Shown here: one piece after another, positions 1-64,000 of the stretch | Layout of the letters: each line of letters begins with the position of its first letter | Numbering within the stretch: the first letter of the stretch is position 1 | Translations under genes and position numbers: made by a program | Assembly: GCF_040362765.1 (NCBI RefSeq) | Contig: NZ_BAABWK010000002.1 | Coordinates: forward strand, 868,001 to 932,000 | DNA from: Pyruvatibacter sp. HU-CL02332 | GTDB taxonomy: Bacteria; Pseudomonadota; Alphaproteobacteria; CGMCC-115125 | Reading direction: 5' to 3' | Length of the DNA: 64,000 bases | The notes under the pieces: model-generated | The model's input: the letters and a program-made list of their open reading frames with translations, nothing else | Databases searched by the model: none | What the model was told of the DNA's origin: nothing

Positions 1-918
1 AAGGCGCGCATCAAGATTCTTGTGCATGCTCTGGGTGCGGAAGAATTTGCACGTCAGGTGAAAGAAGAGTTTGCCAAAGGCGGCGCAGGCGAAGACCTGA
101 AACTGCCGGATGGCGAAATTGAGCGCATTCGCGCGTATTTCGCGCCTCCTGCCTATGAAACGCTGCCAGACAGCGATGCCGGCTATGAAAAGGCACTGGC
201 TGAGGACAAGGCGTTTGCCCAATGGGCACGCACCAACCTCGCCGACCACAAAGTGCCGGGCTATGCGATCGTCAATGTGTCGCTCAAGCCGATTGGCGGC
301 ATTGCCGGTGACGCGTCTGACGCGCAGATGGATGCGGTTGCTGATCTCGCCGAAACATTCAGCTTCGATGAAGTGCGCGTGACGCATGAGCAGAACCTCA
401 CCCTGCCGGATGTCAAGAAGTCAGACCTTTATGAAGTCTGGAAGCGTCTGGATGCGGCCTTGCTGGCGACCCCGAATATCGGGCTGATCTCCGACATGAT
501 CGTCTGCCCCGGTCTCGACTATTGCGACCTTGCCAATGCGCGGTCGATCTCCATCGGCCAGATGATTTCAGAGCGCTTTGCGGATCTGGATAAAGAGCAT
601 GACATTGGCGAGCTGAAGGTCAAGATTTCAGGCTGCATCAATGCCTGCGGTCACCACCATGTGGGCCATATCGGCATTCTCGGCGTCGACAAGAAGGGCG
701 TTGAATTCTATCAAGTCACTCTTGGCGGGTCTGCGGACGAGAACGCTGCTGTTGGCGACATTGTTGGTCCCGCCTTCACGGAAGACGAGATCGTCGGCGC
801 CATCGAGACTATCGTTGAGACCTTTGTGGCGAACCGCAAAGACGGTGAAATATTCCTCGATACCTACCGCCGGATTGGCATCGACCCCTTCAAGGAGACT
901 CTCTATGCCGCTGCTTAA
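1..918 (+). CDS. Nitrite/sulfite reductase, C-terminal part (5' end outside window)
   Basis: This is the last 305 residues of a siroheme/4Fe-4S assimilatory reductase of the CysI/NirA family, which reduces sulfite to sulfide (or nitrite to ammonia) in the cytoplasm. The frame is open from base 1, so the true start lies upstream. The four cluster ligands are visible as C-x5-C (visible residues 169 and 175, CPGLDYC) and C-x3-C (212 and 216, CINAC), the usual signature of the siroheme-bridged cluster. The next gene is a DUF934 protein overlapping by 14 bases, a pairing typical of alphaproteobacterial sulfite reductase operons. That context favours sulfite as substrate, but nitrite cannot be excluded from sequence alone. 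Confidence 0.93.
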   Translation, partial: KARIKILVHALGAEEFARQVKEEFAKGGAGEDLKLPDGEIERIRAYFAPPAYETLPDSDAGYEKALAEDKAFAQWARTNLADHKVPGYAIVNVSLKPIGGIAGDASDAQMDAVADLAETFSFDEVRVTHEQNLTLPDVKKSDLYEVWKRLDAALLATPNIGLISDMIVCPGLDYCDLANARSISIGQMISERFADLDKEHDIGELKVKISGCINACGHHHVGHIGILGVDKKGVEFYQVTLGGSADENAAVGDIVGPAFTEDEIVGAIETIVETFVANRKDGEIFLDTYRRIGIDPFKETLYAAA

Positions 919-1399
919 GGATGGGGTTGCTGTCAGTGACGACAAGTGGGTGCGTGTTGAAGACGACGCGGACCTGCCCGAAGACTGCCATGCGCTCATC
1001 AGCATGACGCGCTGGCTGAAAGATCGTGATGCGCTGCTGACGCGCAACAAGCCGATTGGTGTGGCGCTGGAAAGCAGCGACAACCCGGATGAGATCATGG
1101 ATGACCTCGACCGGTTCGGGCTGATTGCCGTGGACTTTCCACAGTTCAAGGACGGGCGCGGCTTCTCATACGGACGCCTCATCCGCCATCGCGGCAAGTT
1201 TGAAGGCGAGCTGCGGGCAACCGGCGGAGTGTTGGTGGACCAACTGCATTACCTCGTGCGCTGCGGCTATGACGCGGTCGATGGTGATGACCGGATTACC
1301 GAAGAAGCCTGGGCGGACGCCAACAGCCGGTTCAGCGTCGTCTATCAGCCGACCGGTGACGGGCAGAAGACGGCACTCCAGAAGCGCCACGGCGGCTAG
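905..1399 (+). CDS. DUF934 family protein, sulfite reductase partner
   Basis: A 164-residue cytoplasmic protein of the DUF934 (COG3749) family. It starts at ATG 905, inside the last codons of the upstream reductase gene, so the two are almost certainly translationally coupled. The family motifs around FGLIAVDFPQFKDGRGFSYGR and the later GVLVDQLHYLVRCGYDA are clear. Its biochemical role is unsettled; family members sit beside cysI/cysH in many alpha- and betaproteobacteria and are assumed to help sulfite reduction or electron delivery. The gene ends only a few bases before the convergent regulator gene, with the two 3' ends overlapping by 4 bases. Confidence 0.88.
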   Translation: MPLLKDGVAVSDDKWVRVEDDADLPEDCHALISMTRWLKDRDALLTRNKPIGVALESSDNPDEIMDDLDRFGLIAVDFPQFKDGRGFSYGRLIRHRGKFEGELRATGGVLVDQLHYLVRCGYDAVDGDDRITEEAWADANSRFSVVYQPTGDGQKTALQKRHGG

Positions 1400-2091
1400 G
1401 GCTGCTTGCGGGACGTCTTGGGGCGCGACGTCTTGGATCGCGGTGTCAGGCATTCGGCCATCAATAGTGTGTTGGCTTCAATTTCTGCGTCATCGTCAAA
1501 CGGGTGATCGGGTGCCAGAATGAATCTGGTGAGTACATATCCCAGGTTCACCGAAACGATCAGCCTTGCGGCTGTTTCAGGGGATATGTCGCGCCGAAGC
1601 ATGCCCTCCTCCTGAAACCTCTTTAGCGCCTTGACTGCTGCCTGCCACACCTGATCACGCCAAGCATCAACAAACCAGAGACGCACGTCTTCATCCGTAC
1701 ACAGAGTAGCGATGAGCATGCGAAGTTGCGGCGCGACATTGCGGCTTTGCTCCAGACGTGTGCGGACAAGCGCATTGTGCCAGGTCTCAAAGTCAGGCGA
1801 TGTGGCTGCCCAAAGGTCCCGCGTCTGCTGAAGTCCTTCGTCAACGGTCATGGACACGACAGCAGGCATCAACGCGGCAGCAAACAAATCAGCCTTGCTC
1901 GGAAAATACTTGAACAAGGTGCGTTCAGTGGTTTTGGCCGCTTTGGCAATCTCGGCCGTCCGGGCATCGTGAAACCCCTTCTTGCCGAACACCCGTCCGG
2001 CCGCATCCAGGATACGCCCTTCGATCTCATTGCGCGGCGTCGGCCCCTTCGCATCAAAAGTCTTCAGCGCGTCCAGTGTGTCTGAGGTCAT
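1396..2091 (-). CDS. TetR family transcriptional regulator
   Basis: A 231-residue TetR-type repressor. The N-terminal HTH is at about residues 25-70 (ILDAAGRVFGKKGFHDAR, then the recognition stretch ending in LFKYFPSKADLF); the remainder is the ligand-binding helical domain, ending in an Arg/Lys/Ser tail. I chose ATG 2091 because AAAGG lies 9 bases upstream; a GTG two codons earlier (2097) is the alternative. The gene is divergent from a DAPG-hydrolase-like gene, and the intergenic region holds two GTATAGT-N4-ACTATAC type inverted repeats, a good fit to autoregulation plus control of the neighbour. The ligand is unknown; a phenolic substrate of the neighbouring enzyme is a natural guess. Confidence 0.92.
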   Translation of the reverse strand: MTSDTLDALKTFDAKGPTPRNEIEGRILDAAGRVFGKKGFHDARTAEIAKAAKTTERTLFKYFPSKADLFAAALMPAVVSMTVDEGLQQTRDLWAATSPDFETWHNALVRTRLEQSRNVAPQLRMLIATLCTDEDVRLWFVDAWRDQVWQAAVKALKRFQEEGMLRRDISPETAARLIVSVNLGYVLTRFILAPDHPFDDDAEIEANTLLMAECLTPRSKTSRPKTSRKQP

Positions 2092-2127
2092 GCGCACATG
2101 CCTTTCGAATCGTCCGTGGGTCGAAAA

Positions 2128-2145
2128 GTATAGTAGCCACTTTAC
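2128..2145. promoter_or_regulatory. Probable TetR operator 1 (imperfect inverted repeat)
   Basis: GTATAGT-AGCC-ACTTTAC: 7-base arms with a 4-base spacer and one mismatch to the perfect copy 34 bases away. It lies 37 bases upstream of the TetR gene start, so binding here would block that gene's transcription. Confidence 0.65.
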
Positions 2146-2161
2146 ACTCGCAGAGAAGGGA

Positions 2162-2179
2162 GTATAGTCACGACTATAC
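2162..2179. promoter_or_regulatory. Probable TetR operator 2 (perfect inverted repeat)
   Basis: GTATAGTC-AC-GACTATAC: a perfect 18-base palindrome with 8-base arms, ending 21 bases before the ATG of the DAPG-hydrolase-like gene and just upstream of its AGGAGG ribosome site. Centre-to-centre distance to operator 1 is 34 bases, a little over three helical turns. Confidence 0.75.
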
Positions 2180-2200
2180 CTTATTGGCAGGAGGCTTCCT

Positions 2201-2863
2201 ATGGCATCTCTGGTGAAAAGACTTCCAGCTCCTTACGACTTTGGATGGACATTTCGTACCGCTGACGATTGCGAAGTGGTCGAGACGCATCTGGGTGACG
2301 GGCGGTACGAAATTCGGCTCGACCATGCGCCGTTGAAGGGCGTGACCACAGAGATGCTCACCTGGTGGTTTCAGGTGTTTGACGGAACAGCCACCTATCG
2401 CGGTCAATCCCTGCCCGCCTACCATCTCTGGCATCCACGCGATCATGTGGCTGTCAAACTGACCCGCAACGAGGCAGGCCGTGTTGCGCCCAAAGAGCGG
2501 GTACATATTCAAGAAGTGTTTGGCCGGGACAAGCGTTTCTCGATTGACGCCCGTTCGGGAATTCATCGGTGGGACGGGCGCGGTGTCGGTCTTCACCTGG
2601 ACGTTGCGGGTCACCGGTTGCTTGAGCTGGACCATGTCTTCAAAGACTCCCCGAACGGTGCGATTTACCAAAGCTGCATGCGTGCGGGCGGGGGGGTCGG
2701 ACCTCTGCGGCGCATCATCAACACCGCAGTGTTGCCGCGCCGCTTTGGCGCAGCGCAACGTGCCGCCTGGATCCGTCACAATTTTGAAGAGGTCGGATGC
2801 TTCGAACATTTCCTGCCGGAGCTTTTTGAGACAAAGGCGATAACCCCATCGTCGGCTTCATGA
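2201..2863 (+). CDS. DAPG hydrolase (PhlG)-like family protein
   Basis: A 220-residue protein resembling the DAPG hydrolase family, zinc enzymes that cleave a carbon-carbon bond in acyl-phloroglucinols. Visible family-like features are MLTWWFQVFDG (about residues 48-58), YHLWHPRDHVAV (about 69-80), with candidate metal-binding His, and a late HNFEEVGCFEHFLP segment. The start is fixed by AGGAGG eight bases upstream. Divergent from the TetR gene with a perfect palindrome between them, so it is probably induced by its substrate. The substrate here is unknown; many environmental homologues are annotated by fold only. Family assignment is from motif memory, hence moderate confidence. Confidence 0.68.
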   Translation: MASLVKRLPAPYDFGWTFRTADDCEVVETHLGDGRYEIRLDHAPLKGVTTEMLTWWFQVFDGTATYRGQSLPAYHLWHPRDHVAVKLTRNEAGRVAPKERVHIQEVFGRDKRFSIDARSGIHRWDGRGVGLHLDVAGHRLLELDHVFKDSPNGAIYQSCMRAGGGVGPLRRIINTAVLPRRFGAAQRAAWIRHNFEEVGCFEHFLPELFETKAITPSSAS

Positions 2864-2931
2864 CGGTGCTTCAGACGCTTTTGTCATGTTCGGTTCAGGA
2901 CAGGTCTCGCTGCTTGCGTTAGCCTGCACGC

Positions 2932-3441
2932 ATGACCTTTGGCACCGTCTCCCCACCTGCGCCGTCTGCACGCAACCGCATGGCATATGTCCTGTTATGG
3001 GCGGCGCTGGCGCTGATGATCGGCGGCGTGACGTTGCCTGCGATTTCGGTGAGCTCGTTCTGGGTGTTTGGCGAGACCTATTCCATTCTCGGCGGCATCC
3101 TGGCCATGGCGGAGCGCGGCGACGTGGTGCTTGCGGGGTTTGTCTTTGCGGTTTCGGTGCTGTTTCCAACGGCCAAGATTGTGCTTGGGCTTGTCGCCCT
3201 GCACCGGATGAAACAGCCTGACGCCAAGCTGGCGCGGATCATGGGGCGTCTTTCGGCCCTGTCGCGCTGGTCCATGGCGGATGTGCTGGTGCTGGCGCTG
3301 CTGGTCATCATCCTCAATGGCCAGGTGCTGACGACGGCAGATGTTCATTCCGGCGTGGCGTTGTTTGCGATGGGTGTCGCTGCTTCCGCCCTAGGCCTTG
3401 CCATTGTTGAGCGGCGCGCAAATTCCACCTCTCACTCCTAG
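2932..3441 (+). CDS. Paraquat-inducible protein A (PqiA) family membrane protein
   Basis: A 169-residue inner-membrane protein with four hydrophobic segments (about residues 17-40, 62-85, 110-130 and 136-155). LFPTAKIVLGL and SMADVLVLALLVIILNG match the core of the PqiA family, which in Escherichia coli works with MCE proteins in lipid traffic between membranes. This copy is a single-domain version without the zinc-ribbon halves of E. coli PqiA, and no MCE gene is next to it. It stands alone between the DAPG-hydrolase-like gene and the convergent phasin gene. Confidence 0.8.
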   Translation: MTFGTVSPPAPSARNRMAYVLLWAALALMIGGVTLPAISVSSFWVFGETYSILGGILAMAERGDVVLAGFVFAVSVLFPTAKIVLGLVALHRMKQPDAKLARIMGRLSALSRWSMADVLVLALLVIILNGQVLTTADVHSGVALFAMGVAASALGLAIVERRANSTSHS

Positions 3442-3467
3442 TCAGACTTTGTCTTTGCATCGCGCAT

Positions 3468-3504
3468 AAAAAACGCCCGGCTGCAGGGAGGAGCAGCCGG
3501 GCGT
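3468..3504 (-). terminator. Rho-independent terminator of the phasin gene
   Basis: A perfect 12-bp stem (ACGCCCGGCTGC paired with GCAGCCGGGCGT, loop of 8) followed on the minus strand by a run of six T. It starts about 30 bases after the phasin stop codon. Confidence 0.9.
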
Positions 3505-3535
3505 CAAGCCTGATCAGGCGTATTGGGTGCGCGTG

Positions 3536-3904
3536 TTACGCAGCGCGGCCCAAAGCTTCGTTGACGTTCGTTTCAACGCGTGTGCGGACTTCCTTGACGC
3601 GCTTTACGAGCGGCTGGCTGGCGTCCTTAACAGCTGTGGTTGCAATGCCACCAACTTTTTCGGCGCTCTGACGGGTGCGCTTGAGAGCAGCTTCAGCGTA
3701 CTTGCGCTGTGCTTCAACAGCAGCCTGGATGTCCTTGGCGTCAACCGTTGCGCGGAATGCCTTGAAGCCGTCAACGACGTTGGCTTCAACAGTGTCGATT
3801 ACTGTGTGAGCAGCAATGCGGATTGGGCTCTTGGCCGCAACCTTCTTGGCAGCGGGACGACGACGGGTTGTTGTCTTCTTTGCAGTCTTCTTGGCAGCAG
3901 CCAT
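3536..3904 (-). CDS. Phasin-like protein with histone-H1-like N-terminus
   Basis: A 122-residue protein. Residues 1-26 are almost only Ala, Lys, Thr, Arg and Pro (AAAKKTAKKTTTRRRP and so on), like bacterial histone-H1-type tails. The rest is a single amphipathic helical region with the phasin pattern DIQAAVEAQRKYAEAA and a C-terminal helix rich in Val, Lys and Arg. Phasins coat polyhydroxyalkanoate granules; a phasin joined to a basic DNA-binding tail recalls Pseudomonas PhaF, which also tethers granules to the nucleoid (there the basic part is C-terminal). ATG 3904 is chosen over the upstream in-frame ATG 3997 because AAGGAG sits just before it. A strong terminator follows. Confidence 0.75.
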   Translation of the reverse strand: MAAAKKTAKKTTTRRRPAAKKVAAKSPIRIAAHTVIDTVEANVVDGFKAFRATVDAKDIQAAVEAQRKYAEAALKRTRQSAEKVGGIATTAVKDASQPLVKRVKEVRTRVETNVNEALGRAA

Positions 3905-4052
3905 TTCAATTCTCCTTGTGCGGCGATTTGAGGGGTGCCGCTTTAATGTGTCCCCGGTTTCTGGAACTTGAACCACCCCAGATACGCAGGGTGTCAAACG
4001 AGGCGGTTCAGCAGCAACGGGCTGCGACCTGATCTCGTCTTGTGCGATGCAG

Positions 4053-4082
4053 CATATATGGCAGTGCAGCGGAGCAATGCAA
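4053..4082 (-). promoter_or_regulatory. Candidate phasin promoter in a TGC/GCA-rich region
   Basis: On the minus strand TTGCAT (4082-4077) and TATATG (4058-4053) are separated by 18 bases. The surrounding 4041-4104 stretch carries at least six TGC and several GCA triplets. PhaR-type repressors of phasin genes in alphaproteobacteria bind TGC-rich sites, so this may combine promoter and operator. By eye only. Confidence 0.4.
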
Positions 4083-4120
4083 GCGCTTTTTTGTGCGGTG
4101 CAATATCTTGTTTGAGATTC

Positions 4121-4134
4121 CGCAGAATTCTGCG
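4121..4134. repeat. Perfect 14-bp palindrome in the dadA-phasin intergenic region
   Basis: CGCAGAATTCTGCG is a perfect palindrome about 35 bases beyond the dadA stop codon and upstream of the phasin promoter candidate. It has no loop-forming centre, so it looks more like a protein-binding site than a terminator. No regulator is assigned. Confidence 0.4.
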
Positions 4135-4167
4135 ACTTTGGCGATAAAGTTTTTTGTTTTCGGGGGG

Positions 4168-5433
4168 TTAGCGGGTGAACCGCTCCAGCCCAAATGGTGC
4201 AGGATTGACCGGTGGAGACTCATTTTCGAGCAAATCCGCCAGAACGCGTGCACTGCCACATGCCATGGTCCAGCCATAGGTTCCGTGCCCGGTATTGAGG
4301 CTGAGATTCTGCCATTTGCCCGCGGGGCCAATGATGGCGCCACCGTCCGGCGTCATGGGGCGCAGACCCGTCCAGACTTTGGTGTCGGGGTATTTTGAAA
4401 GATCCGGGAACAGATCATTCAAGGCATTGCGGATTGCAGCGGCGCGCTTGGGATTGATGCTCATATCTGTCCCGGCAAGCTCAGCCATACCCGCAACGCG
4501 CACCTGCGTGCCGAAGCGGCTGACAACAATGCGGCGCTCTTCATCGGTAAGGCTGACGGTGGGCACTGCGTTGCTGCCTTGTGTCTCAACCGTCACCGAG
4601 TAGCCTTTGATGGGGTAGATGGGCAGGTCAACACCAAGGCGCTTCATCAAAGGAACGCTGCCGACCCCAAGGCACATGACGGCGTGATCACACTCAATTG
4701 GGCCGGTTGATGTTGCAACAGCTGTAACCCGGTCTTCTCTTGTCTCAAATCCCAACACATCCGTTGAGAGCATGAAGGTCACACCCGCCTGCCTGGCTTT
4801 TTCTGCGAGCAGTTGGGTAAACAGGTGCGCGTCGCCGCTTTCATCATCGGCAAAATGAATACCGCCGCGCACTTCGCCGGCCGCAACAGCCTGCGCAAGA
4901 GCGGGTTCGATCTGCGCGCATTCTTCAGCTGACACGAAGCGGGCGTTGGCACCGAGCTTTGCGAGCTTGGGGGCCTTGTCGCGCAAATCCTGCAAGTCAG
5001 CTTCAGACTTTGCGACCTTCAAGATGCCTTTTGTCTGCTGATTGTATTCAAGGCCAAGGCGCTGACGCAGGGCCTTGAGTTCGGACAGGCTGAGCTGGCC
5101 AAGGGTGAGATTGCGCGCGACGCCTTCGTCATAGGCACTGGCGGTGCAGCGGCGCACGAAGGCGACAAGCCATTTCCACTGGGCGGGATCAAAGCTTGGC
5201 GACCATTTCAGCGGCGCGTCAGCACGGCCCAGCCATTTGAGGCCCTGCATAGGCACGCCGGGTGCGGCCCATGGGGCACTGCCCGTTGCTGATACCTGGC
5301 CGCCATTGGCAAAGCTGGTCTCAAGAGCAACGTCATCCGCGCGGTCAACAATCGTGACCTCATGGCCCCGGTCAGCGAGGTAATAGGCCGTGGTGACGCC
5401 AACAACGCCTGCACCCAGAACAACTATTTTCAT
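4168..5433 (-). CDS. dadA: D-amino acid dehydrogenase, FAD-dependent
   Basis: A 421-residue flavoprotein that oxidises D-amino acids (classically D-alanine) to 2-oxo acids and passes electrons to the respiratory chain. The N-terminus is a Rossmann FAD site (VVLGAGVVGVTTAYYLADRGHEV, read in two parts) followed by the DadA-specific ETSFANGGQVS near residue 39. The C-terminal FAD-binding stretch GLRPMTPDGGAIIG and NTGHGTYGWTMACGSAR are typical. Full length for the family. It is divergent from a class III aminotransferase with 123 bases between the starts, which suggests a shared role in amino acid breakdown. No alanine racemase (dadX) gene is adjacent. Confidence 0.93.
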   Translation of the reverse strand: MKIVVLGAGVVGVTTAYYLADRGHEVTIVDRADDVALETSFANGGQVSATGSAPWAAPGVPMQGLKWLGRADAPLKWSPSFDPAQWKWLVAFVRRCTASAYDEGVARNLTLGQLSLSELKALRQRLGLEYNQQTKGILKVAKSEADLQDLRDKAPKLAKLGANARFVSAEECAQIEPALAQAVAAGEVRGGIHFADDESGDAHLFTQLLAEKARQAGVTFMLSTDVLGFETREDRVTAVATSTGPIECDHAVMCLGVGSVPLMKRLGVDLPIYPIKGYSVTVETQGSNAVPTVSLTDEERRIVVSRFGTQVRVAGMAELAGTDMSINPKRAAAIRNALNDLFPDLSKYPDTKVWTGLRPMTPDGGAIIGPAGKWQNLSLNTGHGTYGWTMACGSARVLADLLENESPPVNPAPFGLERFTR

Positions 5434-5556
5434 GCCGCCAGTGTCCGTCTAACCTTTGTGCGCGCGGCGGGAAAAACACGCCCGCCACACGCTGTGTATG
5501 GCCCTTTGGCGAACAGAACAACACACAGCGCCCAATTTGCAGCGGAGTATCTCGGC

Positions 5557-6894
5557 ATGGCAGCTCACCCAAAATCGCATCTTTGGCCGTTCGTCCCATC
5601 GGGCCGCATTGTTGACGTGGTGAAAGCTGAAGGGTCCTGGCTGCAATTGGCCGATGGGACCCGCATTCTTGATGCCGCGGGAGGCGCAATCGCTGCAAGC
5701 ATTGGCCATGGCCGGCGGGAGGTTGCTGATGCCATGGCAGATGCGGTGGCGGATACGGGCTACATCGTCCCGACCTTCCTGACGCCACAACGCGAAAAGC
5801 TTGTGGAGCGTCTGAACAGCGGCTGGCTGCCGGCGCATCTGACCCGCGTGCATCTTTCAAGCGGCGGTTCTGAAGCAGCTGACGCGGCCATTCGCCTGGC
5901 CCGCATGCATCACATTGCCAACGGGGACGACACACGCTGGAAGATCATCGGGCGGACGCCGTCCTACCACGGCGCCACCGCCCTGACGCTTGCAGCGGGA
6001 GGCCACACAGCACGGCAAAAGGGCTTTGAACCTTACGCACCGGACCTGCCCAAGGTCCCAGCGCCGTATGCTTTGCGCAGTCCCCTTGGGCGCGATCACG
6101 CAGATGAAGACCTGCGCTGCGCCAAGGCACTGGAAGACACAATATTGAGCGAAGGCCCGGAGACGGTTGCCGCCTTCCTGGCTGAGAGCATCACCGGGTC
6201 TTCTGGGGGTGCCCTGCAACCGGGACCTCGCTACTGGCCGGAGGTGCAGCGCATCTGCCGCATGCATGGCGTCCTGCTGATCGTTGATGAGGTGATGACA
6301 GGCTTTGGGCGCACGGGTGCGCGCTTTGGGTCAGAGCATTTTGATATCAAGGCTGACATCATGTTTGCCGGCAAAGGATTGAGCGGCGGCTATGCACCGA
6401 TAGCTGGCATTTACACAACCGAAGAGGTGGTGGCGCCGCTTGCGGCACGCGGCGACAGCCTGATGTTCTACACCTATGGGGGCCATCCTGGCGCCTGCGC
6501 TGCGGCAGACAAGGTACTTGAGATCATCGAGCGCGAGGCACTGGTAGAGCGTGCGGCAATACAGGGCGCGAAACTCGAAGCGTTGTTGCAGGAGCGACTT
6601 GGGCAGCACCCGCATGTGGCGGAGGTACGCGGACGCGGTCTTTTGTGGGGCATTGAACTCGTCGCGGACCGGGACACGCTGGAGCATTTTCCAACAAATG
6701 CGGGCATCACCAATGGTGTGGTGGCGCATGGTCTGCGTGAAGGAGCGTTCTTCTATCCCGGTGGCACTGGAGAGGTGCGAGATATCATTTGTCTTGGGCC
6801 AGCCTTCACGGTGAGTGACGACGAGCTGGAGATGATGGCAGATCGACTTTTGTCAGCAATCAACGCAGCTACGGCGTACAAGGCCGCTGCCTGA
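5557..6894 (+). CDS. Class III PLP-dependent aminotransferase
   Basis: A 445-residue class III aminotransferase of the ornithine/beta-alanine aminotransferase-like group. LLIVDEVMTGFGRTGARFG is the family signature and Lys273 in MFAGKGLSGGY is the PLP Schiff-base lysine; SGGSEAADAAIRLAR is the phosphate-binding region. I place the start at ATG 5557, where homologues begin; the frame is open back to 5362, but that would run into the divergent dadA gene and the added residues are not family-like. Substrate cannot be told from sequence. Neighbouring dadA suggests amino acid or amine catabolism. Confidence 0.9.
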   Translation: MAAHPKSHLWPFVPSGRIVDVVKAEGSWLQLADGTRILDAAGGAIAASIGHGRREVADAMADAVADTGYIVPTFLTPQREKLVERLNSGWLPAHLTRVHLSSGGSEAADAAIRLARMHHIANGDDTRWKIIGRTPSYHGATALTLAAGGHTARQKGFEPYAPDLPKVPAPYALRSPLGRDHADEDLRCAKALEDTILSEGPETVAAFLAESITGSSGGALQPGPRYWPEVQRICRMHGVLLIVDEVMTGFGRTGARFGSEHFDIKADIMFAGKGLSGGYAPIAGIYTTEEVVAPLAARGDSLMFYTYGGHPGACAAADKVLEIIEREALVERAAIQGAKLEALLQERLGQHPHVAEVRGRGLLWGIELVADRDTLEHFPTNAGITNGVVAHGLREGAFFYPGGTGEVRDIICLGPAFTVSDDELEMMADRLLSAINAATAYKAAA

Positions 6895-6912
6895 TCGCAT
6901 CTTGCCATCTGC

Positions 6913-7113
6913 TCAGGTTGTCGCTGCCTGGACCTTCTTGGCTGCCTCATCGGGTGTCGGGTGAAGGCTGATGACATCAGCAGAGTGCCCTTCGGGCAAT
7001 TCTGCGGAGGTTTCAGTGCTGCTTGATGCGGGTGGCACAAAGGCAACCACATTAGCGACATCGCTGGTGTCGGCCGTCTCAGTCAGGCCGGCGTCTTCGG
7101 GCTCATAGGCCAT
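6913..7113 (-). CDS. Small acidic hypothetical protein
   Basis: A 66-residue protein, rich in Ala, Glu, Ser, Thr and Pro, with no hydrophobic segment, no cysteine and low predicted structure. I do not recognise a family. It has a good ribosome site (AGGAGC, 5 bases from the ATG). It ends 18 bases after the convergent aminotransferase stop. Low complexity and small size leave some doubt that it is expressed. Confidence 0.5.
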   Translation of the reverse strand: MAYEPEDAGLTETADTSDVANVVAFVPPASSSTETSAELPEGHSADVISLHPTPDEAAKKVQAATT

Positions 7114-7207
7114 GATCCTGCTCCTGCTTACTGTACGATGATCAAAGCCTGAGCCTGTTATGGTGAACTAAAGGTTAACGTCAGCGCGTCTTTCTGGATG
7201 CCTTACC

Positions 7208-8401
7208 TCAGAAAATTGCTGCGACAGCCATACCCAAGGCTGCTCCGATGGGTACCACGCTCCATGCCGGCATGCGAACAATTGCCAATGCGACAAAGGC
7301 CAACGCAGCAATTGCGATGTCAGTCCAGTCATTGATGGCGGTTGTCGTAACCGGTGTGTAGAGCGCAGCAGCAAGAACCCCAACCACCGCTGCATTGACG
7401 CCATTGAGTCCCGCGCGGGCAGTTTGGTTGGCGCGCAATGACGCCCAATAGGGCAAAGCGGCGGCGACAAGCAATGCGCCGGGCAGAAACACCATGACGA
7501 GGGCAAGCAGTGCATAGAAGCTTGCCGCAACAGCGCCCTGGTCAATGCCCGCCGTCCCGCCGAGAAAGGCCGAGAACGTAAACAGAGGACCTGGAACCGC
7601 CTGCGCCAGCCCGTAGCCCGCTGTGAATTCAGTCGCACCCACAAGGCCGGGGACCACGGTTTCAGCCTGAAGGAGCGGCAACACCACGTGTCCACCGCCA
7701 AACACCAGGGCCCCGGAACGATAGAACCCGTCAGCAATCTGTATTGCCAGTGAGTGATCATGAGACGCAAGGAACGGCAGCCCGAATAACAGCACTGCAA
7801 AGGCGACAAGGAGGATGAGTGATACTGGTTTTGGGATAGGCGCTACGAAATCTGCGGACTGCTCCGCGGCAACGGCAGAAGACCTGAAGGCCACAAGGCC
7901 AATGGCAATGCCCGCGCCTATGGCGATCAACTGACCTGTGACACCGCCGACATACAGGGTCACAGCCAATGCAAAAACTGCCAGGACAAGACGCGGAATG
8001 TCCGGGGTCAGACTGCGCGCCATACCGATGAGCGCATGCGCTACGACAGCGACCACAACAGCCTTCAGACCTTCAAGCAGTCCGGGCGGGATGGCCTCTC
8101 CCAACTGCACCAGCGACAACGCGGCGGCCGTCATGAGGATCGCGGACGGCAAAGTGAAGCCAGTCCATGCCGCAAGAGCGCCCCATGGTCCTGCCTTGAG
8201 CATACCGATTGCCAAACCGACCTGACTGGACGCAGGCCCTGGCAGGAACTGGCACAGGGCGACCACGTCCGCATAAGCCTCGTCGTTCAACCATTTGCGC
8301 CGTTCAACGAACTCATCACGGAAGTAGCCGATATGGGCCACAGGGCCGCCAAAGGCTGTGAATCCAAGGCGTAGAAACGCGAAAAAGACGTCCGATATCA
8401 A
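7208..8401 (-). CDS. chrA: Chromate transporter, CHR family (ChrA)
   Basis: A 397-residue polytopic membrane protein made of two homologous halves. The first half begins with FLRLGFTAFGGPVAHIGYFRDEFVERR and contains FCQ-type LCQFLPGPASSQ; the second repeats the pattern as GALVFGGGHVVLPLL and AQAVPGPLFTFSAFLGG. This is the two-domain CHR family, which exports chromate (or sulfate analogues) using proton motive force. The start is TTG 8401 with GGAG ten bases upstream; no ATG fits before the conserved N-terminus. No chrB regulator is next to it, so its link to chromate resistance here is by family only. Confidence 0.9.
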   Translation of the reverse strand: MISDVFFAFLRLGFTAFGGPVAHIGYFRDEFVERRKWLNDEAYADVVALCQFLPGPASSQVGLAIGMLKAGPWGALAAWTGFTLPSAILMTAAALSLVQLGEAIPPGLLEGLKAVVVAVVAHALIGMARSLTPDIPRLVLAVFALAVTLYVGGVTGQLIAIGAGIAIGLVAFRSSAVAAEQSADFVAPIPKPVSLILLVAFAVLLFGLPFLASHDHSLAIQIADGFYRSGALVFGGGHVVLPLLQAETVVPGLVGATEFTAGYGLAQAVPGPLFTFSAFLGGTAGIDQGAVAASFYALLALVMVFLPGALLVAAALPYWASLRANQTARAGLNGVNAAVVGVLAAALYTPVTTTAINDWTDIAIAALAFVALAIVRMPAWSVVPIGAALGMAVAAIF

Positions 8402-8552
8402 ATTATCTGCGCTCCAATAATCCGCTGATAGCCACCGAATCTTTACCCCAAGCCTGCATCATTGGCCTTCAAGTTAGACGCCCACATGACAGTTCGGCCA
8501 GTTGCGACGGCATTTGGTCGACCGGGATTCCGAAGGTTCAGCAGCGCTGCAC

Positions 8553-9680
8553 ATGAACTCGACCGCATCCAGACTGGCAGACCTTGCAGAATTGCTGCGA
8601 GACCCAACGCCGGAGGGCCGCAGTGCTCTGCTCGCCTGCGTCACGGATCTCTATGTGTCTGGCGCGGACGATTGCAGCGACGACGCCCGGGATGGATTTG
8701 GATTGCTGCTGGTGGATATCGCCCGCATGGCAGGCGCTGACGCGCAACAAGTGCTGGCTCGATCCATCGCCCACGATGAAGCCCCACCAGCGACCCTCGT
8801 GGCATTCTTGCTGGACCAACCAGCATGGGTGGCAGCACCGTTTATTGCAGCAACGCCTACCCTTGATGATACCGCCCTCAGCGAGCTGATCGAAACGCAC
8901 GGCGACGTGCACGCAGCAGGCATTGCCCAGCGGCAGGGCTTGTCCTCAGTGCTAGTGCGCAAGATCCTGACCACAGGAAATGATGCTGCGTTTGTGTGCC
9001 TTGCAGAAAATCACGACGCGCCCTTGCAGAGGGCTGACTTTGAAACGCTCAAAGCTGCCGCTCCAGCGCTGCCCCACTTGCAGGCAGCGCTCGCCCGCCG
9101 TAACGACCTGCCTGCGGATGTCGCCGTTACACTGATGTGGGACACCGGGGCCCGTCACGGACGTCAGGCGCTCGAGCAGGCTCTGGCGGTGACCACCGAC
9201 GCTCTCTCATTGGCGATTGAGGCGGCAGGGGCGATCGGCATGTCCGAAGGCAAAGCAATACCGCACGCTGAAGAAGCGGCGTCATATGCTGTGCAAAAGT
9301 ACAGCCGCCATGAATTGAAAGAACCGCTCGTCGTGAGGCTTCTGCGCGATGGCGACATGGACCGCTTCTACGCCTGTCTCGACAAACTGACAAACATCGA
9401 TCGGGCAACCGGGGAAGCCATCATGGCTGAAAAAAGCGGATTTGCGCTCATGGTTGCTTGTCGGGCGGCACGTTTCGCACGCTCTACCTTTTCAACGCTT
9501 GTGCGGCTGGGAGAGGACGGTGCCCAGCGCTCTACGGATCAGACTTTTGAGCTGATGTCAGCCTTTGAGACATTGGACGATGCTTCTGCTGAAAGACTGC
9601 TCGGGTTCTGGCAGGTCCTGTTTGCGGGGGCAGAGCTGGCTGATGTCGATGACGCGCGTGATGCGCGCCAGGCGAGCTAG
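8553..9680 (+). CDS. DUF2336 domain-containing protein
   Basis: A 375-residue all-helical protein of the alphaproteobacterial DUF2336 family, which has HEAT-like helical repeats and no settled function. Start ATG 8553 is taken; an in-frame TTG (8502) lies upstream. The middle part has paired Leu/Ala-rich helices (for example PALPHLQAALARRNDLPADVA). No signal peptide or membrane segment is seen. It is divergent from the chromate transporter and convergent with the mechanosensitive channel gene. A second, quite different DUF2336 protein lies at 29291-30451. Confidence 0.8.
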   Translation: MNSTASRLADLAELLRDPTPEGRSALLACVTDLYVSGADDCSDDARDGFGLLLVDIARMAGADAQQVLARSIAHDEAPPATLVAFLLDQPAWVAAPFIAATPTLDDTALSELIETHGDVHAAGIAQRQGLSSVLVRKILTTGNDAAFVCLAENHDAPLQRADFETLKAAAPALPHLQAALARRNDLPADVAVTLMWDTGARHGRQALEQALAVTTDALSLAIEAAGAIGMSEGKAIPHAEEAASYAVQKYSRHELKEPLVVRLLRDGDMDRFYACLDKLTNIDRATGEAIMAEKSGFALMVACRAARFARSTFSTLVRLGEDGAQRSTDQTFELMSAFETLDDASAERLLGFWQVLFAGAELADVDDARDARQAS

Positions 9681-9706
9681 GCTGATCGTCCAATCCATGA
9701 AGGCGG

Positions 9707-10858
9707 TCAGGCGCTGGTGTCCACCTGTTTGGGTGGTTCAAAAATTTCCGGCGCGCCAGCAGGCAAGCTTTCCAGATAGATGGACGTAGACGGGAAGGCA
9801 AAGCCGGTACCAGCGCCTTCCACAATGCCCTTGATTGCCAAAGCCAACTGTTCTTTTGACTCAAGCCACTCTCCCCACACGGTGGTGCGTGTGAAGCAAT
9901 AGAGCATGATGTCGATTGAGCTGTCGTTGAAGGCATCTATGCGCACAAACAACGGGACTTCCGGCGGCTTGGCAAAATCTTCGTTGCCCAGCACATAGGC
10001 TTCAATGCCATTGCGGACCTGTTGCAGCTGTTCTTTGGAGGCGCTGTATTCAATGCCGATCTTCCAGTAGATGCGGCGATGGGTCATGGCGGAGAAGTTC
10101 GTCACCGCGCCGTCCGCAAATTCCGTGTTCGGAACATATACCGGCGCTTTGTCAAACCGGCGAACACGCGTTGACCTGAACCCGATCTGCTCAACGGTGC
10201 CTTCGACCACACCATCAACCTTGACCCAATCACCAACACCAAAGCGCTTTTCAACCAGGATAGACAGGCCTGCCAGAAGGTTCTTGAACAGGTCTTGTGC
10301 GCCCAGAGCGACCGCGACACCAAAGAGACCCAGACCTGCAATCAGCGGGGCAACCTGAATGCCCCAGATCTGAAGAATGGTGGCAAGACCCAGGAGAACA
10401 ACGCCTATGCGTGTGGCGGTAATCAGCCAGTCCACCATCTCACGGGTCAACACGGCTTCAAGACGCTTGAAGACAAGAGTCAAAGGCTTGGTGACATTGT
10501 AGAGCGCCCAGAAGAACGCCACCGCCACCATTGACCGCACAAGATTGTCGATGATGATGCCGCCGATGCCTTCAAGTGCCAGATATTGTCCGGCAATGAA
10601 GACGCCGACAGTCACCACCAGTAGCTTGAGCGACGGGCTGATCGCTTCAATGACCATATCGTCGAAATTGGTCGTGGTGTTTTTTGCCCACTGGCGAACG
10701 GTTGCCAGAACAATGCGGGCGAACAGTCCTCGCAGCACGTAGAAGAAGATCAGAATTCCCGCGACGATGAGCAATCGAGTGAAATCGATTCCCAGCACGC
10801 CATCGTTCCAGAATGTGACCAAAACTGACCAGAAATTTGCCGCGAGTTCCTGCACCAT
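9707..10858 (-). CDS. Mechanosensitive ion channel, MscS family
   Basis: A 383-residue inner-membrane channel of the small-conductance (MscS) family that releases solutes on hypo-osmotic shock. Four or five transmembrane segments occupy residues about 20-190; the pore-lining helix is APLIAGLGLFGVAVALGAQD followed by the beta domain with FGVGDWVKVDGVVEGTVEQIG. The C-terminal alpha/beta domain contains KIGIEYSASKEQLQQV. Longer at the N-terminus than E. coli MscS (286 residues), as in many alphaproteobacterial versions. It is a single-gene unit. Confidence 0.93.
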   Translation of the reverse strand: MVQELAANFWSVLVTFWNDGVLGIDFTRLLIVAGILIFFYVLRGLFARIVLATVRQWAKNTTTNFDDMVIEAISPSLKLLVVTVGVFIAGQYLALEGIGGIIIDNLVRSMVAVAFFWALYNVTKPLTLVFKRLEAVLTREMVDWLITATRIGVVLLGLATILQIWGIQVAPLIAGLGLFGVAVALGAQDLFKNLLAGLSILVEKRFGVGDWVKVDGVVEGTVEQIGFRSTRVRRFDKAPVYVPNTEFADGAVTNFSAMTHRRIYWKIGIEYSASKEQLQQVRNGIEAYVLGNEDFAKPPEVPLFVRIDAFNDSSIDIMLYCFTRTTVWGEWLESKEQLALAIKGIVEGAGTGFAFPSTSIYLESLPAGAPEIFEPPKQVDTSA

Positions 10859-11062
10859 GTTGGGTGTTCTTCTCTTCCAATTAGGCTTTGCGCCGCCAAG
10901 GGCACCGAGGGTGACCCTGATAGCGCGGTTTTGGCCCGCGCCTCAAGCTGTCGCCATATGCATTGCTGGTTTGACCTTGATCATCGCCGCCTCTCATTCC
11001 GGGTCGTTATATTGATCGCGAAACTGATTTATTGACCAAATTCCGATGGAAGGAGACCACCC

Positions 11063-11281
11063 ATGGCAACCGCTCGAGAAATTGTTGAAAAACATGTTCA
11101 AGCAGCCCTCGATGAAGCCGCAGAAACCGGACATCCACGTGACTCAGTCGCGCGGGTCCTGTTCGATCAGGTCATCAAGCTCTACCGGATGGATCGGCAA
11201 CCCGATGACATCGCCAGCGAATTGATAGCGGCGGCTGAAAACATGGATGCCGGCGACGGCATCGCGTTCATGCGGCCATGA
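11063..11281 (+). CDS. Conserved small hypothetical protein
   Basis: A 72-residue soluble protein with a strong ribosome site (AAGGAG, 9 bases before ATG). It reads as three helices with the motif ARVLFDQVIKLYRMDRQPDDIASEL. I do not recognise a named family. It has no cysteine and no membrane segment. Codon use and the Shine-Dalgarno support a real gene. Confidence 0.72.
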   Translation: MATAREIVEKHVQAALDEAAETGHPRDSVARVLFDQVIKLYRMDRQPDDIASELIAAAENMDAGDGIAFMRP

Positions 11282-11295
11282 TCCGGATCTGACAT

Positions 11296-11694
11296 CTAGC
11301 GACCAAATATCTGTGAGATGAGTGGGTCTGTCTGCGATGGTGTTTCGTCAATCACGACACCATCCAGACAGGCTTCACTGTCACCGGATTCTATTTCCAC
11401 GATCCACAAGTCCGGGTCCGATTTGGCGTAGCGCTCGAGATATGTGTCGGCATCCACGTCTGCCACCGGCTGTGCACCTGTCACGCACATCCAGCGCGGC
11501 TGGCCGTCATCGTCTGTGCCGGGTCCCGGCGCCGGGCCAAAAACGCGCACCGTTCGGTCCTGCAATGCGGCCTTCACGAAGACGGCGCCGGCGGTTTCGT
11601 GGCCCTTTCGGGCAATTGCCGTAAAGGCGCCTGAACTTGTTGCACGGCGCATGATTGCCTGGACACGCAGGTCTGATCTCAGTCGTGGTTGCAT
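11296..11694 (-). CDS. DUF1491 family protein
   Basis: A 132-residue protein matching DUF1491, a small alphaproteobacterial family of unknown function. Conserved features are RLRSDLRVQAIMRRA near the N-terminus, KGHETAGAVFVKAAL, a WMCVTGAQPV segment and the acidic ending around DPDLWIVEIE. Start is taken as ATG 11694; a GTG lies one codon earlier. It lies downstream of the sensor kinase gene on the same strand (78 bases apart), so the two could be cotranscribed. Confidence 0.8.
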   Translation of the reverse strand: MQPRLRSDLRVQAIMRRATSSGAFTAIARKGHETAGAVFVKAALQDRTVRVFGPAPGPGTDDDGQPRWMCVTGAQPVADVDADTYLERYAKSDPDLWIVEIESGDSEACLDGVVIDETPSQTDPLISQIFGR

Positions 11695-11772
11695 CACGGC
11701 ACAGTGCCTCTGCGCGGCGGCTGCGGCAAGAGATGATGATATTGAGGAGTAGTCAGACGCGACGCTGACAGA

Positions 11773-13464
11773 TCAAGCGGAACGGCGGCTTGCCATGCGG
11801 GCGCGCGGGAACGCGAGGCGTACGGTTGTGCCCTCGCCTTCCTGCGAGCGGATCGAGAAGCCACCGCGCTGCAATTCGGTGAGCGCCTTGGCGATTGCCA
11901 GGCCGACGCCTGCACCTGACGGGCGACCTTCAAGGCTACCGCCGGTGCGTTCGAACGGACGCATGAGCCGGTCGATTTCATGTGCAGGAATCCCCGGACC
12001 ATTGTCCTTGATCTCCAGCCATACACTCAGCTCATCGGACCCGGCTTCGATCTCAATGCTTTCGCCAAGGGCCGAGTACTGAATGGCATTTGCGAGAATG
12101 CCATTGACAGCCTGACCCGCTGCACGGGCATCTGCCAGAGCGAGGGGCAAATCGTCAGATACGTGATTGATAACAACGACGCGACCATGGCGAGCCTGAG
12201 GCTCAAGCGTACGAACGGCACCATCGGCTATGGGCAGGAGGCGCGTTTCCTCCACATCCATTTCTACATTGCCGGCTTCGATTTCCGACATGCGCAATAC
12301 GTCCGTGACGATGCGCAAAAGTGTTTTGCCGCTGTCGCCGATCATGTCTGCATAATCGGAATACCGACCATTGCCGATGGGACCGAAGGACTGATCACGG
12401 ATCACCTGCGCGAAACCGATGATGGAGTTGAGCGGCGTGCGCAACTCGTGGCTCATGCTGCGCAGGAAAGCTGACTTGGTGCGACTGGCTGATTCAGCCA
12501 TGTCGCGTGCCTCTTCCATCACCACATGTGCTTCCTGGCGATCGGTGATGTCGCGGGTCACTGCAATGAGGCTGATATCAACAGCGTTGCCGGTCGCGCG
12601 CAGGCGCGTTTCCAAATAGCGCGTGGTGCCATCGGCGTTGGGCACAGTAAATTCAACGGTGGCTTCGCCGCCCTGGCGCAGAGTATTTGTGAACGCGTCT
12701 GCAATCGCTTCAGCATCGGTACACCCCGGCACGTCCGACAGTCGGCTGCCGATGAGCTTGTCCGGAGAAACGTTCAGCAGGCGGCGGCTGGCAGGCGTCG
12801 CGAACAGCACCGTGCCGTCAATTGAGTGACGCGTGATCAGGTCACTGGCGTTGTCCGCAACCATGCGGTAGCGCGCTTCTTCGCTGTCAGCGGCATCTTC
12901 CGCGCGCTGATAGGCTTCCTGCGTCCGCATGGCGAGAGCGCAGGCATATACGATTGCGGCAACGATCGACACCATCCGTGTGAGGAATGGATCGATACCC
13001 GGCAGGTGCGCTGGCGGAAGGCTGGATGCCAGAGACATCCAGACAAGGCATGAGAAAACAATGGATGAGATGGCCGCAGCGGTGATCGCGCTTCGGCGGT
13101 TTGCTGACAGCGCGGCTTCCATGGGAACGATTGCGAGCCAGAAAATGGCCGGCGAATCCACTCCGCCTGTCCACAGGCAAAGCCAGCCGACGAGAATGGC
13201 AAAGAAGGTGGATGACAGGGCGTAGGACGCTGCCAGTTGACCCGTCGCACGCAAAAAGAGACCTGGCAACGCTGTGGCGCCCAGAAGAGCAAAAGCGCCG
13301 ACTGCAAACAGGTCGATGCTGCCGGTTACAACGGCGAACAGGACACCACCAGCAAGACCCATGGCCCCGCCGGTGAGATGCTGCCGGATGAAGGACGCAT
13401 GACGTCTCATCTGCCGCGGTCGCCCGCGTACGCTTAGATGCACCTGCCAGTCAGCGATCTGCAC
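11773..13464 (-). CDS. Membrane PAS-sensor histidine kinase
   Basis: A 563-residue sensor kinase. Residues about 30-180 hold five or six hydrophobic segments with no large periplasmic loop, followed by a PAS domain (about 200-315, YRMVADNASDLITRHSIDG), a HisKA dimerisation domain with the phospho-acceptor His in SMSHELRTPLNSIIGF, and an HATPase domain with N box (ILANAIQYSALGES), G1 (DNGPGIP) and G2 (GAGVGLAIAK). This architecture resembles DivJ/PleC-type kinases of the cell-cycle network, but no motif proves that. No response regulator gene is adjacent. GTG 13464 (GGA 7 bases upstream) is used; ATG 13410 is an alternative start. Confidence 0.9.
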   Translation of the reverse strand: MQIADWQVHLSVRGRPRQMRRHASFIRQHLTGGAMGLAGGVLFAVVTGSIDLFAVGAFALLGATALPGLFLRATGQLAASYALSSTFFAILVGWLCLWTGGVDSPAIFWLAIVPMEAALSANRRSAITAAAISSIVFSCLVWMSLASSLPPAHLPGIDPFLTRMVSIVAAIVYACALAMRTQEAYQRAEDAADSEEARYRMVADNASDLITRHSIDGTVLFATPASRRLLNVSPDKLIGSRLSDVPGCTDAEAIADAFTNTLRQGGEATVEFTVPNADGTTRYLETRLRATGNAVDISLIAVTRDITDRQEAHVVMEEARDMAESASRTKSAFLRSMSHELRTPLNSIIGFAQVIRDQSFGPIGNGRYSDYADMIGDSGKTLLRIVTDVLRMSEIEAGNVEMDVEETRLLPIADGAVRTLEPQARHGRVVVINHVSDDLPLALADARAAGQAVNGILANAIQYSALGESIEIEAGSDELSVWLEIKDNGPGIPAHEIDRLMRPFERTGGSLEGRPSGAGVGLAIAKALTELQRGGFSIRSQEGEGTTVRLAFPRARMASRRSA

Positions 13465-13933
13465 GCTTGTATCCCCGCAATCATGTCCGGGAATTGCCCC
13501 GGTTCTGCATTAACTATGACCATTGCCTACCCGCAATCCGCGCGCGTGGGCTCTATGAATGACAGCAGTGTGCCGGGTGAGAGTTAAAGAAGGTGAAATC
13601 CTTGAGAATTTCCGCGGCATTTGATTCAAAAGTCAGCCCAAAAACCTGCTCTGAATCATACCGGGAACAGACTTGCCGCATTGCAACGGTGTCCGCGTCG
13701 GCTTAGGGTTGGGCACGTCCGTTGCAGAAGTCTTAACAAGACTCTGACGGGTGCTCCGATCTGGCACATATTTGGGATTTTTCGCGCACTCTTTGCGTAT
13801 GCGCGGCTCCTAAGACCCAAGGCTTTAGACGCCAAATGGGACAGATCAGGCACTTTTTTGGACGACTGGTAACTGATTTCCAGGTCTGCGGGCGCTGTCA
13901 TTGCCGCCGGGGCCAGTTTTGGGGACGACACGT
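13465..13933. other. Long divergent intergenic region
   Basis: 469 bases between the sensor kinase and the lipoprotein gene. It contains short T-rich and A-rich tracts that could be promoters for both genes. The small open frames inside have poor codon use and no good ribosome site. I see no tRNA, terminator or clear operator. Confidence 0.5.
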
Positions 13934-15019
13934 ATGGTTGATTTCACCACAGGCGCCTTCGGGAATACCCATCTGCGAAAAACGGTCGGAATTCTGACTG
14001 TGACCGGCCTTGGACTGGCTCTTGCCGGATGCCTTGGCAATAGCGGACCAAACATCAACGCTGTTCAAGCACAGCCGGTTGCAGCTCCTGCCCCGGTAGT
14101 TGAGCCCTATCAGATTGCCAGCGCGCCGGTTGTTCTGTCGGATGGGACGATTGTCCCCATTCCGCGTGCAAAACCAGCAATTGCAGGCAAGCCGCTCGAT
14201 AGTGTCACGCGGTCAGATGCCCGGCAGGCTGCTCCTCTGGAAGGCCCGCAGGGCCTTGTAGAAAAGGCTGCTGCCTATCGCGCCTTTGATGCTGCGATTG
14301 ATGATCTGGCAAGCCGGAAATTCAAGGCACCGCGCGATGTGCGCGCTGCGCTCGACTCTCTTCGTCCGCATGATCCTGCAAAACTCGGTGAGGGCTGGGT
14401 CGCGAACAGCGCCTTCCTAGCCGCGGCTCAACCTGAATTTGTTGCGGCCTTGAAGGCAGCGGTTGCCCGTGACGGCAAACAGGCTGTTTTGACCCGTCTC
14501 AAGTCAGGCACCGGCGTGTGGATGTTTGCTGGCTCTCAGAAGGCGCGGTCGGCTGTGGTTGCTGACGCCTCTGTGGCCTACCAGAAGCTGACCGGTCTTG
14601 GTCAGCGGTTCCTCACTACTGCTGTTGAGTTTCAGCGCACCCGCTGGGGCAGCTATGAGCCAACTGTGCCTTTCTCGGTCGATCCGCAGTTTGCTGCTGC
14701 TGAAATTGAAGACATGGGCTTCGGCGGCATTCTGGCCGAGCTGGCCGGTGTGACGGAAGCCCAGGCTGCAGCGCCTGTGATGCAACGGATTCTGGCGATT
14801 GCCGGGCACATTGCTCTTGAAGAATCCGAAGCGAGCGCAACCGTTTCCTTGGTGCAGAACCGCGACCTTTCCCGGTGCACACGATTTGCTCGTCTCAATC
14901 TCAATCAGTGCCTTGCCGCTGCTCACTTCCCATCCGAGGAAGCGTATTGCACGGGCAAACATGCCGTGAACGAGATTGCCTATTGCTGGGCGACATATCT
15001 TCCCGCTGCTGCCAAATAA
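13934..15019 (+). CDS. Putative lipoprotein of unknown function
   Basis: A 361-residue secreted protein. After a short basic N-terminus and hydrophobic core there is a lipobox LALAGC with Cys33 as the predicted acylation site, so it should be a lipoprotein. Residues 40-95 are Pro/Ala-rich linker; the rest is helical, and the last 60 residues contain four cysteines (in LSRCTRF, LNQCLAA, AYCTGK, YCWATY) that could form two disulfides in the periplasm. I do not recognise a family with certainty. Start ATG 13934 gives a normal lipoprotein signal; an earlier in-frame codon would add 11 residues. A strong terminator follows. Confidence 0.75.
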   Translation: MVDFTTGAFGNTHLRKTVGILTVTGLGLALAGCLGNSGPNINAVQAQPVAAPAPVVEPYQIASAPVVLSDGTIVPIPRAKPAIAGKPLDSVTRSDARQAAPLEGPQGLVEKAAAYRAFDAAIDDLASRKFKAPRDVRAALDSLRPHDPAKLGEGWVANSAFLAAAQPEFVAALKAAVARDGKQAVLTRLKSGTGVWMFAGSQKARSAVVADASVAYQKLTGLGQRFLTTAVEFQRTRWGSYEPTVPFSVDPQFAAAEIEDMGFGGILAELAGVTEAQAAAPVMQRILAIAGHIALEESEASATVSLVQNRDLSRCTRFARLNLNQCLAAAHFPSEEAYCTGKHAVNEIAYCWATYLPAAAK

Positions 15020-15065
15020 CGGCAACACAAGACCAGACACCACGGTCCGACCAGGATCGGTCAGG

Positions 15066-15095
15066 AAGGCGGCTTTTTCGAAAGCCGCCTTTTTT
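15066..15095 (+). terminator. Rho-independent terminator after the lipoprotein gene
   Basis: A perfect 11-bp stem AAGGCGGCTTT / AAAGCCGCCTT closed by a TTCG tetraloop and followed by a T run. It ends 107 bases before the next gene's ATG. Confidence 0.93.
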
Positions 15096-15201
15096 GCGTC
15101 CAGCCAGCCAAAAATAGCGCAAACGATTTCCTAACTTCGTTCTGCCTATTCTCGCCCCGGGTCAGTTTGACCTGATTGTTTAGGGCAGTTTGGGGCAGGC
15201 A

Positions 15202-16866
15202 ATGCCGGTTAGTACGCGTCAGGGCATCGAGGCACTGGTAAACGGGCTGGACAGCCTGCGGGTGGGGATCATCGTTTTTGATGGCTCTGACCGGCTTGTC
15301 TATTGCAATGACCATTTCCGTTTCATCTTTCGGACGTTCGACGATCTGGATGAAATTTCGGGCCTTGCCTACGAGGATATTCTCAAAACTCTGCTGGAAA
15401 ATGGTGAGTTTGCAGGCGCTCGTGCCATCCACGACCCTGAAAACTGGCTTGCTGACACGCTTGCCCATCATCGATCTCGTGACTATGCGCCCAGGATAGA
15501 ACGGCTGTCCGACGGGCGCTGGATGGAAGTCAAATGCCGCCCCATGGATGATGGCGGCGCCATTGTTCACTGGAACGATGTAACCAGCCTCATGCAGACA
15601 CAGCTGCGTTTTGAAGCTGCCATTGAAAGCACGGCGGACGGCTTTGCGGTGTGGGATCAGGCAGACAGACTGGTATTGCACAACCGTGTATTCGCGCGGC
15701 TGCATCGCGCCACGTCAGAACGGCTCAAGCCCGGCACCACTTTCATGACGTTCATGACGGACACGGCGCATTCGGGCATCTTTGATGATGGAGACAATCC
15801 CGATGAGTGGATTGCCCGGCGTGTTGAAAAACACGGATTGCCTGTTGGCCAGAGCACGCTGCGCCATAAGGATGGTCGCTGGTTCCTGATGCGTGACCGG
15901 CGCACACGCGAAGGTGGTCGCGTCACAGTGTATACGGACATTACCGAACTTAAGGAGCGTGAACGCCAGCTCATAGAACGCGGAAGAACACTGCAATACA
16001 CAGTGCAGGAACTGGAAATGAACCGCGCGAAGCTCGAAGATCAGGCATCGAACCTGGTGGACGTGGCGGAGAAACTCGACTCCGCCAAATCAGCGGCTGA
16101 ACGCGCCAATGAAAGCAAAACATCTTTCCTGCGCAACATGAGTCACGAGCTCCGCACGCCCCTCAACTCAATCATCGGTTTTTCCGAAGTTCTGGAGCAG
16201 GAGCTGTTTGGGAAGCTGGGCAATGAGCGTTATCTCGACTACGCGTCGATGATCAACACGTCCGGTGGACATTTGTTGTCGCTGATCAACCAGATCCTCG
16301 ACCTTTCGAAGATCGAAGCCGGACGATACGAGCTGGTTCACAACCCGTTTGATCTGCGCGAGATACTGGAAGACTGCAGTGATCTGCTGGCGCCACAGGC
16401 AAAGGCCGGCAGCATCTCTGTAGATGTCACAATGCCTGATGGCGATTGTGAAGTGGATGCGGATCACACGGCAATTCGTCAGTGTGTGCTGAATCTCATG
16501 TCCAATGCGATCAAGTTCACCAAGGAAGGCGGCTCGGTGACTGTTCGCCTTGAAGACAAGGACGACATGGCGCTTCTCATTGTCAGTGATACAGGCATCG
16601 GCATCGCGCCGAATGATTTGCGGCGGGTGATGATCCCATTTGAGCAGGTGGACTCCACATTTGCTGCAGGCAAACAGGGCACAGGTCTTGGTCTGCCAAT
16701 TGTGAAATCACTGGTTGAACTGCATGGCGGCTCTATTGAACTGGCCAGCACGTTGGGCAAAGGCACCACCGCTACGGTGTGGTTGCCCAAAGAGGCCAGT
16801 GAGCCTGCTGTTGGTGCGCACCATGTGGGCAGAGGCTATGGCCTCATTGCATCGCCATCGCATTAG
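15202..16866 (+). CDS. Soluble PAS-PAS histidine kinase
   Basis: A 554-residue cytoplasmic sensor kinase with no membrane segment. Two PAS domains (about 10-125, starting VNGLDSLRVGIIVFDGSDRL, and 130-255, AAIESTADGFAVWDQADRL) are of the PAS-7/PAS-4 kind; a coiled coil (about 255-305, KERERQLIERGRTLQ) leads to HisKA with NMSHELRTPLNSIIGFSEVL. The ATPase domain has N (LNLMSNAIKFTKEGG), G1 (DTGIGIAP), F (MIPFEQV) and G2 (GTGLGLPIVKSL) boxes. Start ATG 15202 has GGGGCAGG upstream. No response regulator is nearby, so its partner is encoded elsewhere. Close in domain style to the other two kinases in this window. Confidence 0.92.
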   Translation: MPVSTRQGIEALVNGLDSLRVGIIVFDGSDRLVYCNDHFRFIFRTFDDLDEISGLAYEDILKTLLENGEFAGARAIHDPENWLADTLAHHRSRDYAPRIERLSDGRWMEVKCRPMDDGGAIVHWNDVTSLMQTQLRFEAAIESTADGFAVWDQADRLVLHNRVFARLHRATSERLKPGTTFMTFMTDTAHSGIFDDGDNPDEWIARRVEKHGLPVGQSTLRHKDGRWFLMRDRRTREGGRVTVYTDITELKERERQLIERGRTLQYTVQELEMNRAKLEDQASNLVDVAEKLDSAKSAAERANESKTSFLRNMSHELRTPLNSIIGFSEVLEQELFGKLGNERYLDYASMINTSGGHLLSLINQILDLSKIEAGRYELVHNPFDLREILEDCSDLLAPQAKAGSISVDVTMPDGDCEVDADHTAIRQCVLNLMSNAIKFTKEGGSVTVRLEDKDDMALLIVSDTGIGIAPNDLRRVMIPFEQVDSTFAAGKQGTGLGLPIVKSLVELHGGSIELASTLGKGTTATVWLPKEASEPAVGAHHVGRGYGLIASPSH

Positions 16867-16978
16867 AAGCCGAAACTGTGATCCCATCCCCGGGATGCAA
16901 GATCAGGTGACATACTGATCGGAGCATGATGCACTGCGTGTGCAGCATGATTTGCCGGGATGTTAGATTTCCCGGGAT

Positions 16979-17890
16979 ATGACGGGGCGAGACTTTTCAG
17001 ACATGGCTTCCAAAAAAAACAAGTCAGACAATGCGTCAGGTGAGAATGGAGCGGGCGCTGACATTCATCACGAAGATCAATTCGCCATCTGGCAGCCAAA
17101 TGGCTTCAAGCTGTCGGAAGTACCTGGCGATGCGTCGGTAGAGAGCCGTGAGTACACAGACATTCTAAAGTCCCTACAGGACGATCTGCGCGAACTACAG
17201 CTGGCCTTTCTCTATAACAAGCTCAAGGGCGTTATTGTTTTTGAAGGCTGGGATGCAGCTGGCAAGGGCGGCATCATCCGGCGCCTGACCAGCGTCATGG
17301 ACCCACGCGCAGTCCGTGTCTGGCCGATTTCGGCACCTGACCAACGCGAACGGGAAGAACATTATCTTCAGCGCTTCTGGCGGCGGCTGCCGCCCAATGG
17401 CGAGTTGGGCATCTTTGACCGCTCCTGGTACGGACGTGTGCTGGTGGAGCGCGTCGAGGACTTTGCTACCCGCGAAGAGTGGGGCCGCGCTTATGGAGAG
17501 ATAAACGCCTTTGAGGCGTCACTGGCCGCTGATGGCTTCCGCCTGGTGAAGATCTTTCTGCAGGTGGACCATGAGGAACAGGCTCAGCGTTTTCGCGACC
17601 GTCTCGATGATCCCCTCAAGAGGTGGAAGCTTACTCCTGAAGATTTGCGCAACAGAAGCCGCCGTGCGGCCTATGAAGAAGCCATTGAAGAAATGGTGCG
17701 GCGGACATCGGCACCGGATGCGCCCTGGCATGTGATCCCCGCCAACGACAAGAAATTTGCGCGGCTCGCTGCGATCTCCACCATCATCCGCACACTAGGG
17801 GCAGGCATTGAGTTCGAACCGCCCGCCCCGAACGAGGATTTTCTCGCCGAAGCTCACAAGGAGCTGGGGATTGAGCCGGATTCCAAATAG
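16979..17890 (+). CDS. ppk2: Polyphosphate kinase 2 family protein
   Basis: A 303-residue PPK2 enzyme, which moves phosphate between polyphosphate and nucleoside (di)phosphates. Walker A is GWDAAGKGGIIRR (about residues 90-102) and Walker B is FDRSWYGRVLVERVE (about 147-161); both are complete. The C-terminal RWKLTPEDL motif is present. Length and single-domain form fit class I PPK2. ATG 16979 is used; ATG 17003 is possible and would remove eight residues. The 20 residues after the start are a low-complexity Lys/Ser/Asn leader. Single-gene unit. Confidence 0.92.
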   Translation: MTGRDFSDMASKKNKSDNASGENGAGADIHHEDQFAIWQPNGFKLSEVPGDASVESREYTDILKSLQDDLRELQLAFLYNKLKGVIVFEGWDAAGKGGIIRRLTSVMDPRAVRVWPISAPDQREREEHYLQRFWRRLPPNGELGIFDRSWYGRVLVERVEDFATREEWGRAYGEINAFEASLAADGFRLVKIFLQVDHEEQAQRFRDRLDDPLKRWKLTPEDLRNRSRRAAYEEAIEEMVRRTSAPDAPWHVIPANDKKFARLAAISTIIRTLGAGIEFEPPAPNEDFLAEAHKELGIEPDSK

Positions 17891-18126
17891 CTAAAATTTT
17901 AGACAAGTGCCGTTTTGATTTTACCGACGCCCAAAACCCCGTCTTAGGCATGGCGCGCATTTGCACCATTGGAACTGCAGTTCGATCAAATTTGATCTAT
18001 TTGTTTTGCAACCTCACAAGACCCTCGCGCCTAGTCTCGCAGCATGATTAGAAGCAAAGCCCTCTAACGCTGCGGACCGGATGAACCGGTCCAGGCAAAA
18101 GACGGCGCAACCGAGGGGTCGGTTTG

Positions 18127-18540
18127 ATGCTTATTTTGAGAATTGCCTTCTGGATTGCCGTTGTCGCGGTTCTGCTACCGTCGGCACCAAGCATATCTTC
18201 TTCTGACGGCACAGCGCAGGCTGCGTCAGGCGTACCTGCTGGTGACGCAGAAGTGTTTGATGCCGGAGCGGCTGTTGATATGGCCATGAACACAGGCTCT
18301 GACGTTTTGAGCTTTTGTGAACGCAATGACGCTGTATGCGACACGGTCGCTGCTGGCGGATCACATGTTGCAAACCAACTCATCTACTACACCGGTGAAG
18401 CTGTAAGCTGGGCAGCGCAGGCCCTTATTGATGCCCGCGGCGCTGAGACCGGAACGCCTGGCGCGTTGCCCGCTGCGACCGCCACGCCCGCAGAAGTTAC
18501 TGCAGATGTCCCCGCGCCAATCCCCTCACAAGGCGCGTAG
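18127..18540 (+). CDS. DUF5330 domain-containing secreted protein
   Basis: A 137-residue exported protein. The N-terminus MLILRIAFWIAVVAVLLPS is a signal peptide or membrane anchor typical of DUF5330 proteins of alphaproteobacteria. The core has two cysteines (in SFCERNDAVCDT) six residues apart, followed by an amphipathic helix; the C-terminus is Ala/Pro/Thr-rich. Function unknown. It is followed by a string of three hairpins, the last a terminator. Confidence 0.78.
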   Translation: MLILRIAFWIAVVAVLLPSAPSISSSDGTAQAASGVPAGDAEVFDAGAAVDMAMNTGSDVLSFCERNDAVCDTVAAGGSHVANQLIYYTGEAVSWAAQALIDARGAETGTPGALPAATATPAEVTADVPAPIPSQGA

Positions 18541-18546
18541 GCAAAA

Positions 18547-18587
18547 CCCGGACCCATCCGGGAACCAGAAACAGCATTAGCTGTTTC
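18547..18587 (+). other. Two small hairpins downstream of the DUF5330 gene
   Basis: CCCGG-N6-CCGGG at 18547-18562 and GAAACAGC-ATTA-GCTGTTTC (perfect 8-bp arms) at 18568-18587. With the large terminator at 18611 they form a structured 3' region of about 140 bases; it could stabilise the mRNA or be a 3'-derived small RNA. Confidence 0.5.
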
Positions 18588-18610
18588 ACAAAAATAGCGA
18601 TCCTCTCAAG

Positions 18611-18683
18611 GGCGCGTATTGCACATCCCAAAGACCTTCCCCCCCAGGTCTTGTCCCCCAAGTGCAATACGCGCCATTTTTTT
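18611..18683 (+). terminator. Nested-stem rho-independent terminator
   Basis: A perfect 14-bp outer stem GGCGCGTATTGCAC / GTGCAATACGCGCC, within which a second hairpin (AAGACCT at 18631-18637 with AGGTCTT at 18646-18652) is enclosed. A run of seven T follows (after one A). Unusual only in the nested stem. Confidence 0.85.
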
Positions 18684-18791
18684 GCTTGTTTCCCACCAGT
18701 TGTCTCACCAGCCCCAACAGCCTATGTCTTTGAGGCAAGAGGGATGGCGCATCCAGCCATCACGCGATGCTGATCAAGGACGTGTCTGGCT

Positions 18792-19226
18792 GTGAGTATC
18801 AATGACCTGATTGACGACTTTTCCTACCTTGATGATTGGGAAGACCGGTATCGGTATGTGATCGAGCTTGGCAAAGACCTGACCCCTCTCCCTGATGCGG
18901 AACACTCGGACGCCAACAAGGTCAAGGGCTGTGTAAGTCAGGTCTGGCTTCAGACCCATGTTGCCAAGGGCGACAACGGCGAGCCGGTTCTGACCTTCAT
19001 TGGCGACAGCGACGCCCATATTGTGCGTGGGCTTATTGCGATTGTGCTGCGGCTGTATTCCGGGCGCCCGGCTTCTGAGATCGCCAGTACACCAGCGGAC
19101 CCGGTGTTTCAGCAAATCGGTCTTGATGAACATCTAAGCCCACAACGCTCAAATGGTCTGCACGCGATGGTCGGTCGGATCCAGGCCGATGCCGCTGCAG
19201 CATTGGCTGACGCCGGGGTCGCCTAG
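18792..19226 (+). CDS. sufE: SufE family sulfur-transfer protein
   Basis: A 144-residue SufE protein, which accepts persulfide sulfur from a cysteine desulfurase (SufS type) for Fe-S cluster building. The acceptor cysteine is Cys47 in VKGCVSQVWL, preceded by the usual DFSYLDDWEDRYRYVIELGK. The start is GTG 18792. It is followed after one base by a DUF4345-like membrane protein gene, so the two are likely cotranscribed; the rest of the suf operon is not here. Confidence 0.93.
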   Translation: MSINDLIDDFSYLDDWEDRYRYVIELGKDLTPLPDAEHSDANKVKGCVSQVWLQTHVAKGDNGEPVLTFIGDSDAHIVRGLIAIVLRLYSGRPASEIASTPADPVFQQIGLDEHLSPQRSNGLHAMVGRIQADAAAALADAGVA

Positions 19227-19227
19227 C

Positions 19228-19590
19228 ATGGGTCTTTATATCCTGCCTTACATTGGCGGCGTCATCGGGCTTGGGCTTGGGCTGTTCGCCATTTTTCGTC
19301 CCTACGGAGCGGCAAAGCTTGTCGGGATCAAGATTGACGAGGCATTGCCACATTCGATTTCCGAAGTACGTGCCACCTATGGCGGCGTGTTTGCCGGTGG
19401 GCATGCGTTTGCCCTTGTGACCGGCAGCGACGCGGCCTTTATGACGCTCGCCTGCGGCTGGGGGTTGACCGGGATTGTGCGACTTGTGTCGATGGTGATT
19501 GATCGCGCGGCCAATGGAGCCAATTACGGTGGCACCGCCTTTGAGCTCGTCATGGCTGCCCTCCTTGCAGCGCCATTCGTGATTGGCTGA
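19228..19590 (+). CDS. Small membrane protein, DUF4345-like
   Basis: A 120-residue protein with four hydrophobic segments (about 3-24, 51-70, 73-92, 100-118) and the motif EVRATYGGVFAGGHAFA that resembles DUF4345. Start ATG 19228 is one base after the sufE stop; function unknown. The open frame extends upstream into sufE but that part is antisense-like noise. Confidence 0.72.
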   Translation: MGLYILPYIGGVIGLGLGLFAIFRPYGAAKLVGIKIDEALPHSISEVRATYGGVFAGGHAFALVTGSDAAFMTLACGWGLTGIVRLVSMVIDRAANGANYGGTAFELVMAALLAAPFVIG

Positions 19591-19594
19591 CCAG

Positions 19595-20515
19595 TCACGC
19601 CTTTGTTTCTGGCGGCTCTTCCATCTTAGGTGTTTCCAGCGCATGCCATACGTAGCTGGACCTCCTTCGCCCAGCGGATGAACCATTGAAGCCGTAATGG
19701 TCAGCCAGACGCTCCAGAGCGATGGCCAGGACAACTTTGCCTGAGCGTTGCGGCCACCCCATGCGTCGCTCGGCATCCTCCAGACCGCTCAGGTAACAGC
19801 ACACGTCCACCAGCGGTTCTGCGAGGCCGGGCCCGACCGCATCCAATGCCTTGTAGAAGCGCTGGCGTGCCGCCAATGCTTTTTCGCTGACATTCAGACC
19901 GTCATTCGCGTTGCGGCGATTGCCATCCAGCTGGACGGACCAGTCCGCGGTCACGCGCTGGGTCATCTGGGCGCTGGTGAAGTCGGCGCGCAGTTTTTCG
20001 CCGGCTTCAAACTGGGTTTGTGACACAAGTGCCTTGCCGTTACTCCCTTTGCGGCGGCGCAGCCATCCAAGCGGCGTTTCCGCCAGGTTGACGCGCATAG
20101 GCGTCAGCGCGGTTTTTGTGCCGTCCCCTCGCCCGTCAATCATCCGGGTGCCTTCGAGTTGGTGCTGCGCGCGAAAGGGGTCAACGGTCGCCGCGTCCCG
20201 GGTGACACGGGCGCGGCCGAGATCCGTAAGGGTGAAGTCATCGCCGTTCGCTGCAATCAATCCTTCGCGTTCGAAGGCGTGGACGATGCGTGCATCAACG
20301 CGGGTGCGCGGGGTGCCGCCGCGCGATCTCCCCGAGCGCACGGCGTAACGGTTCGCCTGGGGAACCGGAACAAGCAGGGTGCCCGGCGACACAAGGCGCG
20401 GCAGAATGCGGCGCGCCTCTCGGTCAAGCTCGCCTTTCGCGATGGCTACCGGTTTTGTGGGCACAGGGGCCGCTGATGGCGGTGTGATCCATTTGGAGGG
20501 AGGTGTTTTTTGCAT
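19595..20515 (-). CDS. DUF6456 domain-containing protein
   Basis: A 306-residue protein of the alphaproteobacterial DUF6456 family. The N-terminal half reads like a winged-helix region (VDARIVHAFEREGLIAANGDDFTLTDLGRARV) and the C-terminal half is the DUF6456 domain (LGWLRRRKGSNGKALVS, FEAGEKLRADF, QMTQRVTADWS, GWPQRSGKVVLAIALERLADHYG), probably also DNA-binding. Start ATG 20515 is taken; it is four bases after the stop of the DnaA-like HTH gene, so the pair forms an operon. This two-gene order is widely kept in the class, which points to a joint regulatory job, but the targets are unknown. Confidence 0.82.
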   Translation of the reverse strand: MQKTPPSKWITPPSAAPVPTKPVAIAKGELDREARRILPRLVSPGTLLVPVPQANRYAVRSGRSRGGTPRTRVDARIVHAFEREGLIAANGDDFTLTDLGRARVTRDAATVDPFRAQHQLEGTRMIDGRGDGTKTALTPMRVNLAETPLGWLRRRKGSNGKALVSQTQFEAGEKLRADFTSAQMTQRVTADWSVQLDGNRRNANDGLNVSEKALAARQRFYKALDAVGPGLAEPLVDVCCYLSGLEDAERRMGWPQRSGKVVLAIALERLADHYGFNGSSAGRRRSSYVWHALETPKMEEPPETKA

Positions 20516-20519
20516 TGCC

Positions 20520-20894
20520 CTAAACCTCCTTGCCGGTGGCCGCACGAAGTTGCCACTCCAGGCGCGACAACAACTGGTCAAACACCACATCATCCCGAGC
20601 CCATTCGACCTGGCGGCAAGCATGGGAGACGGTGGACCTGTCGCGGCCAAAATCGTCGCCAACGCTTGTGAGGGTGACCCCGAAGACCACATGGGTGAGG
20701 TACATGGCGACCTGGCGGGCATGACACGCAGCAGAAGATCCGCGCTGGGCGGAAACTAGTTCATCCACAGAAACATTGAACTGACGAGACACAAATGCTC
20801 GCACAAGTTGTGACAACTGCCTACTTTGCGACTTATACGTACTGAGTCTCGGCTCTGAGGCTGTTGGCCTTCTCGCGTCAATTACGTTCGGCAT
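20520..20894 (-). CDS. DnaA C-terminal-like helix-turn-helix protein
   Basis: A 124-residue protein whose second half matches DnaA domain IV, the DnaA-box-binding domain: ARQVAMYLTHVVFGVTLTSVG followed by FGRDRSTVSHACRQVE, where DnaA itself has GGRDHTTVLHAC. The AAA+ ATPase part is absent, so it cannot act as an initiator; it could bind DnaA-box-like DNA. It leads the operon with DUF6456 and is divergent from an XRE regulator. Two inverted repeats lie in the shared intergenic region. Confidence 0.85.
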   Translation of the reverse strand: MPNVIDARRPTASEPRLSTYKSQSRQLSQLVRAFVSRQFNVSVDELVSAQRGSSAACHARQVAMYLTHVVFGVTLTSVGDDFGRDRSTVSHACRQVEWARDDVVFDQLLSRLEWQLRAATGKEV

Positions 20895-20929
20895 TGAGGT
20901 TTTCCCCGCTATCCTATAGGAACATAATA

Positions 20930-20944
20930 CGAACTTACTGTTCG
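20930..20944. promoter_or_regulatory. Inverted repeat in divergent promoter region (candidate operator)
   Basis: CGAAC-TTACT-GTTCG: 5-base arms, 5-base spacer, in an AT-rich 168-base region between the DnaA-like and XRE genes. Confidence 0.45.
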
Positions 20945-20956
20945 ATTTGCGATATT

Positions 20957-20973
20957 TTTACGTATTGCGTAAA
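20957..20973. promoter_or_regulatory. Inverted repeat in divergent promoter region (candidate operator)
   Basis: TTTACG-TATTG-CGTAAA: perfect 6-base arms around a 5-base spacer, 13 bases from the other inverted repeat. Same spacer length, different arms, so possibly sites for two different regulators encoded on either side. Confidence 0.5.
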
Positions 20974-21062
20974 CACCGGGGATAGATTTTTTGGCAATCG
21001 ACTGAAAAAAGTCAGGTTGCAATCGGTATTAGAAGCTCCGCGGCAGCTTCGGAGGCAGAGCA

Positions 21063-21659
21063 ATGATCAGGGGGCAGGCAATGCAGACACGTATTCGGCA
21101 CTACCGGAAACTGCGCGGGCTGACCCTGCAGCAGCTGGCCGACAAGGTGGAAACGACGCCTCAGACCATTTCCCGGCTGGAAACCGGCAATATGACGGTC
21201 TCCATTGACTGGCTGGAGCGATTTGCCGGTGTCTTTGATGTCCAGGTGCGTGATCTGATATCCGGCACCCAGGGCCGCGAAATTGACCTTATGGGTACAT
21301 TGGCCGGCGACGGCGCGGCACTGACAGCAACGGAAGCTGACCTGCCCGGCTTTGCGGTGGATATCCCCGCCGACCGCCCCGTCGCCGTGTGGCTGTCGGG
21401 CAGGGTCGGTCCCTATGAGGCGGGAGATCTGTTGATCGGCAACCGGCTTGAGGGAGCAGACCTTGCCGCTGCCCATGCTCAGGACTGCCTTGTCCCCGGA
21501 GACAACAACACACTGTATCTGCGCCGTGTGGCGCGGGAGGACAGTGGATTGTTCACCCTGATGCCGCTTGATGCGGGGGGCGATGTGCGCTTTGGCGCGG
21601 AGCTCGACTGGGCCGCGCGCATTGTCATGCGCATTCAGTATTTCAGGAAGCCGCGCTAG
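21063..21659 (+). CDS. XRE-family transcriptional regulator with LexA/S24-like C-terminal domain
   Basis: A 198-residue regulator. The N-terminal Cro/CI-type HTH (about residues 8-65) reads RIRHYRKLRGLTLQQLADKV then TTPQTISRLETGNMTVS. The C-terminal half (GRVGPYEAGDLLIG, then DCLVPGDNNTLYLRRV) looks like the beta-rich S24 fold found in CI/LexA-like repressors, with no obvious Ser-Lys catalytic pair. ATG 21063 has GGAGG seven bases upstream; ATG 21081 is possible. It is divergent from the DnaA-like gene and may control it or itself through the palindromes between. Confidence 0.82.
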   Translation: MIRGQAMQTRIRHYRKLRGLTLQQLADKVETTPQTISRLETGNMTVSIDWLERFAGVFDVQVRDLISGTQGREIDLMGTLAGDGAALTATEADLPGFAVDIPADRPVAVWLSGRVGPYEAGDLLIGNRLEGADLAAAHAQDCLVPGDNNTLYLRRVAREDSGLFTLMPLDAGGDVRFGAELDWAARIVMRIQYFRKPR

Positions 21660-23701
21660 TTGGCTTCCATGGTCTCTTCGCGGGACTGATCATCCAGCGC
21701 CTCAGCGATGCAAACACCCGACCAGCGGCCACCATTTGTGACTTGATCCGGCGACAGGCCCCAGCTGCCGCGAAACACTACATCACCCTCAAGCGTCAGG
21801 CGCGCGCCGCCGGAACTGATTTCTGATACCCACACACCGCGCAGCTGAGTGTTCCGTATACGGCCAAACAAAAAGCCGGGCTGTACACCGGGAACCCGGC
21901 CATATGACCCGGTCACCGTCTCATCGTCATGTTGCACAGTCACAAGACGGCCAAACTCTGTCCGCCAGATGCCGGTCCACCCGTTGCAGTGTTGCGGTTC
22001 AGGCTTGGTGACGCGCAGTGGCGTTGCCGCCAGAAGCGCGCCCCCTTCCGCAGCACCGGCATAGACTGCAGCGGTGTAAAGCCCCTCAGGTGGGGCGCGG
22101 AACAGCAGGCGGGATTTGGGATCGTTTGATGTTTCGGCCTGCTCAACGGTGTCAGCAAGCAGATCCACCGATATGGAAATTGCACCATCGGCCTCATCCA
22201 ACGGCACGAGGGCCACATGACCACCGTTGGCGAGGCACCGGTTGTTGCGTATTTCCAGATCAAGCTCTATCGCGCTGCCCTGCTGGTAGGCCGCACGCGT
22301 CAATGAAATGCCAGGCACCGGTTCAGCTGATACACCGGCGTCACTCAGCACCGCAGGGCTGATCGCCACTTCCTCTTCAAGGGTTTTGATCAACTCAAGT
22401 CTTGGCTCCAGCACTGGCTCGCCAACCAATAGGGCTGCCCGCTGTGTGCCCTGATCAATCGCCTCCTGCGCGCTACACCCGCTGCGCACGGAGCAAGTGG
22501 CCGACGCGTTGATTGCCCGGCGCAACTGAAAGAGGGTTCGCGTCAGCTGAGGGTCAACGCCGGGGCAGGATGCGGCAGGGGTCGCACTCACCTTCGCACC
22601 CACACCGGCAGACTTGGTCCGTTCAAGGCGCATGAGAGATTTTATCGCAGTTTCCAGACGGTCCGCTGCACGCTCCCATGCTGCAGGCTGGGACACACGC
22701 TTCTCCAGCCGCAGATTGCCCAGCGCATCACGCATGCCAGCAAGTGCCAGGCGGAGCGAGACGCGTCGCCAGCGAGGTGGACGTCCTTCCCCTGAAACTG
22801 GCTTGATCAGATTTTTTTCAATGTTGGCCAGACTGGTAGCCAGCTCCTGTGTCCGCTTCGGATCAAGACCCGTCGTATCGAAGACCAATGCAAGGCGCGA
22901 CAGGGCTTCAAGGCCGGACATGGTAACTGACCCGGATGCCCTCGTCGGCGTTTGGGTGAGGTCAGACGGCACGGCTGTGACCACGGTTTGAGATGTTTCA
23001 CCAACGGCTGCGCTCAAAATGCCTTCCGCAAATGCAGCACCTTCGAGCAGGGCGTGTCGTGCCTTGCAGTCAGCGCCGGGGCACGCCATGGCCGAACAGG
23101 TAAGTGCTTCGGTCTCCAACGCCCGTGTCGTCGCGCGGATGGGGGACAGGATGCTATCAAGGTCCACTGTCGGGTTGCCACCAATGACCGAGCAGGCTGG
23201 TGATGTTGGCGTGACCACGCGGTGAGCCGCACTGCAGATATTTTCCGTCAGACACGCGGAAGCCGCGCGGGCCGCCGCCTGCGCCAGCAGCTCAACGCCC
23301 ATTGCTATCTGGTTCGAGCGGTCCGCCGCCTCCACCTGTGCCAGTGCGGTTTGCTGGTGCGTCCAGATTGTTGATCCGCTGTCCAGACGTGCCGGGCCCG
23401 GCCACCTCAATGTAGATGGGTCTGTCTGTAAGCGGCTGGCATCCTGTGCCGCCTGTGCCTTGTTTTTGAGTTCTGTTGCCTTGTCTGCCAGATCGCGGGC
23501 GAGCGACCTGCTGATCTCACATACGGGACAAGGCGGGCTGGAGTGAGCTGCATCGCCGTTCTGCGCTGCACCGGCAGCGGGGTGCAGAGTGAGTACCCCG
23601 CTCATACCAACCGCGACCACTAAGAGGTTTCGGCGCAATGGCACGCGAAATGACCGCAAAAAGCGTCTGCTGGACCGAATCAGGGTTGGGATGCGCTGCA
23701 T
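21656..23701 (-). CDS. Large secreted cysteine-rich protein of unknown function
   Basis: A 681-residue protein with an Arg-rich N-terminus and hydrophobic stretch (NLLVVAVGMSGVLTLHPAAGAAQ), a signal peptide or anchor. The mature part has a CPVC motif near residue 58, many paired cysteines (for example CSAMACPGADC and CSVRSGC), long helical regions, a beta-rich domain, and a C-terminal module of about 100 residues with repeated Gly-x-Trp/Gly-x-Tyr strands (GWTGIWRTEFGRLVTV, GSYGRVPG, RGVWVSE, RGSWGLS) resembling a small beta-barrel. I do not recognise the full protein. ATG 23701 gives a sensible signal; an upstream ATG (23776) would overlap the divergent gene's control region. Confidence 0.72.
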   Translation of the reverse strand: MQRIPTLIRSSRRFLRSFRVPLRRNLLVVAVGMSGVLTLHPAAGAAQNGDAAHSSPPCPVCEISRSLARDLADKATELKNKAQAAQDASRLQTDPSTLRWPGPARLDSGSTIWTHQQTALAQVEAADRSNQIAMGVELLAQAAARAASACLTENICSAAHRVVTPTSPACSVIGGNPTVDLDSILSPIRATTRALETEALTCSAMACPGADCKARHALLEGAAFAEGILSAAVGETSQTVVTAVPSDLTQTPTRASGSVTMSGLEALSRLALVFDTTGLDPKRTQELATSLANIEKNLIKPVSGEGRPPRWRRVSLRLALAGMRDALGNLRLEKRVSQPAAWERAADRLETAIKSLMRLERTKSAGVGAKVSATPAASCPGVDPQLTRTLFQLRRAINASATCSVRSGCSAQEAIDQGTQRAALLVGEPVLEPRLELIKTLEEEVAISPAVLSDAGVSAEPVPGISLTRAAYQQGSAIELDLEIRNNRCLANGGHVALVPLDEADGAISISVDLLADTVEQAETSNDPKSRLLFRAPPEGLYTAAVYAGAAEGGALLAATPLRVTKPEPQHCNGWTGIWRTEFGRLVTVQHDDETVTGSYGRVPGVQPGFLFGRIRNTQLRGVWVSEISSGGARLTLEGDVVFRGSWGLSPDQVTNGGRWSGVCIAEALDDQSREETMEAN

Positions 23702-23791
23702 TCTTCTTATATTGCAGAGCAACATAGCCTTTGTGTATGGTTCGCCGACCGATTGCAGCTGACACATTGTCAGCACCAGAAAGGTATTCTC

Positions 23792-24550
23792 ATGGCTACA
23801 GCCCGAAAAAGCGCCCCAAAGTCCAAAGCGCGGACTAAAACAGCTGCCCGCAAAACAGCGGCCAAGAAGCCAACTGCGCGGAAAACCGCGGCAAAAACAG
23901 CTTCCAAGACAGCATCAAAGAAGACAGCAGCGCCCAAGGCTGAAGCCAAGCCTTCAAAGCCACGCGCGATTGCCCAGCCGGTTATTCGCCGAATCTGGCC
24001 GCTGGAGGCGGACGCCCTGCGCCGCCATTTGTGCCGCCTCGACCGCGAAGACCGCACCTTGCGGTTTGGCCGTCCGGTCACAAACCGCTTCATCCAGACC
24101 TATGTGGATCGGATCGACTGGTTCCGCGACATCGTGATTGGTGCGGTTGTGGACGGCGAAGTGACAGCGTCGGGTATTCTCACGCCGATCGGATGGCGTC
24201 TGCCGCTCGAAGGTTCAGCTGCGGTGGCCGTTGAAAGCAACATGCAGGGCTACGGTCTTGGCTCTGAGCTTACAAAGCGGATGCTGACGATTGGCCGTAA
24301 TCGCTTCATGAGCCGGATTTACATGCTGTGCCTCGTCAAGAACGAGCGCATGTACCGGATTGCTGAAAAGTTTGGTGGTGAGGTTGATCGGTTCCGTGAC
24401 GAGACTGTGGAGGCGCAGTTCGACCTGTCACGCCCAACTGTTTCTACGGTGACCACGGAAGCTGTATCCGAAGGTCTTGCCCTGGGACGCACGGTTGTTG
24501 GCAAGGTGCCGGTCATCGGTGCATTGGCAAACGGCACCCACGCGGCGTAA
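23792..24550 (+). CDS. GNAT N-acetyltransferase with histone-H1-like N-terminal tail
   Basis: A 252-residue protein. Residues 1-55 are a Lys/Ala/Thr/Ser-rich tail of AAKK/KTA-type repeats as in bacterial histone-H1-like proteins. Residues about 65-200 form a GNAT acetyltransferase (RRIWPLEADALRRHL, then VAVESNMQGYGLGSELTKRML, whose QGYGLGSEL is the acetyl-CoA pyrophosphate loop Q/R-x-x-G-x-G/A). The last 40 residues are a hydrophobic, Gly-rich tail. The start has AAAGG upstream. The GNAT part resembles those often attached to acetyl-CoA synthetase-like proteins; here the partner is a DNA- or polyanion-binding tail. Substrate unknown. Confidence 0.8.
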   Translation: MATARKSAPKSKARTKTAARKTAAKKPTARKTAAKTASKTASKKTAAPKAEAKPSKPRAIAQPVIRRIWPLEADALRRHLCRLDREDRTLRFGRPVTNRFIQTYVDRIDWFRDIVIGAVVDGEVTASGILTPIGWRLPLEGSAAVAVESNMQGYGLGSELTKRMLTIGRNRFMSRIYMLCLVKNERMYRIAEKFGGEVDRFRDETVEAQFDLSRPTVSTVTTEAVSEGLALGRTVVGKVPVIGALANGTHAA

Positions 24551-24591
24551 CCCGCGACCACAATCTGACGAAGTTTATAGCGGGCGGACCC

Positions 24592-24918
24592 TCAGGGTTT
24601 GCCCGCAAATCGTTCCGGGCGCAGCACCTGTGCTTCACTGACGGAGACGATGCCGGGATAGCGTTCAAAGAGCTTGCTGATTTTCGTAAGCACTTCGTCA
24701 GCGCCCTTATCGTCGGTGATGGCGATGACCACGATATGATCTTCAGCCCCGGTCAGTTGATCTTCCTGCCAGACACCAGATGTCCCTGCCCCGCCCACTG
24801 TCTTGAGCGCTGTCCAGCCGGTGACACCGACTGTCTCGAAGACGCGCGCGAACACTCTTAGATGGGCCTTGGCGATTGCCAGTTCGATGCGTTTGCACGT
24901 GGTTGTTTCTATAGCCAT
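24592..24918 (-). CDS. sbtB: PII-like protein, SbtB type
   Basis: A 108-residue ferredoxin-like-fold protein of the PII superfamily (KRIELAIAKAHLRVFARVFE, a short T-loop around GAGTSGVWQED, then HIVVIAITDDKGADEVLTKI). It lacks the Tyr51 uridylylation site of GlnB/GlnK. It lies 20 bases downstream of an SbtA-like transporter gene, the arrangement of cyanobacterial SbtA/SbtB, where SbtB binds adenine nucleotides including cAMP and controls bicarbonate uptake. Identity as SbtB rests mainly on this context. Confidence 0.8.
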   Translation of the reverse strand: MAIETTTCKRIELAIAKAHLRVFARVFETVGVTGWTALKTVGGAGTSGVWQEDQLTGAEDHIVVIAITDDKGADEVLTKISKLFERYPGIVSVSEAQVLRPERFAGKP

Positions 24919-24938
24919 TGGGTTGTGCCTTGCATGGG

Positions 24939-25925
24939 TTATCCCGCCAACATCTGCGCGGCAGATATATAGAGCGGGATTCCGATGACGAGATTGAAGG
25001 GAAACGTGATCGCCATGGACAATGTGAGGTAGATGGCGGCATTGGCTTCAGGCAGCGCCATGCGCATGGCGGCAGGAACTGCAATGTAGGAGGCGCTGGC
25101 GCTCAGAACCGTCAGCAGTGCAACACTGCCCACATCAAGCCCAAGCAGCGTACCGGTCAGGACGCCAAGCACAGCAGCAATCAGCGGCATGTAGATGCCA
25201 AAGGCAGCAAGCGGAAGTGTCAGGCCGGTTGATTCACGCAGGCGACGCGCTGCGAGCAGCCCCATGTCCAGAAGGAACAGACACAAAATGCCTTTGAAGG
25301 GCGCGTCCACGAAGGGGCCGATGGCTTCCATGCCCTTGGTGCCGGTGATGATGCCGACGATGAAAGCACCAATGAGCAGCACTACGCTGCCGTTGAGGAA
25401 AACTTCTCGGGCAAGGCTGCTCCAGGGTGTGGCCGTTTCAGGACTGGTGGATGTGACCGCGCCACGCGCCAACAAAAGGCCCGCAATAATGGCGGGGGTT
25501 TCCATCAAGGCCATGACAGCAACCATGTAACCGTCAAAAACGAGCCCCATGGACGTGACAACTTCCGTGGCAGCTACAAATGTGACGACGCTGATGGAGC
25601 CGTAGTGCGCCGCAACGGCGGCCCGGGTTGCGTCATCCAGCCCTGTCGTCATGCGCAACAGCGTGTGGGCGATGACCGGAATGATGAACCCAAGAAGGAT
25701 GCCCGCGATTGCCGTGGCAATGAGGGCAGAACTCAGGCCCGCCTCGGCCACCGACACACCGCCTTTGAACCCGATGGCGAGCATGAGATAGAGCGCAAGG
25801 CCCTTGCCGACTGCTTCGGGCACCGACAACTCAGACCGGGCAAGGGCAGCCAGGAACCCCAGGGCGAAAAACAGCACCATGGGCGAGGCCAGATTGGCGA
25901 GCGCGACGTTGAGTGTGTCAGCCAT
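24939..25925 (-). CDS. sbtA: Sodium-dependent bicarbonate transporter, SbtA family
   Basis: A 328-residue membrane protein with about ten transmembrane segments in two similar halves, as in the SbtA (COG3329) family. Family stretches are SPMVLFFALGFLAALARSEL near the start, AIGFKGGVSVAEAG, and RAAVAAHYGSISVVTF in the middle. SbtA imports bicarbonate with sodium in cyanobacteria (about 370 residues; this one is a little shorter). Followed by the PII-like gene. In a heterotroph it may feed carboxylases or pH control; no carboxysome or RuBisCO gene is in the window. Confidence 0.85.
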   Translation of the reverse strand: MADTLNVALANLASPMVLFFALGFLAALARSELSVPEAVGKGLALYLMLAIGFKGGVSVAEAGLSSALIATAIAGILLGFIIPVIAHTLLRMTTGLDDATRAAVAAHYGSISVVTFVAATEVVTSMGLVFDGYMVAVMALMETPAIIAGLLLARGAVTSTSPETATPWSSLAREVFLNGSVVLLIGAFIVGIITGTKGMEAIGPFVDAPFKGILCLFLLDMGLLAARRLRESTGLTLPLAAFGIYMPLIAAVLGVLTGTLLGLDVGSVALLTVLSASASYIAVPAAMRMALPEANAAIYLTLSMAITFPFNLVIGIPLYISAAQMLAG

Positions 25926-26079
25926 AGAAGTATGAGATCCAATCCTGATACGCGGGATTCAGCATAGGGTGGCTCTTGTTTTGACACAGCACAATTGCTG
26001 TTCATACCTAGAGCAGTGCATAACATGCAGGCGCGGCAAAATATGTGTCGGAATTATCGCCGCAACGAACAGGCTGGCA

Positions 26080-27141
26080 ATGGATCAGAACGACGGCTTC
26101 CTGAAAGATATCTGGTATTTTGTGGTCCACGGCCGCGAAATAAAGCCGGGCGCGCTGGTGCACAAGGTGATTGCGGGCCAGCCTGTGCTGGTAGGCCGCA
26201 CCAAAGGGGGCGAGGCCTTTGCCATTCGCGACATCTGCCCGCATCGCGGTGTGCCGCTGTCTGCCGGCAAATTTGTTGAAACGGACAATCAGCCTACGGT
26301 GCAATGCCCCTACCATGGGTGGCGGTTTGGCACTGACGGCGTGTGCAAACATATCCCCTCCCTCTATGAAGGGCAGGATATGGATCCATCCAAGATTGCG
26401 GTTACGTCCTATCCCCTGCGTGAGCAACAAGGCGCATTGTGGGTTTTTGTTCCGTCAGACCTGCGCAATCCAGCTCAGCCGACGGAAGAGCCGCCATTGA
26501 TGCCCGGGGTGGGTGACCGTCCGGCGCGCATCTACCAGAAGTTTGACCTTACCTGCCATGTGGACAATGCGGTGATCGGGCTGATTGACCCGGCGCATGG
26601 ACCGTTTGTGCACAAGAACTGGTTCTGGCGCGACGAAAGCGGCATGCGCGACAAGGCCAAGGAATTTGCGCCGGTCAAGAATGGTTTTGTGATGGTGGGG
26701 CACAAACCCTCAGCCAACTCAAAAGTCTATTCGCTGCTGGGCGGTGACGTAAAAACCGAGATCAGTTTTCTTATTCCCGGTGTGCGCATTGAGCATATTA
26801 CGGCGGGCAAACACCATGTTGTCGGCATGACGACTGTGACACCAACAGGGCCGGAAGAAACCGAGATTACCCAGAGCTTCTACTCGACCAACCCGGTGCT
26901 CAATTTTCTGGCGCCGGTCTTCAAGCCGTTCATGTATCACTTCCTGAAACAGGATGCGGACATTGCCAACATCATGCAGGAGGGGTTGAAGTTCGACCCG
27001 CGCCTGATGCTGATCAATGAGTCCGATATTCAGGGCAAATGGTACTTCAGCATGAAAGCCGAGTGGGACCGCGCCCGGTCTGAAGGCCGCCCGTTCAAGA
27101 ACCCTGTTCCCGAAAAAACCGTGTTGCGCTGGCGCAGCTAA
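26080..27141 (+). CDS. Rieske non-heme iron oxygenase, alpha subunit type
   Basis: A 353-residue ring-hydroxylating oxygenase alpha subunit. The Rieske cluster ligands are Cys53-x-His55 (CPHRG) and Cys76-x2-His79 (CPYHGW), 20 residues apart. The catalytic domain has the DPAHGPFVHKNWFW stretch with candidate iron-binding His residues. Length (353) fits single-gene oxygenases of the vanillate O-demethylase/phenylpropionate type. ATG 26080 (MDQNDGF) is where homologues begin; the frame is open back to 25969. No reductase or ferredoxin gene is adjacent, so electrons must come from elsewhere. Substrate unknown. Confidence 0.9.
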   Translation: MDQNDGFLKDIWYFVVHGREIKPGALVHKVIAGQPVLVGRTKGGEAFAIRDICPHRGVPLSAGKFVETDNQPTVQCPYHGWRFGTDGVCKHIPSLYEGQDMDPSKIAVTSYPLREQQGALWVFVPSDLRNPAQPTEEPPLMPGVGDRPARIYQKFDLTCHVDNAVIGLIDPAHGPFVHKNWFWRDESGMRDKAKEFAPVKNGFVMVGHKPSANSKVYSLLGGDVKTEISFLIPGVRIEHITAGKHHVVGMTTVTPTGPEETEITQSFYSTNPVLNFLAPVFKPFMYHFLKQDADIANIMQEGLKFDPRLMLINESDIQGKWYFSMKAEWDRARSEGRPFKNPVPEKTVLRWRS

Positions 27142-27154
27142 GGACGGTCGGTGG

Positions 27155-28075
27155 TCAGGGCTTCATGTGAGTACGCAGGAAGTCGGCACCGCGTTGTACC
27201 GCTTGCAGGCCTTCTTTCAGTATCGGATGGAAGGAATGCCACACATGCACCATGCCGTCCCATACTTCGAGCTCCGCTATTGTTCCAACGCGACGCATTC
27301 CGGTGACGAGATCGCGGGCATCATCCACCAGCACTTCGCGTTCTCCCACCTGCACGAGACAGGGCGGCAGGCCTGACAGGTCTGCGTAGACCGGCGACGC
27401 CAGAGGGGTCTGGAAGTCTGCGCCTTTCAGATAGGCCTTTGCAGATGCCTGAATGCCCGCCTGGGTGATGGACGGATCCGCCTGCGCCCGTGATCTGTAG
27501 CTTGGGCGGTCACACCCCATGTCCGTCCACGGACAAATAAGGACCGCAGCCGCCGGAAGAGGCAGCTCCTCTTCGCGCGCCTTCAGCATTGTTGCAACGG
27601 CAAGCCCGCCTCCGGCTGAGTCACCGGCAAGGGCAATGTTGCCTGCGGCGATGCCCTGATCGAGCAGCCAGCGATAGGCCGTGACGGCATCATCGACGGC
27701 AGCGGGATACGGGTTCTCCGGGGCAAGACGATAATCCACGCTCAGGCATCGCATGTCCGCCAGCTGCGCCATTTTGCTGGAGAGGTGCCGGTGGGATTTG
27801 GTTGAGCCGAAGGCATAGCCGCCGCCGTGAAAATACAGCAGGCATTTTTGGCCTTTGACATCCGGCGGGGTCTGCCATTCACACGGCACGCCGGCAGCGT
27901 CCACGGACGCGATCTGAATATCGGCGTCTGTGGGAAATGTAGTTGCGTTTTCGTCCACGATGGCACGGCGCTCGGCCAGAGAAAGGTCTGCACGCGAAGA
28001 GGCGCGTTCCTTTATGTAGTCAGCCAGCGTGTCGGCGGTGAGACGAAGAGTGGGTTGTGGTGCTTGTGCTGTCAT
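27155..28075 (-). CDS. Alpha/beta hydrolase, hormone-sensitive lipase (HSL) family esterase
   Basis: A 306-residue esterase. The oxyanion-hole motif is HGGGYAFGS and the nucleophile elbow GDSAGGGLA; the catalytic Asp (VQVGEREVLVDDA) and His (MVHVWHSF) follow. These identify the HSL (family IV) esterases. ATG 28075 is used; TTG 28081 is the alternative. No signal peptide. It is convergent with the Rieske oxygenase gene, 13 bases apart. Substrate unknown, probably a short-chain acyl ester. Confidence 0.92.
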   Translation of the reverse strand: MTAQAPQPTLRLTADTLADYIKERASSRADLSLAERRAIVDENATTFPTDADIQIASVDAAGVPCEWQTPPDVKGQKCLLYFHGGGYAFGSTKSHRHLSSKMAQLADMRCLSVDYRLAPENPYPAAVDDAVTAYRWLLDQGIAAGNIALAGDSAGGGLAVATMLKAREEELPLPAAAVLICPWTDMGCDRPSYRSRAQADPSITQAGIQASAKAYLKGADFQTPLASPVYADLSGLPPCLVQVGEREVLVDDARDLVTGMRRVGTIAELEVWDGMVHVWHSFHPILKEGLQAVQRGADFLRTHMKP

Positions 28076-28172
28076 GGGCAAAGCCTAACGCAACACCTCG
28101 TGGTGGTGCGAATCGTATATCCTCTTCGCCAGACGGTTCTTGCTGCCGTTGAAAAATTGGACCTGCTCACCT

Positions 28173-28484
28173 GTGACCCCGCTTTTTTACAGCCGTGCCG
28201 CCTTCCGCGCGCTCGCTGCACTGCCGCATCCAGCGCAGACTGCCGTGCGTGCCATGGCGGATATGCTGCGTATGCCCGAGCGGTCACTAGCCCCCATTCG
28301 TGCGCTGCCAGGTGGGCTGGAGCGCGATCTGGCGCAAGTTGCCGTTGAGGGCGTGGGACGGCTGGTATGCCGAATCACGCAGGAGAGGATCGACGTGCTG
28401 GCGATTGTGGGACGTGATCATGCGCTGCCACCATCTGCCCCCCGGTCAGACTTTAGACCTGTTCAGATCGGCGGTGCTGCATGA
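28173..28484 (+). CDS. Putative RelE/ParE-superfamily toxin
   Basis: A 103-residue basic protein starting at GTG (VTPLFYSRAAFRALAALP). The layout fits RelE/ParE toxins: a helical hairpin, then a four-strand sheet with LERDLAQVAVEGVGRLVCRI and a late VLAIVGRDHAL where the family ends in a V-x-HR-x-x-Y pattern. It overlaps the next gene by four bases (ATGA), and that gene encodes an XRE-type protein, which is the usual toxin-then-antitoxin order of HigBA/RelE-XRE modules. The start has a poor ribosome site and upstream TTG 28140 is possible. The match is by pattern, not by clear identity. Confidence 0.6.
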   Translation: MTPLFYSRAAFRALAALPHPAQTAVRAMADMLRMPERSLAPIRALPGGLERDLAQVAVEGVGRLVCRITQERIDVLAIVGRDHALPPSAPRSDFRPVQIGGAA

Positions 28485-29284
28485 GCAAGGAGCAGCCGGT
28501 CCAGATTATTGAAACACCTGAAGGAGACGCGTCCTTTGCGGCCGTGCCCATTGAAACCTATCGGGTGATGGTGCGTGACCTTGAGGCCTATCGTGATCTC
28601 AAAACGGGTGTGAGCGAATTGCGGGCCCTGGACGATGGCGAGGTGGCGCTGCCAGCCGACGTGGCGCACCGCATTGCGGATGGCGACAACCCGGTTCGGG
28701 TGTGGCGGGAACATCGCGGCCATAAGGCTGTTGCCCTGGCGCGGATGGCGGGCATAAGCCCGGCCTATCTGTCGGAGATTGAAACCGGCAAGAAGGAAGG
28801 CACGTTCAAAACCATGGCGGCCCTGGCGCGCCATTTGAATATCAGCCTTGATGATCTTGCCCCGATGGCGGACGACCAGGACGCAGACAGCCTGCGTCGC
28901 GCGGGTCGTGAAGCTGCCTTCAAAGCAGAGATTGCGGGCATTCGGGCGTCCATCTCAAGCGGTGCTTTCGATAGTGGCGCGGTGCGCAATGCAGCTGCGC
29001 GGCTTGAGCGGGACATGGATGCCATGGTGATGGATGGGGCGGAACCCATCTGGGCATCACAACTGACCGACGCACTGGCACAGATCGTTACGCTGGTGGA
29101 TCAAGCCGAACAGGACATCGTCGAGACCGCGCGCAATGCGCAATCCCGGCTGGAAGAAATCATCTCGGTGGATGCGTTTGCGGTTGCGACCAAGACGCGC
29201 TCACGCAAGGCGGCTCCTCGTCCTGAGGTGATCAGCCCCTCAGAAGATACCGAAGCAGCACCTAAGCAGATTGCCGGCGAGTAG
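28481..29284 (+). CDS. XRE-family protein with C-terminal extension, candidate antitoxin
   Basis: A 267-residue protein. Residues 1-45 resemble the N-terminus of antitoxins that pair with RelE toxins (PVQIIETPEGDASFAAVPIE); residues about 72-125 are a Cro/CI HTH (RVWREHRGHKAVALARMAGI, then SPAYLSEIETGKKEG). Typical antitoxins of this type end near residue 130; here another ~140 residues follow, with an amphipathic helical region (AALRAGREAAF... to ARNAQSRLEEI) and a basic tail. Starts with a four-base overlap on the toxin-like gene. The extension could bring another interaction. It may also be just a regulator of the toxin-like gene. Confidence 0.75.
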   Translation: MSKEQPVQIIETPEGDASFAAVPIETYRVMVRDLEAYRDLKTGVSELRALDDGEVALPADVAHRIADGDNPVRVWREHRGHKAVALARMAGISPAYLSEIETGKKEGTFKTMAALARHLNISLDDLAPMADDQDADSLRRAGREAAFKAEIAGIRASISSGAFDSGAVRNAAARLERDMDAMVMDGAEPIWASQLTDALAQIVTLVDQAEQDIVETARNAQSRLEEIISVDAFAVATKTRSRKAAPRPEVISPSEDTEAAPKQIAGE

Positions 29285-29290
29285 CCCCCG

Positions 29291-30451
29291 CTAAGCAGCG
29301 GCCATGCGTCCGGCAGCCTTTATGGACGGCTTGGTGGCACGCACGGTGTCGTCCCAATATCGCAGCACCACATCAGCCCTGTCCGTTGCCACGCTATCAA
29401 ACAGCGCGGTCAGCCGGTTCACTTCAGCGGCTGTGCGGGAGGTGCTGTCGCGATGACTGGCAATAAGCAACGCGAACTGAAGAAATTCCTTGCGCGTCAT
29501 GCCCAGGGCCTTGGCTGCGACGGCCAGCGCCTCTCCACCGGGATCGGTGACAATGTGAGCTGCCGTCTGCGGTCGGATATCAGCATACTTTGCCAACAGG
29601 CTGACGACTTTACGCATGTCGGTGCTGCGTGCCGCAGACAGAAGCTCTTCGCCAAGGCTTGGCCCGTAGCGCCGCTGGGGCGCCATCATGCTCAGGGTCC
29701 GCATCAGTTCGGGATCACTGGAAAAGGCATCAATGCCTTCGTCGATTGCGTCGTTCAGAGCTTCGCGCAGCATACGGCGGTCTGCGGTAAACCGATTGAC
29801 GATGTCCAGGCGCAGACCAGACGATGCCCACCAGAACATGGTGTGCGCAAGAGCAGGCGTGATGTCGTCTCGCGCGACAAGCAGGTCGCACAGGGCTGGC
29901 TCTTTTTCGCTCAGACTGACGATGCGCTCATAGCCGGTTGCGGAGAACTGGGCACCTTTGTTGCGCGCAATCTCGATCAAGGCTTCGGATTCACCGGTGG
30001 CAATCAGGGCATCCGTCACCGACGACGAAAGCTCCTTGCGCTTGGAAGTAGCCACCCAATGGTCGCGGCCCTTGGCCTGAATAACATCGACGAGGTCGCT
30101 GTCTCCCAGTGCTGTTGATTTTTCAAGCAATGGTCGTGCGACCGAGATGACGTCATGGGCCAGGGTCACGATCACTTCCTGGGGGGCATCGGCACGGTCT
30201 GCAAGACGTGTGGCCAGTCGGGCGCGAAGGTCTACTTCTATGTGTCCAACAAGCTGGGCAAGCATCTGGTCCACCAGCTGGCGCTCCTGCGGGGTCAGCT
30301 GGCTTTCGGGCAAAAGGGCAATGTCCGTCAGGCGGCGCACAATCAGCGCGCGGGCCTTGCCGGCTTTGTCCTGCGCCAGAGCTACAAGCCCCAGCACTTC
30401 TTTTGCTTCCCGTCTCAGGGTCAGATCCTGGCGCTCGCTGGCCATGGTCAT
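29291..30451 (-). CDS. DUF2336 domain-containing protein (second copy)
   Basis: A 386-residue helical protein of the DUF2336 family, with paired helices such as SVARPLLEKSTALGDSDLVD and ALIEIARNKGAQFSATGYERIV, the pattern of this family. It has no signal peptide. ATG 30451 has GAGG 6 bases upstream; ATG 30445 (MASERQ) is as likely. It ends 6 bases after the convergent antitoxin-like gene. Divergent in sequence from the copy at 8553-9680, so an old paralogue at most. Function unknown. Confidence 0.78.
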   Translation of the reverse strand: MTMASERQDLTLRREAKEVLGLVALAQDKAGKARALIVRRLTDIALLPESQLTPQERQLVDQMLAQLVGHIEVDLRARLATRLADRADAPQEVIVTLAHDVISVARPLLEKSTALGDSDLVDVIQAKGRDHWVATSKRKELSSSVTDALIATGESEALIEIARNKGAQFSATGYERIVSLSEKEPALCDLLVARDDITPALAHTMFWWASSGLRLDIVNRFTADRRMLREALNDAIDEGIDAFSSDPELMRTLSMMAPQRRYGPSLGEELLSAARSTDMRKVVSLLAKYADIRPQTAAHIVTDPGGEALAVAAKALGMTRKEFLQFALLIASHRDSTSRTAAEVNRLTALFDSVATDRADVVLRYWDDTVRATKPSIKAAGRMAAA

Positions 30452-30713
30452 GTCCTTCCTCAAAGTCGTGTGCTTCCTGCACGATTGGATGAGGATTGCG
30501 GACGGGCCTTGAGAAGACGCCAAAACTGAGCACGGCATTCGATTTTAGTGAGCGACAGATTTGTTCGGATTTTTACGGGTGTTTTATGCGGGTCCTCACA
30601 AACCCTCGTTTACCGCGTTTTTTGTGGCCCATCGCGCCCGCCATACGGTTCTGCTAGGGTCTGCAAAATACATGTAAAAAGAATGCCGATTTGGCATTTG
30701 CGGGAGAAAAGTC

Positions 30714-31025
30714 GTGGCACGCGCATTCGTAATTCCCATGGTGGCAGCCATATTTGCAATGACAGTTGCAGGCTGCGCGCATGAACCTGACCGCGACCTT
30801 GAGCGGCTACCGGCCTATCAGGCGGGTTACGCCGATGGATGTCGGACAGCACAAAACCGGCAACGTGGCTTTGCGACCAAGACATTCCGCAATGATGATG
30901 CATTTGACCAGAACGCTGCTTATCGCTCCGGCTGGCGCGAGGCATCGATGAGCTGTGGCGCATCTGATGGACTTGGCCGAAACCGCATGTTTGAAGATCA
31001 ACAGATCGGCCCCGCGCGCCTTTAA
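30714..31025 (+). CDS. Small putative lipoprotein
   Basis: A 103-residue protein starting at GTG 30714 with GGGAG upstream. The signal sequence ends in a lipobox TVAGC, acylation at Cys21. The mature part has a Tyr/Gly/Cys pattern (YQAGYADGCRTA, then YRSGWREASMSCG), a pair of cysteines that may form a disulfide. This resembles small alphaproteobacterial lipoproteins of unknown function. A short inverted repeat (AATGCC-GATTT-GGCATT, 30682-30698) sits just before the ribosome site. Confidence 0.72.
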   Translation: MARAFVIPMVAAIFAMTVAGCAHEPDRDLERLPAYQAGYADGCRTAQNRQRGFATKTFRNDDAFDQNAAYRSGWREASMSCGASDGLGRNRMFEDQQIGPARL

Positions 31026-31086
31026 GCCAACTCTGCCCGCGAGTAAGTGCTTGGCGGGTCGCGCTGCATGGCTTTAGGCTTCAACC

Positions 31087-31524
31087 ATGGGGCATTCAAA
31101 GCGCGACCAGCACGGCATTGCCGGGGTCATTTTCACCGTTGTGACATTCTTCATGCTGCTGGAAATGGCAGCAGCAAAGCCGCGTGTTGAATCCGGTCAG
31201 GATCTTTACAATGCCTGCCAGCAGGCGGTGAGGGATTTTGAAGCCGGCAAGACGCCGCAAAACTCCGTCGCGATCTATCACTGCAACCACTTCCTGTCCG
31301 GACTGTTTCGCAGTCATCAGGTGATGACGCGCAACCGGCTGACTGCCAAGCAGCATTCAAATGAAGATACGGACCGGGTGCAGTGTCTGAAAGTGCCGCA
31401 GGCGGCCAGTTTCAAACAGCTGGCCCAGAAGGTGGTCAATCAGGCGGAATGGGAGCCAGCTTTGCTGGATGAACCGGCGACGGAGCTGGCATTCTCGGCT
31501 TTTGATGCGCTGAACCCCTGCTGA
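31087..31524 (+). CDS. Rap1a/Tai-like secreted protein
   Basis: A 145-residue protein with a signal peptide (GVIFTVVTFFMLLEMAAA) and the disulfide pattern of the Rap1a/Tai domain: SGQDLYNACQQAV, then HCNHFLSGLF, then VQCLKVPQ and a closing ALNPC. In Serratia and Pseudomonas such proteins are periplasmic immunity proteins against type VI secretion amidases, but many family members stand alone with unknown roles. No type VI gene or effector lies nearby, so an immunity role is not supported here. Confidence 0.72.
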   Translation: MGHSKRDQHGIAGVIFTVVTFFMLLEMAAAKPRVESGQDLYNACQQAVRDFEAGKTPQNSVAIYHCNHFLSGLFRSHQVMTRNRLTAKQHSNEDTDRVQCLKVPQAASFKQLAQKVVNQAEWEPALLDEPATELAFSAFDALNPC

Positions 31525-31543
31525 CCGCGACGCCACCACACAT

Positions 31544-32731
31544 CTAGGCAGCGGTGCTTTGCGGACATTGCGGTGGCGCTGCTCGCACCACGCGCGCATT
31601 TGGGACGTGGATTGTGATCTGCGTCCCTTTGCCCAAAGAGCTTGCGATGGACATCATGCCGCCATGCGCCTCGATCATTGCCTTGGCAAGCGGCAATCCA
31701 AGGCCGGTACCGGGTTTGGTTCGACTCATAGCCGTCTCAACCTGCTCGAAGGGTTGCAGGATGCGTTCCAGATGATCCGGCGGAATGCCGATGCCGGTAT
31801 CTGACACAATCACATCAAAACCGTCATCCGTCCGGATGGATCGAACACTTATGGTTCCGCCAACAGGCGTGAACTTGATTGCGTTCGACAGGAGATTGAG
31901 CATCACCTGCACGGCCATTTTCTGATCGGCAAACAGGTGAACGTCTGCATCGGCAAGATCAACCTTCAACTTCAGCCCGGCATCACTGATAGACTGTTTT
32001 AGTATCTGCAAAGCTTCATCCACCGGCTGTGATGCGGGAAACTCTTCCTCACACAGCTCCATCTTTCCCGCTTCGATCTTGGCCATGTCCAGCAGCTCAT
32101 TGATCAAGCCAAGCAGATGATTGGCGCTCCGGTTCACGTCCACCACATACTCGCCATATCGGGCGGGCTGCACCGGGCCAAAAGGTTCACTCATCATGAA
32201 GTCTGTAAAGCCAATGATTGCATTGAGCGGAGTGCGAAGCTCATGACTCATGCTGGCGAGGAATTCGGTCTTTGATCGATTGGCCTGCTCGACACGCTGG
32301 CGTTCAATCTCCAAAGCATCCGACCGACGCTCACTGACATCGAGCATCAGCCTCAGAAGGCTGAGGGCAGTCCCAACACCAAAGTACTGTCCGTCCTCAG
32401 TCACAACAAAACCACCCAGCAGCCCCCCGGCCCGCGCCTTGACGATGCGATTGCCGAGATCCTCAAAGGCCATCCCCCTGTCAACGACAAGCGGATTGCT
32501 ATCCATGAGCTGCGTGATTGGCCGTTTGCCGTAAAGATCAGGTCCAAGCTGATAGGTATAGCGAAGCAGGAAGTCCTGACGGTTGACCAACCCCAAGACC
32601 TCCATTCCATCTACAACCGGAATGCACAGCGCATCCGGTTCGCGCATGAAAATTTCATAGACATCGTGGCAGTTCGTGGTCGGCACAACGGGCAATCGCC
32701 GCTCGAGAAGCTGCTCAAAATAATTACTCAT
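31544..32731 (-). CDS. CBS-domain histidine kinase
   Basis: A 395-residue cytoplasmic kinase. Residues about 10-130 form a CBS-like pair (CIPVVDGMEVLGLVNRQDF, then FVVTEDGQYFGVGTALSLL), of the kind seen ahead of GGDEF/EAL domains. A short coiled coil leads to HisKA (MSHELRTPLNAIIGFTDFMM) and an HATPase with N (LNLLSNAIKFTPVGG), G1 (DTGIGIPPD) and G2 (GTGLGLPLAKAM) boxes. CBS pairs bind adenine nucleotides or sense energy state. ATG 32731 is chosen; ATG 32740 is possible. No regulator is adjacent, so it is an orphan kinase. Confidence 0.9.
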   Translation of the reverse strand: MSNYFEQLLERRLPVVPTTNCHDVYEIFMREPDALCIPVVDGMEVLGLVNRQDFLLRYTYQLGPDLYGKRPITQLMDSNPLVVDRGMAFEDLGNRIVKARAGGLLGGFVVTEDGQYFGVGTALSLLRLMLDVSERRSDALEIERQRVEQANRSKTEFLASMSHELRTPLNAIIGFTDFMMSEPFGPVQPARYGEYVVDVNRSANHLLGLINELLDMAKIEAGKMELCEEEFPASQPVDEALQILKQSISDAGLKLKVDLADADVHLFADQKMAVQVMLNLLSNAIKFTPVGGTISVRSIRTDDGFDVIVSDTGIGIPPDHLERILQPFEQVETAMSRTKPGTGLGLPLAKAMIEAHGGMMSIASSLGKGTQITIHVPNARVVRAAPPQCPQSTAA

Positions 32732-32967
32732 GGCTCCCATCCTGCTTACGCAGTGTTGCTCGTCCGCCCCTTGAGGGCCTGTGCAAATGGCATGGAAACG
32801 CTAGGAAAAATCGCTTGCCATTGACTTAAGGATTGGCGCCCAATGCCGATTGACACAGAAATTTCATGTGGTCGTCACAGTTGCTCCGCTGCGGGAAAGC
32901 GGGCATGAGTGTGGTCGGCATATGATGCTCGACATAAAACACTCCCGACACCTGAAGGCCCTTCTGC

Positions 32968-34230
32968 GTGAACACTCAGCTTACGGATAATGAGCAAGAC
33001 GGTGCCGAGCCCGGCCTGTTCGGGTTTTACCTTGGTGGTCAGGCGACGTGGTTCAGCAGTGTCGGACTGCAGATGGTTCTGTTTGCCTGGCTGGTGACAG
33101 ATGTTCTTGATGAGCGGGCGTTTCGGGTTGGTCTGGCGCAAACCGCCCTCATGGCACCTTCACTTCTTTTCATGATCTTTGGCGGTGCCTTCGCTGACCG
33201 CAGCGACACGCGGGCGGTTCTTATTCGCCTTCATTGTGCGGCGGCACTTCCGCCCCTCGCCCTGGCGCTGATCATTTTCTCAGGCGAGCTGCAGTATGAG
33301 TGGCTGATTGTGTATGGCCTGATCATGGGGTCGCTCTCAGCGTTTGCCATTCCGGCGCGTGACTCTTTGCTATCCACCATTGCCGTTAGAGCATTTGGCG
33401 ATGACATTCAGCGCGCCGTGACCATGGCGTCTGGCGTCCAGTTTCTAGGGCAGCTTGGGGGCATCATTGTGGCCGGTGCTGCTGCTGTTACCGGCGCTCC
33501 GGCACTGCTTGCGCTGCAATCTGTTGTGATGCTGTCCGGCGCCTTGATGGTTCGCCGGCTGCCGCCTGCGCCTCCGCTTGATCGCGAGCCGTCACACCCC
33601 CTGTCAGACATGCGCGACGGCATTGCGCAAGTCTCCGGGTCACCCATCCTGCTGCCGGTGGTGCTGGGGATGTTTGCTGTCGGCGTCTTGTATGTGGGCA
33701 GCTTCATGGTGCTGCTGCCGCTTCTGGTCACCAACTATTACGATGGCGGTGCCACCGGCATATCCATTGTGAATATCTGTTTTTGGGGTGGCACGATCAT
33801 CGCCACCTTTGCCCTGCTTCGCTTCGGCCATATTCACCGGCGTGGGCTGATCATGACGTGCAGCCTTTCAAGTGGTGCGGTTATCCTGTTCCTGATCGGT
33901 GTGCCCGCCCCTTTCTTTGTGATGTGCATTTTGTGCTTTGCATGGGGTCTTGGCGCGGGCACCTCCATGACCATGAGCCGCACGATCGTGCAGCTTGCAG
34001 CGCCTCCCACCCATCGCGCGCGTGTCCTGTCGATCTTTCAGCTGGGGTTTGCAGGTGGCGGACCCATCGGTGCGTTTGCGTCCGGCTTTTTGGTCGAGCT
34101 TACAAGCATCCACACAGCGGCATGGATTTCTGCCGGTGCGATGGTGCTGGTTCTGCTGACGCTGGCACTGACCACGCGGCTGGTTTCAATTACATCTGAC
34201 GATGTTGCCCAAGCTCCCGCTCAGGCTTAG
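32968..34230 (+). CDS. MFS transporter
   Basis: A 420-residue major facilitator of the MFS_3/EntS-like type, with 12 predicted transmembrane segments. It has the loop 2-3 motif FGGAFADRSDTRAVLI and the internal repeat FGHIHRRGLIMTC at loop 8-9. Start is GTG 32968 with GAAGG upstream. The neighbouring gene encodes a paralogue of the same length and gene order, and no siderophore gene is near. Substrate unknown; probably an exporter. Confidence 0.88.
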   Translation: MNTQLTDNEQDGAEPGLFGFYLGGQATWFSSVGLQMVLFAWLVTDVLDERAFRVGLAQTALMAPSLLFMIFGGAFADRSDTRAVLIRLHCAAALPPLALALIIFSGELQYEWLIVYGLIMGSLSAFAIPARDSLLSTIAVRAFGDDIQRAVTMASGVQFLGQLGGIIVAGAAAVTGAPALLALQSVVMLSGALMVRRLPPAPPLDREPSHPLSDMRDGIAQVSGSPILLPVVLGMFAVGVLYVGSFMVLLPLLVTNYYDGGATGISIVNICFWGGTIIATFALLRFGHIHRRGLIMTCSLSSGAVILFLIGVPAPFFVMCILCFAWGLGAGTSMTMSRTIVQLAAPPTHRARVLSIFQLGFAGGGPIGAFASGFLVELTSIHTAAWISAGAMVLVLLTLALTTRLVSITSDDVAQAPAQA

Positions 34231-34358
34231 AAAAAAGGCGTTTTTGGCTCCGGCACGCATGGCTGGACTGAGAGCCGCATTTCGCTGACAATACGTCAGA
34301 ACGTGGGGATCCAAATCCGGATTCCCACGCCACTCTCCTGCAGACCGGAAGTAAACGC

Positions 34359-35621
34359 GTGACTGACGCCACACAAACCCCTTCGCCAGCTCCTTCGCCG
34401 AACGAAGCCCGCTGGTACATGACCGGGCACGTCGCCTATTTCCTGGCTACGGGCATTCAGGGTGTCTTGATTTCGTGGCTCGTCACAATCGTGCTGGCTG
34501 AATCCCCAGAACGCGTCGGTATTGCTCAGATGTTCTCCATGCTGCCGATGCTGGTGTTCATTATGGTCGGTGGGGCTGCTGCTGACCGGGCAGAGCTGCG
34601 CAGCCACCTAGTGCGGCTTCAGGTGTTTCTCGCCTTGCCGTCGCTGGTGTTGGCCGCGACGATTTTGTCGGATTCACTCAACTACTGGGTCGTTCTGGCC
34701 TATGTGGGGGTCATGTCCACGACTGCTGCGTGGATTGTCCCTGCGCGTGACTCATTGCTAACTCGGATTGCAATGCGCTCGATGGGCGGCGCTATTCCGC
34801 ATGCGGTTGCCATGGCAACGGCCGCGCAATTTGCAGCACAGGTCATCGGCATGTTGGTTGCAGCGGCTGCAGGCCTTTTTGGTGCCGTTCCCTACCTTGT
34901 TTTCCATTCTGCCATGTCGCTTCTCACTGCGTTTTCAACGAGCCGTCTTGACGAAGCATTGCCTACGCCGCGCGGTGCGCAGAAGCATTCCCGGTTCAAG
35001 GAAATGATGGAGGGCATGTCGATGACACTGGCTGACCCTGACATTCGCGCCATCATGATTTTGATGGGCATCGGGGGCATCTTCTATATCGGCGTGTTCA
35101 TGGTGATCTTCCCGCTGCTGGCGCGCGATGTTTATGGCGGCGGCGCTTTGGAAATTGCCCTGTTCACGTCATTCTTCTTCGGCGGCATTGGCGCATCAAG
35201 CTTTGTTCTCACGCGCCTCCCGGAGATCAAGCGTCAAGGACGCGCGATCATGCTGGCCATGTGCATGGGCTCGGTCACAATGACACTGGTCCACTTTCAG
35301 CCGCCGCTATGGCTGGTGCTGGGCCTCGTGCTGATCTGGGGTATGTCGGCAGGTGTGAGCATGTCCACCGCCCGCGCCATTGTTCAGGCACGGGCCCCTG
35401 ACAGCCATCGCGGCCGGATGCTGGCTGCGTTTCAGGTCGCCATGATGGGGGGTGGTCCGGTCGGCTCACTGCTTGCGGGCTATGTGGCGAGCAAGCTTGG
35501 GCTGTTTGACGCCATTCTGGTTCCGCCTGCCTTCATGGTGGTGCTGTGGCTCGGCGTGTTCTTCTTCACCGACCTATGGAAGGCAGATGTACGTAGTGTC
35601 GTGCCGCAACCTGCCGACTAG
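34359..35621 (+). CDS. MFS transporter, paralogue of the upstream gene
   Basis: A 420-residue major facilitator sharing sequence with the previous one along its length (MVGGAAADRAELRSHLVRL matches its loop 2-3; SMSTARAIVQARAPDSHRGR matches the SMTMSRTIVQLAAPPTHRAR stretch of the first). Start is GTG 34359. 128 bases separate the genes, with no terminator seen, so they may form one unit from a tandem duplication. It is convergent with the enoyl-CoA hydratase gene. Confidence 0.88.
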   Translation: MTDATQTPSPAPSPNEARWYMTGHVAYFLATGIQGVLISWLVTIVLAESPERVGIAQMFSMLPMLVFIMVGGAAADRAELRSHLVRLQVFLALPSLVLAATILSDSLNYWVVLAYVGVMSTTAAWIVPARDSLLTRIAMRSMGGAIPHAVAMATAAQFAAQVIGMLVAAAAGLFGAVPYLVFHSAMSLLTAFSTSRLDEALPTPRGAQKHSRFKEMMEGMSMTLADPDIRAIMILMGIGGIFYIGVFMVIFPLLARDVYGGGALEIALFTSFFFGGIGASSFVLTRLPEIKRQGRAIMLAMCMGSVTMTLVHFQPPLWLVLGLVLIWGMSAGVSMSTARAIVQARAPDSHRGRMLAAFQVAMMGGGPVGSLLAGYVASKLGLFDAILVPPAFMVVLWLGVFFFTDLWKADVRSVVPQPAD

Positions 35622-35648
35622 GCAGATCGCGGCACCACGTTGTGTCGT

Positions 35649-36560
35649 CTAGCTGTATTTGCGCTCTTCCCACCACGGGTAGAAGCTCGGCATGTCCTCG
35701 GACGGCTTGCACGGGTATTCCGGCTGGCGCTTTTCAAGGAATGACATGACGCCTTCCTTGGCGTCCTGCGTCTGACCGCGAGAGTAGATCGCGCGGCTGT
35801 CGATCTTGTGTGCTTCCATTGGATGATCAGCACCCAGCATGCGCCACATCATCTGACGGGTGAGAGACACGGATACAGACGCTGTGTTGTCTGCGATCTC
35901 GCGGGCAATGCGGCGGGCTTCCGGCAGCAGGTCTTCAGGCTCATGCAGCGAGCGGACCAAACCGCCATCGAGTGCTTCCTGTGCATCAAACACGCGGCCT
36001 GAATAGCACCACTCAAGGGCCTTGGAGATGCCGACGACGCGCGGCAGGAAGTAGCTGGAGCAGGCTTCGGGAATAATGCCACGGCGTGCGAACACAAAGC
36101 CGAAACGGGCTTTGGTGGACGCGATGCGGATGTCCATGGGCAACTGCATGGTGACACCGACACCCACAGCCGCGCCGTTGATGGCACCGATGACGGGTTT
36201 GATGCTTTCAAAGATGCGCAGGGTCAGGCGTCCGCCGCCATCGCGCACTTTTTCATCAGACCAGTCGATCTCGCCGTCCTTCATGGCGCTGCCTGCTTTG
36301 TCCGGGCGGTCGTCGCGGGCCTCATAGTCAAACGTCTTGGCACCCTGGGAGAGGTCAGCACCGGCGCAGAACGCGCGGTCCGCACCGGTCACGATGATGG
36401 CGCGCACATTGTCGTCGGCATCGGCACGGTCAAACGCGTCGATCATCTCCACCATCATCTCGCCGGTGAAGGCATTCATTTTTTCGGGTCGGTTCAGCGT
36501 CAGCGTCAGTACGCCATCATCCAGATCGTAGAGGATGGTGTTGTAGGTCTTGTCGGCCAT
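35649..36560 (-). CDS. Enoyl-CoA hydratase/isomerase family protein
   Basis: A 303-residue crotonase-fold enzyme. The CoA/oxyanion sites are IIVTGADRAFCAGADLS (about residues 58-74) and the second GAINGAAVGVGVTMQLPMDIRIAS; candidate catalytic Glu sits in GIIPEACSS. The length is longer than the typical 260 residues because of an insertion (DYEARDDRPDKAGSAMKDGE). Start ATG 36560 has GGGAG upstream. It is divergent from an acyl-CoA synthetase gene, pointing to a fatty or carboxylic acid degradation role. Exact substrate unknown. Confidence 0.92.
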   Translation of the reverse strand: MADKTYNTILYDLDDGVLTLTLNRPEKMNAFTGEMMVEMIDAFDRADADDNVRAIIVTGADRAFCAGADLSQGAKTFDYEARDDRPDKAGSAMKDGEIDWSDEKVRDGGGRLTLRIFESIKPVIGAINGAAVGVGVTMQLPMDIRIASTKARFGFVFARRGIIPEACSSYFLPRVVGISKALEWCYSGRVFDAQEALDGGLVRSLHEPEDLLPEARRIAREIADNTASVSVSLTRQMMWRMLGADHPMEAHKIDSRAIYSRGQTQDAKEGVMSFLEKRQPEYPCKPSEDMPSFYPWWEERKYS

Positions 36561-36721
36561 TGGGTCGTCTCCCTGAGTAGTGGGGCTGTATGCCTTGAGG
36601 AATTGTGTGTTTCTGTCGGGCGGGAGTTTAGCGTGGTCTGCGCACAAGGCTAGTTGCCGTAGGGTCAACCGCCTGTCTGACCCCACCCGCGCGCAAATGC
36701 TTGTGGGGGAGGCTGAACGGC

Positions 36722-36727
36722 TATAAT
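36722..36727 (+). promoter_or_regulatory. Candidate -10 box for the acyl-CoA synthetase gene
   Basis: TATAAT at 36722-36727 with TTGTGG 15 bases upstream (36701-36706), 63 bases ahead of the start codon. The spacing is short, and the small hairpin GCTGC-AAAAAA-GCAGC at 36739-36754 follows in the leader. Confidence 0.35.
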
Positions 36728-36789
36728 TCAATAGGAAAGCTGCAAAAAAGCAGCGTGCCTGCACAAATGCTCTTTCAGGGAGACCGACA

Positions 36790-38331
36790 ATGCATCCGGC
36801 TGATCACGCCCAGACATCGCCCGACAAACCCGCCTACATCATGGCCGGCACCGGCGAAACGGTGACGTACAAAGACCTTAATGATCGCTCCAACCAGGGC
36901 GCTCAGCTGTTTCGCAAATATGGTCTCAAACGCGGCGATGCCATCGCCATCTTCATGGAAAACAATGCGCGGTTCATGGAGCTGTGCTGGGCGGCGCAAC
37001 GCTCCGGCCTCTATTTCACCTGCATCTCCTCGCGGCTGACCGCCGGTGAAGTTGAGTACATTGCCGGTGACTGCGGTGCGAAGCTGTTCATCACGTCGGC
37101 TGCCATGGGATCGGTCGTCGACGAACTTGTCGATCTGATGCCGGGCATCGAGCACCGCTTGATGGTGGGCGGCACGCGGCCGGGTTACGAGTCTTTTGAA
37201 GACGCCCGCGACGCGATGCCGGCCGAGCCGATTGCGGACGAAAGCGCCGGTACGGATATGCTTTATTCGTCCGGCACGACCGGTCGCCCCAAAGGTATCA
37301 AATCACCGCTGCCTGAAGGGCCGATCAATGAAGTGCCATCGCTGCTGGCGCTGATCATGGGGCTGTACGGGGCGGGCACCGAGTCCACCTATCTCTCTCC
37401 GGCGCCGCTCTATCATGCAGCGCCCTTGCGCTACAACATGGCCATGCATCGCGTCGGCGCGAGCTGCATCGTGATGGAGCATTTCGATGCGGAAGAAGCG
37501 CTGAAGCTCATCGAGAAACACAAGATCACCATTGCCCAGTGGGTGCCGACGATGTTCGTGCGGATGCTGAAGCTGGATGAGGGTGTGCGCACGAAATACG
37601 ATGTCTCGAGCATTGATTGTGCGATCCATGCCGCGGCGCCCTGCCCTGTCCCCATCAAGGAACAGATGATTGAGTGGTGGGGTCCGGTGATCAACGAGTA
37701 TTACGCGGGCACCGAAGGCAACGGCTTTTGCGCGCTCAACTCCGAAGAGTGGCTGGCCCACAAAGGCTCTGTCGGCAAACCGCTGATGGGTGAGTTGCAC
37801 ATCTGCGATGAAGAGGGCGAGGAACTGCCCGCCGGAGAAGTTGGCACTATCTATTTTGGCGGCGGCAACGAGTTTGAATATCACAATGACCCGGGCAAGA
37901 CCGCCGAAGCGAAACACCCCAAGGGCTGGACCACTTTGGGCGATGTTGGTCGCATTGATGATGATGGATACCTTTATCTGACCGACCGGAAGTCCTACAT
38001 GATCATTTCCGGGGGCGTGAACATTTATCCGCAGGAAGCGGAAAATCTGCTCGTCACCCATCCAAAAGTGGCGGATGTCGCAGTGATTGGTGTTCCGAAC
38101 GAGGACTTTGGCGAAGAAGTGAAGGCCGTTGTGCAGCCCATGGACTGGGCCGAAAAAGGACCTGAACTTGAAGCGGAACTTATTGAGTTCTGCCAGTCGC
38201 AACTGGCCAAGATCAAATGCCCGCGGTCAATCGACTTTGATCAGGAACTGCCCCGCCACCCAACCGGAAAGCTGTATAAACGGCTTATCCGTGACCGGTA
38301 TTGGGGCAACCGTGACTCGAAAATCGTCTAG
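36790..38331 (+). CDS. Acyl-CoA synthetase (AMP-forming)
   Basis: A 513-residue adenylate-forming ligase that activates a carboxylic acid to its CoA thioester. The P-loop motif is LYSSGTTGRPKG; A5 is YYAGTEGNGFC, A8-type TDRKSYMIISGGVNIYP, and A10 has PTGKLYKRLI. It resembles fadD-like bile-acid or medium/long-chain ligases. It is divergent from the enoyl-CoA hydratase gene, with 229 bases between starts. ATG 36790 has AGGGAG upstream. Substrate cannot be told. Confidence 0.93.
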   Translation: MHPADHAQTSPDKPAYIMAGTGETVTYKDLNDRSNQGAQLFRKYGLKRGDAIAIFMENNARFMELCWAAQRSGLYFTCISSRLTAGEVEYIAGDCGAKLFITSAAMGSVVDELVDLMPGIEHRLMVGGTRPGYESFEDARDAMPAEPIADESAGTDMLYSSGTTGRPKGIKSPLPEGPINEVPSLLALIMGLYGAGTESTYLSPAPLYHAAPLRYNMAMHRVGASCIVMEHFDAEEALKLIEKHKITIAQWVPTMFVRMLKLDEGVRTKYDVSSIDCAIHAAAPCPVPIKEQMIEWWGPVINEYYAGTEGNGFCALNSEEWLAHKGSVGKPLMGELHICDEEGEELPAGEVGTIYFGGGNEFEYHNDPGKTAEAKHPKGWTTLGDVGRIDDDGYLYLTDRKSYMIISGGVNIYPQEAENLLVTHPKVADVAVIGVPNEDFGEEVKAVVQPMDWAEKGPELEAELIEFCQSQLAKIKCPRSIDFDQELPRHPTGKLYKRLIRDRYWGNRDSKIV

Positions 38332-38386
38332 CAGCAGCACGCGCAAAAACAACGGCAAACCGGCGACGTCGGCATCTTTGTTGAAG

Positions 38387-39073
38387 ATGTCGCCGGACGG
38401 CATGATCCTGCGCGAGAATTTCACGCCGGAACGCATGGAGACGCTGCGCCGCGAGCTGGCGGAGCGCGGCGACAACTCGCTGCTCACCGAAGAGCAACGC
38501 GAGGACAATCGCCGTCGGTTCCTGCGCCGGTGGGACGGCAAGTCTGACATCTGGGTGTTTGGGTATGGTTCCTTGATGTGGAACCCGGCCATTCATGTGG
38601 CAGATACCAAACCCGCCAAGGTGTTTGGCCTGCATCGGTCGTTCTGCCTCAAGCTGCCACTGGGACGCGGCACGCCGGAGCGGCCAGGATTGATGCTGGC
38701 GCTGGATCATGGCGGCTCATGTCAGGGCATGGCGCACCGGATATCAGCGCATCAGGTGGAAAGCGAAACCGAGATCCTGTGGATGCGCGAGATGATCGGT
38801 GGGTCCTACAGGCCCACATGGATCAACCTGCAGATGAACGGGCGCACCATCAGGCAACCCGCTTTCACCTATGTCATCAATCGCCAGCACAAGCGCTATG
38901 CGGGCAAGGTGAAAGAAGACACGATCGTGCGCCGCATTGCGCGCGCTGAAGGTCAACTGGGCACCAATCGGGAATATCTATATCGCACGGTTGAGCGGCT
39001 GGACGCGCTTGGGATCAGCGCAGGGCCCATGCACAAATTATGTGACCGGGTTCGGGACGTGGCGGGCGACTGA
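38387..39073 (+). CDS. chaC: Gamma-glutamylcyclotransferase, ChaC family
   Basis: A 228-residue ChaC-type enzyme that degrades glutathione (gamma-Glu-Cys-Gly) to 5-oxoproline and Cys-Gly. Core signatures are IWVFGYGSLMWNPAIH (YGSL motif), RGTPERPGLMLALDHGGSC and ILWMREMIGGSY with the candidate catalytic Glu/Arg. ATG 38387 is used; alternative starts are GTG 38312 (overlapping the upstream gene's end) or ATG 38402. Directly downstream of the acyl-CoA synthetase gene. Confidence 0.88.
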   Translation: MSPDGMILRENFTPERMETLRRELAERGDNSLLTEEQREDNRRRFLRRWDGKSDIWVFGYGSLMWNPAIHVADTKPAKVFGLHRSFCLKLPLGRGTPERPGLMLALDHGGSCQGMAHRISAHQVESETEILWMREMIGGSYRPTWINLQMNGRTIRQPAFTYVINRQHKRYAGKVKEDTIVRRIARAEGQLGTNREYLYRTVERLDALGISAGPMHKLCDRVRDVAGD

Positions 39074-39170
39074 GCCTCCCCAGATTGAACCTCGCCTCTT
39101 GGATTCGACTGCGCTAACATCCCAAACGCGTGTTAGGTGCAGATCATTCGATTCATCAAAGGCCAGTCTC

Positions 39171-39623
39171 ATGAACCGTTTTCTTCTGTCTGCTGTCGGT
39201 GTTGCCGCACTGGCGTCCCTTGGATTTATGTCCACCGGTCCGGCCCATGCCTGGGCGACCAAGTGCGACAACAATGTGGATGCCCAGATTGACGATGAAT
39301 ACCGCATCTATTTCCACACTTCCGGCAATGAACTGAGTGAAGAGTCGATCGAGCGCATTGATCGTGCTCACTCCATCGCGTCTGCGCGCGACGTGGCTCA
39401 GCTTTGCATTGTTGGGCAGGCCAGCAAGGAAGGCGATTCCAAGCGAAATGCCAACCTCGCCTATGGACGTGCCGAAGCCGTGGCCAAGGCCTTTGTGGCG
39501 CGTGGCTGGCGGCGAGACCAGATTGTGGTGAAATCCAAGGGCGAAAGCTGGGGTTTCATGACGGACTGGCTCACCGACGACAGCGCCGCTGACCGTCGGG
39601 TAGATGTGACGTTCTCCTACTAG
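39171..39623 (+). CDS. OmpA-like peptidoglycan-associated protein
   Basis: A 150-residue exported protein. A Sec signal (FLLSAVGVAALASLGFMSTGPAHA) ends around residue 27. The mature part is an OmpA/MotB-type domain: IYFHTSGNELSEESIERIDR, then ASKEGDSKRNANLAYGRAEAVAKAFV and the closing ADRRVDVTF. The start ATG 39171 gives the signal peptide; the frame is open further upstream, but that is noise. A stand-alone domain without barrel or TM anchor; probably binds peptidoglycan. Confidence 0.82.
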   Translation: MNRFLLSAVGVAALASLGFMSTGPAHAWATKCDNNVDAQIDDEYRIYFHTSGNELSEESIERIDRAHSIASARDVAQLCIVGQASKEGDSKRNANLAYGRAEAVAKAFVARGWRRDQIVVKSKGESWGFMTDWLTDDSAADRRVDVTFSY

Positions 39624-39800
39624 CTTTTGCGGCTCATGCGGTGAGGTTGTCTCTCTGGCTGACCCATAAACACTGGCTATTGGCAGCGGCACTGTCACAC
39701 GGCTAAAGTCCGCCTGACTTTTTCACCTTGCCTGGCGGCAGCGCAGCATATTCGGCGCGCTGCCGGGCCCGCACAAAACAACCAAGGGAGACCACCCGCC

Positions 39801-40253
39801 ATGCGCATGTTTGAAAACATCGAAGAAATGACCAAGGAAGTCGGCAAGGAGATCGGCGTCAGCGACTGGGTCCAGATCGACCAGGACCGCATCAACCTGT
39901 TTGCCGATGCCACAGGCGACCATCAGTGGATCCACCTGGATGGCGAACGCACGCAAAAAGAACTCGGCATGCCGACAATTGCTCATGGCTACCTCACACT
40001 GTCCCTGCTGCCGATGCTTCAGGGCAGCGTTTCCGGCATCAAGAGCGTAACCCGCGGCATCAACTACGGCAGCAACAAGGTGCGTTTCACGGGCATGGTA
40101 CCTGTGGACAGCAAGGTTCGCGCGCGCGTCAAACTGCTCAACATGGAGCCCAAGTCCGGCGGCATGCAGATGACCAATGAAGTGACCATGGAAGTGGAAG
40201 GCTCTGATCGTCCAGCGATGGTTGCTGAAACGCTTTCGCTTGTTTTTGAATAG
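39801..40253 (+). CDS. MaoC family enoyl-CoA hydratase/dehydratase
   Basis: A 150-residue hotdog-fold (R)-specific enoyl-CoA hydratase. The hydratase-2 motif is FADATGDHQWIHLD, with catalytic Asp and His, followed by PTIAHGYLTLSLLP. These enzymes supply (R)-3-hydroxyacyl-CoA for polyhydroxyalkanoate synthesis or branch fatty-acid oxidation; the phasin in this window makes a PHA link attractive but unproved. ATG 39801 has AGGGAG upstream. Confidence 0.92.
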   Translation: MRMFENIEEMTKEVGKEIGVSDWVQIDQDRINLFADATGDHQWIHLDGERTQKELGMPTIAHGYLTLSLLPMLQGSVSGIKSVTRGINYGSNKVRFTGMVPVDSKVRARVKLLNMEPKSGGMQMTNEVTMEVEGSDRPAMVAETLSLVFE

Positions 40254-40281
40254 GCCATACACACCTTATTCGCGATAAGTT

Positions 40282-40314
40282 GACCGGCGGGTTTCATTGA
40301 GAAGCCTGCCGGTC
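40282..40314 (+). terminator. Likely terminator after maoC
   Basis: GACCGGCGGG (40282-40291) pairs with CCTGCCGGTC (40305-40314) with one G-U step, 13-base loop, and a modest T-containing tail. It lies 29 bases after the stop codon. Confidence 0.5.
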
Positions 40315-40378
40315 TTCCTATATCTGGACCCAAGTACCCTAGTTCGGGACTTCCACCATTCAGACTGTGAGGTATGCC

Positions 40379-40819
40379 ATGAGCGATCCTACTCGCGCCC
40401 TTTGGACAAAAACCAAGAAGGCAAACAAGGTTGAGAAATCAGAAGCTGAATGGCAGGCCCAACTGACGCCGGAACAGTTTCACGTGGCCCGCAAAGCTGG
40501 CACAGAGCGCGCCTTTACGGGCCCGAACTGGGACCAGAAAGCAGCCGGCGTATATAATTGCGTTTGCTGTGGGCAGGCCCTTTTTGATGCAGAAACCAAG
40601 TATGACAGCGGCACCGGCTGGCCCAGCTTCTATGCGCCTGTGGCCGAAGATGCCGTGGAGTATGTGGCAGATAAATCGCTGTTCTCCACACGTACGGAAG
40701 TTGTGTGCTCAAACTGCGATGGACATCTGGGTCATGTGTTTCCCGACGGTCCTGCACCAACAGGCCTGCGCTACTGCATGAATGGCCTCGCCATGGATTT
40801 TGACCGCAAGGAAGACTGA
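40379..40819 (+). CDS. msrB: Peptide-methionine (R)-S-oxide reductase
   Basis: A 146-residue MsrB, which repairs the R form of methionine sulfoxide in proteins. Zinc ligands are in [10 protein letters not shown] (C-x2-C) and [17 protein letters not shown] (C-x2-C); the catalytic Cys is in [16 protein letters not shown] near the C-terminus. ATG 40379 (MSDPTRA) has GAGGT upstream. It ends 5 bases before the oligopeptidase gene, so the pair is probably cotranscribed. Cytoplasmic, no signal peptide. Confidence 0.95.
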
Positions 40820-40824
40820 CACGA

Positions 40825-42903
40825 ATGACATTCTCGGCACCGGCAGCCGCCCGCAAACCAACACAAGAAACGCATCACGGGCGCACGCGCACGGATGACT
40901 ATGGGTGGCTGCGGGCCGAGAACTGGCAACAGGTCATGCGCGAGCCGGAGACGCTTGATGCGGACATTCGCGCCTACCTAGAAGCTGAGAATGCCTATAC
41001 CGACGCGCAGATGGCGCCGACGAAAGCGCTGCAGGAACAAATCTTTGGTGAAATAAAAGGCCGCATCAAGGAAGACGACAGCTCGGTGCCATCTCCTGAT
41101 GGTCCGTTTGCCTATTACTCGCGTTGGGATGCGGGAGCGGAATATCCGCTCTACTGCCGCCAGCCGCGCGACGGCGGTGATGAAACCATCATTCTCGACG
41201 GACCGAAGCTTGCTGAAGGCGAGAGCTACCTGAAGATTGGGGATGCCGCCCATTCCCGAGACCACAAATTGCTGGCATTCAGCGTTGATACGGCGGGCTC
41301 GGAATATTTTGCGGTATCCGTCAAAAACCTGGAGACCGGCGATCTCCTGCCTGACACGATCCCGGATACATCCGGCGGCGTTGTGTGGGCGGACGACAAT
41401 GCGACGCTGTTCTACACAGTGCTGGACGGGAACCACCGGCCTCACAAAGTGATGCGCCATGTATTGGGCACATCGGCCAGTGATGATGTTTGCGTCTATG
41501 AAGAGACGGACCCGGGTTTCTTTGTCGGCGTTGGCCAGACGCAAAGCGGAAAGCTGATCCTGATCGACAGCCACGATCACCAGACATCTGAAATCCGTTT
41601 CATTCCCGCTGCCAAACCGGATACGGCGCCGGTTCTGATCGCCGTACGCGATGACGGTCACGAATATGATGTTGAGGAGTGGGAAGGCCGCCTCATCATT
41701 CGCACGAACGCAGCGAATGCGGAGGATTTCAAGCTGGTGGAAACGCCGCTGACGTCACCGGGCCGGGAAAATTGGAAAGACCTTGTGCCCCATGCCCCCG
41801 GCACGCTGGTGCAGGCGCATTTTGCGCTCAAGGGCCACCTTGCACGTCTGGAACGGTTTGGCGGATTGCCGCGCGCCATCATTCGCGACATGGCGACGGG
41901 CGATGAACATGCCATTGCCTTTGACGAAGAGGCTTACTCGCTGGGACTGGCCGCGGGATATGAGTACGACACCACCAAGGTGCGCTTTACCTATTCGTCC
42001 ATGACGACGCCTGCCGAGCAGTATGACTACGACATGGCAACGCGTGAGCGCGTGTTGCTGAAACGCCAGGAAGTGCCAAGCGGACATGACACATCTGACT
42101 ATGTGACGCGGCGGCTCATGGCGACGGCGCATGATGGCGAGCAGGTGCCGGTATCGCTCATCCACCACAAGGATACGCCGCTGGATGGGTCTGCGCCCTG
42201 CCTGCTATATGGCTATGGGGCGTACGGCATCAGCATCCCGGCCGGGTTTTCTGTTGCGCGGCTGTCGCTTGTTGATCGCGGATTTGTCTATGCCATTGCG
42301 CATATTCGGGGCGGCAAGGACAAGGGATATCAGTGGTATCGCGGCGGCAAACTGAAAGAGAAAACCAATACGTTCACGGACTTTATTGCTGCGGGCGAAC
42401 ACTTGATTGCTGAAGGCTTTACGTCCAAAGGCAACATTGTTGCCCAGGGCGGCAGCGCGGGCGGCATGTTGATGGGCGCGGTCGCCAATATGCGCCCTGA
42501 CCTGTTTGCCGGCATTGTGGCCGAAGTACCGTTTGTGGATGTTCTGGCCACCATGCTGGATGACACCCTGCCCCTCACGCCGCCTGAATGGAATGAGTGG
42601 GGCAATCCGATTTCAGACTCTGATGCCTATGACTGGATCGCCGCGTACTCGCCCTATGACAATGTGCGTGCGCAGGACTACCCGGCCCTGTTTGCGCTGG
42701 GTGGATTGGCTGACCCGCGCGTGACCTATTGGGAACCAACAAAATGGGTTGCCAAGCTGCGAGCGCTCAAGACCGACGACAATCTGCTGATGCTCAAGAC
42801 CAACATGGAAGCCGGACATGGCGGCAAGTCCGGTCGGTTTGAGGGACTGCATGAAGTCGCGGAGGTTTTTGCGTTTTGCCTGATGGTGACGGGCAAGGAT
42901 TAG
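40825..42903 (+). CDS. ptrB: Oligopeptidase B, prolyl oligopeptidase family S9A
   Basis: A 692-residue serine peptidase that cuts after basic residues in short peptides. The beta-propeller N-terminal domain (about 1-400) leads to an alpha/beta-hydrolase with VAQGGSAGGMLMGA (nucleophile Ser) and the earlier oxyanion-loop GYGAYGISIPAGFS. The catalytic His is in AGHGGKSGR. It sits 5 bases after msrB. Cytoplasmic. The end of the gene is followed by repeat elements. Confidence 0.93.
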   Translation: MTFSAPAAARKPTQETHHGRTRTDDYGWLRAENWQQVMREPETLDADIRAYLEAENAYTDAQMAPTKALQEQIFGEIKGRIKEDDSSVPSPDGPFAYYSRWDAGAEYPLYCRQPRDGGDETIILDGPKLAEGESYLKIGDAAHSRDHKLLAFSVDTAGSEYFAVSVKNLETGDLLPDTIPDTSGGVVWADDNATLFYTVLDGNHRPHKVMRHVLGTSASDDVCVYEETDPGFFVGVGQTQSGKLILIDSHDHQTSEIRFIPAAKPDTAPVLIAVRDDGHEYDVEEWEGRLIIRTNAANAEDFKLVETPLTSPGRENWKDLVPHAPGTLVQAHFALKGHLARLERFGGLPRAIIRDMATGDEHAIAFDEEAYSLGLAAGYEYDTTKVRFTYSSMTTPAEQYDYDMATRERVLLKRQEVPSGHDTSDYVTRRLMATAHDGEQVPVSLIHHKDTPLDGSAPCLLYGYGAYGISIPAGFSVARLSLVDRGFVYAIAHIRGGKDKGYQWYRGGKLKEKTNTFTDFIAAGEHLIAEGFTSKGNIVAQGGSAGGMLMGAVANMRPDLFAGIVAEVPFVDVLATMLDDTLPLTPPEWNEWGNPISDSDAYDWIAAYSPYDNVRAQDYPALFALGGLADPRVTYWEPTKWVAKLRALKTDDNLLMLKTNMEAGHGGKSGRFEGLHEVAEVFAFCLMVTGKD

Positions 42904-42935
42904 GGTACGCGCGCCCTTTACCAATACATCCGTAT

Positions 42936-43037
42936 CCCCGGGCTTGAGCCGGGGTCCACTCGCAGATCAACGGGCCGACACCCCATCGACCGTTGCACCC
43001 TGCCGCACCGAGTGTAGGCCCCGGGTCAAGCCCGGGG
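42936..43037. repeat. Companion repeat B, copy 1 (paired GC-rich palindromes)
   Basis: Two small palindromes, CCCCGGGCTTGAGCCGGGG (42936-42954) and CCCCGGGTCAAGCCCGGGG (43019-43037), flank about 64 bases whose ends (CCACTCG and CGAGTG) are also complementary. The whole unit can fold into a long stem. A related unit in opposite sense lies at 49325-49427. Confidence 0.8.
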
Positions 43038-43077
43038 ACACGGTCTTGTGGGTGAACTTTCAACCACTATCCGCTTT

Positions 43078-43140
43078 CCCTCCGGCTTGACCGGAGGGCC
43101 CATGGGCGGCTCGGATAGACCCTCCGGTCAAGCCGGAGGG
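43078..43140 (-). repeat. 63-bp palindromic repeat A, copy 1 (inverted orientation)
   Basis: CCCTCCGG-N5-CCGGAGGG hairpins at both ends around a 21-base centre. Its reverse complement matches copy 3 (49471-49533) at 62 of 63 positions. Located 41 bases after repeat B copy 1. Confidence 0.9.
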
Positions 43141-43220
43141 AGGTCGGTGTTGTGAGGGAGGACTTCCGCTTGTCACCCTGCGATGAGGTCGCGGATTGAC
43201 AGAAGTTGAGCGTCTTTGAC

Positions 43221-45209
43221 TTACGCGCCAGTTGAGGGCTGCACCACAATTTCAAGGCGGCTGCCCTGTGTTCCGGAGATGGTCACCATCTGGCCATCGC
43301 CGACGAATGATGCGGTGCCGGATGTCAGGCTGATGTCGCAGCCGGACCCGTAGTGCAGGCGTGGGATGTAGAGCTCTGTTTCAGATGCATCGCTGTCGAG
43401 TTTGATCTCGGCTTTGAACTTGCGCGATTTGAGATCGAACCCGTGGGACAGAAGTTCGCCCTGGGCGCGACGGACGTAAGGGCGGCAGAAGCCCTTAAGG
43501 CCACGTCCGCCGGAATCCTTGTCCAGGGGGTTGTCCTGCTGGTCGCGGGAGAAGATGGACAGATCTTCCTGGTTCCACCCATCGCCGATTGCCTGGTCAT
43601 TGCTGTTGGATGCTGTGTAGTTCCAGTGCGCTGTGGAGAGCAGCAGCGCATCCATGGCGTTGTACATCAGGTCCAGGGATGTCTTGTGCATCTCCCATGG
43701 CTTCTCGCTGTGATCGCCCGCAGCCCATGCCTTGTAGGCGGCTGCCTGATCAAGATCGTAGGGAATGCCGAACTCACCGATCAGGGTTGGGGCACCCTTA
43801 CCGCCATTGAGCGTGTGGGCTGCCTTCTTGATGAGATCAAGCTGCTCCACATATTGCGCCTGAATGGCCTCCGGTCCTTCGATGACGCGGCCATTGAAGG
43901 GATTGATGGCGGTTGGATACATGAAGACCTTGGTGACAAGGGTCACGATGTCATACCAGTGGCTGGCATTGACCGTGTTGTCGGGTGAGCCTTCCGGGAA
44001 CCCTTCGCCGCTCAGGCCACGGAACGGGTCGAGCTCGGCAAAGACCATCCAGTCTGACTTGATCTCGCGAATGCCGTCCGCCACGCGGTTGAAGAACGGC
44101 GCCATATAGTCCGCTTCCAGATCAACGGGCTTGCCGTTGCGATGGGTGAAATAGGTCTCGTTGACGTCTTCAGCTTCGCCATTGGCGTTGAGACGGTACG
44201 CGCCTGCCTGCTCAAACGGGCATTGAACACCATCGCGCCAGATGGGCACGCGATTGTCATTGGCGCGTTCTTCGCCGGTGACCTTCATTTTCATTTCCGC
44301 GGCGTCGAAACTCACGACCGGCACAGAGCGCGGGATGCCACGGGCCACCAGCAGACCATCGAGCGGCGACCACGCTGGGCCGGGCGATACGCGCTCGGGA
44401 TGCTCCTTGGACTTTTCCGTATGCTGATAGCTTGTCTCGTTGGCAATCCAGCCGGAGCCGGGTTCGTTGAGTGTGTCGAACCCAAGGACGTGCGGCATAT
44501 CTTTCACGCGCGTGGCGATCTGCTGCATGGCGCCCAGATAATGGCTTTGCAAAAATTCCTGGGCGTTGACGCCATCCACCATCAGGTCCGGCGCAAAGTC
44601 AGCACCTGCGAAGAACAGCGTCCACATGATGGCATTGCCGGGGCGACGGTAGTTCTGCGCCCATGTCATGGTCGGGTAGGTGTCTTCCTGACGGCCACCG
44701 CCGCGCTCAAAGTCGTAGCAATGCTGCATGACCTTGGCAGAACCGGACTCATGGAACTTTGTGAAATCGAGACCGCATTTCTCAAATGTCCAGCCGGGCG
44801 CGCCGTCTCCACCGGACATGCGCGACCAGACGTCCTGGTGGAAGTCGATGAACACATACATGCCGTGGTCGCCGGCACGGCGGCAGACGTCGGCGATGTA
44901 GTCCAGATAGGCTTCGTCATACTGACCGGGGCCAGCGTGCTCGCAGGACTCCCAAGTGGTCAGCAGACGCAGGCAGTTGAAGCCCCAGTGCTTGAGGCGG
45001 CCCAGATGCTCGTCGGCTTCATCAATGGGGAACGGGCGGCCAATAAAACTGACCTCCCGATGATCGGAAAAGTCGGTGGGGATGTGGGTGCCACCGTCGG
45101 GGTAAGGCAGCTTGCAGTCACCACCCAGATTGACGCCGCGCAGGATGACGTGACGGCCCGCATCGTCCACGAAGCGGTCTCCATCAAGGTGCAGTTTTGG
45201 CAATGACAT
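43221..45209 (-). CDS. Glycoside hydrolase family 5, similar to fungal steryl-beta-glucosidases (GH5_12-like)
   Basis: A 662-residue enzyme. The TIM barrel starts RFVDDAGRHVILRGVNLGGD and contains EVSFIGRPFPIDEADEHLGRL, DFHQDVWSRMSGGDGAPGWT and TLFFAGADFAP, a set I recall from the fungal EGCrP2/Sgl1 subgroup that removes glucose from sterol or ceramide glucosides. Acid/base Glu249 is in DTLNEPG; nucleophile Glu479 in LIGEFGIP. The C-terminal ~90 residues are a beta sandwich. No signal peptide, so probably cytosolic. ATG 45209 has GGGGAGA upstream. It may be of eukaryotic or actinobacterial origin by transfer. Substrate is inferred only. Confidence 0.88.
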   Translation of the reverse strand: MSLPKLHLDGDRFVDDAGRHVILRGVNLGGDCKLPYPDGGTHIPTDFSDHREVSFIGRPFPIDEADEHLGRLKHWGFNCLRLLTTWESCEHAGPGQYDEAYLDYIADVCRRAGDHGMYVFIDFHQDVWSRMSGGDGAPGWTFEKCGLDFTKFHESGSAKVMQHCYDFERGGGRQEDTYPTMTWAQNYRRPGNAIMWTLFFAGADFAPDLMVDGVNAQEFLQSHYLGAMQQIATRVKDMPHVLGFDTLNEPGSGWIANETSYQHTEKSKEHPERVSPGPAWSPLDGLLVARGIPRSVPVVSFDAAEMKMKVTGEERANDNRVPIWRDGVQCPFEQAGAYRLNANGEAEDVNETYFTHRNGKPVDLEADYMAPFFNRVADGIREIKSDWMVFAELDPFRGLSGEGFPEGSPDNTVNASHWYDIVTLVTKVFMYPTAINPFNGRVIEGPEAIQAQYVEQLDLIKKAAHTLNGGKGAPTLIGEFGIPYDLDQAAAYKAWAAGDHSEKPWEMHKTSLDLMYNAMDALLLSTAHWNYTASNSNDQAIGDGWNQEDLSIFSRDQQDNPLDKDSGGRGLKGFCRPYVRRAQGELLSHGFDLKSRKFKAEIKLDSDASETELYIPRLHYGSGCDISLTSGTASFVGDGQMVTISGTQGSRLEIVVQPSTGA

Positions 45210-45367
45210 GTGTGAAAGTCTCCCCGGCGTGCTGGATCGTGCTCCGGCACTTGTTGCTTGTTTGGGCAACTATGCCAGAAAGACGCGTCTCTTTGGGAGG
45301 CCAAATATCTTGAGCATGGGCATAATTCAAACTTGCGATGTACGGGCTGTATGGCAAGGTGCGGCCC

Positions 45368-46447
45368 ATGACAGACACATCCAACCTCCCCACCCTTCCC
45401 TCGCAGCCAACCGACGTCGATTGGCCGACCACCGACTGGCCGACAGGCACGGCCGCCACCGCCAATCATGTGGCGCTGGGTGATCTGCTGGATCATGCAT
45501 TTTCTGACCCCAATGGCGACGGCAAGGGGCCGGATGATATGGGCCCGACCCATGCCTTTGTGGCCATTCAGGGTGGCAAGCTGGTGTCTGAAGCCTATGC
45601 GGAGGGCTATGGGCCGACCCAGACTTATCCCTCCTGGTCCATGGCCAAGAGCATGTTGCAGGCGTTGATCGGCATTGCCGTGCGCGATGGGAAGATGTCG
45701 ATTTTTGACCGGGTCGGTGCGCCGGAATGGCCTGCAGGGGACCCACGCACGGAAATCACCATCGACCAGCTGCTGCGCATGGCCAGCGGGCTGGAGTTTG
45801 ACGAAGATTATGTGGATGGCGACATATCGGACACCATTTCCATGCTGTTTGGGGATGGCAAGGCGGATGTGGCGCACTACGCGGCTGACAAGCCGCTGAT
45901 CCACCCGATAGACAGCGTCTTCAACTATTCAAGCGGCACCACAAACATACTTGTGCGGGCGCTATCCACGGTGCTGGGGGGTGGCGAACCGCTCTCGGCG
46001 CAGGATTTCGAAGCCTTCATGCGGGCTGAACTGCTGGAACCCATCGGCATTCAGGGCGCCATTCCGAAATTCGACGGTGCGGGGACCTGGATGGGGTCCT
46101 CCTACTGCTTCATGACGGCGCGCAACTTTGCCAAGTTCGGGCTGCTTTATCTGCGCGGCGGCTGGTGGGGCGACAGGCAAATTCTGCCAAATGGCTGGGT
46201 CGACTATGCGCGCACCCAAAGCAAAGTGCCTACCGGGGACGATGAGTTCATGGGCTATGGCGCCCATTGGTGGCTGGAAATTGCAGGGCCCGGCACGTTT
46301 TCGTGCAACGGCTATGGCGGACAGTACATCGTGCTGGTGCCGGAAAAGGACCTGATCCTGGTCCGCCACGGGGATAGCCATGATGTTCAGGGCGACGGCG
46401 TGAAGCGCTGGATCAAGGACGTGGCGGACTGCTTTGGTGTCGCGTAA
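45368..46447 (+). CDS. Class-C beta-lactamase-fold serine hydrolase
   Basis: A 359-residue cytoplasmic-looking serine hydrolase. Ser91-x-x-Lys94 (SMAKS) is the nucleophile motif and the Tyr motif is FNYSSGTTN; the third motif is less clear (HGDSH near the end). No signal peptide, so a true beta-lactamase is unlikely; an esterase or 6-aminohexanoate-dimer-hydrolase-like role is more probable. ATG 45368 is taken; an in-frame ATG 45338 lies upstream. It is divergent from the GH5 gene. Confidence 0.85.
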   Translation: MTDTSNLPTLPSQPTDVDWPTTDWPTGTAATANHVALGDLLDHAFSDPNGDGKGPDDMGPTHAFVAIQGGKLVSEAYAEGYGPTQTYPSWSMAKSMLQALIGIAVRDGKMSIFDRVGAPEWPAGDPRTEITIDQLLRMASGLEFDEDYVDGDISDTISMLFGDGKADVAHYAADKPLIHPIDSVFNYSSGTTNILVRALSTVLGGGEPLSAQDFEAFMRAELLEPIGIQGAIPKFDGAGTWMGSSYCFMTARNFAKFGLLYLRGGWWGDRQILPNGWVDYARTQSKVPTGDDEFMGYGAHWWLEIAGPGTFSCNGYGGQYIVLVPEKDLILVRHGDSHDVQGDGVKRWIKDVADCFGVA

Positions 46448-46665
46448 GGGACATTAGCTTAGGTTTGACGCGTTCTTCTCAGGCTTTGGTAATCTTAAAG
46501 CGTGAATGAAGCGATGAATCTGCTCTAGCAGCGCAACTGAGTCTTGCCCCGCCGCGTCGTCTATCCAACAATAGACCTCAGAAAACGAAGACAGCTGCGC
46601 GGGCCCTTGAGAAACAAGGGCTACATGCCGCGGCGAAGGCCGGTTGTCCGGCCCTGGGGGACTGT
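46448..46665. other. Intergenic region without recognised features
   Basis: 218 bases between the serine hydrolase and a small GTG-start gene. I see no hairpin terminator, tRNA or clear promoter apart from short AT-rich patches. Confidence 0.4.
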
Positions 46666-46977
46666 GTGACCAACGTTGTTAATCTTCCGCTCGACCGGAT
46701 AACCGATCGCGACCGCACGCGGCTGTTTCAGGCTGCTGCAGGATCGCCTCTCGATATTGATGTGGTCACCAATGAAGACGGCAGTCCCTGCGTGCTCGTT
46801 TACCGGTGTGGCTGGACCCATCCCAGCTTTCGCATCGAGAAGGCTGCAGGCCTGTGGAAGGCCTTTGATCTTGAGCACGGCAATGACCAGCCGGCCTTTC
46901 AATCGCGCATGCTGACAGACCTTGTCGCGGCGCTCAGCTATCCAGAAGAACAGCAGAACAGGCCGACAGCATCATGA
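46666..46977 (+). CDS. Small conserved hypothetical protein
   Basis: A 103-residue soluble protein starting at GTG 46666 with GGGGGA upstream. It has a mixed alpha/beta look, a CVLVYRCGWTHPSFRIEK segment with two cysteines and a C-terminal helix. I do not recognise a family. Its last codons overlap the start of the next gene by four bases (ATGA), so it is translated together with the serine hydrolase that follows. Confidence 0.62.
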   Translation: MTNVVNLPLDRITDRDRTRLFQAAAGSPLDIDVVTNEDGSPCVLVYRCGWTHPSFRIEKAAGLWKAFDLEHGNDQPAFQSRMLTDLVAALSYPEEQQNRPTAS

Positions 46978-48224
46978 ACGCTCCCCTTATCAAAGACCCG
47001 ACCATGGCTGCCAAGCAGGCGGGCATGTGCCCGGACCGCCTGGCGCGCATCACCCCCTTCTTTCAAAGCTATGTGGACCGCAAGAAGCTTGCCGGTCTTT
47101 CAACGCTGGTGTGGCGCAAGGGTGAATTGGCGCATTTTGATGTGCAGGGGCAGATGGATGTGGAGCGCGGCAAGACGCTGACCCACGACACCATCTTCCG
47201 TATCTATTCCATGTCGAAACCGATCACCTCGGTTGCAGTCATGATGCTGTTTGAGGAAGGCCGTTTTCAGCTTGAGCACGAGATCGGCCGCTACATTCCT
47301 GAACTGCGCGACCTGAAAGTCTATGCGGGCGGTCCTGCACGCGGCATGGCGGTGAAATCTGCCAGCCGTCAGGTGACGATCCGCGATCTGCTGACGCACA
47401 TGTCCGGCTTTACGTATGGCTTCATGGAAGTCCATCCGGTGGATGAAGCCTATCGCCACTTCAAGATCGGCGGCGTGGACCTCACGACCTCCAACCTTGA
47501 AGAATTTTGCAAGCTGCTGGGGCGCATGCCGCTGCTGCACAATCCCGGTGAGGCGTGGAGCTACTCCGTGTCCACGGATGTGCTGGGACGACTGGTGGAA
47601 GTTGTGTCGGGCATGTCGCTGTTTGATTTCTTCAACACGCGCATCTTCCAGCCCCTTGGCATGACGGACACGGCATTCCAGGTGAGTGCCGACCAGATGC
47701 CGCGTTTCGCCGCGAACTATCAGCGCGACCCGAAGACCAAATCCTTCGCGCTCGCGGATGATCCTGAAACCGGTCGCTACGCACGCCCACCTGTCTTTAC
47801 GTCCGGCGGCGGCGGGCTCGTCTCGACCCAGTCTGATTACCTCAAATTCTGCCAGATGATGCTGCGAGGCGGCACGGCACCGGACGGCACACGGCTGCTG
47901 TCGCGCCCGACCATCACGCTGATGACCAAGAACCACCTGCCCGGCGGACAGGACCTTGAAGGTCTGGCTCAGGGTGCGTTTTCCGAAACGACAAATGCAG
48001 GCATTGGCTTTGGTCTTGGGTTTGCGGTGACGGTGGATGAAGCCAAGTCGCAGATCACAGGTCCCGACGGTACGTATTATTGGGGTGGTGCCGCGAGCAC
48101 GATTTTCTGGATTGATCCGTCAGAAGACCTGATTGCGATCCTGATGACGCAGTTGATGCCGTCAGGCGCCTACCCGCTGCGGCGCCAGTTCCAGCAGCTG
48201 GTCTATGCGGCCATCAACGACTAA
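46974..48224 (+). CDS. Class-C beta-lactamase-fold serine hydrolase (second copy)
   Basis: A 416-residue serine hydrolase. Ser79-x-x-Lys82 (YSMSKP) is the nucleophile motif, YSV (in WSYSVSTDVLG) the Tyr motif, and GGGGLVS and YYWGGAAST lie toward the C-terminus. Family VIII esterase-like proteins share this layout. No signal peptide. It overlaps the small upstream gene by four bases. It is not close in sequence to the other copy at 45368-46447. A 63-bp repeat A copy lies right after. Confidence 0.88.
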   Translation: MNAPLIKDPTMAAKQAGMCPDRLARITPFFQSYVDRKKLAGLSTLVWRKGELAHFDVQGQMDVERGKTLTHDTIFRIYSMSKPITSVAVMMLFEEGRFQLEHEIGRYIPELRDLKVYAGGPARGMAVKSASRQVTIRDLLTHMSGFTYGFMEVHPVDEAYRHFKIGGVDLTTSNLEEFCKLLGRMPLLHNPGEAWSYSVSTDVLGRLVEVVSGMSLFDFFNTRIFQPLGMTDTAFQVSADQMPRFAANYQRDPKTKSFALADDPETGRYARPPVFTSGGGGLVSTQSDYLKFCQMMLRGGTAPDGTRLLSRPTITLMTKNHLPGGQDLEGLAQGAFSETTNAGIGFGLGFAVTVDEAKSQITGPDGTYYWGGAASTIFWIDPSEDLIAILMTQLMPSGAYPLRRQFQQLVYAAIND

Positions 48225-48251
48225 GGCTTTTTGCCACCCCGTATACGCTCT

Positions 48252-48314
48252 CCCTCCGGCTTGACCGGAGGGTCCATCCGAGATGCCCATAGGCCCTCCG
48301 GTCAAGCCGGAGGG
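48252..48314 (+). repeat. 63-bp palindromic repeat A, copy 2
   Basis: Same architecture and length as copies 1 and 3, with a slightly different centre (CCATCCGAGATGCCCATAGG). No companion repeat B. It starts 27 bases after the serine hydrolase stop and may act as its transcript end. Confidence 0.9.
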
Positions 48315-48417
48315 AGAGCGAGCAGGGGAAAATGTCCATGCGCATAGCTGGCATGAGTGGCCAATAGCCCGGCATGGGGCATAGAACCTAGGCTCCCGTC
48401 ACTGGCCGGTTTTTCTC

Positions 48418-49317
48418 ATGCCGCTTTGGATAGCTTTCACACTCGTTGCGGCGTTTTCGCAGAACGTACGCTCTGCGCTGCAGAAGAGCCTTGCATCTGA
48501 CCTGACGGCAACCGGTGCATCCTATGTGCGCTTTCTCTACGGCCTGCCGTTTGCGGCGCTCTACCTTTTTGTCTTGTTGCAGGTTACCGGCGAAGCCACG
48601 CCGCAGCTGAACACGACCTTTGTTCTGTCAATCCTCATTGGCGGTGCGGCGCAGGTGGTTGCGGCAGTGCTCCTTGTACGGATGTTTGCCCTGCGCGTGT
48701 TCACGGTCGGCACGACATATTCCAAGACTGAAACCGTGCAGACGGCGCTCATCGGATTTCTGGTGCTTGGAGAAGTCGTCGGGCCTTATGCGTTTGCTGG
48801 CATTCTCATCAGTTTCATTGGTGTGATCGCGCTTTCTGTCGCGCGCACGGCTGTGACGCCGCGGGCCATTCTCACATCCCTTGGATCACCTGTGGCCCTG
48901 ATGGGTCTTGGATGCGGTGCCGGGTTCGCCATTGCGTCTGTGTGCTACCGTGCCGCCTCGCTGGCTCTGGAAGACAATGGGTTTGCGGTTTCTGCGGCGA
49001 CCACACTGACCGCTGTTTTGATCTGGCAGACGCTGATCATGAGTGTGTGGCTTGGGCTGCGTGACCGTGCATCCCTGAAACAGAGTTATGTGCGCTGGCG
49101 GCCCGCGCTTGCGGTCGGCATTGCCAGCGTCATTGGCTCCATTGGCTGGTTCACGGCGTTTGCGCTGGAAAATGCAGCCTATGTGAAAGCGCTGGGGCAG
49201 ATCGAATTGGTGTTTGCGCTGGCAACATCCACCCTGATTTTCAAAGAGAAAACCAACCGGACGGAGCTGCTGGGCATCGGGCTGGTTGTGGCTGGCCTGG
49301 TGCTGATTGTCATTTAG
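48418..49317 (+). CDS. EamA/DMT superfamily permease
   Basis: A 299-residue inner-membrane transporter with ten predicted transmembrane helices in two homologous halves. The end has the usual EamA pattern (FALATSTLIFKEKTNRTELLGIGLVVAG). Family members export amino acids, nucleosides and other metabolites; the substrate is not shown. ATG 48418 has no strong ribosome site close upstream. A repeat region follows its stop. Confidence 0.88.
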   Translation: MPLWIAFTLVAAFSQNVRSALQKSLASDLTATGASYVRFLYGLPFAALYLFVLLQVTGEATPQLNTTFVLSILIGGAAQVVAAVLLVRMFALRVFTVGTTYSKTETVQTALIGFLVLGEVVGPYAFAGILISFIGVIALSVARTAVTPRAILTSLGSPVALMGLGCGAGFAIASVCYRAASLALEDNGFAVSAATTLTAVLIWQTLIMSVWLGLRDRASLKQSYVRWRPALAVGIASVIGSIGWFTAFALENAAYVKALGQIELVFALATSTLIFKEKTNRTELLGIGLVVAGLVLIVI

Positions 49318-49324
49318 CCCGTTG

Positions 49325-49427
49325 CCCCGGATCTGATCCGGGGACTACTCGTCGTGCGGCAAGGCACAGGGTTGATTGGATGGCTTTGGCAAGTGGGATT
49401 GCGAGTAGGCTCCGGGTCAAGCCCGGA
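49325..49427. repeat. Companion repeat B, copy 2
   Basis: CCCCGGATCTGATCCGGGG (49325-49343) and TCCGGGTCAAGCCCGGA (49411-49427) flank about 67 bases. The flanking bases match the reverse complement of copy 1's flanks (ACTACTCG and CGAGTAGG), so the unit is in opposite sense to 42936-43037. Confidence 0.75.
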
Positions 49428-49470
49428 GATACGGAGGTTTTTTGGTTTCGGGTTCCATCATCTTCGCTTT

Positions 49471-49533
49471 CCCTCCGGCTTGACCGGAGGGTCTATCCGA
49501 GCTGCCCATGGGCCCTCCGGTCAAGCCGGAGGG
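49471..49533 (+). repeat. 63-bp palindromic repeat A, copy 3
   Basis: CCCTCCGG-N5-CCGGAGGG hairpins at both ends with the centre TCTATCCGAGCTGCCCATGGG read between them. It lies 44 bases after repeat B copy 2, the same order and nearly the same spacing as at 42936-43140. Confidence 0.9.
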
Positions 49534-49570
49534 AGGGCGGTCTTGAGGTGGTTGGAATAGTCTGCTCATG

Positions 49571-49603
49571 AAAAAGCCCCGGACGCTGATGGCATCCGGG
49601 GCT
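49571..49603 (-). terminator. Terminator after the nitronate monooxygenase gene
   Basis: AGCCCCGGA (49575-49583) pairs with TCCGGGGCT (49595-49603), 11-base loop, and a T run on the minus strand (A's at 49571-49575). A T-rich stretch also follows on the plus strand, so it may work both ways. Confidence 0.88.
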
Positions 49604-49629
49604 CTTGTTTTTGCGGAAAGCGAGAGTGC

Positions 49630-50781
<1,152 letters not shown>

Positions 50782-50849
50782 TCAGGGGGCTGTTAGATTG
50801 ACGACAAGACAGCAAAAACGCTGCGGAAACCTCATGAGGCACCACACAA

Positions 50850-51752
50850 ATGAGCCAGGCGAATTGGGACCTCTACCGGGTGTTTCTGGCAGTGGCAGAA
50901 GCCCGCAGCTATTCAGGCGCGGGACGCCAGCTGAAACTGAGCCATGCCACGGTGGGGCGAAAGATCACCGAGCTGGAAGAGGCTCTTGGCACAAAACTCT
51001 TCGTGCAAACCAATGACGGTTTCGGCCTGTCGCCGGGCGGTGAAAAGCTGAAGGCGGAGGCCGACGAAATTGCGTCCGCCGTCCTGCGCGCAGGCCATGC
51101 CCTATCTGATGCCAGCGGCACGCCCCAGGGCATTGTGCGGGTATCCACAGCAGCAACGCTGGCTGGTTACTGGCTGATGCCGCATATGAGTGCGTTCACG
51201 GAGCGCTACCCGCAAATTGAAATCGAGTTTGTGACCGATGCCTGGCCTGCAAGTGTCACGCGGCGCGAGGCTGAAATTGTTATTCGGCTCTATGGGCCGG
51301 GCGAAGAAAATCTGGTGGGCCGCAAGATTGCCCGCTGCGGCGTCGCGTTTTATGCGTCACACGATTACGCGGACGCCAATGGCTTGCCACAGCAGCGCGG
51401 CGAATGGGCCGAGCATCGACTGATCGGCTTTGCCGGGGAAGCCAACGAAGCCGAGCTGGCGCGCTGGGCAGGACATGTCACCCGTGGCGCGCCGACTTAT
51501 CTGCGCTGTTCTTCCATGGCGGATATGGTGAGTGCGGTGCGCACCCACGCGGGGATTGCGCCGCTGACCTGCCTTCAGGGCGACGCCCATGAAGACCTGG
51601 TGCGGGTCGCGCCGGACAAGCTTTTCAGCGCGACAGACGTCTGGCTTCTGGCCCACCCGGACCTCACAAACACACCTGCGGTGCGGGCAGTGCTCGACTT
51701 TATTGCCGAAGCAGCCAAGACTGACCGCGACATGCTTCTGGGGAGGGTCTGA
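50850..51752 (+). CDS. LysR family transcriptional regulator
   Basis: A 300-residue LysR protein with the N-terminal winged HTH (VFLAVAEARSYSGAGRQLKL, then SHATVGRKITELEEALGTKLF) and a C-terminal periplasmic-binding-like co-inducer domain. Its stop codon overlaps the start of the secreted hydrolase gene by one base (TGATG), so the two are cotranscribed. It is divergent from the nitronate monooxygenase gene with 224 bases between, a normal setting for its control. Inducer unknown. Confidence 0.92.
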   Translation: MSQANWDLYRVFLAVAEARSYSGAGRQLKLSHATVGRKITELEEALGTKLFVQTNDGFGLSPGGEKLKAEADEIASAVLRAGHALSDASGTPQGIVRVSTAATLAGYWLMPHMSAFTERYPQIEIEFVTDAWPASVTRREAEIVIRLYGPGEENLVGRKIARCGVAFYASHDYADANGLPQQRGEWAEHRLIGFAGEANEAELARWAGHVTRGAPTYLRCSSMADMVSAVRTHAGIAPLTCLQGDAHEDLVRVAPDKLFSATDVWLLAHPDLTNTPAVRAVLDFIAEAAKTDRDMLLGRV

Positions 51753-52711
51753 TGAGCATTCGACTTTTGGCGACATTTGTACTCGCTGCGCTTATTTCCA
51801 CTGCTGGCGCCGCGCAGGCTGAAGACACACGTGACTTCTCCTTCATTGAGGCCAATGGCGTAGAGCTTGCCTATCTCGAAGAAGGAACAGGACCGCTGGT
51901 CGTGCTGCTGCATGGCTACCCGGAGACGGCACGCGGTTGGCAACAGGTGCAAGGCAAGCTGGCAGCGGCGGGCTATCGCGTGGTGGCGCCCAACATGCGC
52001 GGCTATGCGCCCAGTGGATTTGCACCGGACGAAGACTACACCGTGGGCACCCTTGGCGCAGATGCGCTGGCACTGATTGACGCGCTAGGCGAAAGCAAAG
52101 CCGTTGTGGTGGGTCATGACTGGGGCGCGACGGCGGCCATGTCGGCTGCCGTGACGGATCCGGACACGGTCGTTGGCCTTGTGTCCCTGACAATCCCGCA
52201 TCCCATGGCGACCGAGCCGAGCCTCAGCCTCTTTCTCAATGCGCCGCACTTTATCTACTACCAGTTTCCCTGGGCGACTTGGATGGTGTCACGCAATGAC
52301 TTTGCCCATATCGACGGTATTGTAGAGGCCTGGGCACCGACCTTTGATGTGGCACGTCGCGATACGACGGCCGTCAAGGAAAGCCTTGCAGTTGAAGGCG
52401 GTGTGGAGGGCATATTGGGCTACTACTGGTCCATCAGCGCCGACCCGGCGCCGGGCACCCTGCGGGCGGACAAGGATACCCGCTTTGCCATGCCGGCCCT
52501 GACGATCGCCGGGGCGGATGATGGCGCGCTGGACATCGAGTTGTTCAAGGCGGGTGAGGACGGCTTTACCGGGCCCTATACCTATGTGGAACTTGAGGGT
52601 GTGGGCCATTTTCCGCAGGTTGAAGCGCCTGATGAGGTGGCGGCGGCTGTGCTGACCTTCCTGGGAAGCATCGAGCCATGGGGCAACGCAGCACCTGAGC
52701 CTGTTCAATAA
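51752..52711 (+). CDS. Secreted alpha/beta hydrolase, epoxide-hydrolase-like
   Basis: A 319-residue exported hydrolase. A Sec signal (LLATFVLAALISTAGAAQA) ends at about residue 23. HGYPETARGW is the oxyanion loop and VVGHDWGATAA the nucleophile elbow with Asp (epoxide hydrolase or haloalkane dehalogenase type); the late GVGHFPQVEAP carries the catalytic His. Periplasmic location is unusual for this group, but not unknown. Translationally coupled to the upstream LysR gene. Substrate unknown. Confidence 0.88.
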   Translation: MSIRLLATFVLAALISTAGAAQAEDTRDFSFIEANGVELAYLEEGTGPLVVLLHGYPETARGWQQVQGKLAAAGYRVVAPNMRGYAPSGFAPDEDYTVGTLGADALALIDALGESKAVVVGHDWGATAAMSAAVTDPDTVVGLVSLTIPHPMATEPSLSLFLNAPHFIYYQFPWATWMVSRNDFAHIDGIVEAWAPTFDVARRDTTAVKESLAVEGGVEGILGYYWSISADPAPGTLRADKDTRFAMPALTIAGADDGALDIELFKAGEDGFTGPYTYVELEGVGHFPQVEAPDEVAAAVLTFLGSIEPWGNAAPEPVQ

Positions 52712-52805
52712 TGGATGGATAACTGTTCATTCATGAACTGGACATTCCGGCTCTGCGCGCCAAATATCCTCCCAACACCTAATCCTTTTCTCGTGGAGAC
52801 TTCGC

Positions 52806-53813
52806 ATGGCCATTCCTGCTCACATCCGTGACAATCTGCGGATGCCGGTTATCGGCTCGCCGCTGTTTATCGTGTCCGGTCCTGAACTCGTTATTGCTCA
52901 GTGCAAGGCGGGCATCATCGGCTCGTTCCCGGCGCTCAATGCACGGCCTGAGCATGTGCTGGAAGAGTGGATCGTCCGTATCAAGACGGAACTGGCCGAG
53001 TATCAGGCTGCCAATCCGGACAAGAAGGTTGCACCGTTTGCGGTGAACCAGATCTGCCATGCATCTAATGATCGTCTGCAGCACGACATGGATGTGTGCG
53101 TGAAGCACGAAGTGCCGATCATCATCACCTCCCTGCGTCCACCGGCATTTGTTGTGGAAGCGGCGCATTCCTATGGCGGCGTGGTCTATCATGACGTCAT
53201 CAATGTGAAGCACGCCAAGAAGGCCGCAGAAGAAGGCGTCGACGGTCTGATCCTTGTCTGCTCCGGCGCTGGCGGCCATGCAGGCTCCCTGTCACCTTTC
53301 GCACTTGTACGCGAAGTGAAGGAATGGTTTGACGGCACGGTCATTCTGTCCGGTGCAATTGCCGATGGGTCATCCATCGCCAGCTCGCTGGCACTGGGTG
53401 CCGACTTTGCCTATATCGGCACACGCTTCATCGCCACGGAAGAAGCCAATGCCGACCCGGGCTACAAAGAGTCGCTGATCAAGCATGCCGCCAACGACAT
53501 CGTGTATTCCAACCTCTTCACTGGCGTCCACGGCAACTATCTGGCGCCGTCCATCGAGGATGCGGGTCTTGATCCGCACAATCTTCCTGAGGCGGACAAG
53601 TCCAAGATGAATTTCGGCTCCGGTGGCAATACCAAGCAGAAAGCCTGGAAAGACATCTGGGGCTCAGGCCAGGGCATCGGCAGCATTTCAGATGCACCGC
53701 CCGTTGCCGAGCTGGTGGACCGCCTTGAAGAGCAGTACCGCGCGGCCCTTGATGATCTCAGCGGGCGTACACTCCTGTCCGAACCCGCTGCCAAAGCATC
53801 CGCCGCTGAATAA
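52806..53813 (+). CDS. Nitronate monooxygenase-like flavoprotein (second type)
   Basis: A 335-residue FMN enzyme of the NMO/enoyl-reductase-like family. Features are PVIGSPLFIVSGPELVIAQCK at the N-terminus, GLILVCSGAGGHAGSLSPFALV for the active-site loop and ILSGAIADGSSIASSLALGADFAYIGTRF for FMN phosphate binding. It differs clearly from the first NMO in the window. A strong hairpin follows its stop. Confidence 0.9.
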   Translation: MAIPAHIRDNLRMPVIGSPLFIVSGPELVIAQCKAGIIGSFPALNARPEHVLEEWIVRIKTELAEYQAANPDKKVAPFAVNQICHASNDRLQHDMDVCVKHEVPIIITSLRPPAFVVEAAHSYGGVVYHDVINVKHAKKAAEEGVDGLILVCSGAGGHAGSLSPFALVREVKEWFDGTVILSGAIADGSSIASSLALGADFAYIGTRFIATEEANADPGYKESLIKHAANDIVYSNLFTGVHGNYLAPSIEDAGLDPHNLPEADKSKMNFGSGGNTKQKAWKDIWGSGQGIGSISDAPPVAELVDRLEEQYRAALDDLSGRTLLSEPAAKASAAE

Positions 53814-53838
53814 GACCGCCCATCAGCTTGAGAATATG

Positions 53839-53877
53839 ACCGGTCATGCAGCTGCCGCTGCATGGCCGGTTTCATTT
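53839..53877 (+). terminator. Convergent hairpin terminator, overlapping the end of the epimerase gene
   Basis: ACCGGTCATGCAGC (53839-53852) pairs with GCTGCATGGCCGGT (53857-53870), TGCC loop and one T-G step, followed by TTCATTTT. The minus-strand epimerase stop (53844) lies within the first arm, so the hairpin encodes its last residues and ends the + strand gene. Confidence 0.65.
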
Positions 53878-54863
53878 TGTGCTGCCGCAGTCACCTGCTC
53901 CGGCAGGCAGCCATGCCCAATCAGCGTGACACGCAGCGCTTCCTCAAGCGGTGTATGCGGCTCGCTGCCAATCACCGATTGCAGCTTGGTGTTGTCCAGC
54001 CGGTGAGGCGTTTTCCACAGATAGCTCATCTTCAACAGCTCGCGGTATGTCTCGTTGAAGACCCCCGCGACCTTGACCATGGCCCATGGCAGTTTCCTTA
54101 TGGGCGCTTCGGGCACACCAGCTGCTCTGCGTAACGCGTCGGGGAAACTCACGCCGGTGTCGCCACCTACGGTGTGGCCTTCAAAGTGGAAAGTTTCGAA
54201 GCCTGACGTCGCCACCTCTGGATTGCTCAGTAGACGGATAAAGGTTTCTGCCAGGTCTGGGAGATAGGCGAAGGCGTGCAGGGTTTTTGGATCGCCGGGA
54301 TAGGTGACGGATGAAATCGGCTTTCCGGCCTTGATCATGCCACCGCCTACCCATGAGCCCGGGGCGTTGGGGCCAAAGAAATCTCCGGCGCGCACAATGA
54401 GCGCGGGTTGGGGCGTGCGGCGCAACATATATTCCATCTCGATGCGTATGTTTCCTTTTTCCGTTGCTGGATGCTGCGGTGCATCCTCGCCCAGAACGGG
54501 AAACGCATCGTCGCCATACACGTAGACATTGCCGGGAAAGGCGATGCGGGCATTCACCGCCTCGGCTGCCTTGATCGTGTTGGCAAGCATCGGGATCGCC
54601 AGCTGCTTCCACTTCTTGTAGCCGGGCGGGTTTGCGCCATGAAAAATCACGTCGCAGCCTTTGGCGGCACGGGCGACATCCTTTGAGCGCATGGCGTCGC
54701 CCTTCACCCATTCCACAGCCAAATCGGCCATGGATCCGGCCGCTTTTTTGGGTCGCCGGTGCATCGCCCGGACATCCCACCCGGCGGCCCGAGCGGCTCT
54801 GGCCACTTCCGAACCGATGCCGCCTGTCGCACCGATGACAAGTATCCGTGGGGTCGAAGTCAT
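53844..54863 (-). CDS. NAD(P)-dependent epimerase/dehydratase-like (SDR family)
   Basis: A 339-residue extended short-chain dehydrogenase-like protein. ILVIGATGGIGSEVARAARA is the Rossmann NAD(P) site; the Tyr-x-x-x-Lys motif is not clear (NVYVYGDDAFP takes its place), so it may be an atypical or non-catalytic member. It has the C-terminal substrate region GPNAPGSWVGGGMIKAGKP. ATG 54863 has AGGAG upstream. It is divergent from a LysR gene, which could control it. Confidence 0.8.
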   Translation of the reverse strand: MTSTPRILVIGATGGIGSEVARAARAAGWDVRAMHRRPKKAAGSMADLAVEWVKGDAMRSKDVARAAKGCDVIFHGANPPGYKKWKQLAIPMLANTIKAAEAVNARIAFPGNVYVYGDDAFPVLGEDAPQHPATEKGNIRIEMEYMLRRTPQPALIVRAGDFFGPNAPGSWVGGGMIKAGKPISSVTYPGDPKTLHAFAYLPDLAETFIRLLSNPEVATSGFETFHFEGHTVGGDTGVSFPDALRRAAGVPEAPIRKLPWAMVKVAGVFNETYRELLKMSYLWKTPHRLDNTKLQSVIGSEPHTPLEEALRVTLIGHGCLPEQVTAAAQNETGHAAAAA

Positions 54864-54981
54864 GATCCTGCTCCTGAGAACGTCAAAGAAAACAGCGGGT
54901 CTTCCGCCTGCGGGACAAAGATGAGGATGTTCGATCAAAACATAAATTGACGAAATACGTGCATTCGATAAACATATTTGT

Positions 54982-55878
54982 ATGTCTAAGGAAATGATGA
55001 GTTGGGACCATTGGCGGTCCTTCCTGGCGGTTCTGGAATGCGGGTCTCTGTCCAGAGCGGCTGATCAACTCGGCCTGACCCAGCCCACCCTTGGCCGTCA
55101 CATCGAAGCGCTGGAAGCAGGTCTTGAGACCAGCCTGTTCGTGCGCTCGGTTCGCGGATTGACGCCGACAGATACGGCGCTGTCCTTGCGGCCGCATGCG
55201 CAAGCCATGCAGTCTGCTGCGTCAGCGCTGGTGCGAACTGCCAGCGCGCCAGCCGAAGCCCTGAGCGGCACCATTCGGCTGACCGTCAGCGAGTTCATGG
55301 GGGCCCATGTCATTCCCGGGATTCTTGCGCCGTTTGTTGAACAACATCCCGAGATTGCCATTGAGCTGGTGCTGTCAGACCAGACAGATGACCTATCCGC
55401 CCGCGAGGCTGACATTGCGGTTCGCATGGTTGCCCCCACCCAGGACGCCTTGGTGGGCCTGCGGCTGGGTACGGTCCGCATTGGGCTTTATGCGCACAAG
55501 ACCTACGCAGCAAAGCATGGAATCCCGCAGTCACTGGCCGATGATCCGGCCGGCCACAGGTTCATCGGGTTTGACAAACAGGCATGGGTCATGGAGCCGC
55601 TGCAAGAGGCGGGGTTCCCGATTGCCCGGGAGTTCTTTTCGCTGAGGACGGACCGCGACGCGGCCCAAGTTGCCTTGCTCAAGGCGGGGGCCGGTATCAG
55701 CGGCTGTCATATGCCCATGGGCGACAACGACCCTGATCTGGTGCCGGTGCTGCATGATGAGTTCGGGTTTGATCTTGAGATGTGGCTGGTCATGCATGAA
55801 GATTTGCGTCGGGTCACCCGCATGCGGGCGCTGTTTGACCACTTGGATCAAGGGCTTAGATCGTACCTGAAGATGTGA
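54982..55878 (+). CDS. LysR family transcriptional regulator
   Basis: A 298-residue LysR protein (FLAVLECGSLSRAADQLGLT, TQPTLGRHIEALEAGLET). It lies divergent from the epimerase gene (118 bases between) and just upstream of glutaryl-CoA dehydrogenase (95 bases), the usual location for regulators of gcdH. Inducer is unknown, though glutarate or a lysine breakdown product would fit. The intergenic AT-rich stretch (54940-54981) holds the likely promoters. Confidence 0.92.
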   Translation: MSKEMMSWDHWRSFLAVLECGSLSRAADQLGLTQPTLGRHIEALEAGLETSLFVRSVRGLTPTDTALSLRPHAQAMQSAASALVRTASAPAEALSGTIRLTVSEFMGAHVIPGILAPFVEQHPEIAIELVLSDQTDDLSAREADIAVRMVAPTQDALVGLRLGTVRIGLYAHKTYAAKHGIPQSLADDPAGHRFIGFDKQAWVMEPLQEAGFPIAREFFSLRTDRDAAQVALLKAGAGISGCHMPMGDNDPDLVPVLHDEFGFDLEMWLVMHEDLRRVTRMRALFDHLDQGLRSYLKM

Positions 55879-55973
55879 TGCTGCACGCTGCCCCGGCACT
55901 TGTTGACGTAAGGGCAAGGGGCTAGTGTCCGCACCTGTCGATTATCCGCTGCCATTAACAAGAGCCAAACACC

Positions 55974-57218
55974 ATGTCTGAAGCCGCCAAACTCTCCCCT
56001 GCTGATGCCCCGTTTGACCCGTCGCCAGAAGCATCCGCGCCGTTTTCCTGGGAAGACGCGTTCTATCTGGATGATCAGCTGACAGAAGACGAGCGCATGG
56101 TGCGCGATTCAGCCAAGGCGTACTGCCAGGACAACCTCATGACCCGGGTGCGCGACGCCAACCGGAATGAAGTTTTCCACCGCGAAATCATGACTGAAAT
56201 GGGTGAGCTGGGCCTCTTGGGCTGCACCATCCCTGAAGCGTATGGCTGTGCTGGTCTCAACTATGTGTCCTACGGGCTGGTCGCACGCGAAGTCGAGTAT
56301 GTGGACTCGGGATACCGCTCCGCCATGAGCGTGCAGTCATCACTGGTGATGCACCCGATCTACGCCTATGGCACCGAAGAGCAGCGGATGAAGTATCTGC
56401 CGAAGCTTGCGACCGGCGAATGGGTCGGCTGTTTCGGCCTGACGGAACCAGACCACGGCTCGGACCCTGCCGGCATGGTCACGCGCGCAAAGCCGGTTGA
56501 TGGCGGCTACATCCTCAACGGTGCCAAGATGTGGATTACCAATTCACCCATTGCGGACCTGGCGGTCGTCTGGGCCAAGCTCAAGGACGAAGACGGCACG
56601 GACAAGATCCGCGGCTTTGTGGTGGAACGCGACTTTGAAGGCTTTGAAACGCCGAAGATCGAAGGCAAATTTTCGCTGCGGGCATCTATCACCGGTGAGA
56701 TTGTCCTCAACGATGTTTTCGTCCCGGCTGAAAACCTGCTGCCGAATGTCGAAGGCCTGAAAGGTCCATTCGGCTGCCTGAACCGCGCGCGCTACGGCAT
56801 TGCCTGGGGCGCCATGGGAGCTGCTGAGTTCTGCTGGCATCAGGCACGGCAATACACGCTGGACCGCAAGCAGTTCGGCAAGCCACTGGCGCAGACACAG
56901 CTGATCCAGAAGAAGCTGGCTGACATGCAGACCGAAATCTCGCTGGGTCTTCAGGCCGCATTGCGCGTTGGCCGGTTGTTTGATGAAAAGCGCGCCGCCC
57001 CGCCAATGATCTCGCTCATCAAGCGCAACAATTGTGGCAAGGCGCTGGAAATCGCCCGTCACGCCCGCGACATGCACGGCGGCAATGGTGTTTCAGACGA
57101 GTACCACGTGATCCGTCATGTGATGAACCTGGAAGCAGTCAACACCTATGAGGGCACACACGATGTACATGCGCTCATTCTGGGTCGGGCGCAGACCGGT
57201 CTGCAGGCCTTTTTCTAG
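55974..57218 (+). CDS. gcdH: Glutaryl-CoA dehydrogenase
   Basis: A 414-residue acyl-CoA dehydrogenase that converts glutaryl-CoA to crotonyl-CoA plus carbon dioxide in lysine/tryptophan or benzoate breakdown. Catalytic Glu393 is in [17 protein letters not shown] and the substrate-binding Arg is in [15 protein letters not shown], both glutaryl-specific features; [14 protein letters not shown] is the FAD region. Full length. Preceded by a LysR gene on the same strand. Electron transfer goes to ETF. Confidence 0.95.
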
Positions 57219-57226
57219 GATAGAGC

Positions 57227-58240
57227 CTACGCGTCTTCGTCGTCGCGCCCTGCGCCAAGACGGTAAGCGGTCGCGAAGCTGACCAGCCATACAACCGGCA
57301 TGACAGTCCAGCCGGTTGCAGGATGGTGCGCGACATAGACTGCAAGCGGCAGGAAGACCGCGAGGGACAGCACCCAGAACCGCACAACGACTGGCGCGTG
57401 CCCGCCAAGCTTGCGTGACAGTCTTTGGTACACATGTGCGCGATGTGCGCCGAAGAAATCGCCATACAGTCGAATGCGCATCGCCCGCGTGATGGTTGCG
57501 TCAGCAATGAAGGGCGTCATCAAGATGCCCCACGCCCACAGGTTCACGTCCTGTGCAGAGGCGATGGCAACGACGCCGATTGCAAGACCTAAGAATCCAG
57601 ATGAGACATCGCCCATGAAGATTGTGGCCGGTGCCCAGTTGAACACCAAAAAGCCGGCTGAAGCAGTTGCCAACAGCAGCATGAATGCCGCGAGGCCAAG
57701 AGCGTCTGCCTGCCAGAGAAGCGTTGCCCCTGCCAAGCCGACGAAAACCGTATGGCTTGCCGCCAGGCCATCTATTCCATCCATGAAGTTTGTGAGGTTG
57801 ATCATCCAGACCAGCCCAACAACGGCCACGATGCCGCCGATCACGCCCGGCTCCCACATCTGAGCGCCAACTGGCAAGACGCTGACACCCCCGACAACAA
57901 CCACGACCGCAAGGGCAATGGCCACTTGAACGATCAGCCTCAGCGATGCGGACAACCCTTTGCGGTCATCCCAATGGCCAATCAGGGCTATCAAAGCGCC
58001 GCCACCGCCAAGCGCTGCGGCGTGCGAAGCGGGCAGATGGCCACCCCAGTAAAGAACGGCCACACACACCAATGCGGTGATGACGATCGCAATGCCTCCG
58101 CCCCGCGGTGTTGGAACCGTGTGGGAGCTGCGCTCATTTGGTATGTCCAGTTGGCGTGTCTTTGCCCACATGCAGACGAATGCCACGATGTTGAGCGACA
58201 ACGTGAAGGCGAGAAGAACGGCAAGATAGGCATGATGCAT
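57227..58240 (-). CDS. WecA/MraY-like glycosyl-1-phosphate transferase
   Basis: A 337-residue polytopic membrane enzyme with about 11 segments, moving a sugar-1-phosphate from a nucleotide sugar to undecaprenyl phosphate. Motifs are HWDDRKGL, NLTNFMDGIDGL (catalytic Asp pair), FMGDVSSGFLG and the WecA-type HRAHVYQRLSRK. It starts at ATG 58240, overlapping by one base the stop of the O-antigen ligase-like gene, so the two form an operon for a polysaccharide (O-antigen, exopolysaccharide or similar). Confidence 0.9.
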   Translation of the reverse strand: MHHAYLAVLLAFTLSLNIVAFVCMWAKTRQLDIPNERSSHTVPTPRGGGIAIVITALVCVAVLYWGGHLPASHAAALGGGGALIALIGHWDDRKGLSASLRLIVQVAIALAVVVVVGGVSVLPVGAQMWEPGVIGGIVAVVGLVWMINLTNFMDGIDGLAASHTVFVGLAGATLLWQADALGLAAFMLLLATASAGFLVFNWAPATIFMGDVSSGFLGLAIGVVAIASAQDVNLWAWGILMTPFIADATITRAMRIRLYGDFFGAHRAHVYQRLSRKLGGHAPVVVRFWVLSLAVFLPLAVYVAHHPATGWTVMPVVWLVSFATAYRLGAGRDDEDA

Positions 58241-59520
58241 CAGGATGTTCTTTCTGACGCGAAAATAAGCGCGAGCATGGCGTAGATCATCCCCAAGGAC
58301 GCAACCCACCAGTATTGCCAGATCCCATAGCTGAGATGAGCCACGGCCAGTCCGACAACCAGTCCGGCCATCAGGGTCGCGCGTGCCACCGGTTGTTCTG
58401 CATAGGCATGGACCGTCCGCGTCACGGCAAACAGGAACAGAGCGAAAATCAGGGCGCCAACACCTCCAAGTTCAAGCCAGATCTGGATCGAGGCATTGTG
58501 AGGGTGCAGGGGGAGCGCCTGAAATGCATAGGGGTGACCGGGCACCAGTTCAGCCAGATTTGCGCCTTCGCGGCCCAAAGTGCGTGCGGCTTCAATGCCG
58601 TAGCCTGCAATCGGTCGCTCGGCGATGAAACCTGCCGTGTAGTCCCAGATTGCAACCCTATGGATGATACTGATGTCCGATGAGGCAAGCGCATCATGCA
58701 AGGCTGCATATGCGGTCTGTGCAAGCCACGGAGATGTCACGACGCCAATGGCAACAAGCACAGCAAGAGCCACACCCAATCGACGGCTGTGACCGATTTT
58801 CGGTATGAGCATGATCGACGCGACAGCCAGCCCGAGAAGCAATGCCAACATCGGGGTTTGTGTGGGGACCAAGGCAACGCCTGCACACCCCACCGCAAAG
58901 ACTGCGACTGCGCCAAGACGTTGGTTGCGTTGCCATAGAATGCCGGTAACCGGCAAAACCAGAATGGCCGCAATGGACGCAATGTGGCTCAGGCGGTTGG
59001 CGAGGTACAACTCCTGAAAATAGGTCACGTCCGTCCGCCGCTCTTCCAACGGCGGAAGCCCATTCACGAAAAGCTCTCCATTGACATAGTACCGTGCGGT
59101 CCGCAGCAGCGGCATGTCGAACAATGTCTCAATGAGCAGGAGAACCAGAACCAGACAACTTGCGATCAGGGCCCAGCGCGCCGCCAGATCCTGCGTTTGC
59201 CGTGGTTGATTGAGACACAGTACAGGCAGGAGGAACGCGGCGATGATCATCGCTGCAATACGCAGCCCGTTTGATAGGGCCTCAGTTCCGGCAATCGACC
59301 ATGATGCGCTCAAAACCAGCCACGCAACAAGCGCAGCGCCAGCCCACAGCAAGGGGTTTGACGTCAGTTGAAGGCGTAATGCTGGGAGACGTGTGCCAGC
59401 GGCGGCGAGCAACAAAGCGATGGCGCACACAATCGGAGGTGCTCGCTCCACGAGGAGCAGAACGATCGCCAGCAATACGAAAACCGTTGCAAGACCTACG
59501 CCTGCAATCTTGTCTCTCAC
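58240..59520 (-). CDS. O-antigen ligase/polymerase family protein (Wzy_C)
   Basis: A 426-residue membrane protein with about 11-12 transmembrane segments, a large periplasmic loop in the middle-to-late part (ERPIAGYGIEAARTLGREG, then HPHNASIQIWLELGGVG) and the usual HNxxL-like motif (HPHNASIQIWLELG). It is either a ligase (WaaL) or a polymerase (Wzy); the sequence does not decide. Starts at GTG 59520. Operon with the WecA-like gene. No other polysaccharide genes are in this window. Confidence 0.85.
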   Translation of the reverse strand: MRDKIAGVGLATVFVLLAIVLLLVERAPPIVCAIALLLAAAGTRLPALRLQLTSNPLLWAGAALVAWLVLSASWSIAGTEALSNGLRIAAMIIAAFLLPVLCLNQPRQTQDLAARWALIASCLVLVLLLIETLFDMPLLRTARYYVNGELFVNGLPPLEERRTDVTYFQELYLANRLSHIASIAAILVLPVTGILWQRNQRLGAVAVFAVGCAGVALVPTQTPMLALLLGLAVASIMLIPKIGHSRRLGVALAVLVAIGVVTSPWLAQTAYAALHDALASSDISIIHRVAIWDYTAGFIAERPIAGYGIEAARTLGREGANLAELVPGHPYAFQALPLHPHNASIQIWLELGGVGALIFALFLFAVTRTVHAYAEQPVARATLMAGLVVGLAVAHLSYGIWQYWWVASLGMIYAMLALIFASERTS

Positions 59521-59629
59521 GTTGCTGAGCTCCCCTCACTGTGAGGCATCACGGGTCACCTAAACTGGTGATACCTGTGATTACTGGAGCGGACGCTAGT
59601 CTGCAACCGCCGCCGGAGCGACCAAGTGT

Positions 59630-61075
59630 CTAGGCCGGGTCGCGGATGACCAGCAACCGGGTTTCCGTCATGTCTTCAATGGCCCAGCGGATGCCCTCAC
59701 GACCAAGGCCTGAATCCTTTACGCCGCCATAGGGCATGTGGTCGACACGCCATGAGGGCACATCGCCGACCACGACACCGCCGACATCCAGAATGTCCCA
59801 AGCCTTCATGGCCTTGTAGAGGTCTTTCGTGAAGATGCCGGCCTGCAGCCCATACCGGCTCTCATTGACGCTTCGCAGGGCCGTTTCAAAATCACTGAAA
59901 GGAGTGAGGACTGCGACAGGCCCAAAAGCTTCCTCACGCACCACGTCGCAGTCGCCAGGCACACCTTCAAGCACAGTGGCCTGAAGCATCTTGCCGTCAA
60001 GATCACCGCCGGTCAGGACAGTCGCTCCCTTGGCCTGTGCGTCCAGCACCCAACCGTGCAATCGCTGGGCTTCTTTCTCAGAGATCATGGGTCCGATGAA
60101 AGTATCTTCGTCGTGCGGGTCGCCAGCCTTGAGCTTGCCGGCTGCAGCAATGAACCGCGCCTTGAAGTCGTCGTAGACTGCTTCATGAACCAAAACGCGC
60201 TGAACGCCGATGCAACTTTGGCCTGATTGGTAGAACGCGCCGAAAATGATGCGATCAACCGCATCATCCAGGTCGGCATCTGCATCCACGATACACGCAG
60301 CGTTGCCTCCAAGCTCGAGGACCACGGGCTTGCGGCCGGCTTTGGACTTCAGGTCCCAGCCAACGTCAGCGGACCCGGTGAAACTCAACAGTTTCAGCCG
60401 ATCATCTTCAGTAAACAGCCGCGCGCCATCGCGGCGGCAGGGAAGGATGGAAAAGGCGCCCTTGGGCAGATCTGTTTCCGCCAGCGTCTCTCCAATGATG
60501 AGTGCACCGATGGGTGTCAGGCTTGCAGGCTTGAGAACGAACGGGCAGCCGGCTGCCAGGGCGGGGGCTACTTTGTGCGCCGCAAGATTGAGAGGAAAAT
60601 TGAATGGCGAAATGAAGGAGCATGGGCCGATGGGAACCCGCTGCCACATGCCGCGATATCCTGACGCTCGCTCGGCATTGTCCAACGGCATGACTTCACC
60701 GTAAATGCGCTCAGCTTCGCCAGCTGCGATCCGGAAAGTTTCGATGAGGCGGGTTACTTCCCCACGGGCATCCTTGATCGGCTTGCCAGCTTCAATACAC
60801 AGCGCGCGCGACAGTTCCTCATGGCGTTCGGTGAACCGGCGCACGCAATGATCCAGTACTTCACGGCGCTGATAGGATTTAAGCGCCGCCATCGGTTCAG
60901 CAGCGTCAACTGATGCGGCAATGGCTTCATCAATGGCAACCTCGTCTGCCATTGCTACCCGTGTTGCCACCGCACCGGTATATTTGTCTTCGACTTCAAG
61001 ATCGGCGTTTGGCTGACGCGGCTCATTGGCCAGATAGTAGGGATATTCGCTCTTGAGTTCGTGATCCTTGGACAT
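59630..61075 (-). CDS. NAD(P)-dependent aldehyde dehydrogenase
   Basis: A 481-residue aldehyde dehydrogenase that oxidises an aldehyde to its acid. Catalytic Cys288 is in GQSCIGVQRV and the general-base Glu in VLELGGNAACIV; the substrate and cofactor stretches (PFNFPLNLAAHKVAPALAAG, SFTGSADVG) are present. It lies 59 bases downstream of the acetolactate-synthase-like gene on the same strand, so a shared pathway is likely. It resembles lactaldehyde/glyceraldehyde-3-phosphate-type groups; exact substrate unknown. Confidence 0.93.
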   Translation of the reverse strand: MSKDHELKSEYPYYLANEPRQPNADLEVEDKYTGAVATRVAMADEVAIDEAIAASVDAAEPMAALKSYQRREVLDHCVRRFTERHEELSRALCIEAGKPIKDARGEVTRLIETFRIAAGEAERIYGEVMPLDNAERASGYRGMWQRVPIGPCSFISPFNFPLNLAAHKVAPALAAGCPFVLKPASLTPIGALIIGETLAETDLPKGAFSILPCRRDGARLFTEDDRLKLLSFTGSADVGWDLKSKAGRKPVVLELGGNAACIVDADADLDDAVDRIIFGAFYQSGQSCIGVQRVLVHEAVYDDFKARFIAAAGKLKAGDPHDEDTFIGPMISEKEAQRLHGWVLDAQAKGATVLTGGDLDGKMLQATVLEGVPGDCDVVREEAFGPVAVLTPFSDFETALRSVNESRYGLQAGIFTKDLYKAMKAWDILDVGGVVVGDVPSWRVDHMPYGGVKDSGLGREGIRWAIEDMTETRLLVIRDPA

Positions 61076-61133
61076 GTCCGGCTTACTCCAGTGTCGGCAA
61101 TGGCTGCATTTGCGAGATCAGGTTCATGCTGTG

Positions 61134-62810
61134 TCAGATCGTGACGTCAATCTGGCCAAGGCGTTCCGTCAACAGCACATTCTCGCGATAGTCGATCGGG
61201 ATGACGACAAGAGACGGTCCCTCATGCGCCAGAGCCTTATCCAGTGCCTCCCTGAGATCTCGGGAATCCGGCACGTACTGCCCCTGCCAACCAAAGCTAT
61301 CTGCCAACTTCATCCAGTCGGGATTGGTGAAACTCAGATTGGTATGACGGTTGAACTCATTTTCCTGCTTCCAGGAGATCAGGCCGTAACCACCGTCCTC
61401 CCAAACCATGACAGTGATGTTTGACTTCATGCGGGATGCTGTCTCCATTTCCTGCACGTTCATCATGAAGTCGCCGTCACCCGCGATGGCAAATATCCTC
61501 CTGTCGGGGTGGACCATGTCGGCTGCAATGGCGCCAGGCAGCGGCATGCCCATTGAGCAAAAGCCATTGGGAATAAGACACGTGTTTGGTTCATGGCATT
61601 GGTAGTGGCGCGCGATCCACATTTTGTGAGCGCCCACGCCGGACAACAGAATATCGTCTTTGCCAAGCGCCTGACGGACATCCCACAGTGCTTTTTGCGG
61701 ACGGATGGACCCTTCGGTGTCATCATCACAATGCGCTTCGAGTTCTTCCTTCATGCGCGCGCGAATTTTTCGCTGCGGCTCAAGGTCAAACGACAGCTCG
61801 TCGCGGTGGCGCCAGATGCGCTCATTCAGCATCCAAAGGGAATGGGCGACATCGCCTATCAGCTCGCATTTGGGGTGATAGTTGCGATCAATTTCAGCTG
61901 GCAGGAAATCAATGTGGATGATGTCCTTCTTGCCACCCGGGTTCCACAGCTTGGGGTGGTACTCCACCATGTCGTAGCCAAGTGTGATGATGAGGTCCGC
62001 ATCATCTATGGCAAGTGAAACCACATCCCGCTGACCAAGCCCGATTGTGTAGAGGCAGTAATCCGCATCCATATCGACGGCACCCTTGCCCATGAACGTG
62101 GACATGACGCCGATACCCGTCGTCTCACACAAGGTACGCAGCTGGGAGGAGGCGCGCTTTCGGATGGCGCCGTTGCCCGCAAGGATCAACGGGCGCTTGG
62201 CGTTACGGATCATGTCGAAGGCACGATCCGTGATCTTGTCATCCGGGCCGGGACGTCTGAAACGGCGCGGCTGCATTGGCGTGCGATCTGTCTCGTGCTT
62301 GGCAATGTCTTCGGGCAATTCCACCAGCACAGCACCGGGCTTTTCTGTGCGGGCAAGCCGAACCGCCTTGCGAATGATTTCAGGTATGGCATCCGCGTGA
62401 TTGACCGAGTATGCCCATTTGGTCACCGGCTCATACATGCCCACCACATCCATGATCTGGTGGCTTTCCTTGTGTTGCCGTGCCGTGGCGCCCTGCCCCG
62501 TCAGTACCAACATGGGCGCGCGATCCATATTCGCATCGGCCACGCCCGTAATAAGATTCGTTGCTCCGGGCCCAAGGGTTCCAAGGCAGCCTGCAGGGTT
62601 TCCGGTCAGACGGCCATAGACCTCGGCCATAAACGCGGCTCCCTGCTCATGGCGCGTGAGGATGAACTGGATGGGAGACCCTTCCAACGACATCATGAAG
62701 TCCGCATTCTCTTCGCCGGGCACACCAAAAATGTGGGTAATGCCTTCCTCCTCAAGGCAGCGAACGAAGAGATCTGATGCTTTCATCTTGTCGGGAGTTG
62801 TATCTGGCAT
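61134..62810 (-). CDS. Acetolactate synthase-like thiamine diphosphate enzyme
   Basis: A 558-residue TPP-dependent enzyme of the acetolactate synthase/POX family. HIFGVPGEENADFM and ILTRHEQGAAFMAEVYGRLTG (conserved Glu), then GDGDFMMNVQEMETASR with the TPP pyrophosphate/Mg site, are all intact. Neither ilvH nor ilvC is adjacent; instead an aldehyde dehydrogenase gene follows, so a catabolic role may be better than branched-chain amino acid synthesis. Start ATG 62810 (MPDTTPDK) is taken; ATG 62786 is possible. The frame stays open further upstream, into the PAS gene, but that is not coding. Confidence 0.88.
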   Translation of the reverse strand: MPDTTPDKMKASDLFVRCLEEEGITHIFGVPGEENADFMMSLEGSPIQFILTRHEQGAAFMAEVYGRLTGNPAGCLGTLGPGATNLITGVADANMDRAPMLVLTGQGATARQHKESHQIMDVVGMYEPVTKWAYSVNHADAIPEIIRKAVRLARTEKPGAVLVELPEDIAKHETDRTPMQPRRFRRPGPDDKITDRAFDMIRNAKRPLILAGNGAIRKRASSQLRTLCETTGIGVMSTFMGKGAVDMDADYCLYTIGLGQRDVVSLAIDDADLIITLGYDMVEYHPKLWNPGGKKDIIHIDFLPAEIDRNYHPKCELIGDVAHSLWMLNERIWRHRDELSFDLEPQRKIRARMKEELEAHCDDDTEGSIRPQKALWDVRQALGKDDILLSGVGAHKMWIARHYQCHEPNTCLIPNGFCSMGMPLPGAIAADMVHPDRRIFAIAGDGDFMMNVQEMETASRMKSNITVMVWEDGGYGLISWKQENEFNRHTNLSFTNPDWMKLADSFGWQGQYVPDSRDLREALDKALAHEGPSLVVIPIDYRENVLLTERLGQIDVTI

Positions 62811-62964
62811 TTGTCTGGCTCTGCTTGCAGGCGTACGCGCAACATCGCGGGCACGCATTGTCCACAGGAATATGGTGGCAAGGGAGGCAAACATAAAGGC
62901 ACAGCTTGGTGAAGAGCTCACGGTAGCAATCGAAGACCAAGATGGGCGGTCACCTAGGCGACTG

Positions 62965-63498
62965 TTAAAACTTGTAGTAGCTGCGTTCTGACAGTTTCTC
63001 AGCTTCGTCCAGAGACTCGCCCAGGCTAACCATATCGTCATCGATGGGTGCCAACTCCCACAATGACCCAAGAATGCGGCTGACTTTGCCCTCTTCTGAC
63101 GTCAGAGGAAGCCAGATGTTCTCAGTCATGAACTTGTGACCCGCGGGCGTCGTCCAGGTCGTGTAGGTCACTGTTACAACCTGTTTTTCAACAACAAGTG
63201 ACAGGAACTCCAGAACCAAACTGTTCCTTTCACTCTTGTATAGCTCCACCATGTTCTGACCGGTGAGGTCATATCCAAGACGGTGGGCAAGCTCGGTGCC
63301 AAAAATGCGTATGTCTGCTCGGGCAGGCAGTTGCGGTTCGAGCATGATCATATGCGGAAGGTGGCGGGGCAGATCCATTGGACTGAAGCTAGAGCGTCTC
63401 GGTGATGCAGAACCGCCGCGCAAGCTGTCCCAATGCGCAAGAATCTCGCGATTTTCCTGCTTTTTCAGAACAGGCTGCTGCAGCATGATTTGCGTCAT
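62965..63498 (-). CDS. PAS_5-type domain protein
   Basis: A 177-residue protein with one PAS-like domain (DIRIFGTELAHRLGYDLTGQN, then TTPAGHKFMTENIWLPL), matching the small PAS_5 family of alphaproteobacteria. No output domain, membrane segment or signal. It ends with LSERSYYKF. A paralogue lies directly upstream at 63634 (same strand), with the same ending, so the two are a tandem duplication. Its partner and signal are unknown. Confidence 0.82.
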   Translation of the reverse strand: MTQIMLQQPVLKKQENREILAHWDSLRGGSASPRRSSFSPMDLPRHLPHMIMLEPQLPARADIRIFGTELAHRLGYDLTGQNMVELYKSERNSLVLEFLSLVVEKQVVTVTYTTWTTPAGHKFMTENIWLPLTSEEGKVSRILGSLWELAPIDDDMVSLGESLDEAEKLSERSYYKF

Positions 63499-63633
63499 GG
63501 ACTATATGAATTGCCAGTTTGTGTTTGGTGCAGTGCCGGATCGACGATCTGTCCACAGATCAACTAGTCCAGTGTCTCATAGAAGAGTTAACGCTATTGC
63601 GCCGGCCCCGGAGCAGCTGTGGCTCAAAGAAGC

Positions 63634-64000
63634 TTAGAATTGATAGAAGCTTCGTTCAGACAGAAGCTGGGCCAGTGCCAATGCGCCCCCCAGATCATCC
63701 ACGTCCGCACGAGCCTCAACCACTTCCCAAACAGAACCCAGAACCCTGTTGACCGGTCCAGCCTGAGAAGCAAGCGGCATCCACAGATTTTCTGTGGTGA
63801 AGCTATGACCGGAAGGTGTTGTCCATTCACTGTAGGCAACAGCAACCGCACGCTGCTCCACAACGCATGAGATCATATCGACGACCTCCCGGGCGGGTTC
63901 ACCGGAATAAAGAGTAAACAGGTCAACTCCGGTGAGGTCGAAGCCCAGCCGACGCGCCAGTTCGGTACCGAAGATGCGTACGTTCGCATTCTCAGGGATG
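63634..64000 (-). CDS. PAS_5-type domain protein, paralogue (5' end outside window)
   Basis: Open at the right edge. The visible part reads IPENANVRIFGTELARRLGF, then TTPSGHSFTTENLWMPLASQ and ends LSERSFYQF. It is similar to the downstream gene throughout (RIFGTELA, TTP-GH-F-TEN, VLGS-WE, LSERS). 135 bases separate them. Its N-terminus, and whether more copies follow, cannot be seen here. Confidence 0.82.
   Translation of the reverse strand, partial: IPENANVRIFGTELARRLGFDLTGVDLFTLYSGEPAREVVDMISCVVEQRAVAVAYSEWTTPSGHSFTTENLWMPLASQAGPVNRVLGSVWEVVEARADVDDLGGALALAQLLSERSFYQF

Follow-up and report, generated by a model that had tools for sequence, protein, structure and literature searches.

One of the closest described counterparts of the protein reported here is the mycobacterial acetyltransferase Pat (Rv0998, MSMEG_5458; PDB 4ava, 4oll), a type III GNAT that resembles it along almost the whole core, including a C-terminal extension, and that likewise has an extra N-terminal module before a C-terminal GNAT domain. 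The two differ in that our protein has a polycationic tail instead of the cAMP-binding domain, and Ser142 in the column of Glu235. The GNAT domain of PatZ (also named YfiQ or Pat; type I GNAT; 9it0, 9isq) is directly detectable with our protein (E 3e-6), which, however, is devoid of the acyl-CoA synthetase domain and has Ser142 in the column of E809. We take 9it0 to be E. coli PatZ, which fits its 886 residues and the Glu at 809. The Sulfolobus PAT, presumably the protein of structure 3f8k, is a small Pat-type GNAT that was matched by our family profile (E 1.6e-9) and that reportedly acetylates the chromatin protein Alba; unlike our protein, its chain of 160 aa has no such tail and carries Glu in the Ser142 column.

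Long Lys/Ala-rich tails attached to another domain are found in AlgP and PhaF of Pseudomonas, as in the tailed GNAT, but those are C-terminal KPAA tails on helical proteins with no enzyme-like domain, whereas the tail of the GNAT is N-terminal. According to the available text of PMC9239181, an H1-like tail fragment of AlgP binds DNA and the PhaF tail is thought to do so. Acetylation of a nucleoid protein by a GNAT is described for Eis and HupB of M. tuberculosis, which are, in contrast, two separate proteins (PMC6456759, as far as its available text goes). Bacterial acetyltransferases are sorted into types I–V by their fused domains, and the classes given in the available text of PMC6456759 and PMC8556138 comprise regulators of the cAMP, NADP, amino-acid or acyl-CoA-synthetase kind, or GNAT domains alone or in tandem, with an H1-like tail not among them. 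A search of literature titles and abstracts found no GNAT with an H1-like tail.

The gene studied here lies in a 64-kb stretch of DNA, called the window below, from a genome (G000; 3.45 Mb, 3 contigs) of a small genus of marine bacteria. Its features are collected in Table 1. The host order is represented in the examined set by four genomes, all of one genus, and the tailed GNAT was matched in all four; a relative at 93% identity, from a Candidatus Phaeomarinobacter MAG, is identical in sequence to the genus genome G003. The start codon is preceded by GAAAGG 7 nt upstream, and the motif recurs at this spacing in each of the three remaining genomes of the genus. The longest frame with a start codon opens at TTG 23753, and a mis-called start was ruled out by the conservation of the Shine-Dalgarno-like site and of the ATG in 4/4 genomes. 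A promoter scan at the gene gave one weak site, compared with a mean of 0.4 (sd 0.6) in shuffled sequences.

Table 1. Features of the tailed GNAT gene and of its surroundings, in positions of the window.
Feature	Position	Strand	Basis
H1-like-tail + Pat-type GNAT gene	23792..24550	+	ORF call, Pfam, start site; 252 aa
Shine-Dalgarno-like GAAAGG	23779..23784	+	4/4 genus genomes
Basic Lys/Ala/Thr/Ser tail, residues 1-58	23792..23965	+	composition; HC2 models of Pfam and NCBIfam below cut-off
Pat-type GNAT core with C-terminal extension, residues 60-252	23969..24547	+	Pfam Acetyltransf_1; 9it0/9isq E 3e-6; profile-4ava E 4.5e-15
Ser142 (TCA), aligned with the catalytic Glu E809 of PatZ and E235 of mycobacterial Pat	24215..24217	+	pairwise and family alignments
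Acetyl-CoA loop Q152-G-Y-G-L-G157	24245..24262	+	sequence, family columns
P-II-like protein (PF00543), convergent downstream neighbour	24592..24918	-	Pfam; context only
PPK2	16979..17890	+	E 1.3e-83; context only, not linked
Phasin with basic N-terminus	3536..3904	-	Phasin_2 E 1.2e-9; context only

The N-terminal 56–58 residues of the protein are of low complexity and consist of Lys, Arg, Ala, Thr and Ser. Residues 1–56 hold 19 K/R, 17 A, 9 T, 5 S and 1 acidic residue, and the net charge of residues 1–60 is +19, which agrees with the preliminary description of about 55 N-terminal residues as nearly pure, H1-like Lys/Ala/Thr/Ser sequence. We scanned all stop-to-stop frames of at least 60 aa in the six frames of the 64-kb window, and only the tailed GNAT frame reached K+R of at least 14 together with K/R/A/T/S/P of at least 42 in a stretch of 50 residues (42,083 such stretches). 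The tail resembles bacterial histone H1/HC2-like proteins in composition only. Both the Pfam HC2 (H1-like) family PF07382 (17.1 bits, cut-off 40) and the NCBIfam model NF038052 (16.1 bits, cut-off 135) stayed below threshold. When the HC2 family was searched in G000, the tailed GNAT gene was the sole match, below the cut-off, and the same search gave below-cut-off matches in 4 of 14 control genomes; the tail used as a query against its own genome returned nothing beyond itself. The N-terminus has no regulatory domain for a ligand (cAMP, NADP or an amino acid) of the kind that marks the type III GNATs (class I-beta); at E ≤ 1, Pfam gives nothing for this region but the sub-threshold HC2. Among the four genus members the tail, counted up to the PRA boundary, is 56, 56, 48 and 113 aa long; its sequence and length drift, with 30–33% K+R and 0–3 acidic residues in each.

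The rest of the protein is a GNAT domain. Residues 104–195 match Pfam PF00583 at E 7.6e-6 (26.6 bits against a cut-off of 20.7). This match and the acetyl-CoA loop, of the form Q-x-x-G-x-G, place the core in the GNAT superfamily and bear out the fold and loop expected from the preliminary description. In a direct comparison with solved structures, the best matches of the core were 9it0 and 9isq (‘protein acetyltransferase’, 886 and 877 residues), and 3f8k was matched weakly (E 0.049). A family profile (A2) built from the window core and ten tail-less homologues (11 members) had mycobacterial Pat 4ava as its best match, over profile positions 5–178 of 188, then 9it0 (E 5.7e-13), 3f8k and 4nxy, the last of which we take to be Streptomyces PatA. 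The NCBIfam model of mycobacterial Pat matched 10 of the 11 A2 members at E ≤ 0.01, the tailed window protein being the exception. Because of the matches to 9it0/9isq and to 4ava, 3f8k and 4nxy, the core belongs with the protein-lysine-acetyltransferase type of GNAT, and judged by sequence relationship it is nearest to the Pat group. Family columns kept in the tailed proteins include H79, R82, L83, R88, R91, F92, G155, G157, N184 and E223. At columns conserved to at least 80% in 26 homologues, the genus departs by substitution at 68, 98, 125, 168 and 219 and by an inserted residue at 199, and it keeps the others, the catalytic-Glu column apart. An AlphaFold prediction of the tailed protein from two sequences had a mean pLDDT of 36.9, too low to be informative.

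The column of the catalytic Glu is occupied by Ser142, a feature that the preliminary description does not mention, both in the pairwise alignments with 9it0 and 3f8k and in the family alignments; counting along the alignments gives position 809 for the Glu in the ‘DAEFAV’ of 9it0 and 235 for that in the ‘VAEIAF’ of 4ava. Ser is found there in 4/4 tailed proteins of the genus, and Glu in all 60 other-genus homologues that extend over this position and in both tail-less Pat-like paralogues of the genus, so that Ser142 may well mean that catalysis was lost. In the available text of PMC8556138, the proposed catalytic bases are E809 in PatZ and, in M. smegmatis Pat, a residue given both as E234 and as E235; mutants of these Glu residues are lowered in activity, not abolished, and some bacterial GNAT acetyltransferases lack the catalytic Glu. 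Since the mutants are partly active and Glu-less GNATs exist, Ser142 fits catalysis that is slow or takes another route as well as catalysis that is lost. Two residues upstream lies Glu140, which aligns pairwise with D807 of 9it0; Glu is found at that position in 12/61 homologues of other genera. The protein had been called an enzyme, a label that stands as regards the GNAT domain and its acetyl-CoA loop and becomes uncertain because the family's catalytic Glu is replaced by Ser142.

Among the genus members, core dN/dS ranged from 0.012 to 0.096 in 6/6 pairs, ratios that are rough in three of the six, where corrected synonymous divergence exceeds 1. These values indicate that the gene is not decaying, and the possibility of a pseudogene was ruled out on this basis. 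For the tail, the two pairs computed gave 0.05 and 0.07, the second with saturated synonymous sites. Strong purifying selection on the remainder of the core, CoA loop included, combined with the Ser/Glu contrast between the tailed proteins and all others, would fit a pseudo-acetyltransferase that binds acetyl-CoA without transfer and works as an acetyl-CoA-responsive nucleoid or polyanion protein; we consider this somewhat unlikely in view of the residual activity of the Pat and PatZ Glu mutants, of the acetyltransferases that lack the residue altogether, and of the nearby Glu140.

Of 385 genomes of the class, 33 gave a match to the core query at E ≤ 1e-10, a figure that includes the four of the genus; in the set of 289 ‘relatives’, 23 did so at E ≤ 1e-15. 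The 11-member family profile matched 87 of the 385 class genomes (E ≤ 1e-10), many of the weaker matches being frames of PatZ length, and 51 of 398 phylum genomes (E ≤ 1e-20). Tail-less homologues are widespread across the class. A Lys/Ala-rich tail was seen in 0/61 homologues of other genera, with the proviso that the tail score applied needs 6 Lys in 30 residues, which an Arg-only tail would escape. The 61 are made up of 26 homologues (L007–L032), L065, L070–L078 and L081, and a further 24 (L084–L108 without L107). L081 is a fragment that stops short of the catalytic column, hence the count of 60 there; L107 was dropped as the same gene as L072, and L002, L006, L040–L064 and L066–L069 repeat genes already counted. 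The set leaves out, from the class profile matches, G180:C22 and the matches below G232:C87 (mostly frames of ~900 aa; L079 and L080 excepted), together with 23 phylum profile matches.

Two genus genomes encode a second, tail-less Pat-like GNAT that keeps the catalytic Glu (L079 in G001, L080 in G003); these were counted apart from the 61, as paralogues.

Conservation of the tail in orthologues, which the preliminary description had made a point to check, therefore holds within the genus (4/4 genomes) and stops outside it, and as judged from these sequences the tail is a genus-level trait. Because the nearest homologue of another genus is only ~40% identical, the tail may have arisen anywhere along a long branch. 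The fusion of an H1-like tail to a Pat-type GNAT is real, conserved and, in these sequences, restricted to the genus. A phage or mobile origin is unlikely: 29 pattern matches in viral contigs yielded 0 confirmed cases in a search restricted to close relatives, and the neighbours are kept in G001 and G002.

The tailed GNAT gene stands alone, with a divergent gene upstream and convergent genes downstream. The first of the latter, the P-II-like gene, is followed by a gene of the Na+-dependent bicarbonate transporter family (PF05982), also convergent. This adjoining pair (24592-25925), found here in an alphaproteobacterium, is presumably SbtA/SbtB-like. No Pfam family matches the divergent upstream gene (21656-23703) at E ≤ 0.001, and its evolution is faster than that of the adjacent genes: identity is 68% in G001 and, along part of the gene, 29% in G003, and the G002 stretch holds no match.

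Both the PPK2 gene and the basic-tailed phasin that had been pointed out in the window are real. The proximity of PPK2, which had been offered as a functional hint, gained no evidence: it lies 6 kb and several genes from the tailed GNAT, and an operon with it was ruled out by the oppositely transcribed genes in between. The gene order from PPK2 to an MFS transporter is kept in the 20-kb stretches of G001 and G002 save for two genes: the G002 stretch has no match to the upstream gene, and what corresponds in G001 to the kinase at 31544 is another kinase, 45% identical to it; for G003, the comparison covers a 3-kb contig, on which the P-II-like gene is accompanied by a partial transporter gene and an upstream gene that has diverged. 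Since both genus genomes compared are syntenic here, the nearness of PPK2 reflects plain synteny. A joint targeting of the GNAT protein, by its tail, and of the phasin to polyphosphate granules is in our view very unlikely. The genome does encode PPK2, and in the available text of PMC9239181 AlgP, itself a protein with an H1-like tail, localises to polyphosphate granules in P. aeruginosa; in the AlgP screen reported there, however, the authors' criteria did not class PhaF, a phasin with an H1-like tail, as enriched in the polyP pellet, abundant though it was, and the syntenic position of PPK2 and the DNA or ribosome association of several other proteins with Lys/Ala-rich segments in this genome also argue against it.

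Those proteins were found with the pattern A-A-K-K-x-A, which gave 24 matches in the genome (16 forward, 8 reverse; 5 and 0 for the reversed-pattern control). Nineteen of them lie in nine proteins with Lys/Ala-rich segments, namely two WS/DGAT wax-ester synthases, an H1-like protein, a MarR regulator, an ABC-type ATPase (Pfam label ABC_tran) that reads like UvrA, trigger factor, IF-2, aconitase and the phasin; the other five (L121, L122, L126, L130, L133) showed no such segment. The segments are C-terminal tails in MarR, the two WS/DGAT, the UvrA-like ATPase and trigger factor (L123, L128, L131, L132, L034), an internal linker in IF-2, and N-terminal in aconitase, whose start codon is uncertain. 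The list is incomplete, since the pattern misses the tailed GNAT itself. The stand-alone H1-like protein (~154 aa; L114 1477-1959, G000:C1 about 279,700-280,200) consists of near-pure AAKKK repeats and has no Pfam match at E ≤ 1e-4.

Taken from their sequences, these proteins suggest that the lineage may have a habit of adding H1-like tails. That the habit produces lysine-rich disorder with no specific target, on a core that would be a small-molecule or peptide GNAT, seems quite unlikely to us. Segments on unrelated proteins such as the wax-ester synthases and aconitase, and the quick drift of tail length and sequence, are what it would predict; the basic composition kept in 4/4 tails, their low dN/dS and the fact that among solved structures the core matches protein acetyltransferases best are not. 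The proposal that basic tails direct proteins to a common polyanion receives indirect support from the nine other proteins, some of them DNA- or ribosome-associated, and none from the proximity of PPK2. Because such carriers are prominent but not alone, nucleic acid is favoured as the polyanion, though polyphosphate could still serve.

Our main reading, to which we give a probability of roughly 0.4, is that a single gene encodes a Pat-type GNAT with altered or lost catalysis that is anchored to a polyanion, most likely a nucleic acid, and may acetylate nearby lysines. The H1-like, presumably disordered tail would likely anchor the GNAT domain to the polyanion, chromosomal DNA or RNA being the best candidates. 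Given that the family's catalytic Glu is Ser142, acetyl transfer would probably be slow or follow another route, which could involve Glu140, a lower substrate pKa in the basic environment, or Ser142 itself. The most likely work of the protein would be acetyl-CoA-dependent acetylation of lysines near the anchor, those of nucleoid proteins and, in cis, of the tail; an acetylated tail would lose its charge, setting the protein free, and the genome's sirtuin (one SIR2-family gene is present) could reverse this. Several observations point to this reading: the tail is kept in 4/4 genomes with its basic composition despite lengths of 48–113 aa, the core dN/dS is low, the profile matches are to Pat, the family columns are conserved and the Glu mutants of known enzymes are partly active. 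The Lys/Ala-rich segments on the H1-like protein, MarR, the UvrA-like ATPase, trigger factor and IF-2, the DNA binding of the AlgP tail fragment (in the available text of PMC9239181) and the SIR2-family gene are consistent with it, while the Glu kept in all 60 homologues of other genera and in both paralogues, and the same kind of segment on the two wax-ester synthases and the phasin, which have no recognised nucleic-acid role, argue against it.

A further possibility, rather unlikely in our estimate, is that the genus turned a Pat domain into an acetyl-CoA-sensing, DNA-anchored pseudoenzyme, which gained the tail, lost the Glu and performs no transfer. If this were true, the level of acetyl-CoA would be coupled directly to binding of the nucleoid or another polyanion. 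More generally, a GNAT fused to an H1-like tail would physically link acetyl-CoA and the bacterial nucleoid. The association of the tail with the loss of Glu counts as n = 1, since both are known from a single clade, and their co-occurrence there would make this clade a test case either for GNAT domains as acetyl-CoA sensors or for Pat-type catalysis without the Glu.
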